Source: Macrocystis pyrifera (Eukaryota > Sar > Phaeophyceae > Laminariales > Laminariaceae). From it: a stretch of 64,000 nucleotides of DNA. The stretch is taken from assembly GCA_031763025.1 (NCBI GenBank), contig JASSKH010000007.1, positions 16,206,080-16,270,079 on the forward strand, written 5' to 3'. Shown one piece after another: positions 1 to 64,000 of this stretch; position 1 is the first letter of the stretch; every line of letters starts with the position of its first letter. The notes beneath the pieces were generated by a model. That model saw nothing but the letters and a program-made list of their open reading frames with translations, did no database searches and had not been told where the DNA came from. The position numbers and the translations under genes are program-made.

Positions 1-290
1 CCAGCATGATGCACGGCAACAACGCAGCAGCACTACATACAGCAGCAGCAAGTGCGCAGGAGCAGCACGTGCACAGCACGGCAACAACGCAGCAGCACTA
101 CTGCAGCAGCGAGCGCACAGGAGAAGCAGGCGCACAGCAGCAGCAGCACTCATGGCGTGGCGCTGACAGCAGCAGCAGCAGCAGCGGCAGCCGAAAACGA
201 GCAAAATGAGTACGTAGGGTCACCAAAACATGTACACACAGAAATCGTGTGCATGCACCGAAAATGCACCACAGTAGCAGCAGCACTCAC

Positions 291-382
291 GTCGTTGGGT
301 GCAGCGGTGACGGCGACAGCTGAATCCTCCGTTCCTTCGTTCACGTCCCGCAAACAGTTGTGCATGTGCGCGTTCGCGTGCA
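291..382 (-). CDS. Copy A, second zinc-finger exon (92 nt)
   Basis: A 92-nt exon reads HANAHMHNCLRDVNEG and then an acidic, Ala/Val-rich stretch. It lies between an acceptor (CACACAG) and a GTGAGTGC donor. The same exon, of the same length, is present in copies B and C. The His-x3-His-x2-Cys spacing would complete a zinc site with the CxxC of the preceding exon. Its product is not recognised as a named family; a PARP/LIM-like treble-clef finger is one possibility. Confidence 0.5.
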
Positions 383-548
383 CTGTGTGTAAGAGGAGCC
401 GACGCAACGCACGAAGGGGAAAGAACGAGCATGGATGAGTAAAAAAAAAAAACGCTTTGACGTAGGTTTGTATGCAAAAAGGCAATTTAAAACCCCCAAA
501 AAACGTACTGGCAACATACAGCATGCACAATAGACATAAGACACTCAC

Positions 549-915
549 CACCGTCAGCAGTCTCGAGGAAGTACGAGACAGTCCCTTCCTTGATCGGGCG
601 AGCACAGAACTCGCAGTCGGTTGCCCTGTCAGGATGATCCCGCCACCACGCAAGTGAGATCCTTGCAGGTGGCGAAGGCCACGTTTTTGCCACCAGGCGC
701 GGAGTTCTTGACCAAGTGCTGGTCCGTGCACTGGTCGCAAACAACAGCCGGCACCAGGTCGGTCTTTGTCGTTGCCGCTCTCTTGCCAGAGGGGGAGGAC
801 CACGCGCCTCTCGACGAGGGGGAGGTGAGCTTAGGGGGCGTGGAGAAGGGAGAGGCGGGGGTTGCAGCACCAGCAGGTTCGCCACCGACAGCAGCAGCTT
901 GGACGCCGACAGCTG
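549..915 (-). CDS. Copy A, first zinc-finger exon
   Basis: On the minus strand this holds an Ala/Pro/Ser-rich N-terminal stretch, a CDQC pair, and further on the reading CEFCARPIKEGTVSYFLETAD before a GTGAGTGT donor at 548. The stretch is not open in one frame from end to end in this copy, and the break lies between the two Cys pairs. Cys spacing indicates zinc binding; no enzymatic domain is visible. The conserved splice sites in three copies argue that this was a spliced gene when it was copied. Confidence 0.45.
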
Positions 916-1036
916 CACCTACCTATCTATGCCGTTCGTCGAAGGCGAGACGCCTCTTTTAGGCGCCGTGCAAAGAGCTGTCTATTGGTTGGCAGTTTGC
1001 GGAAGAAGAAACAAGAAAGGTTGTTTGGCTGTTTTT

Positions 1037-1262
1037 TTTATATAAGAAATTAAGAAAGCACGTCAGCTGTGAGTTCAACCGATCGGCAGATCGGTCGATA
1101 CTCAACTTTGCAAGCTGCGTGAACCGCGCGCGTTTTCCATTAGTTCCCTCGCGATTGACTACTGGCCAGAGACTCCCCTGGATGCCACCAGGGTCGACGA
1201 GACGATAATACTTACAGCTGGTTCGATTTCCAATTGATTTCGGCCAGTACCATTTCGCGCAC
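1037..1262. mobile_element. Insertion unique to copy A
   Basis: This block interrupts copy A between the CTTTCTT-rich leader segments that are adjacent in copies B and C. Part of it (CAGCTGTGAGTTCAACCGAT, then ACTCAACTTTGCAAGCTGCG) resembles 29016-29075 and, in part, 5637-5665, so it belongs to a dispersed family. No coding capacity and no clear terminal repeats are seen. Confidence 0.45.
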
Positions 1263-1388
1263 TGAAACAGTTTGGCGAAGAAGAAAGAAGAAGGGCTGTT
1301 TGCGAAGAGCTGTCTATCAGTCGGTCTGTCTGCCAAGAGCTAGCAAGTGACAACGACCTCAAAAATCGTAATTATAGTTGTATTTATA

Positions 1389-3050
1389 TATGTTTTTATG
1401 TACATCATGGGTCCTATTATCTATGGAGCCCCGTAATAGGAGCCATGCGTCATGTTTTTGTTTATTATTGATATGTTGCCGACAGCCATCATACGATGTT
1501 GTACGCCACATGTTTAGCTGTTGTTTTTGTGCCATTATTGAATATTTGATACGCGCTGCACAGAGTCCTCCGCACAGGTACCAAACCCCATCCGCAGCAC
1601 ACTCCGCAGCACAGTCCAGTGTATATTCTTGCAGCACAGTCCGCTGGCAGCCGGAGCAACTGTATACACATTGCCAGTGCTTTGTTTGTGAATCAGGCCC
1701 ATGGTAGTCAACCTAAATATACAGAAAACGGGATTTCGCGCCCTCACTATCGCCTTTCCTTGGTCTAAGTTCTAATTTCTAGGTTGCAACTGCATGCCAT
1801 CAATATGGTACAAGTACTAGGGTATACTAACATGTGGAAGTTGTTATTTTTAAACGTATTGTAAACACGGCGATTTACCTCTCGCAACTGGATGAACTGA
1901 CAACCCCTCCTTCACAGGTGGCCACTTGGGTACGTTGCGGGATGTTGTGGCGAAACCACAACCTTCGCACGTTGCGGCAACAGGAAAAACGTATACCGCA
2001 ACGCTTGCGTAACGCACCAAATGCACTTCGAATGTGAGACACCCTGTCGTGAAGTTTGCATAACGTGTAACGTTGTCGTGAGGTTCAATTAGGTTTGTGG
2101 ATGTTTTTGCAACGCTTGTCTGAGTTTTTTTGTCTCCAACATGTGTGACACATTTTGCAATTAATTGTATGCCGTATGTTGCAATCTACTGTATATTGAC
2201 GAAATATTACATGGAATGTCTGGAACTTGTGGAGGGGTAGTGAAGATTAGTTGGCATGTTTGAGAAGAAGGAATGGGGAAGGGGGCATGGAGTTGACAAT
2301 GGGTGCAGTTAAACTGCGAATTGCCGTCGACCAGGTATCTGCAATAATGTTCGCATCGTACAAGTTTGAAGAGGTGAGTTTGTGTCGATCGCATTCATTC
2401 ACCAAAATATTTGCAGTTATATTTTTTGCATTTTTTCGTTCATTCATTGCACAACCGACGCGGAATTCATGAAAAAAATATGAAAATAGTACAAAACGTT
2501 TTCCTTCCCCGTATGTGGTATGTGCCGAAGATTCATATTGTGTTTTGACTAATTTTAACGTACGTTTGGGGTGGTTTTGGCGTACAGAGCATATGTTTGC
2601 ATATGTTGTCGGTTTTGTGCTGTACATAACAGCGAGTGCGACCAGAAAATGTATATTTACAGAAAAAAAACACAATGTGAACCATACAACAAGTCGTAAA
2701 TTGGTGCTGTTTTGGGCGCATGCATTGCACCATATTGTATTCTCTAGTTTTATTCTTACTTTTCTTCGTCTACATACAAGTTTTTCCCGATTTCTTCAAA
2801 TCTTGTCATTATTTCGCGTGCCAGTTTTTCCCCGGATTTCATGTTTTTGCTTTGTTGCTGTCGTTTTTCATTCTGTGGTTTGTTTTTCGGTTCGATATCG
2901 ATTTTTGTTTAGCTACTGTGCTGTCAAATACTACAGCCGCAAAAAAAAACACAGCACTCTGACCTGGTACGTTTCCCAACCTGAGTACGTTATGACTCGT
3001 ACATTCGACAATCCGGAGACGTTATGAACGTTTGCGTTGGGCAATGATCG
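1389..3050. other. No gene recognised
   Basis: This stretch has no supported exon. It holds half of the TTACGGGGG MITE family near 1408-1436 (the 3' terminal repeat only), pyrimidine- and T-rich low complexity at 2740-2960, and short ORFs without recognisable motifs. Confidence 0.5.
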
Positions 3051-3078
3051 ACCTTGAGTTTGGTGGCTCGAATGACAA

Positions 3079-3127
3079 GGGGTTTAGGGTTGGGGTTAGG
3101 GTTAGGGCCTAACCCTAACCCGAACCC
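3079..3127. repeat. Head-to-head telomere-like palindrome
   Basis: About four degenerate TTAGGG-type units are followed at once by about three CCCTAA-type units, making an inverted junction centred near 3107 (TTAGGG next to CCTAACCC). This is the orientation expected from an end-to-end telomere fusion or from a copied telomere repair patch. It is short, so it may instead be the inverted end of a small element. It lies about 50 bp upstream of the tyrosine-recombinase element. Confidence 0.8.
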
Positions 3128-3177
3128 AGAGTACGCTCTCAAGGTGCTCCAGTGGCCACCTGTGTACCCTTTCCGGA

Positions 3178-3302
3178 CTAAAATGGAGATCCAATCCATG
3201 GATAAAAAATTGGCACAAATAATGGAACCATTGATTATATCGAAATGTCTCGGAATTTGTATCGAAGCGAGGTCACTTCTTCCTTTCGCTCCCGAAACCT
3301 CG
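3178..3302 (+). repeat. Split repeat A1
   Basis: This is the left copy of the ~123-bp direct repeat, nearly identical to 4359-4482. It abuts the recombinase region on its right. Confidence 0.85.
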
Positions 3303-3422
3303 TAAGCTTTACGAATCGGTCGCGAAAGTCTTGAGAGTATTGGAGGATGCCGCGAACCACGCGTTCAACACCGACCCTCTGCGGCGGGTTCGCGGCACGA
3401 GGTTGCGTGCGCGCTCGGCGGG

Positions 3423-4189
3423 TTGGTTTCCAAGGTGCCCCCCCGCCCGGGCTCTGACACATGGCCCCAAGAATTGGAGGCCGCGGAAAGGTTGGCCACC
3501 TCCGCTCGGGCCGGAACCTCACGTGCGTATCATGAGGCGGAAGCCACCAGGCTATTGGTGGGACACGTCGTCGACCTGCTCCGGTCCTCGGGTATCCTCC
3601 TGGAGTCGGAGCACTGTGTTCTGCTCAACGGAGCAGATGAGGAAGGTGAAGCCCTTCAGCCGGGAGTATGAGCGGAGGCTGCGGGCAGGATGGAACGTGC
3701 GGCCCCGTTCGAGGCGGTCGAAATCGCCGGTGGAGCGAACGCTGGGGGTGCCTCGGCTGGAGCGAGCTCGTCTGGGGCAGGAGGAGCTGGTCCGAGTGGG
3801 GCCCCGCAGGTTCATCCTACGGAACCAAGGAGCAAGGATGATCAGGAGCTGATCGGCCTCACTACATCCACGCACCCCCCAGCGGTACGAGTGTGTTTGC
3901 CGCTTTCTCGCGTATACGAGGTTGGGTTGGTCTGGCGCCGCTCACGATGCACTCTTTTCGAGTGGGAGGCTCGCTCAGCAAATCCTTCGCCGGGACGGCT
4001 GAGGACGAGATCATGGAAATTGGTGGCTGGAAGACAGGGTCATTTGCGAAGTACTGCATCGGGGCTACCTCGAGCGGACAAGTGCGGGGTAGCAAGAAGA
4101 AACGTGGCCAGAGCTACGCGGACGCTAGCGAGCTACCGTTGTCGCCGGAGTTCAGAAAGGACTTTGTGGCGTGTGTGGGTAAGGACTGA
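3423..4189 (+). pseudogene. Tyrosine recombinase remnant of the split-repeat element
   Basis: The best part, in the right third, has the HxxR box (MHSFRVGG) and, about 25 residues later, GGWKTGSFAKYCIG, where the Trp takes the usual His/Trp position and the Tyr is the expected nucleophile. Spacing and sequence match the C-terminal catalytic half of eukaryotic tyrosine recombinases of the DIRS/Crypton sort. To the left is an Ala/Glu-rich helical stretch and a Gly/Ala/Ser-rich linker. The enzyme would cut and rejoin element DNA via a 3'-phosphotyrosine. This is a broken fossil copy. Confidence 0.6.
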
Positions 4190-4307
4190 GTTCAGGAGAT
4201 AAAAGTTTGGGTGAGACAGTTCTGCCCCGGACCAGCGGTCAACAAAACAAAGGCAATCTGAAAGGAGGCGTAACGAAGTATGGGCGGGACCACGGGCCGG
4301 CGCAGAA

Positions 4308-4357
4308 GGCCTCATCCAATCCAATACTTACATTAAATGAGAGCCAGAATACTACAG
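4308..4357 (+). repeat. Split repeat B1
   Basis: This starts GGCCTCATCCAATCC and ends GAGCCAGAATACTACAG, directly against A2 at 4359. It matches B2 at 4640-4702, apart from a small extra stretch in B2. Confidence 0.75.
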
Positions 4358-4358
4358 T

Positions 4359-4482
4359 AAAATGGAGATCCAATCCATGGATTAAAATTTGGCCCAAATA
4401 ATGGAACCATTGATTATATCGAAATGTCTCGGAATTTGTATCGAAGCGAGGTCACTTCTTCCTTTCGCTCCCGAAACCTCGG
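4359..4482 (+). repeat. Split repeat A2
   Basis: This is the right copy of the A repeat, in the same orientation as 3178-3302. Its junction with B1 is the hallmark of the split arrangement. Confidence 0.85.
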
Positions 4483-4639
4483 GACTAGAGTTGGTCGCGC
4501 CACTTCTTGAGACCATCCCACCCACCCGGCAGTAGGGTTAGTATTCTTTGGCTTGTATACCCAGATCATTTACAGGTACTAACCTCGCGCAGAGTTTGTG
4601 ATTCGCCACTTTACTCAGCGCGGGGGGAAATTCCGGATG

Positions 4640-4702
4640 AGGCCTCATCCAATCCAATACTTACATGAAATGATCCACGGTAGAGAGCCAGAATACTACA
4701 GG
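4640..4702 (+). repeat. Split repeat B2 (right end of element)
   Basis: This is the second copy of the B repeat. It ends GAGCCAGAATACTACAG, after which similarity to B1 stops. About 157 bp of unrelated sequence separates it from A2. Confidence 0.7.
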
Positions 4703-6327
4703 AATGTGTGCCGTCGACTTTCGAGCCATTGTCTTGTGACTCAACACCCAGCACAAGAATGAGATGTAATTATTATACCTCACAAGCCACCTCTCAACGC
4801 CTCAAGTCCTCCGCTCCTTCTCGGAGCATGTGAGCCGGCGAGTGCACGGACTCGTATTACTTATATACTCCAGTACTAGGTACCTTGTCTGGAAAATGGC
4901 TAAATATGGCTCGTCGAATCCTATTTTCGGGAATGGTATTTTTTCACACAGGCCATCAAAAAGCACGCAATGCTCACAGCAGCCATACACAAGGACGCTA
5001 ACCACATTAGATTTGTGCTTTCTACTGCTGCCATGGTGCCGTAGGGGGAGACTGCCAGGGATCGCTCTCGCGGCTCAACTATATCACGTACGTAATCCGG
5101 GTGCGACAAGTAGTATCATGTTGAACCTAAACCCAGGAAGCATTCTAACCAGCAGGCATCTCATTGGTCCAGGCCTCTGGCGGCATGAAACACTATTTAT
5201 ACTGCAACCTGATCATGTTTCGGTCGTACAATGAAAAAACGCGGATGGAGGCGAAATAGAGACCCCCTTCTCGGAGACCTGTGTGTTTTTTTTTGTCTGT
5301 CAGCATGCTTTCTGTCACGTGAAATTTAAACCAGGTGCATATTTTCAATCGCCCGTAATCGTTCCTGCCCCTCATTTCCGCTGAAAAATGTGTCCTTTCA
5401 TCCGCTTCTCAGGTCTGTTTACTCGGTTTATTTCCAGCAACCCACATTTGCTTGATAACCACTTCCTTCACTGTGGTCCCACCGCCGTGGGGCGGGGTGG
5501 GGCTCTTATTCCCTATAAACTCCTAGTATTCAAGCTCTCTACTGACAGCAGAGTACGTAGTATCTTCAATATCGTTTCTAGTATTATTTAGTTTATTTAT
5601 CGCAGACACATTGTCAGCGGTGCGTACGGGTCAGGTTTAGCGGTCTTTGAAAGCTGCGTGATACGTGCTTGGGACCTGGTATTTAACAAGACTGTCCGGT
5701 TTTGGTTCCTGTTCAACACTCTTATGTTTCACTATCGGTTAGAATTTGTTTTCATGATTTTCTTTGCATGAGTTAAACCAATTTCGTGATTATGGTCCTA
5801 TACCGCCTTGAGGGCAGTTTGGCCTCTTGTTCCCTGTTTATGGTATAAATAATGTATTTATAAATACGTACTGCTTGTACATACAAAAAATCGTAACTAC
5901 TGAGCCGCTAGCCAAAAATGAGGACATTTGTTCCTGGGGCATTATTCCACTCCAGAGTTTTCCGAAGCCTGTCCTGTTACCGGCCAATAAAGCGCGTCCA
6001 TCCCTCTTTTGCGAATATGTTCATTACAACCCGTCCCTGACCTATCATCACCATCATCATCAATATTATCACTCTCTTTATTATTATCAACATCGTAATT
6101 ATTTGTATTCCCACCCTGATTCGCATGGCTACCCTGACCTCATCGCACTCGGATCTGGACCCTCCAAGCTAAACTTGCCTGTATAATAAGCTACCTAGAT
6201 GGTCTACCCGAGCACCCGGGGGTCAGCCAATCCCCTTACTTAGTTAGATTAGTTCCCAAAGCACGCCCGGAGGGGTTATCAAGTCTCACAACTTCTTTGG
6301 AAATATTCTATCTACGCTCTCTTACTA
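4703..6327. other. No gene recognised
   Basis: This is AT-balanced intergenic sequence with short unremarkable ORFs and a CAT/ATC trinucleotide run at about 6045-6080. Confidence 0.5.
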
Positions 6328-6432
6328 TTACGGGGGTACATAGTTAACAGGACCTATGGTTTACATAAAAAACTATATGTTTTCCTATTTTTACAAACAA
6401 AATTTGGTCCCGTTAACTATAGACCCCTGTAA
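6328..6432. mobile_element. MITE, TTACGGGGG family, copy 1
   Basis: A 105-bp element begins TTACGGGGGTACATAGTTAA and ends CCCCTGTAA, with TA on each side (6326-6327 and 6433-6434). The terminal inverted repeats of about 20 bp plus an AT-rich core and TA target suit a Tc1/mariner-type or other TA-targeting non-autonomous element. It has no coding capacity. Confidence 0.85.
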
Positions 6433-8504
6433 TAGATTTAGTATTAGTGCCCGGTGTTTTAATAGTTGTTGAGCAACTCCCCAATGTTCGATTCATGGGG
6501 ATGAAGTACTAGTTATAGTCCATGTGAGAACAACAAAAATGACGCAAGGACACAACTATTGTGAGCGCACGGATGGCAAGAGCTGGCCTTCGGAGAATTG
6601 TACGTCGAATGGAGTAGTAGGCGATGGAACGCCTAGACATGCCAAGGGGCGAACCAGTTACTCACTCAACTATACTGCAGAGACGTCTCTAAAAATACTG
6701 TACTTTCTGCTGCTGCTATGCTGTACGCTGTTGCTGCTGTAATCACATTTGTTCGTAGCAGACGTATAGAGTTACTGCTTTGCGCGTATTATTAATAAGC
6801 AACACGTGCCAGTGTTTCGCGAGCGAGCAGATAGGGAGACATCCGAAGTGAAGCACTACTTGCACGTACTAGCATTAATACAACCAACCCATCAATTTAG
6901 CTCCCTTCACGTATATATCCAGCGCAAGCTACTGCCGCAGTAGTACAGTCTGGGCAGGTAGCATTGCAGCAACTCTAAGCAACCCGTCCGTGCAAATGTC
7001 TCACATTGTAACAGCTTTCAATCACCGATGTCGCAGCCGATGATCTGCGAGGTATAGTAGTACTCTGCGAAGTTGACTCCGCTGGCGTTGGTTTCGGGTA
7101 TCGGAGCAACTCACCGTTCGGACGACCAGCAGATAAGAGAAATTACGGTAAATGCGTGGTCCTGCTGAGTCAACAAACCGGGAAATGTTTCTTGGGACGT
7201 ACGTGAATATTCACAAGACGCCCGTCTAATATTTGAGTTACAATCTGATTGCAGGAAAAAGCACAACATCGCACCTTCGGGCAACGATGAATAATTAGTA
7301 TGTCGAAGTTTTGGGCACTAGAGATTTCTACAACCACATGGACGAGGGTAACCCATCGGTAAACAGATTTTTGGCGTGCGAGTTGTAGTCCCAGCGATAT
7401 TGACGTTCTTTGTAACTGCTGTTGAAGAGGCCCTATTCCCCAGACAGATATGCTTGCTGTCGACTATGTGGAAGCACACGCGGGCGCCCAGGGGAGGGTT
7501 CACAATTTCGAAACAAAAATCATGGATCTGAGATAACCACCCGCAAACGGCAGCCGCCCTGTGGAGAAAGCCTCTGACAATAGAGTGGAAAAAGGAGAAC
7601 TCTGAAGAAACGGAACATCCCACCCTCCCAGTTGGAACATGCTACTCGTACACAACAACTATCGTATATGGTACAAGGTAAATAACATGTACTTTAGTGT
7701 CATTGACATCCGAGTTGAAACCCTTCCGCGGTCATCTATATTCTTAGTTCGGGGTGAGAGTCACCAGGAACGACTGGAAGCCTCATTCCAACCCAATACG
7801 TACGCACATAATGCATGGCAGAATACATCATCAGGATTACATCCCTTTCATAGTTAAATCAATCTATCATGTGTTGCTGAAATATCTCGGTGAATATGTA
7901 GAGTAGTCCTACCATGAAGAGTTTTGACATAATCGCATCAACGTAATAAGGAAGGACTTTGTATAGCCTTTTTCTCTGCGAGTCTTCAAGGCTGTGGTAA
8001 GAAACGCCTGCCAACTTACTAGAACAGTGTATTGAGCAGATTGTAAACCTTAGGGAAATATTCACACCTCGGGCACATAATCGATTCCCACTCCATGATC
8101 TAAAACCTTTCTTCAAAGCGGATTTAGTCCCGATCTTGGGCGCGATTTCGCTCATGGTATCGGGGCGGACCCATAAACCTGCATGAGCTAGCACTTGCTT
8201 ACGGGGTTAAACCTGTACTAACAGATCCTGCACGAACTCTCACAACGATAGGTGGTGAACCACAAAGCACTACTATTAATGCTATATTACCGGTAGTTAC
8301 TGTAGATGATCATCATGATGCTCTGTGTCGGACGAGTGTGGAATTAGTTTCCTTTCTATGAAATTTATTTGGCGTCATGGTTTTTTTAGATGTAGGAAAC
8401 GAAACACTCGACATGGTTGTTCATCATGGCTAAAAGAGTAAAAGAAGGCTGGCCTTTCCAAAATGTGCATCATTCAACATCAGTCAATACTGTTGCGGAA
8501 AATC
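6433..8504. other. No gene recognised
   Basis: Two minus-strand open stretches at 7318-7623 (begins MGCSVSSEF) and 7859-8194 are longer than most here and have balanced amino-acid use. They show no motif I recognise, no clear splice frame and no neighbours that support them. Confidence 0.4.
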
Positions 8505-9097
8505 CCGAAAGCTTTGGCAGTCGCGATCGAGATATATGTGCTTCTTCAGGTTGTCGCGACGGCAGATACCTAACTAAGCAACAACGAGGAACCGCACCAC
8601 CACCACAACAAGTAGCTAGCTGCTCCTGAGCAGCAGCTCCTCTGAGGAGCTTCGCCACCGCCTGCCGCTGACTGAGGAGATTTTTTGTTGCGGCTACTGT
8701 AGCTGCTGCTGTTTTTGCTACTGAGCTATGGCCGCCGAGAGTTTTGGACGCGAGCAGATGCATGGACGACTACAGAAAGAGAAGCTTCGGACAGGCCGAC
8801 GGAAGTTTTAACATTTATTTGCTTCATAATTCAAAGAACAATGCTGACCTATTACTAGGCAGACTTGAAAGAGTCCGCATAATTATTTCCAAGAAATAAA
8901 AGTCCGACTGCGACAAAAGACTTAAACGGCCCACGACAGCAACGACCTAATGTACAACAACAAAGGACGACAGACAGCCTACACTTCTACACCAGGTCGA
9001 AACAAAAGACTACAACAGTTAGTGATACTACTAACGTCTCCACACCCATCCAACCCGCGGTACCTTTTTTGCATCCAAGCACATAAGTCACCCCATA

Positions 9098-9132
9098 GCG
9101 TTCGGGTTAGGGTCAGAGTTCGGGTCGGGTGA
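9098..9132. repeat. Degenerate telomere-like tract
   Basis: GTTCGGGTTAGGGTCAGAGTTCGGGTCGGG is a decayed TTAGGG array. The same position of the inverted copy (about 56495-56530) carries its own version, so the tract is part of the repeat and not a chance chromosome-end remnant. Confidence 0.7.
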
Positions 9133-9264
9133 TCAGCGTCTGCTGTTTAAGCATCCCTGGTATCTCCTACTTTTTCCCCTTCTTTCTTCTGAAAAGCCAC
9201 GCAATGAACAATAAATAGCGTCAACAACAGCAGTAGCATCTTGAAACAAGTAAAAATCTACCTA

Positions 9265-9377
9265 TTACGGGGGTACATAGTTAATATAGGACCTATGGTA
9301 TACATAAAAACCTATATATTTACCTATTTTTAGGGAAAAAAAAAAAAAACGGTCCCGTTAACTATGGACCCCCGTAA
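9265..9377. mobile_element. MITE, TTACGGGGG family, copy 2 (with empty site elsewhere)
   Basis: This is a 113-bp element with TTACGGGGG and CCCCCGTAA ends and TA on both sides (9263-9264, 9378-9379). The inverted repeat partner near 56368-56372 has the uninterrupted sequence with a single TA, which directly proves insertion and a 2-bp TA target duplication. It contains a poly-A run in the right half. Confidence 0.95.
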
Positions 9378-9679
9378 TAGCAAGTATCTACGTCGCGAGC
9401 GCATTTCCATACCTCAGTCCAACCTTGTATTAAATAGTGACACGTAGGGAATAGCAGGGCAATCCTTGCCCTGCTCTACAATCAATAATGTTGCGGAAAT
9501 TCCCGAAAAATAAAAAAAACGAAAAAAAAAAACGAAGAAAGGCAAGAAGGGATGAGTTTTTCACATTGCCATGGAAAACAATGACCATGGAGTACATCTG
9601 TAGCTCCGAAGCCGAAAAGTTTTCCCACCTACCTGTCGTTGGAAACACTGCTCGTTCGTCCGAGGGTTTTCGTATGACT

Positions 9680-10065
9680 CACCCGCCGGATCATCATGTC
9701 CGCGGATATCTACTCAACGACAGTATACGTTCCCACATCCAACCAACTCGTCTGCTGACTACAGCGAGCGGTTGCTGTCCAGAGTGCTTTCTGCACCGTA
9801 CGAAACGCACGGTGGTCGTGAATACAGACAAGAACACGCGCCTACTGTCTGGGTTGCTGCCAGAGTGACGACTCGCGGAAATGCAGCGAAAAAAGAGTAA
9901 TCGAAACGAAAACCACCATACAAATATCAACGATCGTCTTGTTTTCCCGGACTGTCTGACAAAAAGTGCATGAAAGCTATTCATAGTACTACTGTAGTAT
10001 GATATACACATCGCGAACGTTTATTTGCAGGGTATACAACTCGCCAACACTGCAAGGACCAGTAC
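9680..10065 (+). repeat. Dispersed repeat D1, copy 1
   Basis: This is similar over most of its length to 36070-36450 in the same orientation. Shared words include CTGACTACAGCG, CGTACGAAACGCACGG, GAGTGACGACTCGCGGA and TACAACTCGCCAACACT. There is no coding capacity conserved between copies and no clear terminal repeats. Confidence 0.75.
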
Positions 10066-10350
10066 AAGTAACAGGTATGATACCACGTACACACCATTAC
10101 GGACAATTTGACCTTACAACGTCTGACAGCGTTGACGACAAGTCTCTCCTTATGTTTAAACCACACGGTTTCGCTCTAATGAAACAAAAGAGAGTTACTG
10201 CCCCCGAGTCACCCAAGATGTGAACGAACCGAAATAACATCCCCAATATCACGTGTTTAATCCTTGTTTTAACTTGTCCACGGTATATTTCCAGAGCCAA
10301 TGGATCAAGTGCAGATTGATCGATTTTTTCGTATTGTGTTTCGTCTCTCA

Positions 10351-10490
10351 ACGCTGGCTCAGTAGTTGATCCGCGTGCCTACCATGATCAATCTCGTCGG
10401 TTCAAGTCTCACCGAGTGCATACTTGTATGGACTTTTCCTTGCATAAAAATTGATTAATAGCGGAAAGCGCGAGGCGTGAGTTAGCTACA
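10351..10490 (+). mobile_element. tRNA-headed SINE, 5' fragment
   Basis: A pol III A-box-like stretch (TGGCTCAGTAGTTGA) and a B box (GGTTCAAGTCTC) lie about 35 bp apart, followed by GAGTGCAT and the family body AGCGGAAAGCGCGAGGCGTG. It matches the reverse complement of 25268-25130 and 42702-42560. Similarity stops at about 10490, so only the head and first body segment are present. Confidence 0.75.
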
Positions 10491-10666
10491 CGTACCTATG
10501 CATTGTTCATTACTGTTTCAAATTTTCAGTGGTATGCAATGAGTATTTTTAGTGATTGGTTCATAAGGAAGACATAACTTTGGACCGTCGAGAGATTCGG
10601 GTGGTATTATACTGACTTCGAGGAGTAAGATATTTTGAATTTTACTCAATATACTGACCTCGAGGA
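10491..10666. other. Short imperfect duplication before the tandem unit
   Basis: ACTGACTTCGAGGAGTAAGA and ACTGACCTCGAGGAGTAGGA occur about 45 bp apart, just left of the 1.33-kb duplication, and may have been involved in its origin. Confidence 0.4.
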
Positions 10667-11995
10667 GTAGGACGTTTTGGATTTTCGTGAGTTTTAGGAA
10701 ATCGAAGGGCGATGTGTACACAGCTAAGTGTTTGGTTGTGCGTGTGTGGTAGATTTTCAACTGATGGCCGTTTGAATGTCGCGGATAGTCGTCCGTAGTT
10801 ACGGTAGTTGAGTGTTTATTTGTGCGTGTGTAGTAGTTTTTATACTTTACGACCGTTTGAATATCGCGAGCAGAGGTTTGTAGTTACGGGAGTTCAGCGT
10901 TTAGGAGAATGTCGATGCATACGCCTAAGCAGTATGGTTTCGAAATTTGTATGGAATTTGAGTTTTTTGGATTCTGGATGAGTTTGGTAATTGCTTCGCA
11001 GGGAGGTAGTTGTTTTTTGGATTTTGGTATTTCCGAATTTGGATTGGTGGCAATATTCTAACTACCTGTAGTGCCACGACGACAGCACCTACGTGTTGGA
11101 TGATTGTACACCTACAGCAGTACTACGGCATTGACACTATGATCATGCCAGTGTGCCGCGAATGGGAAGGCTGTAAGAACATAGCAGTTAGTGGTTCACT
11201 GTCGCGCAAATGTTTGATGTATTCTGATTGGCTGATTGGTGTGATTTATGTAGTAGCTGCAAATTGTCCAAGGGGCATATGCGGTGGGTTTTGTGCTTTC
11301 CGAAATGGGTTGATAAAAATACATTTTTGTATGGTTTTCTAGTCACTGGGAAGAGGGATGAGAGCCCCCTTGATCTCACAACTCAACTCAACTACAACTC
11401 ATCGACGACAAAAATAACAACAACAACGCCATCTCTTATTTTGCTCCCTCGCCTCATGGCTAAGTAGAGCGGCAACACACCCGGAGCACGAGTTTTCCTC
11501 TGACACTCGATGAAAATCGACGAGCAATGGGAATGCTGAACCCTATGCGCGACAAAAAATGAAGGCCCGTACCGGGGGGGAGAAGGGACGACACCTGTGA
11601 CCACGTTGTTCAGAAGAAAAGACGGCTGAGGGTAAAACCTCCTGCGAGTTAACTGGAAAGTGAAAGTGATGATGGAAAAAAGAACACTAAACTGTGGCTC
11701 GACCCGCTCGACCTCCCTCATTTGATTCATCGCTAACGGCACCCTCTTTGTGGCCGTTGGGCCGTACCTGATATAATAGTTGTTGCGTTTGTGCAACGAG
11801 TATTATGAGATGTTTGTGATGCAGCAGTGAAAGCAATTGACTTTTCATCAACTATCTGATGACTGGCGATTTATGTTGTCGTACACTTTCAAAAGTGTGA
11901 AATATACCACAATACTGGTACTTGAAGGTATATACAAACGTAGCAGCTACTTCTACAACAGTATACTGCTGTATCGCATATATATACAATGTAGT
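10667..11995. repeat. 1.33-kb tandem duplication, unit 1
   Basis: This unit is repeated at 11996-13324. The spacing is 1329 at the left end and 1325 further right because of a few 1-2-bp indels; otherwise the units look almost identical. The junction has GTAG microhomology. A SINE 3' segment lies inside. Open stretches at 11010-11342 and on the minus strand at 11392-11796 are carried along in both units and show no known domain. Confidence 0.95.
11507..11673 (+). mobile_element. SINE body/tail fragment inside tandem unit 1
   Basis: From TCGATGAAAATCGACGAGCA to GTGAAAGTGATG this matches the body and tail of the SINE copies at 24951-25120 and 42391-42560 (both minus). The tRNA-like head is missing here. 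Confidence 0.7.
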
Positions 11996-13324
11996 GTAGG
12001 ACGTTTTGGATTTTCGTGAGTTTTAGGAAATCGAAGGGCGATGTGTACACAGCTAAGTGTTTGGTTGTGCGTGTGTGGTAGATTTTCAACTGATGGCCGT
12101 TTGAATGTCGCGGACAGTCGTCCGTAGTTACGGTAGTTGAGTGTTTATTTGTGCGTGTGTGAGTTTTTATACTTTACGACCGTTTGAATATCGCGAGCAG
12201 AGGTTTGTAGTTACGGGAGTTCAGCGTTTAGGAGAATGTTGATGCATACGCCTAAGCAGTATGGTTCGAAATTTGTATGGAATTTGAGTTTTTGGATTCT
12301 GGATGAGTTTGGTAATTGCTTCGCAGGGAGGTAGTTGTTTTTTGGATTTTGGTATTTCCGAATTTGGATTGGTGGCAATATTCTAACTACCTGTAGTGCC
12401 ACGACGACAGCACCTACGTGTTGGATGATTGTACACCTACAGCAGTACTACGGCATTGACACTATGATCATGCCAGTGTGCCGCGAATGGGAAGGCTGTA
12501 AGAACATAGCAGTTAGTGGTTCACTGTCGCGCAAATGTTTGATGTATTCTGATTGGCTGATTGGTGTGATTTATGTAGTAGCTGCAAATTGTCCAAGGGG
12601 CATATGCGGTGGGTTTTGTGCTTTCCGAAATGGGTTGATAAAAATACATTTTTGTATGGTTTTCTAGTCACTGGGAAGAGGGATGAGAGCCCCCTTGATC
12701 TCACAACTCAACTCAACTACAACTCATCGACGACAAAAATAACAACAACAACGCCATCTCTTATTTTGCTCCCTCGCCTCATGGCTAAGTAGAGCGGCAA
12801 CACACCCGGAGCACGAGTTTTCCTCTGACACTCGATGAAAATCGACGAGCAATGGGAATGCTGAACCCTATGCGCGACAAAAAATGAAGGCCCGTACCGG
12901 GGGGGAGAAGGGACGACACCTGTGACCACGTTGTTCAGAAGAAAAGACGGCTGAGGGTAAAACCTCCTGCGAGTTAACTGGAAAGTGAAAGTGATGATGG
13001 AAAAAAGAACACTAAACTGTGGCTCGACCCGCTCGACCTCCCTCATTTGATTCATCGCTAACGGCACCCTCTTTGTGGCCGTTGGGCCGTACCTGATATA
13101 ATAGTTGTTGCGTTTGTGCAACGAGTATTATGAGATGTTTGTGATGCAGCAGTGAAAGCAATTGACTTTTCATCAACTATCTGATGACTGGCGATTTATG
13201 TTGTCGTACACTTTCAAAAGTGTGAAATATACCACAATACTGGTACTTGAAGGTATATACAAACGTAGCAGCTACTTCTACAACAGTATACTGCTGTATC
13301 GCATATATATACAATGTAGTGTAG
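11996..13324. repeat. 1.33-kb tandem duplication, unit 2
   Basis: This is the second unit, ending ACAATGTAGTGTAG like unit 1. The near identity means either a very recent duplication or an assembly artefact from unresolved haplotypes. Confidence 0.95.
12832..12998 (+). mobile_element. SINE body/tail fragment inside tandem unit 2
   Basis: This is the duplicate of 11507-11673, carried by the tandem duplication and not by a separate insertion. Confidence 0.7.
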
Positions 13325-14830
13325 TTCCTGTTTTCGTCGGTCGTACCGATGTAGTCGCCGAGGCGTCGCAATGTCGAAGTCGCGGAGAGGTCGCCGTGAT
13401 GAGGTCGCGTGCGAGGGTCTGACCCTGGCTTCCACAGTAGGAGTGGAAAATTAAGACCACGCCGGCACCCGAGCGTGTCCTGGGCCCCGGGTTTCCGGTG
13501 AAGCTAATCTCTCTATATTTTACTTGAACATGTAAAAAGCATCGCTATCTTCACACGCTGTGTTTAGACTTTTGATTCGGCTGGTTCGTGCTTACCGCAA
13601 AACGACGGTGACTTGTTAGAGGTTCATTACGGCTAGCTAGTGTTTCTCTCGAGACTTTGATTTCCCGCCTGTTCTCAACGGAGGCCTACACCTCGACTCA
13701 GAGGCGCCCCAGTGCTCGAAATTGGTTGAAATTTGGGATGCACGAAATGCAAAGCAGCTCCCAACTGAACGATTGCAATTCACTTGCGGACAGCTACACA
13801 CAGCTCCTGACAGTAAAACTACAGCCCCCAAAGTTAAAGGGTGGTCCTAGTGGGGTGTTGTGAGGGAATTGGGTGCACCAGACGCCAGTCGTAGACGCCC
13901 CGAAACGAGTCACGAGGTGTTTGGTGTATTCGAAGTTGCGAGCGAGTAGAACAAAATGCATGCAAAAATGTCTACATAATCGTGTTTTATTTCACGCCAG
14001 GGAGCATAGCGCAAAGGCTGAATCACCGATGAAGACCTGGCCTTCCGTGGAATATTAGTTGTATCTCGGGCGGATTTCATATCTCGTGTCGTCGTGCCGC
14101 GGGAGGAAAAACTACGTTCCCGTGATGGATATTAATAGTAAGCTATTCGGCCCTAAAAAATGCTAAAAATGGCTAAAAAGCTCACTGACAGGATTCTCGG
14201 AAATTTTCATCAACCATTCTACAAAGACGAAATACGGATCATGGTTGCTAATCCCTAATTCTAATTCAAATCGTACGTATGTATATCTCGCCGAAACACC
14301 TACGTACACGCGGGAACTTCTCGACGCACTCCTGAGGGTGCTAGCGTCCCCTTCATCAGGAATGCCTGTGACCGCGGTTTAGCATGATTCCACGCCGCCT
14401 CCCGCGGGCAACCTCCAACAGGCGTGTTTTTGCTTTTAGTTTTATTCTGGTTCACCTCTGGCACTCGATTTCGCTCGCCGTATATCCAGTTTTCTTTCTT
14501 AGCTTGGCCACCCAAACACTCTCACTTCTCTACTAGAGCATCTCCTCAGCTCTCGCCATCAATAAGAAGATCAATATCAGAAGAACCGAAGCACTGCTTT
14601 GCAGCTGCCAGAACCACCTGCGTCCCTTACTACCTACCTCTCTACCCTCGTTCACCGCTCCACACAACAACCAAGTTGATCCTACGACACTGAGCTGTTA
14701 TTTTTGACGTGCTTTGTTTTGATGTCATATGTTATCGAATTTCAATATCATACAAGCATACAAGGTTGCCCTTCGGGATGTGGGCAACGTGAAATCCCGG
14801 GGGGTTCGCTGTTCGTATGCAATGGACAGA
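13325..14830. other. No gene recognised
   Basis: Intergenic sequence with short ORFs on both strands. None has a recognisable domain or a convincing exon boundary. Confidence 0.45.
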
Positions 14831-14834
14831 CCAC

Positions 14835-15065
14835 TGTGAGCCACTTAGTCAGCTAGTCGAACAAAAGAAGTCCGGGGTTTGAGTCCCGCCAGACGTCGTA
14901 TTTCCGCTTTTTCTGCCGCGTGGGTAGCAAAAGGGAAATCAAGTGGAGAGAACCACGACAAAAGAACCCTCGACCAGAGAGTCGAAAGTTGAGTGAGCCA
15001 CTTGAGTGCAAGAACGCACGACCATATAGGGAAAGGGACAATATGAAAGAAAAACCAGGCACTGA
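14835..15065 (+). mobile_element. Possible second SINE family
   Basis: GAGCCACTTAGTCAGCTAGT and GGGGTTTGAGTCCCGCC resemble pol III A and B boxes about 25 bp apart, followed by roughly 170 bp of non-coding body. No second copy was found in the window, so this rests only on the promoter-like boxes. Confidence 0.3.
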
Positions 15066-15128
15066 TTAGGTGCTTGATCAACCCCGGAGGATGTCGGCGG
15101 GAGGCCGTATCGAACCCAAAAGTACAAC

Positions 15129-15260
15129 TTTGGTTCGAAATATAAAGGAGTCACAGGTAACACCCGTATAGCTGACCAAGTAGCTCAGTGGTATACCCTT
15201 TATATTTCGAACAAAACGAGAGTCACAGGTAACACCCGAATAGCTAGCTGTTCTTGTCGG
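15129..15260. repeat. Paired direct and inverted repeat around a tRNA-like word
   Basis: GAGTCACAGGTAACACCCG occurs twice in direct orientation. TTCGAAATATAAAGG and its reverse complement CCTTTATATTTCGAA flank AGTAGCTCAGTGGTATAC, which resembles a tRNA D-arm/A box. The structure could fold into a hairpin; its nature is unknown. Confidence 0.6.
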
Positions 15261-18200
15261 AAACGGGAGCCATTACGGGTTAGCGTATTGCTCCAAGGAA
15301 AGTATAATAATAGTGACCGGCAGGAACTGAGTACTACTCTTTCTGTGTGGTGGATACTACACTACTACATGCACGCGGTACCAAGGATGGGTTGACTATA
15401 CTATACATAACTACTGCTGTAACTACCCCTACTACGCAGATGTAGTACATACAGGTAGAAACAGCATGCACTCTACAAAGCACGACCTGGGTCACTACTA
15501 CTGCGACTACTACCTATACTACTACTATTAATAAGTACTACCACTGTACCCAACTGCTGACGAAACGCTCATACAATATGCAGACAACCTCAGAGAGATC
15601 AAAACAACACGGTACTATGGATTGGGGCATGTCTGACTGCTGCTCTTGGCCAGGTAGCAGCATGTAGAGGTAGACGGACCGAGGGAGCCAGTTTTGTGTT
15701 CACGTACGTGCTCGGTTTGAGGCGTGTGGTGTACGTCAATGGGCTAGGTGAAACATATATGACGCTCGATAGACGTGTATTGGTGCTGCTGAACCTATGT
15801 ATTTGCTGTGTCTGCTGCTTGCTGCGGTGAGGTTGATAAAAAACGGGCGATTTCAAAATGATTGAGATTTTCAACGAGAAAATTATCGTGCTCGTGCGGC
15901 GGGATTGCTTATTGTTTGCTGCTCTTTTGTACCGAAAAAAGAACTGCTGCTGCTGCTGTTGTGGTGGGCACCGTGGCTGCTCGTTGCTTTTGGAAAACAG
16001 AGGAAGTGTAGTTCGTACGAATCGCCGTCCTGCCCCTGCGCAGCAAACGATTAATTGCACCTCTCTCGAGGTTTCGTATGTGTTCGTTCCTACTTGCTAG
16101 ATTGACAGGAATCACGGCCCACACACGCACACACACAAAATGCGCTATCCGTGGCAGTCACCGAAGGGAGAGCTTGATGAACGACTGATACTGCGCCGTG
16201 GCTGCATATGTAGAGAGCTCGAGGGACGGCGTGATCAGACATGATACAGCAGCAGCCAGCAGCAGCTAGAAATCTTTCGGATTGTGGGGTCGCCATTGTC
16301 CTGCTTGGCTCTAGCAGGTCGGAGCTATTCCCCATCGTTTTTTGTCAGGATGCGCGACTTCGAAGGCCCGGAGCACGCGCCACGGACCTCGGCCGGGCTC
16401 GCATTTGCGCCGTGGTGTACACGTGGACTCCCTTTGTGCTACGCAGCCTAGACTGCGAGAGGAGACCCGCGGCCGGACGCGAAAAGTGAAGTATTCCGGG
16501 AAAAAAAAAAACAATGTGGTACAAAGTAATATTTATTTTATGGTGGTGCGTGTAGTTAGACTATTAATAAGTAAACAGAGAAACAAAAAAGTCAAATGGA
16601 AAATTAAGCTAGGCACCTGTATTTCGCATGATTGTATTTTGTTTGATTCATTATTAATAGTGAGGGCCGGTCCTAATGGGGGAAAAAAACGAAAAAAATC
16701 GAAGAGCAGAACCAAGGGCCTATCTTATCGAGGACTTTTATTTTAAGATGAAGAATCGGCACGAATACTGCTGGATGATGTGCTGGATGTCGACGGGTAG
16801 AAATGAAAGTTTAACGTGAAGAACACACACATCAAGACCTCACTCACAACACACAGGAAAGCGAACCAGGCCACACGCCCGCGCTAGTTTTTACAAGTAG
16901 ATTAGTCAAAAGCCGCGGGGCTCTGATACTCTGAACTGACACCTTCACGGCAGCGCGCTTCCAAGAATATTCCAGCTTCGGGCGGCATCGGTGGCTGACA
17001 CCGACACACGTGAGTCAGTCCTCACCATGCTTGTGACTGGTTGGAAAAAAAGTGGTGTGAACTATTTTTTCGAGCTCGCTCGGACGTCTATCTTGCTAAT
17101 AGACAGCCGTTCTTAAGACTTATAGTTTTTATTGACTATCGGCTCGACAAACCACATGGTCGGAGCGGGTCATGACTTAATGTTCCACACTCCGTGTACC
17201 TGCCTGCTTATTTGGCACCTGGGACGTTCGATCACCGGGTTGGAAATCGAGCCCTTCATATCAGATCACAGTCTTCCGAATGGCAGGTGACTCTACACCG
17301 GGCCTAGTTTGCTACGCCCTCGAGAGCCAAGCATACTGCTGCTCTGCTGTTGTTTCAAGAACGTACAGCAGCAAACCGTCGTACGTAAAGTGCGGGTGAT
17401 GCGTCGTACTCGCATTCGAAGAAGCTGCGTTCTGCGAAAACAGGGGCTGCGACCCGTTCCGAGTATGAATAATTTCGTATATCATCTCACTGCCTTTGAT
17501 CTGGTTGCCTATTCCTCCTGGGAATACTCAAGGACTTCGTATAATGTGTATGCTACTGTAACAGTAGTAGTACATATATACCATGCTTGTACCTAAAAGT
17601 TGAGGGTTGAGGATAAGCCCATCGGCCATTCCTCCCATACCGAATAAAACCACATCAACGACGCCTCCCACATCGAATAAAACCGCATAAAGGGCGCAAA
17701 ATTACCAGCACTGCTGTGCCACCATTAGGTCTCAGTTATTGACTCGCGAGCCCGAGCCATTGTGAAGCAATGAGTCCGCAGGGTACCAGAATGACTGAGG
17801 CTTCACGGATCACCAGGGCACACAAGCGACAGGACTGTGTCTTCGCAAGTCGCAAGGGTATCAGAAACTCAAAGGATTTGGTCCTCGTGAGTCCTCATGG
17901 CCCATAATCTGATATGATCTAGTCCTCACGAGTCCCCAGGGTACCAGAAGAAGCGGAAATGCTGAATCCCCGCGAGCCTCGAGGGTACGGGATATATGGA
18001 AGGACTGAATTCTCGCGAGTCCCAAGTGTACCCGGGGCTGAAATGACTGGTGTACTCAATGGTACTGGTACTCCGACGGCCTTTGAAAATCGATGTCACT
18101 CCAGCCGGTTCGTCCGATCTCGACACTATTCCCTCGTCTGTTCGGATGCCACACCCGCATTCGACAAGGCCTACTACCAGACCATTAGCCTGGTTTTGCT

Positions 18201-18341
18201 CTTTGCACTGTGTGCTCGTTCATGTGTTTGGTTTGCTCAATCCTGCATGTGAACTTTGAGGTCCCCGTCCTAGTTTTGTCCGTTCGAGTTTCGACTACTA
18301 CTGTATTGCTGTTGTACCCCAGGGGTATCATATTGTACTTA
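15261..18341. other. No gene recognised
   Basis: This holds a TAC/ACT-rich microsatellite zone (15340-15545), a CTG run near 15945, an AC-rich run near 16120, and a segment at 16746-16850 that is repeated near 33639-33745 (shared GTGCTGGATGTCGAC, AACGTGAAGAACACACACA). Long minus-strand ORF 15599-16060 is Gln/Thr-rich low complexity. No exon is supported. Confidence 0.45.
16746..16850 (+). repeat. Dispersed repeat D2, copy 1
   Basis: This is similar to 33639-33745 in direct orientation, with shared GAAGAATC, GCTGGATGTCGACG and GTGAAGAACACACACA. A shorter piece (GGGCTGGATGTCGACGAGTAG) recurs at 55856-55876. Confidence 0.6.
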
Positions 18342-18439
18342 TTACGGGCGACCATATAGACCAAATATTCTTGGTAAATAAAGTAAAACATACAGGTTTT
18401 GTGTACACCGTAGAGCCTATTTACTATGGTCCCCCGTAA
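18342..18439. mobile_element. MITE, TTACGGGGG family, copy 3
   Basis: A 98-bp element starts TTACGGGCGACCATA and ends TGGTCCCCCGTAA with TA on each side. It is closer to copy 4 than to copies 1 and 2 (shared ACAGGTTTT.GTGTACACCGTAG core), so there are two subfamilies. Confidence 0.85.
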
Positions 18440-18861
18440 TAATTGTTTTTACTATTGTTCTCGCCCAACATCTACTAGGAAGTGGTCATCATGACATACT
18501 CAAATAATCGTGGAGTGGAAGGATTTAACACACGAGAACCCCACAAAAACATATATTACAGAGTACATAATAACACGCACTTCAAGTAGAGCAATACAAC
18601 CCAACACAAGGCATAATGTTTCCTCACAGTTGCAAACCCCGCAGGCCGCCCCGAAGGATTCCCGGAGGGCCGCAGCAGGTGCATTTCGCGTTATTTTGTT
18701 CAAAAACGCCTGACAACACCCGTCAAAATGTCATTTTGCCGGATCGGCACACCTATTTCACAGCGACACAAAACGTACCCCCTACCGGTATGTGGGTATA
18801 CTGCTGTGTACCATAATACAATAATACGAGTATTTCCGATTTGTTTGCTCCAAAATCACTA

Positions 18862-18974
18862 TCACGGGGGAGTATATAGTAAATAGGACCAAATATTGTT
18901 AGCAGAAATAGGGAAATATATGTATACAGGTTTTTGTGTGTACCGTAGGTCCTATTTACTATGGTCCCCCGTAA
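18862..18974. mobile_element. MITE, TTACGGGGG family, copy 4
   Basis: The 113-bp element begins TCACGGGGGAGTATATAGTA and ends TACTATGGTCCCCCGTAA. The right flank is no longer TA, so this copy looks older or slightly eroded. It lies 420 bp from copy 3. Confidence 0.8.
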
Positions 18975-19109
18975 TTGTATCGTCTTTAAGAAGTTGCAAA
19001 AATGCCCTCTATTGCGGCGACACGGCCTTAAACAATTAATTGGAGCCTGCGGCGGAGAAAATCTCCGGAAAACTATTGTTGTCGGCTCCGTAGGTTTTTT
19101 TCCGCCTGC

Positions 19110-19378
19110 GGGGAAACGTGCTGCGCAGTTCTAGTCTCGTCTTGCGTAAAGCTGCAACACGCCTTTGGCACGTGTGGCGCATATATATAGAGTCATATTA
19201 CAGCACTGTGGACAAAAAAGGCAGTTCGTCTGCCCCTCCCCACGTCGAGGTGGTCTCAGGTTTGGTACGGCAAGATAATTCCGTGCCGAGCAGGCGGTTC
19301 CGCTAGGAGGATGGCCGAGAAGCTTCAAAGCTGGCAATGGCGAGGGGCTGCCAGAGTAATACTCTTGGCGCTCCCACC
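19110..19378 (+). repeat. Repeat R2, left part (interrupted by hAT-like element)
   Basis: This matches the reverse complement of 22740-22930: shared words GAGGTGGTCTCAG, GTACGGCAAGAT, CGTGCCGAGCAGGCGGTTCC and TTCTTGGCGCTCCC type sequence. It continues on the far side of the inserted element at 20427. A conserved translation (VPSRRF) in both copies hints at an old coding origin, but no family is recognised. Confidence 0.75.
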
Positions 19379-20426
19379 TAGGGTTGTGTATCAACCTAAA
19401 TATCACGCGTGATATTTTTATATACGTTGAGTTGATACAATATCGACTATCGCATCAACACAAGGCTGATGAGTTCATGTATATCAAATTATCATGATAT
19501 ATCATATCAAGTGAAATTCCGTGATGAGTTGATGTTTTTAGACACAAAAAAGGGCGTTTGCGTCATGTAACGCCATTTTTGTGCGGCCCAACCAAGTCGC
19601 GGATGGATGTACGCGCGCGCGCCGCCCCGTACGGCCGTCCAGCGGTAAGCCGAGGGTCACAGCGTCACAGCACCGGAACCGCCTGGATGGGGAGCAGTTA
19701 GTAAACATCGTGTCCCTACACGAAAGCATGAACCATAACACCTGGTCGAAAATGCTGTAGGGCGCCAAGTGCCAAGTGCGAAGCACCGCTTGCGGGGACC
19801 CCGAGGAAACGAATTATCCTATGCAGTGAAAGGATAAGTTACAGGGTTACAATGTACATCGTTGTAGATATCATCATCGTATAATAAATACTCCGTATGA
19901 ATTATGTTTGTTCATGGGTTAGTCACGTTTCTACTTTTAGTGGGCTGGGTTTGTGTGATATTACTCGCGCCGTACAGAGTTTTTAGTCAGCCGCATCCAT
20001 ACTGCGTGCGTCGACAAAACGACCAAATAAAGAACCTACCAAGAGGCATATGGTACAACCACACACGGATGCGAGTACTCAGTGTGCATTTTTTTTTGGG
20101 TAGACATGTTGCTGTCTCTGATGCCTCATGCAGGCTGCAGCAAAATTAGTTATTTCAGAGGGATTATTACCAATTGAACACATATCATAACTGCTATGGA
20201 CGTGCGCTTGCCTGCGCGTGTGCGGTGATTTGACTCGTGGAGGTTCAACTCATCGGGGCTCTGTTGCGCTGTTTGAAACTGTTCTAAAATATCAAGATAT
20301 CATGACAACTTGATATGTCGATGTATTATGATATGTTGATATATAACATATCATGATAATATCACGCCGATTCCGTCCAAAATATCAAGCATGTCAACCC
20401 CGTATTTGGGTTGATACACAACCCTT
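19379..20426. mobile_element. Non-autonomous hAT-like DNA transposon
   Basis: The element is 1048 bp. The left end is TAGGGTTGTGTATCAACC and the right end is its inverted match GGTTGATACACAACCCTT (17 of 18). It is flanked by CTCCCACC and CTCCCACT, an 8-bp target duplication with one mismatch. Subterminal ATATCATGATAT-type palindromes lie at both ends (about 19480-19510 and 20290-20370). TIR style and 8-bp duplication suit hAT. The interior has no transposase; the minus ORF at 19538-19786 is not recognised. The uninterrupted R2 copy at 22600-22935 is the empty site. Confidence 0.85.
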
Positions 20427-20545
20427 CTCCCACTACTGTAATATAAGCGAAACAAACACCCTCTGCAGGTCCAAGTGGAGCCCGTGGTGCCTGTACCCCA
20501 AATAAATAAAACACTTCAGATTTTGGGGGCCACACGTTTGGTGTT
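20427..20545 (+). repeat. Repeat R2, right part
   Basis: GCGAAACAAAC, CTCTGCAGGTCCAAGTGGAG and CCCGTGGTGCCTGTAC match the reverse complement of 22605-22735. With 19110-19378 this gives one R2 copy split by the hAT-like element. Confidence 0.75.
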
Positions 20546-22599
20546 CACAGGCGCATTTTCTTTTTCAATGGACCTTCATGGACAGACCGTTCGTGGCGCG
20601 CGTGTTTTACTTGGTTTTAGTATGTACCTGATGTTGATCCAAATGGATCAGGTAGACCTGGTTTTGGCCAGAACCCTATGAAAAATAAATCAAAGAAGGG
20701 TGAAAGTGACTTTTCTCCGAACGGACAAAAACTTGACAGCACGTGAGAGAATACGCAAGGAAAACGCAAGAGCCAGATGCAACAAAGCGATGGAGCGAAA
20801 CAGAATTTATTTACGCAGAAAGAAAAGAGAGAGAGAGAGAACTACAGTAGAGCGAAAATGCTACGACTGTAAAAGGAAACAGGGGAACCGAAAGGCAGGC
20901 ACTGGAGGCATACCGAAAGGCGAGGGGGTCCGGGCGGCCCTACGCTATACGAAACTACTTTCTACGGTGGTACAGAGAAGGCACGCATCATGACAACGAC
21001 GGACATACCCTATCGTCAGCCCTTTTCGCCGAACGCCCCCCCTCCCCCCCCCACCCTTGCCTCCTCATGCGCGCAATGATTGACGATATCATTACCGGCC
21101 GTGTCGCAGCGGCAACTGTCGCGTGTCGCTATGCCTCATAGCTGTGTTTATAGCTGTTTTCTTAGGGTTAGGATCAGGATAGGTGCTATGTTATTATAAT
21201 AGAGGTAATTATTAATAGCAGTTGTTTGTTGTTGAGCCGAAACATTCAACTGATTGGCGTGGCCTTTTTATAGAGGAGCTACACAATGTGGTTGGAATGC
21301 TGGAATGCCATCCGAATGTATGTGATATTTTACGTTAGTATTCGTTGAACACGTATCGCATACGTACCCACTTCGAAATATGTACGTTAGACATGAGATG
21401 ATTCTTTTTGTTTTTCATTTCGCCAGTTTTTGTGAGATAAGAGACTTCTTGCCAAAGTGAGGAGCTCCTTCTACTTCGAAATATTTACGTTAGACATGGG
21501 ATTACTCATCTTGTTTTCATTTCGGTAGTTTTTGCTAGAGAGACCTCTATCTGCAAACGTGACGAGCCCCATTAGATTATTTAATAGGGGTTGTCTTTGT
21601 AGCTCGCGTTCTCTGGGCCATGTCATTTCCGCATGTAGCCCTCCACTTCGTCCTCGACCCATCCAACCCATTTGCCAGCCTTCTGTGCCGCCTCGTGCTA
21701 CCCTTCGAACTCGATGGGCCGTTAGCATCCTGACAATGCTTATATATTTTTTATTAATCCTCACTTTCCTCATTTTCCGTTTTTTTTTCCTAAAGATAAA
21801 TGTAAAACAAGTGTACGTTTTTTTTTCGCTATCTGCTACATACAATGATACCAGAAAAAGTGCAATATTGCAAGAATACAAGAATACTCTGATGCAAGCA
21901 AAAAAAGGAAGTAGACATAGAAGACAGATAGATCTTGTGCATAGGTTTCCTTCGCATCCTGGTATTTCTTCTTTCAATAATATTTTGCTTGATCAACGGT
22001 GAAGCTCATGCTGCACATTGTCGGATGGCAAGCCTAATATTAGTGCAAGAATGCTACTTATTCCTGCTGCAGTACTCGTACACGGAGGAAGTGACGCCAT
22101 TCACTTTCCGTTGGCGTAGGAATCATTTGATGCGTGCAACCACAACAACAACAGTTCCTTGCTGTAGTTTCGCAAAAGGTTTATTTAACCAAACACTTTC
22201 AGTAGTCTACTAGCAAGAATGAAGCCGAGACGCGTTACATGGCGATCGCACACACGCGCGAAACTATACCTAGGCTTACGGCTGGTGGTACTACTACAAT
22301 GATTATTTATGCTCTACGTAATATATTGCAGTATGTATATACTTCGCACTTTAAGTGTGTATGTATACGTGTACGTGAACTGCCGAAATGGGCAAGTCAT
22401 CAAAATCCCATGATCTTACCAGGTATAAACGATCGATAGTGTACGTTTTATGTTTGTTTTGGCAAATGCCAAAATCAGGTATACCTGACCTGTTCGACCC
22501 CAAATAAGGTTCATCCTGAAACCAAGAAAAAGACTCGAGCCACGAGCGGTGTTATGTCAATGAAAATCCGGTGAAAAAAACAAAAACAAAAAAGCATCT
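20546..22599. other. No gene recognised; ~105-bp tandem pair at 21373-21580
   Basis: ACTTCGAAATATGTACGTTA and ACTTCGAAATATTTACGTTA begin two adjacent ~105-bp units that both run to a GTGAGGAGC/GTGACGAGC-type end. A purine-rich stretch at 20700-20990 gives a Lys/Arg-rich ORF that is probably composition only. A TTAGGGTTAGG word is at 21163. Confidence 0.5.
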
Positions 22600-22935
22600 A
22601 AAGCATTAAGCGTGCCACGTGGCCTGCAAAATCTGAATTATTTTGTTTTATTTTCTTTAAGGTTTGTACGTACCACGGGCTCCACTTAGACCTGCAGAGA
22701 TTCACTATGAACGAATGTGCTTCGTTTGTTTCGCCACGGCGGGAGCGCCAAGAATATTTACTCTGGCGCCCCCATCCCGTTGACAGCTTTAAAGCTTCTA
22801 GACGGTCCTCGTGGAACCGCCTGCTCGGCACGATTTCATCTTGCCGTACCATACAAATCTGAGACCACCTTTGACGCAGGGTGGTGAAGCTTAAAGACTG
22901 TGACCATGGTGCTCTATCACAACAAACTACACATC
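22600..22935 (-). repeat. Repeat R2, uninterrupted copy
   Basis: This inverted copy of R2 keeps the continuous sequence CTTGGCGCTCCCGCCGTGGC (minus strand) where the other copy has the hAT-like insertion. The minus frame MVRQDEIVPSRRFHEDRLEA is open through the block but is not assigned to a family. Confidence 0.75.
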
Positions 22936-23268
22936 GCAACAACTATCTATATAGAGAGCACATCGCAAGCCCCAAAGAAGAAAAAGTGAAACCAGTGTAC
23001 GGCATGTATGCTTGTATAAATGCGCACTTTCACGTATTATGATGTACGAGTACAGAGTTTATGGGTCAATACAGAAGAATTTCAACCGAGGGAGGTCAGA
23101 CGCATACATACATACGGAGAGAAAGAACAGTGTATGCATGGCCTCTCAGATTGGTTCCAAGTTGGTCAAAATCAGCTCAAAGCTAGACAGAGTAGAAAGT
23201 CAGGTATTATACTATACCTTAGCCTTTTCGACCCAAAATCAAATACAATGCCAGCATGGCCCATGGCG

Positions 23269-23657
23269 CAACCGGCGTAAAAGTGCCCGCTCAGGCGAAC
23301 TTTGAGAACCTGCCCGCAAAAAAAACTCGTGCTTCACAGGAGAAACCCCACACAATTTGAAATTGGCGCGGAGCGAATTAGCACACACAAGCACCACAGC
23401 GAACCAGCACACACAAGCAACTACGCCGTCGCTACTGCTGCTGTACACACAGCACCCAGCAGCAGAGGCTACAGTGGGCACGCAGCCACACCGCTGGCAC
23501 TCATAGCATCCCATTTAGCAGTTTGTTGTCAGTTGGACGTTGTTTCAAGACGATCTCTCGCGGGACCAATTAGACACTCCGCAAGCAGCAGCCAGCAGCA
23601 CAGCAGTACGAGTACGTATCACTAACTTCGCCTGAGCGGGCACTTTTACACCGGTTG
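23269..23657. mobile_element. DNA transposon-like element with 31-bp TIRs
   Basis: The left end CAACCGGCGTAAAAGTGCCC... and the right end ...GGGCACTTTTACACCGGTTG are inverted matches over about 31 bp with one difference. The 389-bp body is rich in CACA and CAGCAG. No coding region and no clear target duplication are seen, so the superfamily is open. Confidence 0.75.
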
Positions 23658-23774
23658 TAGATACTCGTACATATGATAGATGTAACAGACCGGGTATACT
23701 TCTTGTTTGACAATGCGTGCGTTTAACACTAAATTCAGTATAATAATGACCTGGAAATGTTTTTTTTCCTACAA

Positions 23775-23910
23775 GTCTTGGACTATTGGAGTTGAGGGCA
23801 ACGCATGCACCCTCACGGGGCGTTGTACTATTGAAGTTGAGGGCAACGCATGCACTTTTACGGGACGTTGCACTATTGAAGTGAGGGTGACGCATGCACC
23901 CTTGCCAGTA
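23775..23910. repeat. ~46-bp minisatellite, three units
   Basis: The unit is close to CTATTGAAGTTGAGGGCAAC followed by GCATGCACCCTCACGGGGCGTTG. Three units diverge by about 10%. A poly-C run follows at 23966-23979. Confidence 0.8.
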
Positions 23911-24070
23911 GAATATAGCCGGTTGAAGCCAGAGGATTCTCCTGGCTTCAAAAAGCATGTGCTCCCCCCCCCCCCCCTCTCTCCTCACTCTTCTCACTTG
24001 CTCCTTTTGAGCAAGCCTCACACCAATAAAATAAGAGAATTCCAATAAGAACTAGGTCTGAGTTGAGGTC

Positions 24071-24362
24071 CGCTAGCAATCTGGGAGAAGGGATCTTTAG
24101 GTTGGTAGGCTGTTCAGGTATTTTGGTCCCTGTTGGGATCAAGGTACGGGCGAAGACCCAATCCAACCCCTGACCCTAACCCTAACCCTAACCCCAAACC
24201 GTAGCCAAAACGGGCCAAAACTGGCCATAAACGCGGCTACGCCGCGTTTGCATCGAACCAGGAAATTTCTGAATTGCAGACGACGATTCCGAAGTGCAGA
24301 CCGCGCTATGCAATTTTTAAGTCAAAAACACCCCTAAAGATTCCTTCTCCCAGATTGCTAAC
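24071..24362. mobile_element. TIR element with telomere-like core
   Basis: TAGCAATCTGGGAGAAGGGA..TTTAGG on the left is inverted on the right as CCTAAAGATTCCTTCTCCCA. Inside lie CCCTAACCCTAACCCTAACC at 24175-24195 and a GC hairpin (AAACGCGGCTACGCCGCGTTT, about 24231). It has no coding capacity. Confidence 0.65.
24172..24201. repeat. Interstitial telomere-like tract
   Basis: About four tandem CCCTAA-type units, the cleanest single-orientation telomere-like tract in the window. Confidence 0.85.
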
Positions 24363-24740
24363 CTACTCTCTGAGTTTGACCAAGCACAGACACCTGTGTC
24401 ACACTTCTTCTGTGGATCATCTTCCCGTGGAACCCTTACTGCTCTCCCACGTCACACATCACAAGGATCAAATAAAAGAAATGTTCCTGGAGGGGGCAGA
24501 TGTCAGCTCAGTTCTGAGAGGTTTCTCACATTTCTCACAACTGCGATTATACTTGCATTTTGTGTACCATAGTACTGCTGCCCTTTATCTGCCCAGCTGC
24601 CAAGTACCCCGTACCAAGCCGAAGTATCGCACCTATCTACGGCAAGTTGTACCTACTGCCAACGGTGCTTGTGCAGGAGATATGACCTCTCCTTTTCGCA
24701 TGAAAGCGATAGCGGCAGTAGCAGCAGCAGCACAACGACA

Positions 24741-24773
24741 CCACTGCTGCTGCTGCTGCTGCTGCTGCTGTGT
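24741..24773 (+). repeat. CTG microsatellite
   Basis: Nearly uninterrupted CTG units, followed by a CAG-rich stretch. It lies in a 220-codon ORF (24274-24936) that is open mainly because of this low complexity. Confidence 0.9.
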
Positions 24774-24942
24774 GCAGACGCAGCCGCAACACCAGCAGCA
24801 CTACCGAAGCAGCAGCAGTAGCAGCATCGCAGCAAACAGCATGTCAGCATGCAGCATCCGCCCAAACTACTGCAAGTACAGGACGCGTTGCGCGTATTGT
24901 ACCAACCAGTACACGCGCATTATCTATCTACACTGATATGAC

Positions 24943-25268
24943 TTTTTTTTCATCACTTAACTTTTACTTTCCACAGCCTAACTCGTAGGAGGTTTTACCC
25001 TCGACGATCTTCTGGACAAGCCGTGGTCACAGGTGTCGTCCCTTCTCCCCCCCGGTACGTGCCTTTATTTTTGTCGCGCATTGGCTTCAGCATTCCCACT
25101 ACTCGTCGATTCTCATCGAATGTAGCTAACTCACGCTCTCGCGCTTTCCGCTAACCAATTTTTATTGCAAGAAAAAGTATCTATGAGCATGCACTCGGTG
25201 AGACTTGAACCCACGAAATTGATCTTGATAGGCACGCGGACCACCTACCAAGCCACCGGGGACGCCGG
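24943..25268 (-). mobile_element. tRNA-headed SINE, full-length copy
   Basis: Read on the minus strand: tRNA-like head CCCCGGTGGCTTGGTAGGTG, B box GGGTTCAAGTCTCACC, then the body AGCGGAAAGCGCGAGAGCGT, ATCGACGAGTAGTGGGAATG, a G-rich GTACCGGGGGGGAGAAGGGA block, and a tail ending AAGTGATG followed by A residues. About 326 bp. RNA polymerase III would transcribe it from the internal A/B boxes; movement needs a partner LINE not seen here. Confidence 0.8.
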
Positions 25269-25911
25269 TATACTCCATCATGACTACAGGCGGTAGTCGC
25301 AGTATATATTCCGAGATGCTGCGAATATGAGCAGTATCGAACACCTGGCACCTGATATCTGGTCCCTGATACCGATCGGCAACACAGAACAACCTGACAA
25401 CCGCAAAGAACACTGCTAGCATGGGCAGAATTGCCAGTGTGAACCCCGTATTATTCAGGTCGGATATACGTGAAGCACACGCAGCACAATATCCACAGCA
25501 CCACAAAACCTCGACATACTGCGAGTACTCGCAGTGGAAGCAAGCAGTCTCTAGAACCCTGGAATATCTCCAGCAGTGCCCGCAGAAGTAACTTGATTGA
25601 CGTGTGTGTTCACCAGAAAATGGCAAGGCGAACGCCTTATAGATACAACTATAATTACGATTTTTGAGGTCGTTGTCACTTGCTAGCTCTTGGCAGACAG
25701 ACCGACTGATAGACAGCTCTTCGCAAGCAGCCCTTCTTCTTTGAAACAGCCGAACAGCCAGCCAAACAACCTTTCTTCCTTCTTTGAAACAGCCGAACAG
25801 CCAAACAACCTTTCTTCTTTCTTCTTCCGCAAACTGCCAACCAATAGACAGCTCTTCGCACGGCGCCTAAAAGAGGCGTCTCGCCTTCGACGAACGGCAT
25901 AGATAGGTGCA

Positions 25912-26276
25912 GCTGTCGGCGGTCAAGCTGCTGCTGTCGGTGGCGAACCTGCTGGTGCTGCAACCCCTGCCTCTCCCTTCTCCACGCCCCCTAAGCTCAC
26001 CTCCCCCTCGTCGAGAAGCGCGTGGTCCTCGCCCTCTGGCAAGAGAGCGGCAACGACAAAGACCGACCTGGGGCCGGCTGTTGTTTGCGACCAGTGCACG
26101 GACCAGCACTTGGTCAAGAACTCCGCGCCTGGTGGCAAAAACGTGGCCTTCGCCACCTGCAAGGATCTCACGTGCGTGTTGGCGGGATCGTCCTGACAGG
26201 GCAACCGACTGCGAGTTCTATGCTCGCCCGATCAAGGAAGGGACTGTCTCGTACTCCCTCGAGACTGCTGACAGTG
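25912..26276 (+). CDS. Copy B, first zinc-finger exon
   Basis: An Ala/Gly/Pro/Ser-rich N-terminal part is followed by VVCDQCTDQHLVKNSAPGG, then FATCKDLTC, then in another frame CEFYARPIKEGTVSYSLETA before donor G|GTGAGTGT at 26277. Three Cys pairs suggest a multi-zinc fold; in this copy one Cys of the last pair is Tyr. No single frame spans the whole exon, so this copy is probably not functional. The real start codon is not evident and may be in an upstream exon. Confidence 0.5.
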
Positions 26277-26450
26277 GTGAGTGTCTTATGTCTATTATTG
26301 TGCATGCTGTATGTTGCCAGTACGTTTTTTGGGGGGTTTCAATTGCCTTTTTGCATACCAAACTTAAGTCAAAGCGTTTATTTTTTTTTTTTACTCATCC
26401 ATGGTCGTTCTTTCCCCGTCGTGCGTTGCGTCGGCTCCTCTTACACACAG

Positions 26451-26542
26451 TGCACGCGAACGCGCACATGCACAACTGTTTGCGGGACGTGAACGAAGGA
26501 ACGGAGGATTCAGCTGTCGCCGTCACCGCTGCACCGAACGAC
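26451..26542 (+). CDS. Copy B, second zinc-finger exon (92 nt)
   Basis: The exon starts after CTTACACACAG and ends before GTGAGTGC. It encodes VHANAHMHNCLRDVNEG plus an acidic Ala/Val tail. The phase fits the preceding exon (one base carried over). Its length is identical in all three copies, which supports it as a true exon. Confidence 0.55.
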
Positions 26543-26639
26543 GTGAGTGCTACTGCTACTGTGGTGCATTTTCGGTGCATGCACACGACTTCTGTGTGTA
26601 CATGTTTGGGTGACCCCACATGCTCATTTTGCTCGTTTT

Positions 26640-28060
26640 CGGCTGCCGCTGCTGCTGCTGCTGCTGTCAACGCCACGCCATGAGTGCTGCTGCTGCTGTG
26701 CACCTGCTTCTCCTGTGCACTCGCTGCTGCTGTAGTGCTGCTGCGTTGTTGCCGCGCTGTGCACCTGCTGCTCCTGTGCACTTGCTGCTGCTGTTTGTAG
26801 TGCTGCTGCGTTGTTGCCGTGCATCATGCTGGAAGCGTACATATTTTCGGATCGTCAATTCCGTAGGTTTTGCGATGGCGGCATACCAGGGTACATGCTT
26901 TTTTTCTTCCTTATTTTCATATCGTTGCTATGCTGCTGCTGTTGCTGCTGCTGCTGCTGCCAACGCTGTGGCGATTCGTTGCAGCTTCTGCTGCTGCTAG
27001 TGCTGTAGCTGCTTCTGCTGCTGCTGCTGCTAATGTGCTGCCGCAATATCCACTGAATGTTCGTATGTACTCGGATTACTGTTTTTCTTGGTCGTTTTTG
27101 TACCCAAATGGTTCCTTTTGATACGTGAAAAAATATTTTTGTCGTTTTGCTCCTGCATTTTGCGTACGTACTGCATTTTCTCGTTTTTGGCTTGGTTATT
27201 TTCGTATATATCGTTGCTATGCTGCTGCTGTGGTGCTGCTGCGTTGTTGCCGTACATCATGCTGCACTTGTGTGTGTACATATTTCGGTATCGTCAATGA
27301 AATTCCGTAGGTTTTGCGATTGCGGCATACCAGGGTACATACTTTTTTTCTTCCTTATTTTCATATCGTTGCTATGCCGCTGCTGCCAACGCGGATTATT
27401 GTTTTTATTGGCCATTTTTGTACCCAAATGGTTTTTTTGATACGTAAAAAAAATATTTTGGTCGTTTTGCTCCTGCATTTTGCGTACATACTACTTTTTC
27501 TCGTATTTCGTATTGTTGCTATGCTGCTGCTGCGTTGTTGCCGTACAGCATGCGGAGGTGGGTCTATAGTGAGGTACCACAAATACTTTTCGGACGGCCT
27601 CGGGGTACATAATTTTTTTCTCCCTTCTTTTCATATCGATGCTATGCTGCTGCTGCCAACGCTGTGGCGATCCGTTGCTGCTTCTGCTGCTGCTGCTGCT
27701 CTGCTTTTAGTGCTGCCGCAATATTCACTGGATGTTTGTATGTGCTCGGATAATTGTGTTTCGTGGTCGTTTTGTGGCGCTGCTGCGTAGTTGCCGTACA
27801 TCATGCTGGACATGATTTGTGAGTATTATTACACTTAAACTTGTGCGTGTGGACATATTTCTCTATCGTCAATGATTTTTTTTGTGGTGTTGTTGCGTTG
27901 TTGCCGTACATGATGCTGGACGTGATTTGTGTGTGTACTGTACTACACTTGTGTGTGTACATATTTATGTATCGTCAAGGAAATTACGTACTTGCTGCTT
28001 CTGCTTCTGCTGCTGCTGCTGCCGTCGTATAGCAAGCGATTACATACTGCTGTTGTGCCG
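26640..28060 (+). repeat. CTG-rich intron array, copy B
   Basis: Irregular 250-450-bp units repeat the words CCGTACATCATGCTGGACGT, GTGTGTACATATTTCTGTAT, CGGCATACCAGGGTACATAC and TTTTGTACCCAAATGG, separated by CTG runs. Unit starts are near 26817, 27251, 27541, 27793 and 27902. Long ORFs here are CTG/Leu/Ala/Cys runs and are not genes. Confidence 0.8.
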
Positions 28061-28080
28061 CTGTAGAGTAGTACAAATAA

Positions 28081-28660
28081 TGAACTCTGCTTCCCCCCCA
28101 CCCCTTCCCCCTCCCCCGCCATCCCTGCACGCCACTCCCGCCCAGCGCACCCTATATGTTTACTTCGACCAGGTCCGTGGCAAGTGCTACAACTGCCGCC
28201 TGACGGACTCCACCATCAAAGACGCAGACATCATCATCAAGCGCAAAAAGGCTCCCTTCCATTGCGCCTGCTCCACGGCTTCGCGGAATTCCGAAGCAGT
28301 ACGCCAAGCAGATTGTCGTCATCCAGGACGAACGAAAGGAAACAAATTACTTCCCACATTTCCCAAAATCACGATTATTTCTTCCTACACATATCCAACG
28401 GGTTCAACTGCGAACAGATCCACTTTCTGGGCCTCCCGCCTCGTTACTACAGCATCCTGGAAGACTATTTACATATCATGTCTCATCCAAACTCCTATGC
28501 TGACTACATCGAAATCGCGGCCACCCAGCAACTATACAACATTTCCATAACCGTTGTCGTTGCCGGCACTGCTGCTTTCTCTCCTGTCCCAAACCAACAG
28601 CCTGTATGTTGTATATCATCCACATGCCAAGCACTACTCCACTCTCTCCCCACACTGATG
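28081..28660 (+). CDS. Copy B, terminal coding block with OTU-like sequence
   Basis: Left part: YFDQVRGKCYNCRLTDSTIK and KAPFHCAC, a further Cys-rich zinc-like segment after a Pro-rich start. Right part: ISNGFNCEQIHFLGLPPRYY, LEDYLHIMSHPNSYADYIEI, AATQQLYNISITVVVAG and, in another frame, LYVVYHPHAKHYSTLSPH. The order Tyr/Leu helix, aD.iEi.A..ly...I.vv and a final HY resembles the second half of OTU cysteine peptidases. The catalytic Cys box (DGxC) was not found, so the OTU label is tentative and activity unlikely. Frames change inside the block. Confidence 0.4.
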
Positions 28661-28740
28661 AAAGATGTTATTCTTATTATTAGACGAATGTCATTCTTAC
28701 TCTTGCGTCACCCGATCTTACGTTTCACATTGCATTCATA

Positions 28741-28746
28741 AATAAA
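28741..28746 (+). promoter_or_regulatory. AATAAA polyadenylation-like signal, copy B
   Basis: AATAAA follows the OTU-like block by about 80 bp and is conserved at 62514 in copy C. Confidence 0.45.
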
Positions 28747-29124
28747 CGCGATTATTACATCCTTCACCGTTTCTTACACAAATACATTTATTAATAGTTT
28801 GGTTGGCTTTGGGCTACGTCGCCAATCAATTGCAGTTATATGTACACGAAACGACGGAATACCCACTCCGAAGGAAAGCCTTGTAAGTTATTTATTATCT
28901 TACAGTATACAGGTACCTGGTACGAAGGATCGCGGGGCAGTGTATTAAATTTCTTTCATAGATACCGACCTGGCAGCTGGGTATCGTAAGATTTTTTTCA
29001 GAGGGGAAACCGTCTGCTGTGAGTACGACCGATAGGCGTGGTTGAAACTCAACTTTGGAAGCTGCGTGATTGCGTGATAAGTCAGACACGCTCATCGGGC
29101 GCGCTTGATATGGATATTTGGTTT

Positions 29125-29492
29125 CGCTTTGTACATCTTTCAAGTAGAACACCTCTGAACTACTGTACTGTGGTGCTGCTGTAGTATAGCACTCGTATCT
29201 CAATGCGCCTCCAGAGATCAGACCTTGCAGCAGTAGACAGGCCGAGCATGTACGACCACGTTTGATATCCTCCGATGTGATTGATCGGTTTCTCTTATCG
29301 AACTCACAACACTGGGCCGAATTAATACTATTACGGGGGACCATAGTAAATAGGACCAAATATTATTGTTGTTACAAATAGGTAAATATATTGGTTTTTA
29401 TGTATGTATACAATAATATATAGGTTCTTTCAACTATGGACCCCCGTATTACCTACTTTCCAACAACCTTCAATTCGACCGGCGAAAACAAA
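29125..29492. repeat. Tandem duplication, unit 1 (holds a MITE)
   Basis: This aligns with 29493-29748 after removal of the MITE at 29331-29449. Shared: AAGTAGAAC, CTCGTAT.TCAA.GCGCCTCC, GATATCCTCCGATGTGAT, CTTATCGAACT, CCAACAACCT. No coding function is evident. Confidence 0.85.
29331..29449. mobile_element. MITE, TTACGGGGG family, copy 5 (with empty site next door)
   Basis: The 119-bp element has TTACGGGGGACCATAGTAAA and ...CTATGGACCCCCGTAT ends with TA on each side. The neighbouring duplicate at about 29700-29712 lacks it, so it inserted after the local duplication. Confidence 0.9.
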
Positions 29493-29748
29493 GCTTTGTA
29501 CGTACATAGTCGAAGTAGAACGCCCCTGAACTAGTACCTACTGTAGTACTGCTGCTGTAGTAGTACTCGTATTTCAACGCGCCTCCAGATATCAGGCCTT
29601 GCAGCAGCAGTAGACAGTCCGGGCATGTGCGATCACCTGCTATATGATATCCTCCGATGTGATAGGTCGCTTTTTCTTATCGAACTGACAACACTCGGTC
29701 GAATTCATGCTCTCCAACAACCTCCATTTATTTCCTCCGGTGAAAACA
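29493..29748. repeat. Tandem duplication, unit 2 (empty site)
   Basis: This second unit, about 256 bp, has no MITE. It ends in GGTGAAAACAAA, as unit 1 ends in GGCGAAAACAAA. Confidence 0.85.
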
Positions 29749-29799
29749 AATGACGTGTCGATTTATAAAACACTAAATCAATCACCGGGATATCCAACG

Positions 29800-30370
29800 A
29801 TCTGGTACCAAGAACGAAGAACGGCACGATACCCCGAGAAGGCGCGTGCAGTCGACTCGCGAAGAGCGAAGGGCAAGGGAAGCAGCCACCGAGAGGAAGG
29901 CAAGACCGAGGGGGTCGAACAGGCCGATGGCGGCCCGCAATCCAAGAGCGTCGGGAAAATAAAGCGGTAGCATCAGCAAGGCCGAGAATCGAACCTCGGA
30001 GATAAAAGAGCTGCGATCAAGTCTGTCTCTCTTCGCGGAGCAACAACAGCGAAGCAAATCTCCAGGACCGCGAAAAATAGAACCTCCGTGTCTCCTCGCC
30101 CCAGAAAATCTTTCGCGTTCGGGGTCGCCGCGCTCGTCGGTGTCGTGAGACTGCGAGATGTGCGCACGAGAGACCACCCGACGGAGTCCGGCGAGCGCGA
30201 CCCTCGAGGCAAGCGGTCGAAAAAGCAAGCACAAAGCCAGGGAAGCGAAGACGTCTGGGATCGCGAGCACAAGTTCAAGACGAAATCGGAAGCGAAGGCT
30301 TCGCTCTCAGGCGGCGCGAATCATGGTATAAATGCCTTTTGCTGTGTTATACCGTACCAGATAATAACAG
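29800..30370 (+). other. Arg/Ser/Lys-rich possible coding stretch
   Basis: The plus strand is open in overlapping frames with charged, low-hydrophobicity translations (for example EIKELRSSLSLFAEQQQRSK near 30000 and TRDHPTESGERDPRGKRSKK near 30165). Such composition occurs in disordered or RNA-binding proteins, and also in gag proteins. There is no domain, no clear start and no single frame. It may be a decayed exon. Confidence 0.3.
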
Positions 30371-30379
30371 GTACGTGAT

Positions 30380-31590
30380 AATAAGGAATAAAGACATACC
30401 TGATAATAATAAAGATAGAACACAAAAAACGCACACAATCTCCGAAACAGACGGTCGCGAGGAGATCGTCTAGGCGTTCGCAGCAAAGGCCCAAACAACA
30501 GCTGCTGTTTTGGTACCGCTTTGATTAAGGCTGGAAGTCCGGTAATTACCTGGGTTTAGGTACTGGATCGTGTTTGTGGTACTCGGCAGGCGTATCTTAG
30601 ATGCAAAACCAGGGATATTCCCAGCGAGGCACGAGCCTTGCTCTCAATCTCCACGTTACGTGCACGAAAGGGGTAAAGCTGCTCTCCTTTGATCTCTATC
30701 CAAACAGTGCAAGTAAGTACCGACGAGTACAGACTTAACAGGCAAATCTGTCTAGTAATACGAAGTGTCCCGACCTCGATTGATCTGAACAAGTGGCGTC
30801 CACGGCAGGATAAAGTAATACAGCACTTAGCACCGCCGGCAGCAACAGCAGATGCAACACCACACAGAGCAAAGCAGGACATGTACACTTCCTGTGATGC
30901 TCTGTCTTGCGTTGTCTCAATGTCGAGATTCGAAAAGAACGATCTACCTGTAGACTAGTTTAGTACGTACTGTAAGTGGACTCATTGTTGTGCCGCTTTT
31001 GACCACGGGGTACTACTGCTGTTTGTTGCAGTGGTTGTGAGCTACCAGACATACCTACTACAGCATGCTGCAGTAGAGTATATACTGCTGTATTGTGCTC
31101 AACAACATAATAAGCCATGCGCCTACGTACGACCACTTTCACATATTTTACGGGGTTGTACGGTTATACCTGTGAGGTTCTATAACCGCAGCAGTAATTA
31201 ATTGGGGCACTATATATGGAAGAAAGGCCGAATGGGGGGCGGACAAGCCTGCGAAAAGCATATCTTGGTTCCACAATGAGAAGCGGTGCAGTTGGTGCCG
31301 CCGTTAATCAGTACACAGAACGACGACATCCCCCGTATTGTGCCAGTCCTAGTAGTAATTGGTGGTAATGAGGCGCGACCTCAGTAATATACCTGCAGTA
31401 GTCATATCTGCGATGCATCATGCTGGGTGAATACGGATTATTCGGTTTTATGCTGAACCAACACGATCGAACATCTACCTACTACGCCGTCGTTGGTGAA
31501 TCTCAATATCGTAAATATTCTTGGCCTCTTCTGCTCTTATTGATATTCCAGGTATGGAAAACACAGCAGTACGCACACACCTGTAGCAAA
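30380..31590. other. No gene recognised
   Basis: Only short ORFs and TACTGCAG/CTGCAGTA-like words are seen. Nothing else is supported. Confidence 0.45.
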
Positions 31591-31599
31591 TACTGGATG

Positions 31600-32250
31600 T
31601 TCTCGTGTGTATCCTGGTTTCCACATCGAAATCCGGCATAAAAATTTGAAGACAAAAATTCTGCACCTGAAATGTTTTGTCCAACAGAAAGAGCTTATTT
31701 CTCGTAGCAGGTGCCACCACTACTTGCTTGTACTGATGTACGACATCTACGGCAGCAGCAGTATTTCTCCAGCAGCAAGACAGCAGCAGCATTAGCAGTA
31801 GGACGCACGAGGCCAGGGTCAACGTCGTTGTACGCTCGGCCTGTCAATCTAACCCTTGAACCCTTTGTACACGTACTCGATGTTGTCCTGTGTTGGTTCC
31901 GAACTGGAAATTCGGCATAATAGTTTGAAGACGACAAATCTGCACCCGACATGCTCTGTCCAAGAGAGGGGACTTCTCGTAGCACGTAGCAGGTGCCACT
32001 GCTACTACAGATATACAACATCTACGGCAGAGCTTCTCCAGCAGCAAAACAGAAGCAGCAATAATAGCAGTAGGACACACCAGGCCAGGGTCAGCGTCGC
32101 TGCACGCTCGGCTTGTGTGTGAACCCTTCGTACATATGTTTCCAGGTTCCACACTCATAATTTTCAGACGAAAAATCTACAACCTGACGTGTGCCCAACA
32201 GAGCTTCTAGCGGGGCCACCACTACTACTGCTGTACAACAACTACAACAG
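31600..32250. repeat. ~265-bp tandem repeat, about 2.5 units
   Basis: The units start near 31600, 31865 and 32130. Each carries TGTTCTCGTGTGT-type, TCCGGCATAA, GAAGAC, CTCGTAGCAGGTGCCAC, ACAACATCTACGGCAG, TTCTCCAGCAGCAA and GTAGGACGCACGAGGCCAGG words. The units differ by about 20%. Open frames on the minus strand follow the repeat and are not a gene. Confidence 0.85.
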
Positions 32251-32259
32251 TTTTTCTCC

Positions 32260-35200
32260 TGCTTCCCCGTCCCCTCATCAATAGGAGGGTGGGCCTGACA
32301 ATACCACCTGCAGCATGTCTCGGGAACATGGCCCGAACGCTCGTTGCTGTGGACAGGCACAGTCTGCCTTCGAGTACTCATAGAGCTGGGTTTCGTTGAG
32401 TAGAACTCAAAAAACAAAACCGTTCTAAATTTTTACATTTGTTGGTTCTGTGTTTTTTCAACATGGCCCAACAAAAACATGTGCCTACACACGTTGCCGC
32501 ACACAGCTCGACCAACTGTGAACGACTTACCACTGCACCAGCACGAGAAGGTTTCGTTTGTGTGTGCGTGCACAGAGCTCGCCGGGACTGGAATTGGTGC
32601 CGTGTGCGTTGAGCGCGGTGGTCAAACGTAGCCCAAAAATATGTTGAATCACACACACCCACACACACATATAGAGAAACTCAAAGCAAGGCACCCTACC
32701 CACGTATCCGAGCCGTTATGAAGAGGATATTTTTTCCTTGGAAAACCAAAAAAAAAAAAAATCTCGCGCTGCGCGCTTCGCGCGCCTTATTATTAATCGA
32801 ATTACGCGGTCTACAGTATACATCTCCAACCCTAATCAACTTCGAGGCAGAGTTGCTTCTCAACCGAGGTTATTTCGAAGCAGAGATGACTTGTTTTTAG
32901 AACAAGTGTACAGCAGTGGTGTAAGGGATTACCTCGGTGCGGGACGATATGGAAATGGAAAAACCCCTACGATGCCATAGACACGTGCAGAAGAACAAGA
33001 ATAATATGTATTCTACTAAACCACCCTGAACATGATGGTCCTGTGTGGAAAGAAGGCAAGCAAAGATGATCAGAAGAGGGGAGAAGAAGAGGAGAGAAGG
33101 GAAGTCGAAGTGGAGTGAGAGGGGTGGGCCCTTCTCTAGCGTCCTCCCTTGTTCGTCCCAACGCCCACAAAAACACATGGAAACCAAGAAAACCACGCTT
33201 GACCTTATTGTACCCAACCTTTCCCTCGTAGTCCACAAACATATTTTGTCCACCGATACATCGTCTGTAATGTATCATCTCCATCTACTTTCCCACTGGC
33301 AATTCAAGGAATTCTCGTATGCGAAGGATCTTCCGCCATACATATTACCAAAAGTTGAGACTCTCACGTCCCACAGTATGTATGTGTCTGAGCTTTGGCT
33401 TCCCATTTTATTTATTTATTTGGGATTCTTCTCCTTTTCTTTTTCTTTTTCTTGTTCTTTTTCGGTTTGGTTTTTTCGTTGCTTCTCTTTCTTTATGGTG
33501 TATTTTGGTTGCTGGCGTATGTATGTATGTTGTGTCGGCCGCACCTAGTGCGAAGGCGTGGTATTACGTAGGCTATTAATGCATTACGGTGTGTTATCTC
33601 TGTGTCGTAGTCTGTGACCACAGAGCTCGTATCTTTCTAGGGTGAAGAATCAGCACGGACACTGGGCTTGCTGGATGTCGACGAGTAGAAGAACGGTTTA
33701 ATGTGAAGAACACACACACACACACACACATCACTGCGGTGATCTCTCGTCCCACACATTGCTAATAATGCAAGACTCACGTACCACATCACTGCAATGA
33801 CCTCTCGTCCCATACTTGGTACCAACATAATGCTACCACCATTGCCGAGGGAAATTACGTGCCGTAACGTATTATAATACCACCAAACTGAGGTGCCCCT
33901 CAATCTCATATCGTATTAATATATAACCTACAGGTACCGACACTCTCATCACAGCGGTAGTGCACAAAGTCACTGACATGCCACATAAAATATTTTGCAA
34001 TGTTCCGATACACGTACTCGTACCAATTATATATGTACCCCACAACCATTCATGAAAACCCTATCATCGGTAATTGCCCGTCCTGCTGAAACGGAAAACC
34101 TAGGTGATACTCGTTGCACCCTTTACTTGACCTGCTTAACATCAGGGACCATGGAACGTACGAGAAATGTCCACCAACTATTTGTAGATATTTGTAGATA
34201 AATAGACGTATCGCACAGAGGCACGTATCGCAACGACGTGAATTCCCATTACACAGTTGCACGGCTGTGTATTAATAGATACATACCGGGTATGTGTTGA
34301 CACACAGATGGCCGACAATGGCACCGATGAACCTTTTTTTTCACAGCAGTGTTACAGTACAATACTAGTAGTACATGTTGGCAGCGTCACGAGATGTTCG
34401 GTGGAATTGTGATCGCTCTGGTCTCGTTTTGCTATGAGTATCATCCTAAAATAATACCTGGTGTCGAAAAGAAATATCTGTGTGAATTATGTTTGTTGCG
34501 TCCTTGTAATATGTGTGCAAGCAGGGGCGTCCGTGAAGAAGAGAAAACGACACGACACCCCCAGAGGTCGGATGAAAAACCGTTGCAACCGTGTTGTGAT
34601 CACATACATGATGAACGAAGAAACATTATTTGTTGTTTTTTTTTCATTTTTGATTCATTTTCTCTTGGCTCTAGTGACCCCCCCCCCCGTTTAGCGAAAG
34701 AATATATGTGACGGTTTACTTTTTTTTTGGGGGCGCCCTTGGTGCAAGCACCAATAATGTTGACACACTTTTCAGTTCAAAATATACCCCGCACACGCTG
34801 TCTTGACTACAGATATAATCTGTAATATGTAGCGCTAACATCTTGGCACCGGAGTTGTCTTATACCATTTCTACATGTGCCAACGGTGTGTTCATGGATG
34901 GGTGGTTGTTGGAATACACACATGAAAAAGTCCCAAGTGGAGGGGGAAAATGGAAGGTTTGAACCTGCCGCAGTTACCAACATATGTCATTTACAAAACA
35001 CAGTTAGATACGTAGGTGTCAACATGAAAAATAACTTATTTGACGACGTTTCGATATGTTCCACCTCCCTGCATCATAGATCTTTCGGCTCAAGGCGATA
35101 AACAGTGGTACCATCGACGACCCAGCAACGATGTTGTCGAACTGAAATCGCTGCACATCGTTCAGGTTTACCATAGTTACTGCCATACTGCAGTATACCA

Positions 35201-36060
35201 TATTCATCGTGTCACCCTTATCGCCTGAGTCGGGCATTCTTTCCGGCACGATTACAGTCGTTTCCATCCGTGGGCTCCCGAACCAAAGCAACAGACGATT
35301 CCGTCAAGAGGCATAGACACAAATGTATGTGAGATACCTCGCTACAAGCTATTTGCAACAGCTTAGTTAGCAGGACTGACGCATGCTACGGTAGAGATAG
35401 ACATCGTTTTTCTGAAGCTTCTCACGAGGCTCCTCACTCGAGGTGTTCTATACCTCGCCCAAAAACCTGAGTTTCGGAAAACGTGTACGCTTAACCCGAC
35501 GAACCAACCACCCCATGTGCTAATATAAGTACATAACCCTATCGGGTATTGTAAGGGCACTCCAGCGGATTTGCATTATTGCACGGCAGTCATGTAGTGT
35601 AGTGATGTACAGCACTAAACAGTAGTATTACAGCGGTTCCTAAGGGGAGAAAACTCGGCACCCGGAAATGTTATGGCTCAACGCTGCTACCATGCTATCA
35701 TGCTCTCCTATCATACCCCTGTCATACTCATCATGCGCCTGTCGTAGAACGCGTCGATTGCCAGTTTGGGACCTCGCGACCATGGGCACATTAGTTCTTT
35801 GGGGGAACTACGTTATCAAGTATCTACTGGCAGGCGTCTGGTATTAGGCATTGGCCCTACCGGCAAAGACAACATACGTACTATTGTTGTTGTTGTTGCT
35901 GTTGTTCTCTCGCATTCACTCTCAAACGAAGAAGTGCGTGGTTACACAAAGGTGCTGGAGCCCTATAAACAGGAATATCTGAAAAACATTAAAAAAAATC
36001 GAAATTCGGCTGCCTAAAAATGTACACGAGTCGAAGAAGGCGCACACAAGATAAATCAAT
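32260..36060. other. No gene recognised; repeat D2 copy at 33639-33745
   Basis: The 167-codon plus ORF at 33045-33548 ends in a Ser/Phe low-complexity run and lacks motifs. The minus ORF 35019-35291 (ETTVIVPERMPDSGDKGDTM) looks coding in composition but stands alone. An AC dinucleotide run is at 33711-33730 and a poly-C/poly-T pair near 34680-34730. Confidence 0.4.
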
Positions 36061-36069
36061 CTGCAAACT

Positions 36070-36450
36070 GAACTATCATCGCCGCGGGTATATCCTCTCA
36101 ACCGCAACATAGAGTTCCCCCCGTTCCCGCCACTAACCAACTCGTGACTGCTGACTACAGCGGCTGCCGTCTGCAGTGCTGCCTGCACGGTACGAAACGC
36201 ACGGTATTCGTGAACACAGAGAGGAACACGCCTGGTGTCTGGGGTGCTGACAGAGTGACGACTCGCGGACATGCAGTGAAAGAAGAGCAATCGAACCTAA
36301 AACGACGACACGAAATACAACGATCGCCATCTCTTCCCGGGTTGTTTGACACAAAAGGTGCAGCTCAACTATGATACCACGTCCCTGACGATTGCGGGGG
36401 TTTTTCCCCATGACGGGCATACAACTCGCCAACACTACAAAGACCAATGA
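36070..36450 (+). repeat. Dispersed repeat D1, copy 2
   Basis: Same orientation as 9680-10065. It shares GACTGCTGACTACAGCG, CGGTACGAAACGCACGGT, CAGAGTGACGACTCGCGGA and TACAACTCGCCAACACTA. Confidence 0.75.
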
Positions 36451-36499
36451 CGTTAACAACAAGTACATACTACTGCCCCGTGAAAAACAAGATCATAAA

Positions 36500-37790
36500 A
36501 AAAAAAAACGATGACTGATTCTCTCGTGATGGTGTGCGCGCCGGTCGTGGGTCTCCGTGTGCTGTCCTGCTGCCGTTCTTCATGGCCGCCTCATCGCTTT
36601 AGCCCAATCCGCCCGCTCCTTCGCACGTGTTCTCGCTGTTCTCTTCCAGTCGGTTCCCCTTCTCCCCCGCCTCGAAAAACAAAATGCTCCTCGCACTTGC
36701 GGTTCTTATCTGAAAAAAGAAAAATTCTCGCGCAGGGTAAGTGTATCGTCTCTTCCCCCCTCGTCGACGCCCCTGTCTCCTTCCTCCTTCGTCGTCGAAT
36801 CCAGCCTCCTACCGGCGCAAAAGACTGCCGTAGTTTGGCCTGTGGCGGCGCCTGCCTCCGCGCACAGACATTCTGACTGAGCATTGCTGCTCTGCCGCTG
36901 CTGCCTAGCAAAAGACGCGCGAATCGTAGGTCCCCGCGCCTGACCCATCACGTAAGACCCAACACTTCTGCGTGCTAATCTGTATACCTGGTATTCTTGA
37001 AGACGAAAACGCCGGCTGCTCTCCGGAAGAATCAGGGTCCTCACAATAGCGTCTCAGGGCGAACTATGTCGTGATGTTGCGTTCGATCCATGCGCCGATT
37101 CGCGGTTATTCGAGCACCACCGTGGGAGCCACGCTATACGATTAGGCGTTTCTATACGATCTTGTCTATAATATCAAACGGTTTGTTGTGCCTAACCAAG
37201 TCCGGAAGCCGGTACTATATCCACATGTTTTGTAGTAGATTGATTTCAAAAGCCCTTGCACTTTCGCACTTTCGCACATGTATATTTCCTCGAGCAGACA
37301 GACACACAACCTAAACGCTCCAAAGTCCTGTGGTTTGTACTTCATATTGCTCCTGCCAAGCATCTGACAACATCATTAAGGGACTTGTCCTTTATTGGAC
37401 CTATGTATCGAAACCGCTCGTCGTCTGCGTATGAACGCGTGATCTACTGACCTACGTACGGTGGATATGAATTTTATGGTGCTGAGACAAACTGTCACGA
37501 GCTGTCCCGTACAGTTTGTGTACTCCGACCTATTAGAAGTGTTCGGCTGGCCCTACCACTAGCTCTACCTCTACTGGAAGCTATTGCATAGCAAAACATA
37601 TTGATAGACCACATGGCCCTGACGATACGTTTTCTTTATGTGAAAACTGGTTGAAGAGCGATTATAACCAAAATTGCGACACGTGGACCCCTGACTCCTG
37701 CGAGTCCAAGACAGTGTAAAAACACAACGTGTGTGTACATGTGGTCGTTCTCCAACGTTACCGCGTGTGTTTTTCGTTGATCGCTTCGAA
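36500..37790. other. No gene recognised; lone donor-like site near 36735
   Basis: A CT-rich stretch at 36580-36800 contains CGCAGGGTAAGTGT, a good splice donor, after pyrimidine-rich sequence. No frame upstream of it is convincing. It may be a 5' untranslated exon. Confidence 0.3.
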
Positions 37791-37794
37791 CAGA

Positions 37795-38263
37795 ATGCGT
37801 CTTCACGTTATGAAAGCGATGGTGGCAGCAGTAGAAGCACTGTCCTTCATGTCCTACATGCCTGCAGCGTCAGCTCCATGCCCTGCTGGCATTATTGCAA
37901 TGGAGGTGGGTTCAGCTGCTGATCTGCAGACTATGGGCAACACCATGAATTGCTCTGGCAAAGGAGCGTTCGATGTAACCTGGAAAGGCAGCCTCCAACT
38001 CGACGAAAGAATGGAACTGTCCGACAATAAGGAGTTGACCATCACTGGATCCACTCCTCTCTCTGCCGTTCTTCCGGAAGCTGTCATCGATGCTGGCAAT
38101 ACAACCGGAATTATCTCTGTATCCGATGGGTCCAAGCTGAACCTCATAAGCTTGGTGCTCAAGGGAGGGAACTCAGAGAACGGAGGAGCCGTCGACGTGA
38201 GTTCGTTCAGTTCCGTTTATGTGGCCGACTGTCTCCTCACGAGCAACACTGCTTCGACGGGAG
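37795..38263 (+). CDS. Secreted beta-helix (Pmp/POMP-like) protein, first exon
   Basis: I chose the Met at 37795 because it gives a plausible signal peptide (basic MRLHVMKAM, then a hydrophobic stretch ending PAASA-PC). After it come LTITGSTPLSAVLPEAVIDA, a short-rung region (IISVSDGSKLNLISLVLKGG) and GGAVDVSSFSSVYVADCLLT with SNTASTGG, which is the chlamydial Pmp/POMP-type rung pattern GGAv....s.v.v..c.f..NtA..GG of a right-handed beta-helix. Such proteins are usually secreted or surface-exposed. The exon stops at GGGAG|GTGAGA (donor 38264), the same phase-1 donor as the 81-nt exons at 51 kb. The rest of the gene is not secure, so this may be a truncated copy. Confidence 0.6.
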
Positions 38264-38360
38264 GTGAGACAACCTAAAGCGCTTTAGCTATCACTCAGAA
38301 ATGGGTAACGTCTTGTGTAGGTTTCCTGAGCTGCATCTTAGCACGCTACTTGTTTTTCAG

Positions 38361-38527
38361 ACTCTACCAATTTCCTGATATCCAGACCACGCCATACCAT
38401 CAAAGCGGAAGTACAGCCATACTGCGATATAGCTATCAGTGTTGCAGTCTCGAATCTAGGCAAGGCCAACCAAACGCCGTGCGTGACTCTGCCCCACAGG
38501 CATTCTCCACCAACATACCAATGCTAA
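38361..38527 (+). CDS. Possible last exon of the beta-helix gene
   Basis: TTGTTTTTCAG at 38350-38360 is a strong acceptor. Entering in the phase set by the 38263 donor gives DSTNFLISRPRHTIKAE and continues about 55 residues to TAA at 38525. The reading does not look like further beta-helix rungs, so it could be an unrelated open stretch. Confidence 0.25.
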
Positions 38528-39271
38528 CACTAACTACACGGTGAAACGCTTCAAGTATCTGTACTGTTTCACGGTATATTATGGGTCCAATCGCACACGC
38601 GATAGTTAGTTGAGACCTACCAGTAACTGCTTAGTGTTCGTGCCGGTCACCTTGTCTCTTTTTAGGTTCCACTGATAGACTGCGTTGATGGCTGTGACCA
38701 TCCCGGTTAAAGGTTGGACCCTGCGGGTACTCATCAAAAACGGGAACCAACCAATTTTTGGAGCCCAGACCCCACCCTACCCGTTGGGTGATGTCGTTTC
38801 GACGACAGGGTTCTCGTCATTGTTTTTTTGGTCTAGTCTCTTTGTTTCAGTGCCACGAACAATGACATTCGAGAAAAAGATAGTGAAAAACACTGTTCTA
38901 TGCCGAACGACGAGTACGAACAGCTTTATTGTTGATTCGGTACACAAGCCGTCCAAACTTGCTTTGTCATTTACTACTGATTTGCGTGGGCGTGATTTGC
39001 CGGGTTTGTAACACGAAAAGGGTGAAACGATTTATGATGGGGGTGATGGTTGACGGTCTCTTGCTTAGAATGCTGCTGTATTGTTTTCCGACTAGCGACC
39101 GACGAGATATCGGAAACGAGCACATTTGCATCAACATATTCATTGACCGTGTGTTGCTTAATTTCAATCCGTTTTATCATAGTAAATTGCGGAACTACCG
39201 CGGATAGCTGTTGCATCATAGTAATAATGTAGAACTACCGAGCGCCTTTTTTGCTGGATGTCGGGGAGGCT
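38528..39271. other. No gene recognised
   Basis: No exon or repeat is supported here. The imperfect pair CATAGTAAATTGCGGAACTA and CATAGTAATAATGTAGAACT at 39178-39235 is a short local duplication. Confidence 0.4.
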
Positions 39272-39665
39272 CTACCCCGCAACCTGCTTGCCGCTGCTAC
39301 TAGCCGGACCAACAGCAACCTTTGTTTCCTTGCGTGCGGTAAAGGCTCCTTGAGCTTGAGCCGGCACACTGGCAGTAGCTGCGCCCGCAGCACCCGAACG
39401 CCCGTCATTGGCCCTAGGATTTCCTGCGGGCGGTCGGAGATTTGCGACGAAGTCATCGCTATCTTCCTCCTCCGGTTCTCCACTGGTGCTGCCGTCCTCT
39501 GACTCTCAACTGCTGCGGCTGTCAAAGACAGGGCCTGCAAAGTCTTCGTTGTCGTCGCTGCTGCTGTCCACATCGCGTTTAAGGGCATATCGCATAGGCG
39601 CGTTTGACCTTTCGGCGGGATTCTCAGCAAGATCGCCCTCCGTCAGCAGTTCAGTTTCCTACGAG
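39272..39665 (-). pseudogene. Acidic, Ala/Pro-rich coding remnant
   Basis: One minus-strand frame reads ETELLTEGDLAENPAERSNA, KRDVDSSSDDNEDFAGPVFD, then after one TGA near 39497 ESEDGSTSGEPEEEDSDDFV and Ala/Gln/Pro-rich sequence to TAG at 39272. The balanced, acidic composition in a single frame is unlike the surrounding random ORFs. It resembles disordered regions of nuclear proteins. No family is recognised; it may be a terminal exon with a nonsense change, or the TGA may lie in an unrecognised intron. Confidence 0.35.
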
Positions 39666-39699
39666 ATCGCGCTATGGCTGATCGCTTGATTCCTGGTTC

Positions 39700-40860
39700 A
39701 TCTTACTCAGCTCGTGCCGCATGACGATACTGCCGTGTGCCGTGCGCGTCGCCTTCAGCATTATATGTACGTAGTTGATGCCTTGTGTTGTTGACTTTGT
39801 GTGAGTGTGTGTTTGGGAAGGGGTTCCTGAAGATGTTGTGCAGGCATAATGAACCGGGAATACCTATTAACTTCGGGTACCTGAAAACTCGCGGATACGC
39901 GGGTACCCGTTTCCCAACGATCCAATCACCCGCAGTGCCCGAAAAACCGCGTGTTTCGTCAAACGGGTAGACCCGTAAAACACATCGTTTCCGCACTCGC
40001 ATCGCAATACCTACGACTTACCCCCAGGATTTTAACTTCAATTTCTAACACCATCCTCTGTTAGGATGCCAGTCGCTCTACATCATCAATATGCTTGAAG
40101 GTACTTCGGTAGCCAGTGCATTGAAACACATGATCAAGGGAGGGATTCTTCCTAGTCCACTTTTATTGACTGCGCTCGCAGATCGTCGCAGTTTGGTACT
40201 GAACCGACGAACTATCAATATCACCCCGGTGCTCTAGTGGCTAACCTCGAAGATTACTTTGTATTGTGTATGATATTGAAGTCCCAGGAGGGGATTGCAA
40301 AACAGCAAAACAAATATTCCTGTGCATTTATCTCATCGTAGAAAGCGCCAGAGGACGAATGAGAGAGCAAAATTGTATGAAGTCGAAGAGAAATAGGAAG
40401 CGTGCGGTCTAGGGACAGTACTGATTCATGAATGGTGTGCTCTATGAAACAACTGCTGTACAGCAGTTGTAATGTAATATGGCGAGGGGAGCGCCCCGGA
40501 CACGACTGCGAAAAAATCTGCGATATTCGACGGGCTCAAAAGCAAATATGTCGACGGGTATATATAGCATTATCCGCTGCCCTATATACTGTAGTCACGT
40601 GACATGTAGACTCTGGAGAGTGATGAACCAGTATAGCTAACAGATGACTGAGTAGAGTGCTTTAGTAGAAGGTTATCTCTTCTAACCTAAAAAATATTAC
40701 CGGTCGGTGAGTTATATTCTCGGTGATAATTAATGCTTCCAACGAAAAATAGGGGAAGGTGGATTCCTTCGTTCCTACCAGTTGTAGCGCAATCAAAGGA
40801 GTTCACCACGGAGATCCATGCCGGGACCCAGTCGAACCTGTGGCCCTAAGCCTAAATCTG
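39700..40860. other. No gene recognised
   Basis: This contains GTGCTCTAGTGGCTAACC near 40230 (A-box-like, with no clear B box) and a degenerate CCCTAAG/CTAAATC tract at 40850-40875. No exon is supported. Confidence 0.4.
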
Positions 40861-40869
40861 ACCCTAAGT

Positions 40870-41145
40870 CTAATGTTCGATGCACTGACTGAGGTGCTGG
40901 GCCCGGGTCGATTCATGTAAGGGCACTCCTGATGTATAGAAGCCCCTCAGGTTATATATACATATATTATCCACGCAGAACACAAGAAAAGGGGCGAAAG
41001 AAAGAGTCAAACAAGGAAGGGGAAAATGTTGCTCAAAACATACCACGAACTCCGTTTGATGCTCCACACAGAAACGCACATATGTCGTGTGTGGAACTCC
41101 CAAACACCGTTTGACATGAATCCCTATACGTGAGCATTCCGAAAA
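40870..41145. repeat. Dispersed LTR-like block, copy 1
   Basis: This shares its whole ~270-bp length with 51018-51290: GCACTGACTGAGGTG/GCGCTGACCGATGTG, AAGGGCACTC, CCCCTCAGG.TATATATA, AGAACACAAGAAA, CACACAGAAACGCACATAT and ACATGAATCCCTA..CGTGAGCATTCCGAA. It has the size and TATA-like content of a short LTR or promoter block, but no TG...CA ends are evident. Confidence 0.65.
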
Positions 41146-42380
41146 GCCTCTCTACTCTGTACTTGATCAATGGGATATCATGCTCGATATGTAAAACCAT
41201 GGTGATGAGTCAAGATAACCCAAAGTCAAAATCTAAGTGAAAATACTCGAAGATGCTAAGTCTACATCACTAACCCTAACCAGATTCTCGAACATCAAAT
41301 ATTGTCTCGAACCATCCAATAAAAAGATCAGAGATCTCAGCGCTCAGCTTATAAAAACTTGAGATAGGAAAAAAATGCAACGAAAAACAGCAATCCATGA
41401 GAATCTCTATAACAATATCAGAGTATATACCATCCAAAAAGTAAACATATTGATGGTGACCTGTAGGAGTCACACCAATGAAAAATAAATGTCACAAACC
41501 ATAGGATCGCATAAAGAAAGGTCTTCAAACTCGAAAATTCAGGCATCAAACCTCAAATCTCATTTAAGGAAGAATATTGAAGCTCAGATCTCAGAAAATA
41601 AGACCAAGAACAGCAGCTAGCTGAGCAAAACCATGCGAATAAGGGTTTCTAAGCAAATATATAAACCCACTCTTCAAATCTCAGCAAAACAACAATCAAG
41701 ACCTCCAAGCTCAGAAAATCACAAAAACACTCCTCAAATATCAGGAAACAAAACAATGAACTCCTTTCTGGAGCTTTTACTCCCCATCTCAACAAGGCAT
41801 CAATCCCATGTAGCCTCGCTACAGGGGAGACACTAAATCCAGTCAAACGGCAACGAGAAAACAGCCTTTTGTCTTTAGATTAGCGCTCCAGTCAAAATAG
41901 TGCGGTCGACCTCGCGTACAACAGATTTCAGTTGCGCATCACGTACGTGTACAGTGTAATTTCAAAGGTTCCAAGAAACCCCCTTTTCAGCTTTCCTGCT
42001 GCCTCCTGCATAATATATTGTAGCCTTCCACTCCATAGCAGGGATGCGCGTGCGAACGTCGGGTGTTCGGGTCAAAATGGCCAATTGTGCGAACGTCGCT
42101 CGCGGACGTCAACCGCGAATCCTGACAGGGCGTCAAATCAGAGGATGGATCACTTTCATCCCCGTCCTACATATTTTTTGTTGTTTGCATGTATGCGGGC
42201 TACTTTCTTGCTGCGTCATCCAGGTATCATGCTGCACACGGTCGCAGCGACGGCAGGAGGCGGTCTTGCGTCTTGCGTAAGGGGTCTTTGGTGTCCTGTT
42301 TTTTTTACTGTGATCTTATTATTAAGAATAGTATTAACTAGTAGCACGTACATATAGTCTTTATTTCACGTATTTATTGT
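41146..42380. other. Degenerate CTCAAATCTCA-rich tract; no gene
   Basis: Between about 41510 and 41760 the sequence is full of variants of CTCAAATCTCAG, similar to 47150-47260. No exon is supported in the rest. Confidence 0.4.
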
Positions 42381-42702
42381 TATTTTTTCCAGCATCACTT
42401 TTACTTTCCAGCTTAACTCGTAAGAGGTTTTACCCTCAACGGCTTTCTGGACAAGCCGTGCTCACAGGTGTCGTTCCTTCTCCCCCCCGGTACGTGCCTT
42501 TACTTGTTGTCGCACATAGGGTTCAGGATTCCCACTGCTCGTCGATTTTCATCGAATATAGGGAACTCAAGCTCTCGCGCTTTCCGCTAGATATTTGTTT
42601 ATGCAAGAAAAAGTCCCTACGAGCATGCACTTGGTGTGATTCAAACTCACGAAATTGATCTTGATAGGCACGCGGACCACCCACCTAAACACCGGGAACG
42701 TC
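42381..42702 (-). mobile_element. tRNA-headed SINE, full-length copy
   Basis: Read on the minus strand it has the same order as the copy at 24943-25268: head with GTGTTTAGGTGGGTGG, decayed B box GAGTTTGAATCACACC, body AGCGGAAAGCGCGAGAGCTT, the GTACCGGGGGGGAGAAGGAA block and the AAAGTAAAAGTGATG tail. The B box has more changes here, so this copy looks older or inactive. Confidence 0.8.
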
Positions 42703-42734
42703 TTGATCTCTACGTCAGACTTTTCTGAATCCAT

Positions 42735-43262
42735 CTAGATGCGGCCGTTGTCGATCGACGCCGGCTTGATAGACGGCCTGATAAACTGGGGATCAGTGGC
42801 GAACGCGGCCGACATCATGAGACACCAGGGGTACTCTCGCCGCAGCCGGCACTTCTCTTTCATAAGATCGAGCCGTGTGAGGATAGGGGGGTCAGCCCAC
42901 CCCTCTCCCTCCGCGGAGTCGTATGCGGCTGCCTGTTCCCTGCAGACCCCGTCCCACTGGTCCGGCAACCTCAGGAAAACCGTAGAACTTCGACACGCAC
43001 GGCTTGATCCCGTTGGCCATGCGAAGGAGCGAAAGGCTGGGTCTCCTAGTCTCGATGTTGAATGAAATATCGAACCAGATATATCCTTTACTATCGTCAC
43101 TGGAGCGGATCTCGCGCTTGATCTTCTTGCCTGTGGCGCGGGTGGCAGGCGAGGCGTTCGAAACGTACTCCAAGAATGCGGGATCGTTGGCAAGGTTCCC
43201 GAGGCTTACATTGTGCGGATGTTTCAGCCGCCGGGGCGGGGGGGAGGGGGGCGAATCTATAT
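42735..43262 (-). pseudogene. Conserved-looking coding block of unknown function
   Basis: On the minus strand the translation begins with a Pro-rich stretch, then NVSLGNLANDPAFLEYVSNA, GKKIKREIRSSDDSKGYIWF, DISFNIETRRPSLSLLRMAN, and after a one-base frame change near 42965 LPDQWDGVCREQAAAYDSAE, RLDLMKEKCRLRREYPWCLM and a TAG at 42735. Composition and alternation of charged and hydrophobic residues say coding. I do not recognise a family. It lies downstream of the gene at 44540-43480 on the same strand and could be a separate gene or an alternative 3' part. Confidence 0.45.
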
Positions 43263-43479
43263 CAGCAGTTGCTTGGTTCTCGTTAAAAATACAAAATAAA
43301 TATAGCACAGCTGTGGCTGTTGATGCATGATGCCTTGTTTGGCGTGATGACGTATTCGGCTCCGTGTTTAGACTATAAACATATCAAAATGTTACCATAT
43401 GTATGTTACCTGCAAGGTGCGCGAGGCCGAGACAACGTTCGTGGCAAACCGGGTTGCGCAAGGGGTGATGGGCTTGCGC

Positions 43480-43719
43480 TTAGTCTTCGTCGAGTACAGT
43501 GCACTGGGCGTCTAGTGGTTCTTGAGGAAATTGACGAAGGATTCTCAGCGTTCCCCCACACGCGCCGTCAGCCACCATCAAGTCCGCCATTGGGGACATG
43601 TTGGGGATCAGCACGCCCGCCAGAAACGATCTACACTTGAACTCGCCAGTGGAGTCGATGGCATCCAAGATGCGCTCGACCCCGGACACGGACTCGATAA
43701 TGTTTACCGTGGGGACGTT
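43480..43719 (-). CDS. Unknown gene, terminal exon
   Basis: The acceptor TTTTGATCGGCAG precedes NVPTVNIIESVSGVERILDA, IDSTGEFKCRSFLAGVLIPN, MSPMADLMVADGACGGTLRI and ends LDAQCTVLDED before TAA. The exon starts in phase 0, which matches the phase-0 end of the exon at 44237-44540 across a 517-bp intron. No domain is recognised. Confidence 0.5.
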   Translation of the reverse strand, partial: NVPTVNIIESVSGVERILDAIDSTGEFKCRSFLAGVLIPNMSPMADLMVADGACGGTLRILRQFPQEPLDAQCTVLDED

Positions 43720-44236
43720 CTGCCGATCAAAATAAAACAGCAAGCAGAAGAATGTTCGGGGGCCAGCGATAACACGTGGAATACTCGGCCTGCAATTAGG
43801 GCAGTAGGACACATTACGGCAGTCTATGGCTCTAGAACGTTTGCTTTGTCACAGTCTAGAGTAGTTCTTTAGTGTAGATCAGTGCTAAAAAAAAACATAT
43901 GTTGTATTGTGTAATACAGAGTTACGCACATAACAGGCAACACTGGTGCTGTACGGTACGAGGATACAATTGAAATAATACCGAGAAATCCACACTATGT
44001 TTCGTGCCTTCTGCTGTTTAGCAGTAGATTCATATACTTAGCATTTTTCATATACGTAGGCAACATCAGTAAGCCTAACAGTAGTACCTCGTGGAATACT
44101 CTTTTATGGAAACAAATCGAAGCAACAGCAAAGAAATGTTAACATGTACCAGTACCAGATATATCGATACATTGTAAACAAAAATAAAAAATACACGGCA
44201 ACTAACCGACAGCGGAAGAATCTGGAGGGAACAAAC

Positions 44237-44540
44237 GTCTTTGCCTGTCCATCCGTCGATGGTGGGAGTCTTCACGAATTCCTCCGGCTCCAACTTTGCG
44301 ATCCTTCCTTGCTGGACGTTCGCTTTCGCATACTCTCGGACGGGGTCCGTCGAACTCACCGCTTCGCGTTCTTTCGGGCACCAATCGGGGTTCTTGCGAG
44401 CTTGTTCGAGTAAGTCGAGGCAAAGCGGGTTGCGACCGAGATAGAAAGACTGTCCGGAAGCGAATACCAAGCAGGCGTGGGATGCATCCGCTGCCAATAT
44501 CCCTACACCATCCAGCTTTTTCCATGAAGACCCAGCAGTG
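44237..44540 (-). CDS. Unknown gene, internal exon
   Basis: After an acceptor-like GCCGCATCAG the frame reads TAGSSWKKLDGVGILAADAS, HACLVFASGQSFYLGRNPLC, LDLLEQARKNPDWCPKERE and EEFVKTPTIDGWTGKD, then a GTTTGT donor. The composition is well balanced and quite unlike the repeat ORFs nearby. The 5' part of the gene is not found; upstream of 44540 the frame meets a stop. It could be a gene fragment. Function is unknown. Confidence 0.5.
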
Positions 44541-46426
44541 CTGATGCGGCGTTACTTTACAGCAAGCGCAGGTTTCCACAATATATGGAGGCTTTTCCCT
44601 CCAGGGATCATTTTGGAAAAAACTCAATTTTGTTTTCAAACGTCTTCTCAATAGATATATATATATAAAACTCAAGAATATCGCGATATTTGACCTTCAG
44701 AGCCAAATTATGTGCCTCACGAGTTTTATACAGACGTCGGGTATAGCGATATTTTCGCGATACGTGGTCCACAACACAATATATCCTTGGGGTAAAAATA
44801 ACCCAAGCATATATTTTGTGTTCTCTTTTTTGTTGGTAGAACCGAATTTGGCAGACAAAATTGGAAACAACCTGTCCTCTCTACTCGGTCATCCGATCAT
44901 CACCCTGCCAGCAAGCACCACAACAGCAGCAGCAGCGGCAGTGACTTGGTTGAATGAGTACGGGAGACGGGTGCTCCCTTGGTCGGGGAGAGGCGGATGC
45001 ACGGGATAAACCGGTTCAGCGGCACCAGCACAGCTTCCGGTTGAACGAGTACGGGAGACGGGTGCTCCCTTGGTCGGGGAGAGGCGTATGCACGGGATAA
45101 ATCGGTTCGGCGGCACCAGCACAGCTTCCAGTGCTCTGGCTGGGCGCCTTTCTGCCGGAGTTGTCTCAAACCCATGTCCCCAACACGGCATGCTCAACCT
45201 TATCCGGGAACAAGCGGGTAGCGCCAACCCGACCTTTAGTTTTTGGCAGACACGTCTCAGCACGAGCACGAGACGCGTCCGAGCTGCGTCCTCTTCTATG
45301 CCAAGAGCCAAGTCCATGGTTTACGCAGGCGCTCTAGCCTGCCGAGCTACATAGAGAAGTAGCTGCAACAGCAGCGACGTCTTCCAGCCCATGCGGTGTT
45401 CTACGTGTTTGTGCACTTGCTGAGTATTTTTATTCCACTCATGTTTTATCTCACGTTGTTCTGGCAAGAAGCCCGATATTGACTTTTATATCGAGGGATT
45501 TGCGCGTACGAAAATCGCGATATTGAATTCGGCGCAAAGAGTCGAAATAACACCCTCGCTTGAGTTTTATGTATGTCTAATAGGGGAACACGAACGTACG
45601 TGTAGCGCGTAACACGCATCCCTGCAACAAAGTGAACAGGTTAAAAAGCACCACTTATGAATCACGATAGAGGAAGCCCAGTGGGAGTATATGGTATCAC
45701 ACATAGTATAAACATGGCCCCCCTCACCCGTACATGGCATTGCAAAGAGCAGGGAGGTGGGGAGTGTACTCGTTATCATGAATGACTGTCCCTCTACCAT
45801 GACCTTAGGTCTTCGCATCGCCACAATGCCGGCATGTAGGGCGCCAGATTGTCACGGACGACAAAAAAGAAAAACGCTCCGTACCCCGTACTGCATTTCC
45901 TACAACGACGGAAACAACCGTTTTTTTTCTGTTAAATTTGCTGCGGTCTTGTATGCACGTGTTAGTATTATAACCTAGAAACAAAACAATTGCACAAATA
46001 AATGACGCATTCAGCTGTCAACCACCATGTCGTCAATTGTCAACCTACAGGAAAATATATCGAACATAATCCACCATAACGCACTCGTAAATGAGGACAA
46101 TGACAAAAATAACTTGGTTTAGTGCTCAAGATCCTGCCTTCCAGGGTCATCGAACAGGGATAAAGCAAACGACTCAAAAGTAAAGTCCTCGTCCTGTTCC
46201 GCTCAAACCATCATCTCAAGGAACAATACAGCAGTATAACTACTCTCCCCAGCGCACCACAGCAGGCTATTGGTACGGGCAACAAACAGTGCGGTTAGCA
46301 TGCTTTGGTAAGCTACCTCTGATGTTTATTGCACACCATTGGGTTATAGACAGGTCAACCTCAACGCGCAAGGGAGGGCGGGGGGGGTTGGGGACTGGAC
46401 GGAAATGGGAAGCAAGATACAGCAGT
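44541..46426. other. No gene recognised; minisatellite and a small repeat inside
   Basis: Besides the tandem pair at 44948-45129, a segment at about 45750-45850 (GGGAGTGTACTCGTTATCAT, CTACCATGACCTTAGG) has a related partner near 52150-52260. A TA dinucleotide run is at 44655-44668. Confidence 0.4.
44948..45129. repeat. 91-bp tandem repeat, two units
   Basis: Two adjacent 91-bp units (GGTTGAATGAGTACGGGAGA ... CAGCACAGCTTCC) differ at only a few sites. Confidence 0.95.
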
Positions 46427-46680
46427 GTTGATTGATCCCTAAAGGTATAGGCGCAGCTGGCACGGGAACGCGTGGCTGACTCCAGACATGAAACGGAACA
46501 CCTCTTATATTACATCCTCGCCGTAGAGTTGACTCGCCTCACATGCAGTATGGGGTTACACCTGACGAGTGGCATTGGTGGGCACACATTACCCCGATAT
46601 CCCAATACCCTACTGCCAGAATCCCTACCCAGTATGGAACTCCCCAATCGACCATGGATCTTATATGTCGTGTTTCGAGG
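46427..46680 (+). repeat. ~250-bp direct repeat, copy 1 (solo-LTR-like)
   Basis: This starts TGTTGATTGATCCCTAAAGG and matches 49291-49535 very closely to CCATGGATCTT.TATGTCGTG. The size, TG start and direct orientation would suit a short LTR pair flanking 2.6 kb. No retroelement genes are recognised between the copies, so dispersed repeat copies are equally possible. Confidence 0.7.
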
Positions 46681-46727
46681 GCCTTGATGGTAGATCTTTA
46701 TGGGGGTTTTGTGTTGGACGCCTGAAG

Positions 46728-46772
46728 CCGACCCTCCGACCCGAACCCTAGCCCTAACCCTAACCCGAACCC
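46728..46772. repeat. Interstitial telomere-like tract
   Basis: GACCCGAACCCTAGCCCTAA and CCCTAACCCGAACCC form about six degenerate CCCTAA units directly after repeat copy 1. Confidence 0.8.
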
Positions 46773-46780
46773 TATGCCAG

Positions 46781-48444
46781 TGGTCAGTGCTGGGATGCTG
46801 TGCTTGTTAAGACTCTAGGTTGGCTCGGCCGGCGTGGATGCTGAGGTTCGGAAGACTCTAGGTTGACTTGGGATGACTCGGGATGCTGTGGCTGGGAAAG
46901 ACTCGAATGTTGATTCAGCCGCGTAAAACATACCCCTAGCCAATCAGAGTGCCTAATTAGCTACCACAGGAAGATCTATCAAGATTTGTCCACTACTGCG
47001 TGTTTCTGAGTACAATCAACATCCCCCCTACTCAATACACACGACCATACTAATATCCCCCCTGCTCCTGTCCACGATCAATATTCCCCTCAGCTCTGTA
47101 CACGAAAATGTACGACATCGCAGGGCTGATATAGCTCAAAATTTATATCAACTCAAATCAAACTCAGAAAGTCAATAATTCCAATCTGAAACTCAAAAAT
47201 CAAATTGTTGAATCAACACTCAAATCCTTAAATCAGTATTCAAATGCTCAAATCCCCAGCCTCTCTGTTGCAAACACATAAAACTCTCGAAATCGAAATC
47301 GACCAGAAAAACAATTCCAAAAACAATGAAAATTTCATCCAGATTCACAGGCAACCACATTTCAGTAAGAATCACCCCGATGCCCCGAACACTACTGCTG
47401 TTGCCTCCGCCGCGGCTGCCTCTCCATTCGGTCTCATGGCGTCACCGCAGCTCGGGTCATCCAGTTATTCCTCCTGGGTGAAATCAAACGTCGCCTCCGC
47501 AGCATTGACCGGGCATACAGAAGGGATGGGGCGTGCATTCGAGCGATTGGGTCTGCATTGGGTGTTTCGCTCTTTTCACGCATGCACTGCTTGCAAACTC
47601 CTCTTCGGTATAGTTCAACTTCTCAAATGCTACTGCAAATAAACAGCTACTTGTCAACGAGAATCTCTGGTCCCACATCAAACCCATGTATTCCTCGACC
47701 ACTATATACTGCAGTACGTACTTAATGAACATATACAGCAGTGCCAAGTAAAACGTTTTCGTTTCAGCTCACAGTACGGTACTACTTCTGCTGCTGTACT
47801 CGTACAGTATATTACTCCGTCCGCAAATATCTTGCCTTTGGCACGTAACAAGTGGCGCGGGTCGTGTTGCACAGCTACACATCAACCCAACAACTCAAAA
47901 ACGAGATACCCGCATACAAAGATGTAAATATGTGAAATGCCGCAAACAGACGTGTTGCTGTAGTTGGGCACAAGGGTTCATCACGTACACCTCTTCCTGC
48001 TGTACTTGCTCGGTTCTGCCAGCATCAGACCAACGTAATGCCAAACTCAGCAATAGGGTGAGAATATCAATCCTCTTACTGTATATGATACGTAATGACG
48101 TCAAAAAGGTGCAAATGGGCGAAGGGTCTTCGTGCAGTCATTGAGCTCACATCATTCGCACGTATCCCAAATAACTTTCACAGACCTTTCTTTACCCTGT
48201 TCATTTCCTACTCGTACTCGTGTCGATGCCCAACCAGAGCCCTCGACCAGTCAACCATAAAACAGACAGACGTCATTGTCCTACAGTGCGTCTACAGGAA
48301 CACTTCAGTGAGGGAAGCTATACGTATACGTGTACGTCTGTGCATCTCATTTCATTTCCAGTATTCCCAAATAAATCTGAATCTCCAATGTTCGCAGATT
48401 CTCTACCATTCATAAATCGATACACAATCAATCTAAAAACGGAA
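46781..48444. other. No gene recognised
   Basis: This holds imperfect ~30-bp repeats of GACTCTAGGTTGACTTGGGA type at 46800-46910, a CTCAAATC-rich tract at 47150-47260 and the ORF 47244-47642, which is low complexity at its start and has no domain. Confidence 0.4.
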
Positions 48445-48499
48445 ATGACGAAATCACCACAGCAATCAAGCAACAAAGTAAAATGTGCCCGGTGCAGAC
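48445..48499 (+). CDS. Possible first exon with CxxC motif
   Basis: ATG followed by TKSPQQSSNKVKCARCR ends at a near-perfect donor AGAC|GTAAGT. A basic residue-Cys-x2-Cys-Arg-Arg start is seen in zinc-cluster and some zinc-ribbon proteins. No following exon was identified, so this is a weak call. Confidence 0.2.
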
Positions 48500-48539
48500 G
48501 TAAGTCCTTGCTCGTGGCGCCTCGATCCCTTCTCTTTCA

Positions 48540-48790
48540 TTCTCTCTTGGGGCAGCGCATCCCGAACAGATGATGCAGGCTCCTCCGCCTGCGCCCATCT
48601 TCAGTCTCTCCCTCGTCTCCTTCCTCGGGGACAACGTCCCCCGCCATCAACCACATGCGGGCGTGGTGCTTCAGCAGTCCAGGCAGATTCTGCCAGAACA
48701 CTTTCAGCGTCGCTCCCGTGGTCTCCACCTTCCCTCCGGGCTCCTGCCGGCCAAACTCTCTCTTTCATATAATAATATACGTTCTACATT
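48540..48790 (-). other. Possible coding remnant, minus strand
   Basis: METTGATLKVFWQNLPGLLK and HHARMWLMAGDVVPEEGDEG with a following Arg-rich tail has a coding-like composition, and an upstream minus-strand stretch at 49003-49194 (FEDEIEVLEERTCVRRR) may belong to it. No family is recognised and splice sites are unclear. Confidence 0.25.
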
Positions 48791-49290
48791 TACGTCGCCA
48801 GCGCGAAGCGAACCCACACATTCAGGCAGATGCCTGGCTATCCCGGGGTGTTGCAGCAGCGACGGTTACGCGGCGGTCGAGACGACGGCGGCGGTAACGG
48901 TGCTTACTGCATGCGCTTCATCGTCGCAACAAAAGTGCAGCAATCCTCTGACTGCTGACGTTGCTGACGGTGCTGCTGGAGCTGCTGCTGCCCCTGCAAC
49001 TACTACTCTCCAGCGCCTTCGCCACTAGTGCCAAGCGATTTTACCAGGTCCGGCTCAAAGTTTGCCCTGCTGGGATCGCTGCTGCTTCTGGTGCGGCATC
49101 TCCTCACTCTTCTTCTCACACACGTCCTCTCCTCCAGGACCTCGATCTCATCTTCAAAATACACACACGCTGGCTCCCTCACGAAGCACATCATCTAAAA
49201 AGAATATACATGCTGGAAGCAGATTCCCACCTCTCTAGGTTGGCCTTGGCTACGCTTGCCAATAGAAGATCACCGGTACTTCACTAGTGT

Positions 49291-49535
49291 GTTGATTGAT
49301 CCCTAAAGGTATAGGCGCAGCTGGCACGGGAACGCGTGGCTGACTCCAGACATGAAACGGAACTCCTCTCATATTATATCCTCGCTATAGAGTTGACTCG
49401 CCTCACATCCAGTATAGGGTTACACCTGGCGAGTGGCATTGGTGGGCACACATTACCCCGATATCCCAATACCCTACTGCCGGAATCCCTTTCCAGTATG
49501 GACCAATCTACCATGGATCTTTTATGTCGTGTCCT
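49291..49535 (+). repeat. ~250-bp direct repeat, copy 2 (solo-LTR-like)
   Basis: Nearly the same as 46427-46680, apart from scattered substitutions and a short deletion near 49500. Confidence 0.7.
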
Positions 49536-49689
49536 GAATACAATCAACAAGCAGTCATCAAAAACATGCCATTGACAAAGACTATCCATCATGTTCAACA
49601 ATCAGTATCTCAAAATGTCGGCCAAACACCAACACCCCTATGGTACAGTAAAATTAAATAATCCAACCAGAACGAACCAAAAAAGAAAC

Positions 49690-51075
49690 GAAAAACAACC
49701 TGTTATATTCCATCGAGCTCCCAGTCTCCAACTGTCGGTATGTCTTCCTCTTCAACTCGTGTCCGCTTCGGTGTCATCTCTCGACGCAGCCTGCTCTGCG
49801 ACCCTTCGCCCGCCATGCGGGCTCCCTCTATTGTCTCCCTCTTGTCTTGCTCTGGGTCTCCACGTGGCCGTTCTCGGCTCCGGACGCTCATCCATCACCC
49901 CGGGGGTCCCCTTTCCCTCCTCGATGTCTTCCGCGCTGGATTTTCTAGGCGGTTCCTCCTCGACTGCAACCAAAGCAGCGATGCTGTACTTGTTTCGAAT
50001 CAGCATCGCTTACAACCCCTCGTGTTGTCTCACCTATTCTCGTAGGCGACGGCTCCTGCCGATCAAGCAGGCGCCCTTGCTCAGGGGTACCCTCTGGTGC
50101 GCTCTTTCTCGCTCGCAGGGAATTCCCTCCCGAGTCGGCGATGATCGGCAAGGTTGGAGGAGGAGCATATAGCTCAGTCTCACCGGACAACCGCCTCTTC
50201 ATCGCCCGCGTTTTGTACTCCATTACTTTTGCCCCGTGGTAACATCTGCCACATCTTCTCTATGGTTTGAGGAAATCTCTCCCGCCGCTTGAATCGGCCG
50301 GCTTGGAAGAGCATTCCGCTCGGTCTCACCGGGTAACTGTCTTTGCATCACCCGCGTGTTGTTGTTCGGCCTATCACCGACTTCCTCTCTGAGGCTCTCC
50401 CTTGCGCTCTCTTTTCCGCAAGAATTATACACAAAATCATGCGTGCGACATGCCTCAAGAATTGTAAAAGAAGCAAACAGGTACTGGCATGGACTCTGTC
50501 CGTTCGCACCTCTCACAGCTACGGTCGCCACGTAAGGCTGCTGCCAGGGCTGCTGCACGCCCTGGGGGCACTGCTGCTGCCGGTGCTGCTCCTGGTCGAC
50601 CAACTGCTGCTCGAGTTGCTGCCGTTGCTTGTCGAGTTCCTGCTTGAATTGCTGTTGTTGTTGAAACTGTTGGTCGAGCCACTGCTGCTGCTGCTCGAGT
50701 TGTCGCTGTCTCCGATCTACAACCCATTGCTGCGGTGGCAAGGGTGCCAGCTCGGCACACGTCAGGATACGACTGTAATCTATATAGTGGTAGCCAGACG
50801 GGAGGATTCCAGCGCCGACGTAGGCGTGGAGCGGTGGGGTCGGAGCATCGGTGAGTTGCACCACCGTCCTACACTGCGGTAGGGCATGACCACTCCGCTG
50901 GCACCTCCTGCATCGGATCTCCCCCGTGTCGAATGTGACCATTTCGCTCCCACTCATAGCCGAACCATGTATCTCTCCCGGCAAGCCCCAACCATCGAGT
51001 ACGTCCAATTGAAACAGCCCGCTAGCGTATGCGATGCGCTGACCGATGTGATGGGCCGAGCCTGAGTCGGTTCAT
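49690..51075 (-). mobile_element. Gag-like fossil with zinc knuckle and Gln-rich coil
   Basis: The main minus-strand frame (51075 to 50223) contains a CCHC knuckle, CRRCQRSGHALPQC (C-x2-C-x4-H-x4-C), at about residues 33-46 counted from 51008, then a Pro-rich loop and a Gln-rich coiled coil (about residues 93-150), then a tail with RVMQRQLPGETERNALP, a motif repeated in the next frame as RAMKRRLSGETELYAPP. Zinc knuckles with disordered or coiled flanks are typical of retroelement gag proteins, which bind element RNA. The LTR-like block at 51018-51290 lies just upstream. No protease, reverse transcriptase or integrase is seen. The copy is incomplete and broken. A host CCHC protein is the alternative. 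Confidence 0.45.
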
Positions 51076-51290
51076 AGAAGGGCACTCATGCCCCTCAGGG
51101 TATATATATAATTTATCCAAGTGGAGCACAAGAAATGGGAGGAAAAAAAAAGAGCCATGAAGTGAAGAGGGAAGTGGCGGACAAAACATGCTATTTCCCG
51201 TTGAATACTCAACACAGAAACACGCATATTTCTTGTGCCTAACGCCTAAATACCGTTCCACATGAATCCCTACACCGAGTACGTGAGCAT
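51018..51290. repeat. Dispersed LTR-like block, copy 2
   Basis: Partner of 40870-41145 in the same orientation. A shorter related piece (GTGAGGTGCTGGGCGAGTCG, ATGAAGGGTGAGCT) is near 52290-52325. Confidence 0.65.
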
Positions 51291-51352
51291 TCCGAACACC
51301 TAACCGTGGCCCTCAAAAGACCCCCCTTATCTCGTTTCCCGTCCATTGGCAG

Positions 51353-51433
51353 GTGCTATATCGGCCCAGTTATCGGAGATATATATCGGCGGCAGAACTA
51401 AGTTTATTAACAACACTGCCCTTCGCCACGGAG
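51353..51433 (+). CDS. 81-nt exon encoding one beta-helix rung (POMP-like)
   Basis: The exon lies between acceptor CCATTGGCAG and donor GGAG|GTGAGG. It is 81 nt and phase 1 on both sides. It encodes GAISAQLSEIYIGGRTKF and INNTALRHG, with the next G shared across the intron: the GGAI....s.iyi.g.t.f.nNtA..GG rung of Pmp/POMP-like right-handed beta-helices. The neighbour exon at 51611 has the same length, phase and pattern. The rest of the gene is not found; the upstream side is occupied by the LTR-like block and gag-like fossil. Confidence 0.65.
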
Positions 51434-51610
51434 GTGAGGCTTTTGGGTTGATCCTAATCCACCGTCATACGTCACCATGTAGGGTACCCTGTCTCTTATT
51501 GTGCTTCGCTTGACCCCATTATTTCTCATTAGGACGCCAGGCGGTTGCCCCGTCTCCAAGATTCGTTGTGCGTACCAACCAACGCGAATTTCCTCTTCCC
51601 CTAAGTTCAG

Positions 51611-51691
51611 GAGCGATCTTTGCAAACGAGTCGGAGGTATACATCGAGGGCGAAACATCGTTTGCGTACAACACAGCTGATGCTGAAGGAG
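51611..51691 (+). CDS. 81-nt exon encoding one beta-helix rung (POMP-like)
   Basis: The acceptor CCCCTAAGTTCAG follows a pyrimidine tract; the donor is GGAG|GTGAGA. The exon reads GAIFANESEVYIEGETSF and AYNTADAEG. Length and phase equal the exon at 51353, so the two can be spliced in frame across a 177-bp intron. Repetition of such exons would lengthen the helix one rung at a time. No further exon was found downstream. Confidence 0.65.
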
Positions 51692-53660
51692 GTGAGAATT
51701 ATTACTGAAGATACAGTAATCGTATTACAGCTTTGCATCTCTTTTGCTGCCTCGTATCATTTTTGGACGTTACATGTTACTCGAAAGCGCGATCTTCGAT
51801 CTCATTCAAGCTTATATGCCCAGGATATATTTGTAGAGTCGAATTGGTTTTCTCTACCATCCCACAGTTGTATGTACGCGGCGATTGGTGAAGACCAGTG
51901 ATGCAGTTGGAAAAAATACGCGATCTAGAGCATGCTCAGTAGACCTTCAGGGAAGCGTCACCGTACCGCATCCCTGGTTCTTCGCGCGTTCTTACCAAAC
52001 TCGTTTCTACCGGTACGTTCGGGGAACGAAGACCGTTTCAACTTCCCCAGTCAGTCTCATGCAGTCCTATTCGAGTCGAAAAACCTCACGTGTTTAGTCA
52101 GTTCAGATCCATGAATGTTTGCAGTGATTTAGTTGTAAGAACCTTCAGGATGGGGAGCGGGGGATACTCATTATCATATATGGCCGTCGTCGTATGACCA
52201 TAGACCCTTCCGTCCCAACAATGCCGGGACGGAGCACGTCGTGTTTTCACCGACCAGGCAGACATTGTTTGTACTAAGCGCAAAGCACCGTGAGGTGCTG
52301 GGCGAGTCGCATGAAGGGTGAGCTGCATCCTTACAAGAACCGCGTTTGACGCGGACTTTCTTTCATATGAACCAGGGATAGGAAGGGAGGGGTAAAAACG
52401 GAACTTGGACTCAGCTCAGGCGTCGACCATCAGAAGTTTGGAGGAATGGCAATGTCGGAGTAATGACCGAAACGTGTAAAGAAAAGTATTATACTTGAAC
52501 GACAGGACACAGGGTCACTTCTTCGGTTGCTTCCGGCGTTTTATTTTCATTTATGTGGCTGTTACTATGTTATCAGTGCTTTATATTTTTTCCTGTCTGG
52601 CGGACCACGCGATAATGTAGTCATTCTGCATGTAGGTATAAAGTGAAAACAAGTGGGCATTGAGTGTTCAATATCGTTTGTTTGAGTGTGGTCTCGAAGC
52701 GGGATCCCCGCATTAGGTGTGTGCGTGCGGCTCCTCAGTTGGATCAGGCAGCCCGCCGCAGAAGTAAGAACGAATCGGAATACCCAATGACTAGGTTCTA
52801 TTTTCTTGATTCTTCCTGATAGTATCATAATCCACTGTGTTATATCTTTTGGAAAGTTTCAACTCTTATTCCGTGGTCGATGTACTTCTCTGTACTACTT
52901 GGTCTGCATATTTTACGTGTGCATTTGTTGCTATGTCCCAACGATTTTCCTTCCTCCGTCGCAACAACATCAATCGTTCCTGCCTCGCTTATGATGTGTG
53001 ATCAACCCTTCTGCAGTTAACGTAACAACACGCATAACCTAGCAACATGCAAAGGCACACTACTGCTGTGACAGGTTTGAAGCATGAGCGAGCATGCAAA
53101 TCGCAAAACCCCACATAGACCCCAAAACCCGCGCGGGGCGTAGTATACATATGCCCGACAGACATACTCGGCGCAATACGTTACGTCGTACGCTAACTAC
53201 TACGACGCCGTTACTGGTCATAGATTTTTACTTCTGAAAGGATATCAATCGAACAGCAGTGTTAATTATCATACGGTGATTCTGAAACACATTCCAAACT
53301 TAGGGTTATGTTGTACTGCCCAAGAGGTGGGTAAGCACTTCAAGACAGGTTTGTGTTGAAGAGAGGCAGGACGAATTACTGCAAAATTATATACTGCATC
53401 CCAAAAACGCACATTATTTCAAGGATGCGTTTGTTGATCGACAACTTAAAGTAACTACGTAGCAGAGTACCACGTCTCAAACCGCTACCTCTTACAAAAA
53501 CGACGCTTGGTGCTACTACCAAACAAACGGTACACAAACGACTAGCAGACAAACCACGTTTCTGCCGCCCCCCCACCAAAGAAGACCTGTAGTGCTACGT
53601 ACTAGGAGGCAAGCAAATCTTGCCGCTAGGTGACGCGACCCCGCGATGCAGATGTCCCTG
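51692..53660. other. No gene recognised
   Basis: This contains the partner of the 45.75-kb repeat (52150-52260) and the LTR-like fragment near 52290. No exon is supported. Confidence 0.4.
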
Positions 53661-53669
53661 TCAGCGATT

Positions 53670-54095
53670 CAGATGACGTCTAGCGACCCCACAAGCAATT
53701 TTCCAGCAGCCCTAAGACAATCCATATGATGTCCATGCGACCCCAGGAGCAATGTTCTAACAGCGATACAAATATGTCCAGTGACTCCAGAAGCGATGAT
53801 CCAACATCCCCAAAAGGATTGATGTTGATGCGGCCATTCCAGAAGATGCGCTTCCCCGGCAATCCCAGTAGATATATGATAGTGTGGCCCGATCCCAAGG
53901 AGACTTTTCGGCGACCCCACGATTCTGTTCTTAGTGCGGCGACTGTGAACGCTCCGGCAGTCCCATCGAACAGCGGCATGGCGACCCCGAACGTTGTCTT
54001 TTCGGAAATCCCAAGCGCTTGAGTCTGCAGCGATCCTTAGAAACGTCTTTCCGGCAAACCCTCGTTGGTAAGGCGACCCCTCGCATGGCGTACGG
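53670..54095. repeat. Degenerate GCGACCCC-phased tandem repeat
   Basis: About nine loose units of 40-60 bp each begin with GCGACCCC, GTGACTCC, GCGGCCATTCC or GCGATCC and run into TTCCAGCAG/TTTCCGGCAAACC-like words. On the minus strand this reads as repeated Leu-rich segments (SLLEHCSWGR, GLLENCLWGR). It is either an old minisatellite or a decayed repeat-protein exon. Confidence 0.5.
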
Positions 54096-54361
54096 TCCCT
54101 GTCATATTTTTCAAGTTGAAATGCGAAATCCCTTTCAAAGGCGTCGTCTATGTCAAGGCTTATTTTCGCTGTCATCTCATCGCAGCAGCCGTGTGCGTAC
54201 TACTCGCCTATGGGCGTTGAGCCTCTTCTGCGTTGCCCCCGGCGTCGTTGTGTGTGGTCGTCTTGTACACAGAGCACACTCTGCCCAGCACTTCCTCCTG
54301 ATCCAGATTTCTTCCTATGGTCAGCGGGCTTGTTTCTTCGGTGGGCCTTGGCAGGCACGTC

Positions 54362-55010
54362 TCAGCCGCTCCTGAAATGCCCTGCCTTGTCCCGGTTGCT
54401 AAAGATAATATCACTGGGAATAGATTCTGTTGAGGCTGATTTCATGGCCGTGCCACGTCCAGCAACCCTTTCCGTGATGTTCTTCGACAGCCCGTTCAGG
54501 TAGAGGTGACGTAATACACACTGAATATTCGGGAGATCGAAGTCTGGGCCCTTCCAGGTCATCAACGTGAAGTCCCGGTACTCCTCCATGAGACCTTGGA
54601 GAACGATGTCAGTGAAGTGTCTGTTCGTGATTGGTCCCTCCATCACGGTCAGTAGGTTGCGCAGTCGCGTGAGCTCTTTGGTGTTGTCGGGTTCTTGCCC
54701 CGGCGTCAAGCTAATAGTCGCGATTGCCCCCTGTGTAATGCTCATGGTCGCGTTGGTGATCTTCGAGTATTTCGACTCCAGCGCCCACAGTCCTCATTCT
54801 GTCGCCGCGAGTTCTCCGTGCGCTCTCTGCATTATTCGTCACCACCAGCGCCATTGGTTCCCCGGCGATCAAGTACAGGATCGCTATACAATCCTGGTTG
54901 GCTCTGTCATGCGCGGCCTGGCGTTGCTCGGGAGACTCTTGCGAGGAAGCTACTGTCCCTGTCGTCGTGATGTTGGGCCTGGCTTGCCCCTCGATTATGT
55001 GAAAGATATC
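54362..55010 (-). mobile_element. Ty1/copia-type gag fossil
   Basis: The minus-strand translation has LRNLLTVMEGPITNRHFTDI, VLQGLMEEYRDFTLMTWKGP and DFDLPNIQCVLRHLYLNGLS, matching the helical gag (UBN2-type) region of Ty1/copia LTR retrotransposons, with related sequence (IAILYLIAGEPMALVVTN) upstream near 54850. Gag would form the particle that packages element RNA. Only a gag part is seen; no pol genes and no LTR pair could be assigned. Broken and incomplete, probably old. Confidence 0.65.
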
Positions 55011-55014
55011 TGAA

Positions 55015-55480
55015 CCCAGGATGCTCGTCGTGATCCAGGCCGTTTTATACCAGTCATCGGACTCGTCGGGGTTAGTACTACTGAATAGCTTCCCTCAATG
55101 CGCTAGAAATTCTGTCATTCGATTAAAAATCGCCCACGTTTCAGCAGAGTTGTAAATTCAGTCGTACGTTACAGAAGCAGGAGCGACTTATCCGCATTCG
55201 ATCAGAAGGACGTCCGTTGTTTTGATTATGCGCAGTCTGTATTACCCTACCAGTAACAATGCAACACCAGTGATACAACAGTAGTATCAAATCAGTCCAT
55301 CACGTACATACGTAAACAACCGATTTTTACGCATCGCAACGGCGACCCCATTGGACAGAATGTACTCGTACTCGAAGAAGTAACCGCCTCGCCACTTACT
55401 TCAAACGAGCGTTTCAATCGTTTCGAGACGAGCACAGCAGTATACTCATGCTCACAATCCAAGGTTCACCCAAGTGCGCA
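55015..55480. other. No gene recognised
   Basis: No motif or repeat is supported. Confidence 0.4.
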
Positions 55481-55483
55481 GCA

Positions 55484-55726
55484 GCAGTAGTATGCTTGTG
55501 GTTCGTAAATAAAAGGTTTCCCCCTTTTTTTTATAAAACGCCGTGAAGAACGTCGTCTCAATCTGGAAAGTATCGTCGTGGAGTTCGCCTTGACAGTTGG
55601 CGAGTAGTCTGCGAAAATGATGGAGATATCGCCGCTCGTGCCGTTTTGTAAACAGGGAAGGCCAGCTTTTTCAAATTTGACGCATGCATCGCAGAAAATT
55701 ATAAATTCCACGCACGCACATACCAT
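55484..55726 (-). other. Possible isolated exon
   Basis: The minus strand reads FCDACVKFEKAGLPCLQNGT, SGDISIIFADYSPTVKANST and then a basic tail. The composition is coding-like, but there is no domain, no partner exon and no clear boundary. Confidence 0.2.
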
Positions 55727-56262
55727 TCAAGATAGGAGTCAATGGGAATGACTATTAAATAGAAGTCGTCCGATTCGTACGTAATCGTCGCCCCTAACTG
55801 AGGATTCGAAGAGGAGTCATTGTCCGGCATATTCTCTTGGCGATGCCCTGGTTAGGGGCTGGATGTCGACGAGTAGTTTTCATTGTTGGAAGAGGATGGA
55901 ATGTGTTGTGTCGGGGAGTGGGGGTGCTGATCGCCGATAAATGTCGCAGCAAATATTGTATGACCTATTCTCTTTTTCCGGGGGACACTAACGACATGGA
56001 AACGGTAGTTACCCCCGCGGGTGTGTGAAGATAAAAGCAGTGGTACGAGTCCCTACGGGTGGCGGGTAGGTTGGGGTAAAATAGTAGAGCGTTGCGACCG
56101 TGCATACCTGCGTGTAGATTCACATACGGCGGCCCCAACTTGTACAGCAAACGTTGCGCAAGGGCGGGGGAAGGTTCACACGTCTGAGAGTTGGTAGTTC
56201 TCATCACCTATGACACATGAACCCGCAAGAACTAAACTTCCCGGTTATCAGGTGCTCTATCT

Positions 56263-57228
56263 CACTGTGGAGCAGGGCAAGGGTTGCCCTGCTATTCCCT
56301 AGGTGTTACCATTTAATACAAGGTTGGACTGAGGTATGGAAATTCTCTGGCGACGTACGATGCTTGCTAGGTAAATTTTTACTTGTTTGAAGATGCTACT
56401 GTTGTTGACGCTATTTATTGTTCATTGCTTGGTTTTTTCAGAAAAAGGAAGTGACAACAGGAGGAGATACCAGGTATGCTTATACAGTAGACGCTGATCA
56501 TCCGACCCGAACTCTAACCCTAACCGGAACGCTATGGGGTGACCTGTGCTTGGATGCCAAAAAGGTACCGCGGGTTGTGGGTATGGAGACGTCGGTAGTA
56601 TCACTGTTGTAGTCTTGTCTCGACCTGGTGTAGAAGGGTAGGTTGTCTGTCGTCCTTTGTTGTTGTAAGCCGTAGTTGTCGTGGGCCGTTTATTACTCTT
56701 TTGTCGCAGTCGGCCTTTTACTTCTTGGATATAATTATTCTGATTCTTTCAAGTCTGCCTTCTAGTAGGTCAGCATTGTTCTTTGAATTATGAAGCTAAT
56801 AAATGATATTAATACAACTTCAGTCGGCCTGTCGGAAGCTATCACCATCGTGCCAGTAGTAGGTGCCAGCACCAGGTAATCTCGGCCGGTTGTCTGTGAT
56901 CGCGACGACAGCAGCTACTTGTTGTGGTGGTGCTTTATCTCTATTTCTGTAGCCACTCATGCATCTGCTGGCGGCCAAAACTACTCTCGGCGGCCAAAGT
57001 TCAGCAGCAAAAGAAGCAGCAGCTAGCCCCCCCCAAAAAATCTCCCGAGTCAGCGGCAGGCGGCCGCTGAGCTACTCCTCAGAGGAGCTGTTGCTCAGGA
57101 GGAGCTGCTGCTCAGGCGCAGCTAGCTCCTTGTTGGGGTGGTAATGCGGTCCCTCTCTGTTGCTTAGGTATCTGTCGTCGCGACAACCTGGAGAAACATA
57201 TATGGGTCGATCGCGGCAGAAGCTCTCG
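56263..57228. repeat. Long dispersed repeat, copy 2 (inverted; MITE-free)
   Basis: This is the reverse complement of 8505-9476 without the MITE. It includes the terminal hairpin GAGCAGGGCAAGGGTTGCCC, the telomere-like tract at about 56495-56530 and CAG-rich modules. Its last module (CTCGGCGGCCAAAG... CAGTCAGCGGCAGGC) is partly duplicated again at 57213-57345. Confidence 0.85.
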
Positions 57229-57420
57229 GCGGCCAAAGCTCCGCAGCAGCTTCTGAAGCACCAGCAAGCAGCTTATAGCTAGCTGCAAACAAAATCCCCG
57301 CAGTCAGTGGCAGGCAGCAGCTAAGCCGCTGCTCAGGAGCAGCAGCTGCAAAAGTCGAAAGCCTTCAGCGACCAAAGCTCTAACAAGTAGCTGCTGCTGC
57401 TGCTGCTGCTGCTGCCGTCT
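57213..57420. repeat. Duplicated CAG/CTG module and CTG run
   Basis: CTCGGCGGCCAAAGCTC, CAGTCAGTGGCAGGCAGCAG and GCTGCTCAGGAGCAGCAGCT repeat the module at 56985-57120. A CTG run of about eight units is at 57391-57414. Confidence 0.65.
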
Positions 57421-58680
57421 CGTGACTCCTGACTCGTGACATCGCAATTTTTCGAGCGTTACAACAGTATCATGAAGAGACAAATTATTTGGCATGCTGT
57501 CCGTCGCGGTGCATGATAGTACGTAGATGCGGGTATCCTGGGCGCGTTAGTTTGTCTCAACTGCTGCTCCACTTTGTCGGGTCCATTGCTGCGTTATTTA
57601 CCCATGCGGGTGTCCGCGCTGTGGGTCGCTGCGTGCTGCCCATCGCGTTGATGTATAGCCTAATATGCTAAGCAGCAGAGGAGTGGAAAAGACGATATAT
57701 CACCGATGCTATGTATTATTAATAATATTAATACCTGGTACAATAATTAGTTGTATAATCGCGCTCGCTCCTACTACCACTATAAGTACTACTGCTACTA
57801 CTACTGCTGCTGTACTACTACTACTGCCGTGCTTTGTACAACAAGCGGCAGAATATGATGCACTGCTGTGATTGGGTGTATCTACTGAAGAACCCTTTTG
57901 TGGAGCACAACGCTACCGCTACTATATTAATACTCAATGAGTAGAACAGGACGTAATAATGTGACTGACTGGCAAGGCAGTATCATCACCATAGTTGATG
58001 ATTCCAATCTACCGAGAGTCAGATGCGTACTCTGTTTGTCGTAATTTGGCTGTTTCACGACCGGTGGATATCGATTTCAGGTAGAGGCGGCGCCGACAGC
58101 TGTTAGGCTGATCAGTATTTTGTTCTGCGCAATACCGTTGCCCATCTGCACTTAAGCTCGCTCATCGTTTAGAAAGATGAAATAGACCGGCATAATACTT
58201 CGGTCGGTTACAAGTGATCAACATTGAAGCTCATGCTGCGGCGAAGCCCCGTTTGCTATATATGTGCAGGATCTCACTGGGATCCGCGTACAGTTTATTC
58301 GTATGAACACGAACCAAGTACGAAAAAGCGCGGAAAGAAAAAATATCCCCGTCCCCTCTCATGTAATATTTTTCTTGTTAATTGAAACACCTTGCGCCGG
58401 TCAAAAAGAAAAAAAAACGAACAGCAGAGCTTCTCTCTTAACCTGGTACGCCGCCCGCCGTCTCGCGACCACGTCACCACCGATTCGGTCCGAGAAATTT
58501 TTCCCTCCCTCTCTGACACGGTGAGCCCTGTCGCCCGCCTCGCGTGAAGCCCGGTGTTCACCGTGGCCCTTGTTCGCCAGCTCGACAAAGTTGGTGCTCA
58601 GACTGCATCGCTCTCGGTTTGAACTTTGGTCGCAAGAACAAGCACCGCTTGGATAATATTTTGCATATGAAAACGACCCT
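57421..58680. other. No gene recognised; donor-like site near 58530
   Basis: This holds a TAC/ACT microsatellite at 57770-57830. A pyrimidine-rich stretch ends in CTGACACGGTGAGCC, a donor-like site, near 58515-58535; no exon frame is clear. It ends at the TATA-like start of copy C. Confidence 0.4.
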
Positions 58681-58934
58681 TATAAATACAACTATAAATA
58701 CGATTTTTGAGGTCGTTGTCACTTGCTAGCTCTTGGCAGACAGACCGACTGATAGACAGCACTTCGCAAACAGCCCGTCTTCTTTGAAACAGCCGAACAG
58801 CCAAACAGCCAAACAACCTTTCTTTCTTCCTTCTTCTTCGCAAACTGCAACCAATAGACAGCTCTTCGCACAACGCCTAGAAGAGGCGTCTCGCCTTCGA
58901 CGAACGGCATCTAGATGCAGCTGTAGGCGGCCAA

Positions 58935-59301
58935 GCTGTCTGCTGCTGTCGGTGGCGAACCTGCTGGTGCTGCAACCCCCGCCTCTCCCTTCTCCACGCC
59001 CCCTCAGCTCACCTCCCCCTCGTCGAGACGCGCGTGGTCCTCGCCCTCTGGCAAGAGAGCGGCAACGACAAAGACCGACCTGGTGCCGACTGCTGTTGTT
59101 TGCGACCGGTGCACGGACCAGCACTTACTTACTTGCCCAAGAACTCCGCGCCTGGTGGCAAAAACGTGGCCTTCGCCACCTGCGAGGATCTCATGTGCGA
59201 TGGTGGCGGGATCATCCTGTATTGGGCAACCAATTGCGAGTTCTGTGCTCGCCCGATCAAGGAAGGGACTGTCTCGTACTCCCTCGAGACTGCTGACAGT
59301 G
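58935..59301 (+). CDS. Copy C, first zinc-finger exon
   Basis: Ala/Pro-rich start, TAVVCDRCTDQH, then in another frame KNSAPGGKNVAFATCEDLMC and continuously NCEFCARPIKEGTVSYSLET to donor G|GTGAGTGT. Unlike copy B, both Cys of CEFC are kept, and the second half is open in one frame with the upstream CEDLMC. A short extra segment (ACTTACTT) after CTDQH changes frame. Probably a decayed gene copy. Confidence 0.5.
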
Positions 59302-59476
59302 GTGAGTGTCTTGGGTCTATTGTTGAATGCTGTCTGTTGCCAGTACGTTTTTTTGGGGCTTTCAATTGCCTTTTTGCATACAAACCTACCTCAAAGCGTT
59401 TACCAGGTATTATTTTTTGGACTCACCCATGCTCGTTCTTTCCCCTTCGTGCGTTGCGTCGGCTCCTCTTACACAG

Positions 59477-59568
59477 TGCACGCGAACGCGCACATGCACA
59501 ACTGTTTGCGGGACGTGAACGAAGGAACGGAGGATTCAGCTGTCGCCGTCACCGCTGCACCGAACGAT
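59477..59568 (+). CDS. Copy C, second zinc-finger exon (92 nt)
   Basis: Acceptor CTTACACAG and donor GTGAGTGC enclose 92 nt. The product (HANAHMHNCLRDVNEG...) is unchanged from copies A and B, although the introns on both sides have diverged. Confidence 0.55.
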
Positions 59569-59639
59569 GTGAGTGCTGCTGCTACTGTGGTGCATTTTCT
59601 GTGCATACGATTTCTGTGTGTACATGTTTTGGTGACCCT

Positions 59640-59910
59640 ACGTACCCCCTTTGCTCGTTTTCGGCTGCTGCTGCTGCTGCTGCTGCTGCTGTGCAGCGCC
59701 ACGCCATGAGTGCTGCTGCTGTGCACCTGCTGCTCCTGTGCACTTGCTGCTGCTGTGCACTTGCCGCTGCTGTAGTGCTGCTGCGTTGTTGCCGTGCATC
59801 ATGCTGGAAGTGTACATATTTTCGGATCGTCACTAAAATTCCGTAGGTTTCGCGATGGCGGCATACTAGGGTACATCACGCTTTTTTTCTTCCATATTTT
59901 CATATCGTTG

Positions 59911-59960
<50 letters not shown>

Positions 59961-61820
59961 ACGCTGCTGCTGCCAACGCTGCGACGATTCATTGCAGCTT
60001 CTGCTGCTGCTAATGCTGTAGCTGCTTCTGCTGCTAATGCTGCCGCAATATCCACTGAATGTTCTTATGTACCCGGATTATTGTTTTTATTGGTCGTTTT
60101 CGTACCCAAATGGTTCTTTTGATACGTGAAACATATTTTTGTCGTTTTGCTCTTGCATTTTGCGTACGTACTGCTTTTTTTCTCGTTTTTGGCTTGGTTT
60201 TTTTTCCTATCGTTGCTATGCTGCTGCTGTGGTGCTGCTGCGGTGTTGCCGTACATCATGCTGCACTTGTGTGTGTACATATTTCTGTGTCGTCACTGAA
60301 TTTCCGTAGGTTTTGCGATCGCGGCGTACCAGGGTACATAGTTTTCTTCTTCCTTATTTTCATATCGTTGCTATGTTGCTGCTGCCAACGCGGATTATTG
60401 TTTTTGTTGGCCGTTTTTGTACCCAAATGTTTTCTTTTACACGTAAAAAAAATATTTTGGTCGTTTTGCTCCTGCATTTTGCGTACGAACTACTTTTTCT
60501 CGTATTTTAGCTTGGTTATTTTCGTAATGTTGTTATGCTGCTGCTGCTGCTGCGTTGTTGCCGTACAGCATGTGGGGGTGGGTCTATCTATAGTGAGGTA
60601 CCAAAAATACTTTTCGGACGGACTCGGGGTACATACTTTTTTTCTTCCTTCTGTTCATATCGTTGCTATGCTGCTGCTGCTGCTGCCAACGATGTGGCGA
60701 TCCGTTGCTGCTTCTGCTGCTGCTGCCGCTGCTGCTGCTGCTGCTGCTGCTGCTAGTGGTGCCGCAATATTCACTGAATGTTCGTTTGTACTCGGATAAT
60801 TGTGTTTCTTGGTCGTTTTGTCGTTTTGTGGCGCTGCTGCGTTGTTCCCGTACACGTCATGCTGGACATTATTTGTGTGCCTATTACACTTGTGCGTGTG
60901 TACATATTTCTGTATCGTCAACGATTTTTTTTGTGGTGTTGCTGCGTTGTTGCCGTGCATCATGCTGGACGTGATTTGTGTGTGTATTACACTCGTGTGT
61001 GTGTACATATTTCTGTGTCGTCAATAATTACCGTACGTTTTGCGATTGCGGCAGACCAGGGTACATAGTTTTTTTTCTTCCTTCTTTTCATATCGTTGCT
61101 ATGCTGCGGCTGCTGCTGCAGCCAACGTTGCGGCGATCCGTTGCTGCTGCTGCTGCTGCTGCTGCTGCTAATGCTAATAATGCTGCCGCAATATTCACTG
61201 GATGTTCGCATGTACTCGGATTATTGTTTTTCTTGATCGTTTTTGTACCTAAATGGTCGTTTGGGTACCTGGAAAAAATATTTTGGTCATTTTGCTGCTG
61301 CATTTTGCGTACGTACTGCTTTTTCTCGTTTTGGGCTTCGTTCTTTCCGTATCGCTGCTACGCTGCTGTGGTGCTGCTGCTGCGTTGTACATCATGCTGG
61401 TCATTTGTGTTTACATATTTTTGTTTCGCCAATGAAATTCCGTAGTTTTTGCGGTCGCGGCATACCAGGGCACATACTTTGTTTCTTCTTTTTTATCATA
61501 TCTTTGCTATGCCGCTACTGCTGCCAACGCTGCGGCGATCCATTGCTGCTTCTGCTGCTGCTAATGTTGCTAATGCTGCCGCAACCACTGCTCGAAGCCG
61601 TTGCGGCTGCTGCTGCTGCTGCTGCTGCTGCTGATACTGCTAATGCTGGCTCAATATCCACTGATTGTTCTTATGTATTCGGATCACTGTTTTTCTTGGT
61701 CGTTTTTGCACCCAAATGGTCGTTTTGGTACGTTATAAAACTATTTTGGCCGTTTTCCTGCTGCGTTTTACGCATGTACTTGCTGCTTCTGCTGCTGCTG
61801 CTGCCGTCGTATAGCAAGCG
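59640..61820 (+). repeat. CTG-rich intron array, copy C
   Basis: Units like those of copy B recur with starts near 59791, 60249, 60561, 60849, 60953 and 61387, and the sub-module GCCGCAATATTCACTGAATG is at about 60040, 60760, 61183 and 61645. The longest CTG run is at 59914-59957. ORFs here are repeat-driven. Confidence 0.8.
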
Positions 61821-61862
61821 ATTACGTACTGCTGTTGTGCCGCTGTAGAGCAGTACAAATAA

Positions 61863-62420
61863 TGAACTCTGCCCCCCTCCCCCGCCATTCCCTGCACGCC
61901 ACTCCCGCCCCGCGCACCCTGTTTACTTCGACCAGGTCGGTGGCAAGTGCTACAACTGCCGCCTGACGGACTCCACCATCAAAGACGGAGACATTATCAT
62001 CAAGCGCAAGAAGACTCCCTTCCATTTCGCCTGCTCCAGGGCTTCGCGGAATTCCGAAGCAGTACGCCAAGCAGATTGCCTCCATCCAGGACGAATGAGA
62101 GGCAACAAATTGTTCCCACTTTTCCCAAAATCACGATTATTTCTCCCTACACATACCAAACGGGTTCAACAGCGGACAAATCCACATTCTGGGCCTCCCG
62201 CCTCGTTACTACAGCAGCCTGGAAAACTGTTTACATATCATGTCTCATCCAAACTCCTATGCTGGCTAAATCGAAATCGCGGCCGCCCAGCAACTACACA
62301 ACATTTCCATAACCGTTGTCGTTGCCGGCACTGCTGCTTTCCCCTCTGTCCCGAACCTTCCTTGAAACAACAGCCTGTGTGCTGTATATCATCCTCATGC
62401 CATGCACTACTCCACTCTCT
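61863..62420 (+). pseudogene. Copy C, terminal coding block with OTU-like sequence
   Basis: It aligns with 28081-28660. It keeps GKCYNCRLTDSTIKDGDIII and FHFACSRASR (one Cys of the second pair is Phe), and GQIHILGLPPRYYSSLENCL, but a TAA interrupts the conserved ADYIEI segment near 62268, so this copy is more decayed than copy B. Confidence 0.4.
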
Positions 62421-62513
62421 CCCCGCACCGATGAAAGATGTTATCCTTACTATTAGACGAATGCCATTCTTACTCTTGCGTCACCCGATCTTACGTTTCA
62501 CATTACATTCACA

Positions 62514-62519
62514 AATAAA
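62514..62519 (+). promoter_or_regulatory. AATAAA polyadenylation-like signal, copy C
   Basis: Conserved with 28741 in copy B, in the same context (AATAAACGCGATTATTACAT). Confidence 0.45.
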
Positions 62520-62556
62520 CGCGATTATTACATCCTTCACCGTTTCTTACACAAAT

Positions 62557-62746
62557 ACATTTAGTTTGACTGGCTTTGGGTATTGCCCCAATTGCAATAT
62601 AACTGCAATTGGCGTCATAACATTTAGTTTGGTTGGCTTTGGGCTATTACCCCAATTGCAATATAACTGCAGCAATTGGCGTCAAAGCCCAAAGCCAACC
62701 AAAACTGCAATTGGCGTCATAGCCCAAAGCCAACCAAACTAAATGT
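62557..62746. mobile_element. Palindromic MITE-like insert in copy C
   Basis: CATTTAGTTTGGTTGGCTTT on the left and AAAGCCAACCAAACTAAATG on the right are inverted matches, with TA on each side. Inside, the ~63-bp left arm is repeated (62557 and 62620) and the CAATTGGCGTCA arm occurs several times, so it is a stack of partial copies. Copy B keeps only one short arm at about 28795-28840 (AGTTTGGTTGGCTTTGGGCT). Confidence 0.75.
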
Positions 62747-62794
62747 ATTTGTACAAGAAACGACGGAATACCCACTCCGAAGGAAAGCCTTGTA

Positions 62795-63135
62795 TCTCGT
62801 ATATATATGGTACTAGCGGAGCCTCACAAGGAGGCCAGGCAGAGCCCATTCGTGCTTCCCACGTGTCTCGAGGCACACGCGACGCCTAGCCACGAAACTG
62901 GCGACCGCGCTCCTTGCAACCCCCCCTCTACCCGCCAACACCCGCTGACACCCGCGACGGCGCCGGGCTCGCCCGTGGTGCCATGCTCTTAGTACACGCC
63001 CGCGCATGAAACGAAGTAAAAAGTCTTTAGAAATATGAACTACGTTTGACTCGTACCTGGTATATTCGTATGAACACTAGTATAAGAAGGCGCTCATATT
63101 CACCACAGCGGTTTTTGTTCGTAATTATAAGCTAT
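62795..63135. other. No gene recognised
   Basis: A GC-rich segment at 62850-63005 is open on both strands (for example 62813-63007 minus, Arg-rich), with no domain. Confidence 0.4.
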
Positions 63136-63142
63136 ACCGGGA

Positions 63143-63460
63143 CATTTTTTTAACCAGAAAACGGTACATCTTGATAGAACACGTCATACAACTTGGGTTT
63201 GGTGTGCCCTGATCACCTCGTTCTACTTTTTCGTACCGTCAACTGGCAAAAATACGGTGTTTTACCGTTTTTGGTCATTGTGGCACGTGAGACAGACGGA
63301 CATGGATGTTTCACCATAAAACGGTGTACCTTGACAGAAAACGTCATTTAACTTGGATTTAATGTACCCTGATTTCCTGTTTAGAAATTTTGTACCGTAA
63401 ACTTGCCAAAAAACACTGGTGTACCGTTTTTTGTCATTTCGTCCGTTAAGACAGGAAATT
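63143..63460. repeat. ~160-bp tandem repeat, two diverged units
   Basis: Both units carry AAAACGGT.TACCTTGA.AGAA, ACGTCAT..AACTTGG.TTT, TACCCTGAT, GTACCGT.AACT.GCCAAAAA and GTGT..TACCGTTTTTTGTCA. The second begins near 63310. Confidence 0.75.
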
Positions 63461-64000
63461 AATTTTGCTTCCAGTGGGTCCAATCACGTGTGTTGCTTGG
63501 ATGCCTGAAGGTCGTACAGCAGCAGTTGCCGCACGTACGAGTATACATACAGCAAATACGCAGTACTTCCTACCAGGTGTCATACCAGGTTTCGTACCTG
63601 GTATAGATCACTCGTATCTGGTCATTACAGCAGCCGTATCTTCAAAAACACAAAATCGCATAGGCACCAATCCTCCCTGTATGTAGCTTCGTACATCATA
63701 CGAACGCCATATGCTCCAAATGACCCGCGAAATACAGCCCCAAGCTTATCCTGCTGCGGTGCCGCCGCCTGCATTATTCCTCCCCTGCTCATCCTCGTCC
63801 TTTTGATCTGCCTCTTCCACCCCGCTCGAACCTACAACTGTTACAACAGGGTACAGCTCTCAGACCGTAAAAAGGACCTGCGTTCGTTAGATCTCTGAGG
63901 CCGGCTCACCTGTTGTTTGGGAGTTCGAGGAAGTGCCTTCAAGCAGTAATGATCGGGTCATGCAGAACGTGGATCGATGCAATGCGATAGATGCAAGCAG
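63461..64000. other. No gene recognised
   Basis: The sequence ACCAGGT..ATACCAGGTTTCGTACCTGGTATA at 63570-63605 is a cluster of ACCAGGT palindromes. Otherwise nothing is supported up to the window edge. Confidence 0.4.

Follow-up and report, generated by a model that had tools for sequence, protein, structure and literature searches.

An internally deleted copy of a tyrosine-recombinase retrotransposon and its longer relatives in the genome of Macrocystis pyrifera

Introduction

The ALOG-type DIRS1 elements of Ectocarpus are described as being a little over 9 kb in length, with 159-bp terminal direct repeats, gag, a reverse transcriptase (RT)-RNase H and a zinc ribbon-ALOG-recombinase, and an inactive adenine methylase is attributed to the same class (Iyer and Aravind 2012, PMC3537659). 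PAT-like and Ngaro groups have both been reported in Ectocarpus; in the descriptions given there the two are told apart by the methylase, and an ALOG-like part is mentioned for neither (PMC4157794, PMC12477816). In the published model the RNA is reverse transcribed and circularised, after which the recombinase inserts the circle at a short site that matches it, and the target is not duplicated. Integration is described at a 3-bp match to the circle join, with no target duplication (PMC3266345).

The nearest published short form met was SIRE of Trypanosoma cruzi, which is described as a truncated form of VIPER corresponding to the A2-B2 region (PMC6681497). Among the listed titles and opening lines of abstracts on non-autonomous, solo, brown-alga or kelp DIRS elements, none described an RT-less subfamily that keeps its recombinase, and the search for literature on brown-alga or kelp DIRS found nothing beyond PMC12477816 and PMC3145265. 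Here we describe a short element of this kind from Macrocystis pyrifera. It lies in a stretch of 64,000 nt (the window), and an earlier note, made from the letters of the window, had described it as a miniature tyrosine-recombinase retroelement.

Layout of the element

The element occupies positions 3179-4701 of the window on the plus strand (1,523 nt) and follows the order A1-interior-B1-A2-B2. This order, read in the earlier note as A1-coding-B1-A2-B2, was borne out by the 124-nt direct repeats A1 (3179-3302) and A2 (4358-4481), which are 98% identical with 3 differences in 124 sites, and by the motif CTACAG, which terminates both B1 at 4357 and B2 at 4701. The junction of B1 and A2 that had been proposed at 4357-4359 was placed at 4357/4358, where it reads CTACAG/TAAAATGG. 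The proposed span of 3178..4702 did contain the element, with its true limits one base further in on each side, and the GAA that follows position 4701 was read as target-derived flank.

A1 starts with TAAAATGG, and a weaker similarity to A2 goes on to approximately 3336. The interior is composed of 639 nt of the 5' region of the family (3303-3941), approximately 245 nt of the recombinase end and a short 3' part. The 5' remnant holds overlapping open frames; the frame from 3306 meets a stop at 3669-3671, and the recombinase part is entered out of frame. A deletion join at 3941/3942 is followed by a C-terminal recombinase fragment of about 82 residues and a stop (3942-4189). Alignment with other copies assigned 4190-4306 to a 3' untranslated part, which merges into the weaker outer B1, and 4307-4357 to the B1 core. 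A2 is followed by the A2-B2 spacer (4482-4639) and B2 (4640-4701). It had been stated that the interior keeps only recombinase-like sequence; HSFRVGG and GGWKTGSFAKYCIG are indeed present, but the recombinase C-terminus is confined to 3942-4186, and 3303-3941 belongs to the family 5' region. Nor are the split repeats intact, as had been thought: B1 lacks 11 nt that are found in B2 and in four other aligned copies, and at the end of the spacer B2 has lost 21 nt from its outer edge in comparison with four aligned copies (20 nt relative to L051).

The left flank (2954-3178, plus strand) lies outside the element and contains a dispersed repeat, with identities of 74-91% over longer matches elsewhere. 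Between two conserved blocks of this repeat, at 3087-3127, a telomere-like GGGTTAGGG / CCTAACCC palindrome was observed. TTAGGG repeats were found at three of ten contig ends. The EsV_1_7 motif, described as having proliferated in brown algae and otherwise known mostly from giant viruses (PMC12477816), was also searched for in the genome. All 150 scored matches to PF19114 (the best 150 of 1,585 candidates) were above the cut-off, and none of 14 control genomes gave a match, which makes a brown alga the likely host.

The same A and B ends border many other copies in the genome, far beyond chance. The 35-nt A start gave 100 genome matches and the 39-nt B1/A2 join gave 49, both at up to three mismatches, while the reversed-pattern control gave none in either case.

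Recombinase remnant

The recombinase C-terminus was aligned with Cre over HSFRVGG...GGWK...YY at an E-value of 0.00098, including H289, R292, W315 and Y324, which we take to be catalytic residues of Cre. Unrelated nanobody chains were returned by the same search at E 0.006-0.1, making the Cre match modest by score alone, and the alignment of the key residues would appear to matter more than the score. In the window, HSFR retains its H and R, and GGWK retains its W. At the place of Y324 the window has Cys, whereas Tyr was found in all 23 other loci matching there; among these, L032/L033 represent one copy, L045-L047 represent one duplicated fragment, and L020 has the Tyr in just one of two overlapping frames. 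The W has been lost from the recombinase of L025, L038 and L039.

When five protein queries were used, the window was matched by residues 18-99 of the 99-aa recombinase end alone, and the RT and RNase H queries found no match in the window copy. The missing N-terminal part is presumably where the first catalytic Arg would be expected. Since this part is gone and Cys stands in the place of Tyr, the window copy cannot make an active recombinase.

Deletion join

A search of the 537-Mb genome with the whole element returned 44 matched pieces (best 40 of 1,270 candidates), one of which was the window itself. Among these best candidates, 36 of the 43 remaining pieces break at element position 763-765, seven others lie on contigs C206, C214, C222 and C223, and none covers the whole element. 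The two halves of the window copy are 4.2-8.7 kb apart in L019-L023, L032, L034, L036 and L037; at the join 5,053 nt are absent relative to L019 and 6,647 nt relative to L020. A 121-nt probe laid over the join found no place besides the window that spans it (best 40 of 338 candidates), and a 40-nt join pattern with up to three mismatches matched a single place genome-wide, the window. Because the halves lie kilobases apart in longer copies and the join was found at no other place, there is strong support for an origin by internal deletion, with the window holding one such copy from a large family of tyrosine-recombinase retrotransposons. A deletion derivative is one of the two origins that the earlier note had considered.

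That note had made its reading depend on other copies sharing the A and B repeats, and such copies were found, together with longer relatives of the sort it had proposed to look for, including the RT-bearing L032, L034 and L037. The further copies with the same short interior that it also suggested looking for were found neither with the join probe nor with the 40-nt pattern. An amplified short family sharing the window join was hence rejected, as the pattern matches nowhere else.

The divergence of the window copy from its relatives was 3.8-7.0% for the 5' part against 20 other copies and 3.9-7.2% for the 3' part against 21, with copies that covered less than 85% dropped. Further short derivatives that begin with A and finish with B were observed as well, namely L025 (1.47 kb), L040 (1.6 kb), L038 (2.46 kb) and L026 (2.6 kb). 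L025 and L040 are independent derivatives. Since L025 and L045-L047 break at nearly the same point on the right, a shared event was considered for them; it was rejected, as L045-L047 are truncated at both ends within a unit repeated at approximately 17 kb. These truncated fragments lie at C222:3904183, 3921293 and 3938475, a spacing of ~17.1 kb, and probably belong to a larger duplicated unit.

Relatives with and without reverse transcriptase

Three relatives bear an RT: L032 (with L033) of 10.1 kb, L034 (with L035) of 10.4 kb and L037 of 9.3 kb. Matches to gag-like, RT, RNase H-like and recombinase regions follow one another in this order in all three, and their open frames are broken into pieces. 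The protein queries were drawn from L032, L034, L036 and L019, some of the matches thus being self-matches; the RT and RNase H regions of L032, L034 and L037 were recognised with queries from L034. A probe for the RT was matched 40 times, at 86-100% (the best of 161 candidates). The plan of the fuller relatives is A1 - 5' region - minisatellite - gag-like - RT - RNase H-like - recombinase - B1/A2 - spacer - B2, and the similarity of direct repeat A extends up to 158 nt in them. The minisatellite, which consists mostly of 87-88-nt units, was seen inside the element at L019:2427-4998, and RT-bearing copies have it too.

Among Pfam models, RVT_1 exceeded its cut-off in L034 (E 2.1e-9). The RNase H models gave E 0.00024 and 0.0028 in the relatives and RVT_3 gave 0.07, all below the cut-offs. 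In the recombinase, ALOG was matched at E 1.1e-5 in L019 (26 bits against a cut-off of 26.6) and at 2.8e-5 in L036, under the curated cut-off, and zinc-ribbon models were matched in L019 at E 0.0007-0.04, also under their cut-offs. A PDB search with the ALOG-like part gave chance-level matches only. No Pfam match to a methylase was obtained at E up to 0.1 among the ten proteins scanned.

These relatives resemble the ALOG-type DIRS1 elements of Ectocarpus as described in PMC3537659 in their length of 9.3-10.4 kb, in direct repeats of up to ~158 nt, in gene order and in overlapping 5' open frames, as well as in gag-like, RT and RNase H-like regions and in a recombinase with zinc-ribbon-like and ALOG-like parts (by E-value, under the cut-offs). 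The order A1...B1-A2-B2 is also that given for the PAT-like and Ngaro groups, and with these groups the relatives have a recombinase, an RT and an RNase H in common (PMC4157794, PMC12477816). The ALOG and zinc-ribbon scores below the Pfam cut-offs, and a methylase not detected in ten proteins, are points against the ALOG-type class. The 87-88-nt minisatellite and the RT-less subfamily described below are not mentioned in the account of the Ectocarpus class in PMC3537659, and, unlike the members of that class, the window copy is without all but the recombinase end. The window copy is very probably a single non-autonomous derivative, by internal deletion, of an ALOG-type DIRS1/PAT-like tyrosine-recombinase retrotransposon.

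In a second group of copies, L019-L023 and L051, the recombinase region is kept, and of the 274 residues in the RNase H-side query only 30 (244-273) are left. As far as its locus extends, L024 agrees with this group, and L028, observed without its 3' side, shows an RNase H-side remnant. The joins of L019 and L020 relative to L034 are identical. A 201-nt probe over this RT-loss join returned 51 pieces (best 40 of 195 candidates), from which 19 places span the join, 17 of them in full and two falling 7 and 19 nt short of the ends; another 21 pieces are one-sided, and in some cases two of them come from the same RT-bearing copy, one from each side. The other 11 pieces are short. Hence, at L019:5556-5756 and at least 18 other places RT and RNase H are lost by one common join while the recombinase region is kept, and the RT-less form therefore multiplied as such or within duplicated regions. 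Over 810 nt of the recombinase, a stop or gap was present in five of six RT-less copies and neither was present in one.

The window copy groups with copies that are without a 200-nt 5' insert. The loss of RT was seen in seven insert-lacking copies (L019-L024 and L028), yet a copy on contig C201 that, like the window, lacks the insert does have the RT segment, by listed positions only.

The other origin considered in the earlier note, a lineage in which the recombinase alone remained, would make the window a member of a minimal recombinase-only family, either Crypton-like or a compact lineage. The RT-less multi-copy subfamily with its 19 places lends something to this idea. However, the subfamily has its ends and interior in common with RT-bearing relatives, and the window copy has a private join and is without the first part of its recombinase and the Tyr. 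A compact recombinase-only lineage was therefore rejected for the window copy, and its membership of a minimal recombinase-only family is regarded as extremely improbable. The window copy also differs from a Crypton, whose basic plan is a recombinase without RT, in that RT-bearing relatives have the ends and interior of the window group. The idea of a recombinase-alone lineage fits the RT-less subfamily better than it fits the window copy.

Insertion ends and origin of the short form

Both outer ends were read in 13 copies, a set that does not include L032/L033, L034/L035, L037 and L029, whose ends are split over loci or diverged, or copies with a single end. In this set A1 is preceded by G in 11 copies, by C in the window and by A in L036. 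The triplet that follows B2 is GAA in five copies, TAA in five, and CAT, TAC and TAT in one each, so that the second base is A and the triplet conforms to NAH in all 13. A G before A1 and NAH after B2 would fit insertion at a short match to the circle join without target duplication; in the family of the window copy, CTACAG/TAAAATGG would then be the circle join, with G/NAH as its target. The left flank of the window copy ends in C instead of the usual G, which is a point against the reading of the element preferred above. An empty site was sought with the joined flanks of the window. The left flank matched the dispersed repeat and the right flank only itself, and nothing crossed the joined point with both flanks (best 40 of 285 candidates), so that the lack of an empty site among these also counts against that reading.

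Within the deletion reading, about 5 kb of interior would have been lost at a break where 1-2 nt are shared (by eye), by end joining or by template switching, and two sequences of events were weighed. In the first, the element was short before it was inserted, a deleted RNA or cDNA produced by a template switch having been circularised and inserted with the proteins of other copies. Any movement in the short form would have needed RT and recombinase from elsewhere. Both ends of the window copy, apart from the C on the left, resemble those of inserted copies, the four short A-to-B derivatives named above show that such forms exist, and 1-3 nt are shared by eye at the breaks of the window, L025 and L040. 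On the other hand, a second copy of the join was not found, and there is thus no sign of amplification in the short form. In addition, given the 3 differences between A1 and A2 over 124 sites, the insertion was not very recent. We put this sequence of events at a little under an even chance.

In the second, a longer copy was inserted and its interior was lost later in place, which would agree with a join unique to the window and with the further small deletions in its B1 and B2. Among the recombinase sequences sampled, private changes (74 silent, 195 replacing) look near neutral, as expected of copies decaying in place, against 26 silent and 35 replacing among the shared changes (Fisher p 0.03); the test is weak, with both subfamilies pooled and columns not independent. 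Nothing specific spoke against loss in place, which likewise falls just short of an even prospect in our estimation.

Deletions at the B1/A2 junction

In three relatives a deletion runs between the exact B1/A2 join and an internal G/NAH site. In L027 (6848/6849) interior sequence ending ...ATATATG, which continues with TAT in the parents, abuts A2 exactly. In L023 (join at 1381, minus strand) ...GGTAAG abuts A2 exactly; L019 continues there with GAC and L020 reads differently. In L048 (2034/2035) the CTACAG of B1 abuts TATTCTTGG of the spacer, where L051 has ...GTTAG/TATT. This pattern suggests that a recombinase acted in place at B1/A2. The same breaks share 1-4 nt (by eye), and short-homology repair may instead have been their origin. 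The breaks in the window, L025, L026, L038, L040 and L045-L047 do not touch the B1/A2 join. The pattern is taken from the breaks that were read.

Copies that end at B1, without A2-B2, were found in L036, L038, L040 and, as the plus-strand copy, in L044. The converse form, a solo A2-spacer-B2, is present in L044 at 2485-2852 on the minus strand, and its flanks match none of the seven element loci compared. L027 had also been a candidate for a solo unit and was rejected, its left flank being element interior. Further, in L070:1-2201 (C219:6011050-6013250) A2-spacer-B2 units of 363-365 nt are arrayed head to tail; four are full, one is of 337 nt and one is cut by the locus end. The units of L070 are 87-89% identical to the L019 unit, which places them in a related subfamily, and five of the six joins in the array read CTACAG/TAAAATG.

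The spacer pattern gave 154 genome matches, of which 100 were listed. Of the 100 A starts, 46 are preceded by B1, 49 are without B1 or a listed spacer, and five have a spacer and no listed join. The five include L022, where B1 carries an insertion, the L027 deletion and the true solo unit of L044; the other two, C204:4397177 and C211:18847641, are known by position alone. A listed A start was absent from 63 of the 100 listed spacer matches (154 in total), and the spacer therefore occurs also in diverged copies or related families.

Both unit forms, A-interior-B without A2-B2 and the solo A2-spacer-B2, can also be produced by ordinary recombination between A1 and A2 or between B1 and B2, and for that reason neither form proves that a recombinase acted. 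Stronger evidence for such action comes from the precise deletions.

Discussion

The window copy alone is of little weight, being a decayed derivative of a described class, and the junctions of its relatives could matter more. We propose tentatively, as an idea that is possible and yet rather less probable than its opposite, that B1/A2 is a live recombination site and not just a replication template. A recombinase acting in place or on the circle would trim exactly between CTACAG/TAA and an internal G/NAH, as in L023, L027 and L048, and would perhaps free the A2-spacer-B2 unit that stands alone in L044, is arrayed in the related subfamily of L070 and is missing from L036, L038, L040 and the plus-strand copy in L044. 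Alongside, the RT-less subfamily that keeps its recombinase would have spread with borrowed RT.

The window copy is like SIRE, as presented in PMC6681497, in being a short non-autonomous form of a recombinase retrotransposon with split direct repeats. It is unlike SIRE in keeping A1, part of the interior, B1, A2 and B2. Units comparable to SIRE occur elsewhere in the genome, in L044 and, from a related subfamily, in L070. The origin and movement of SIRE are left open in the account given in PMC6681497, and the question becomes testable in a genome where precise deletions occur side by side with a unit standing alone and an array of such units.
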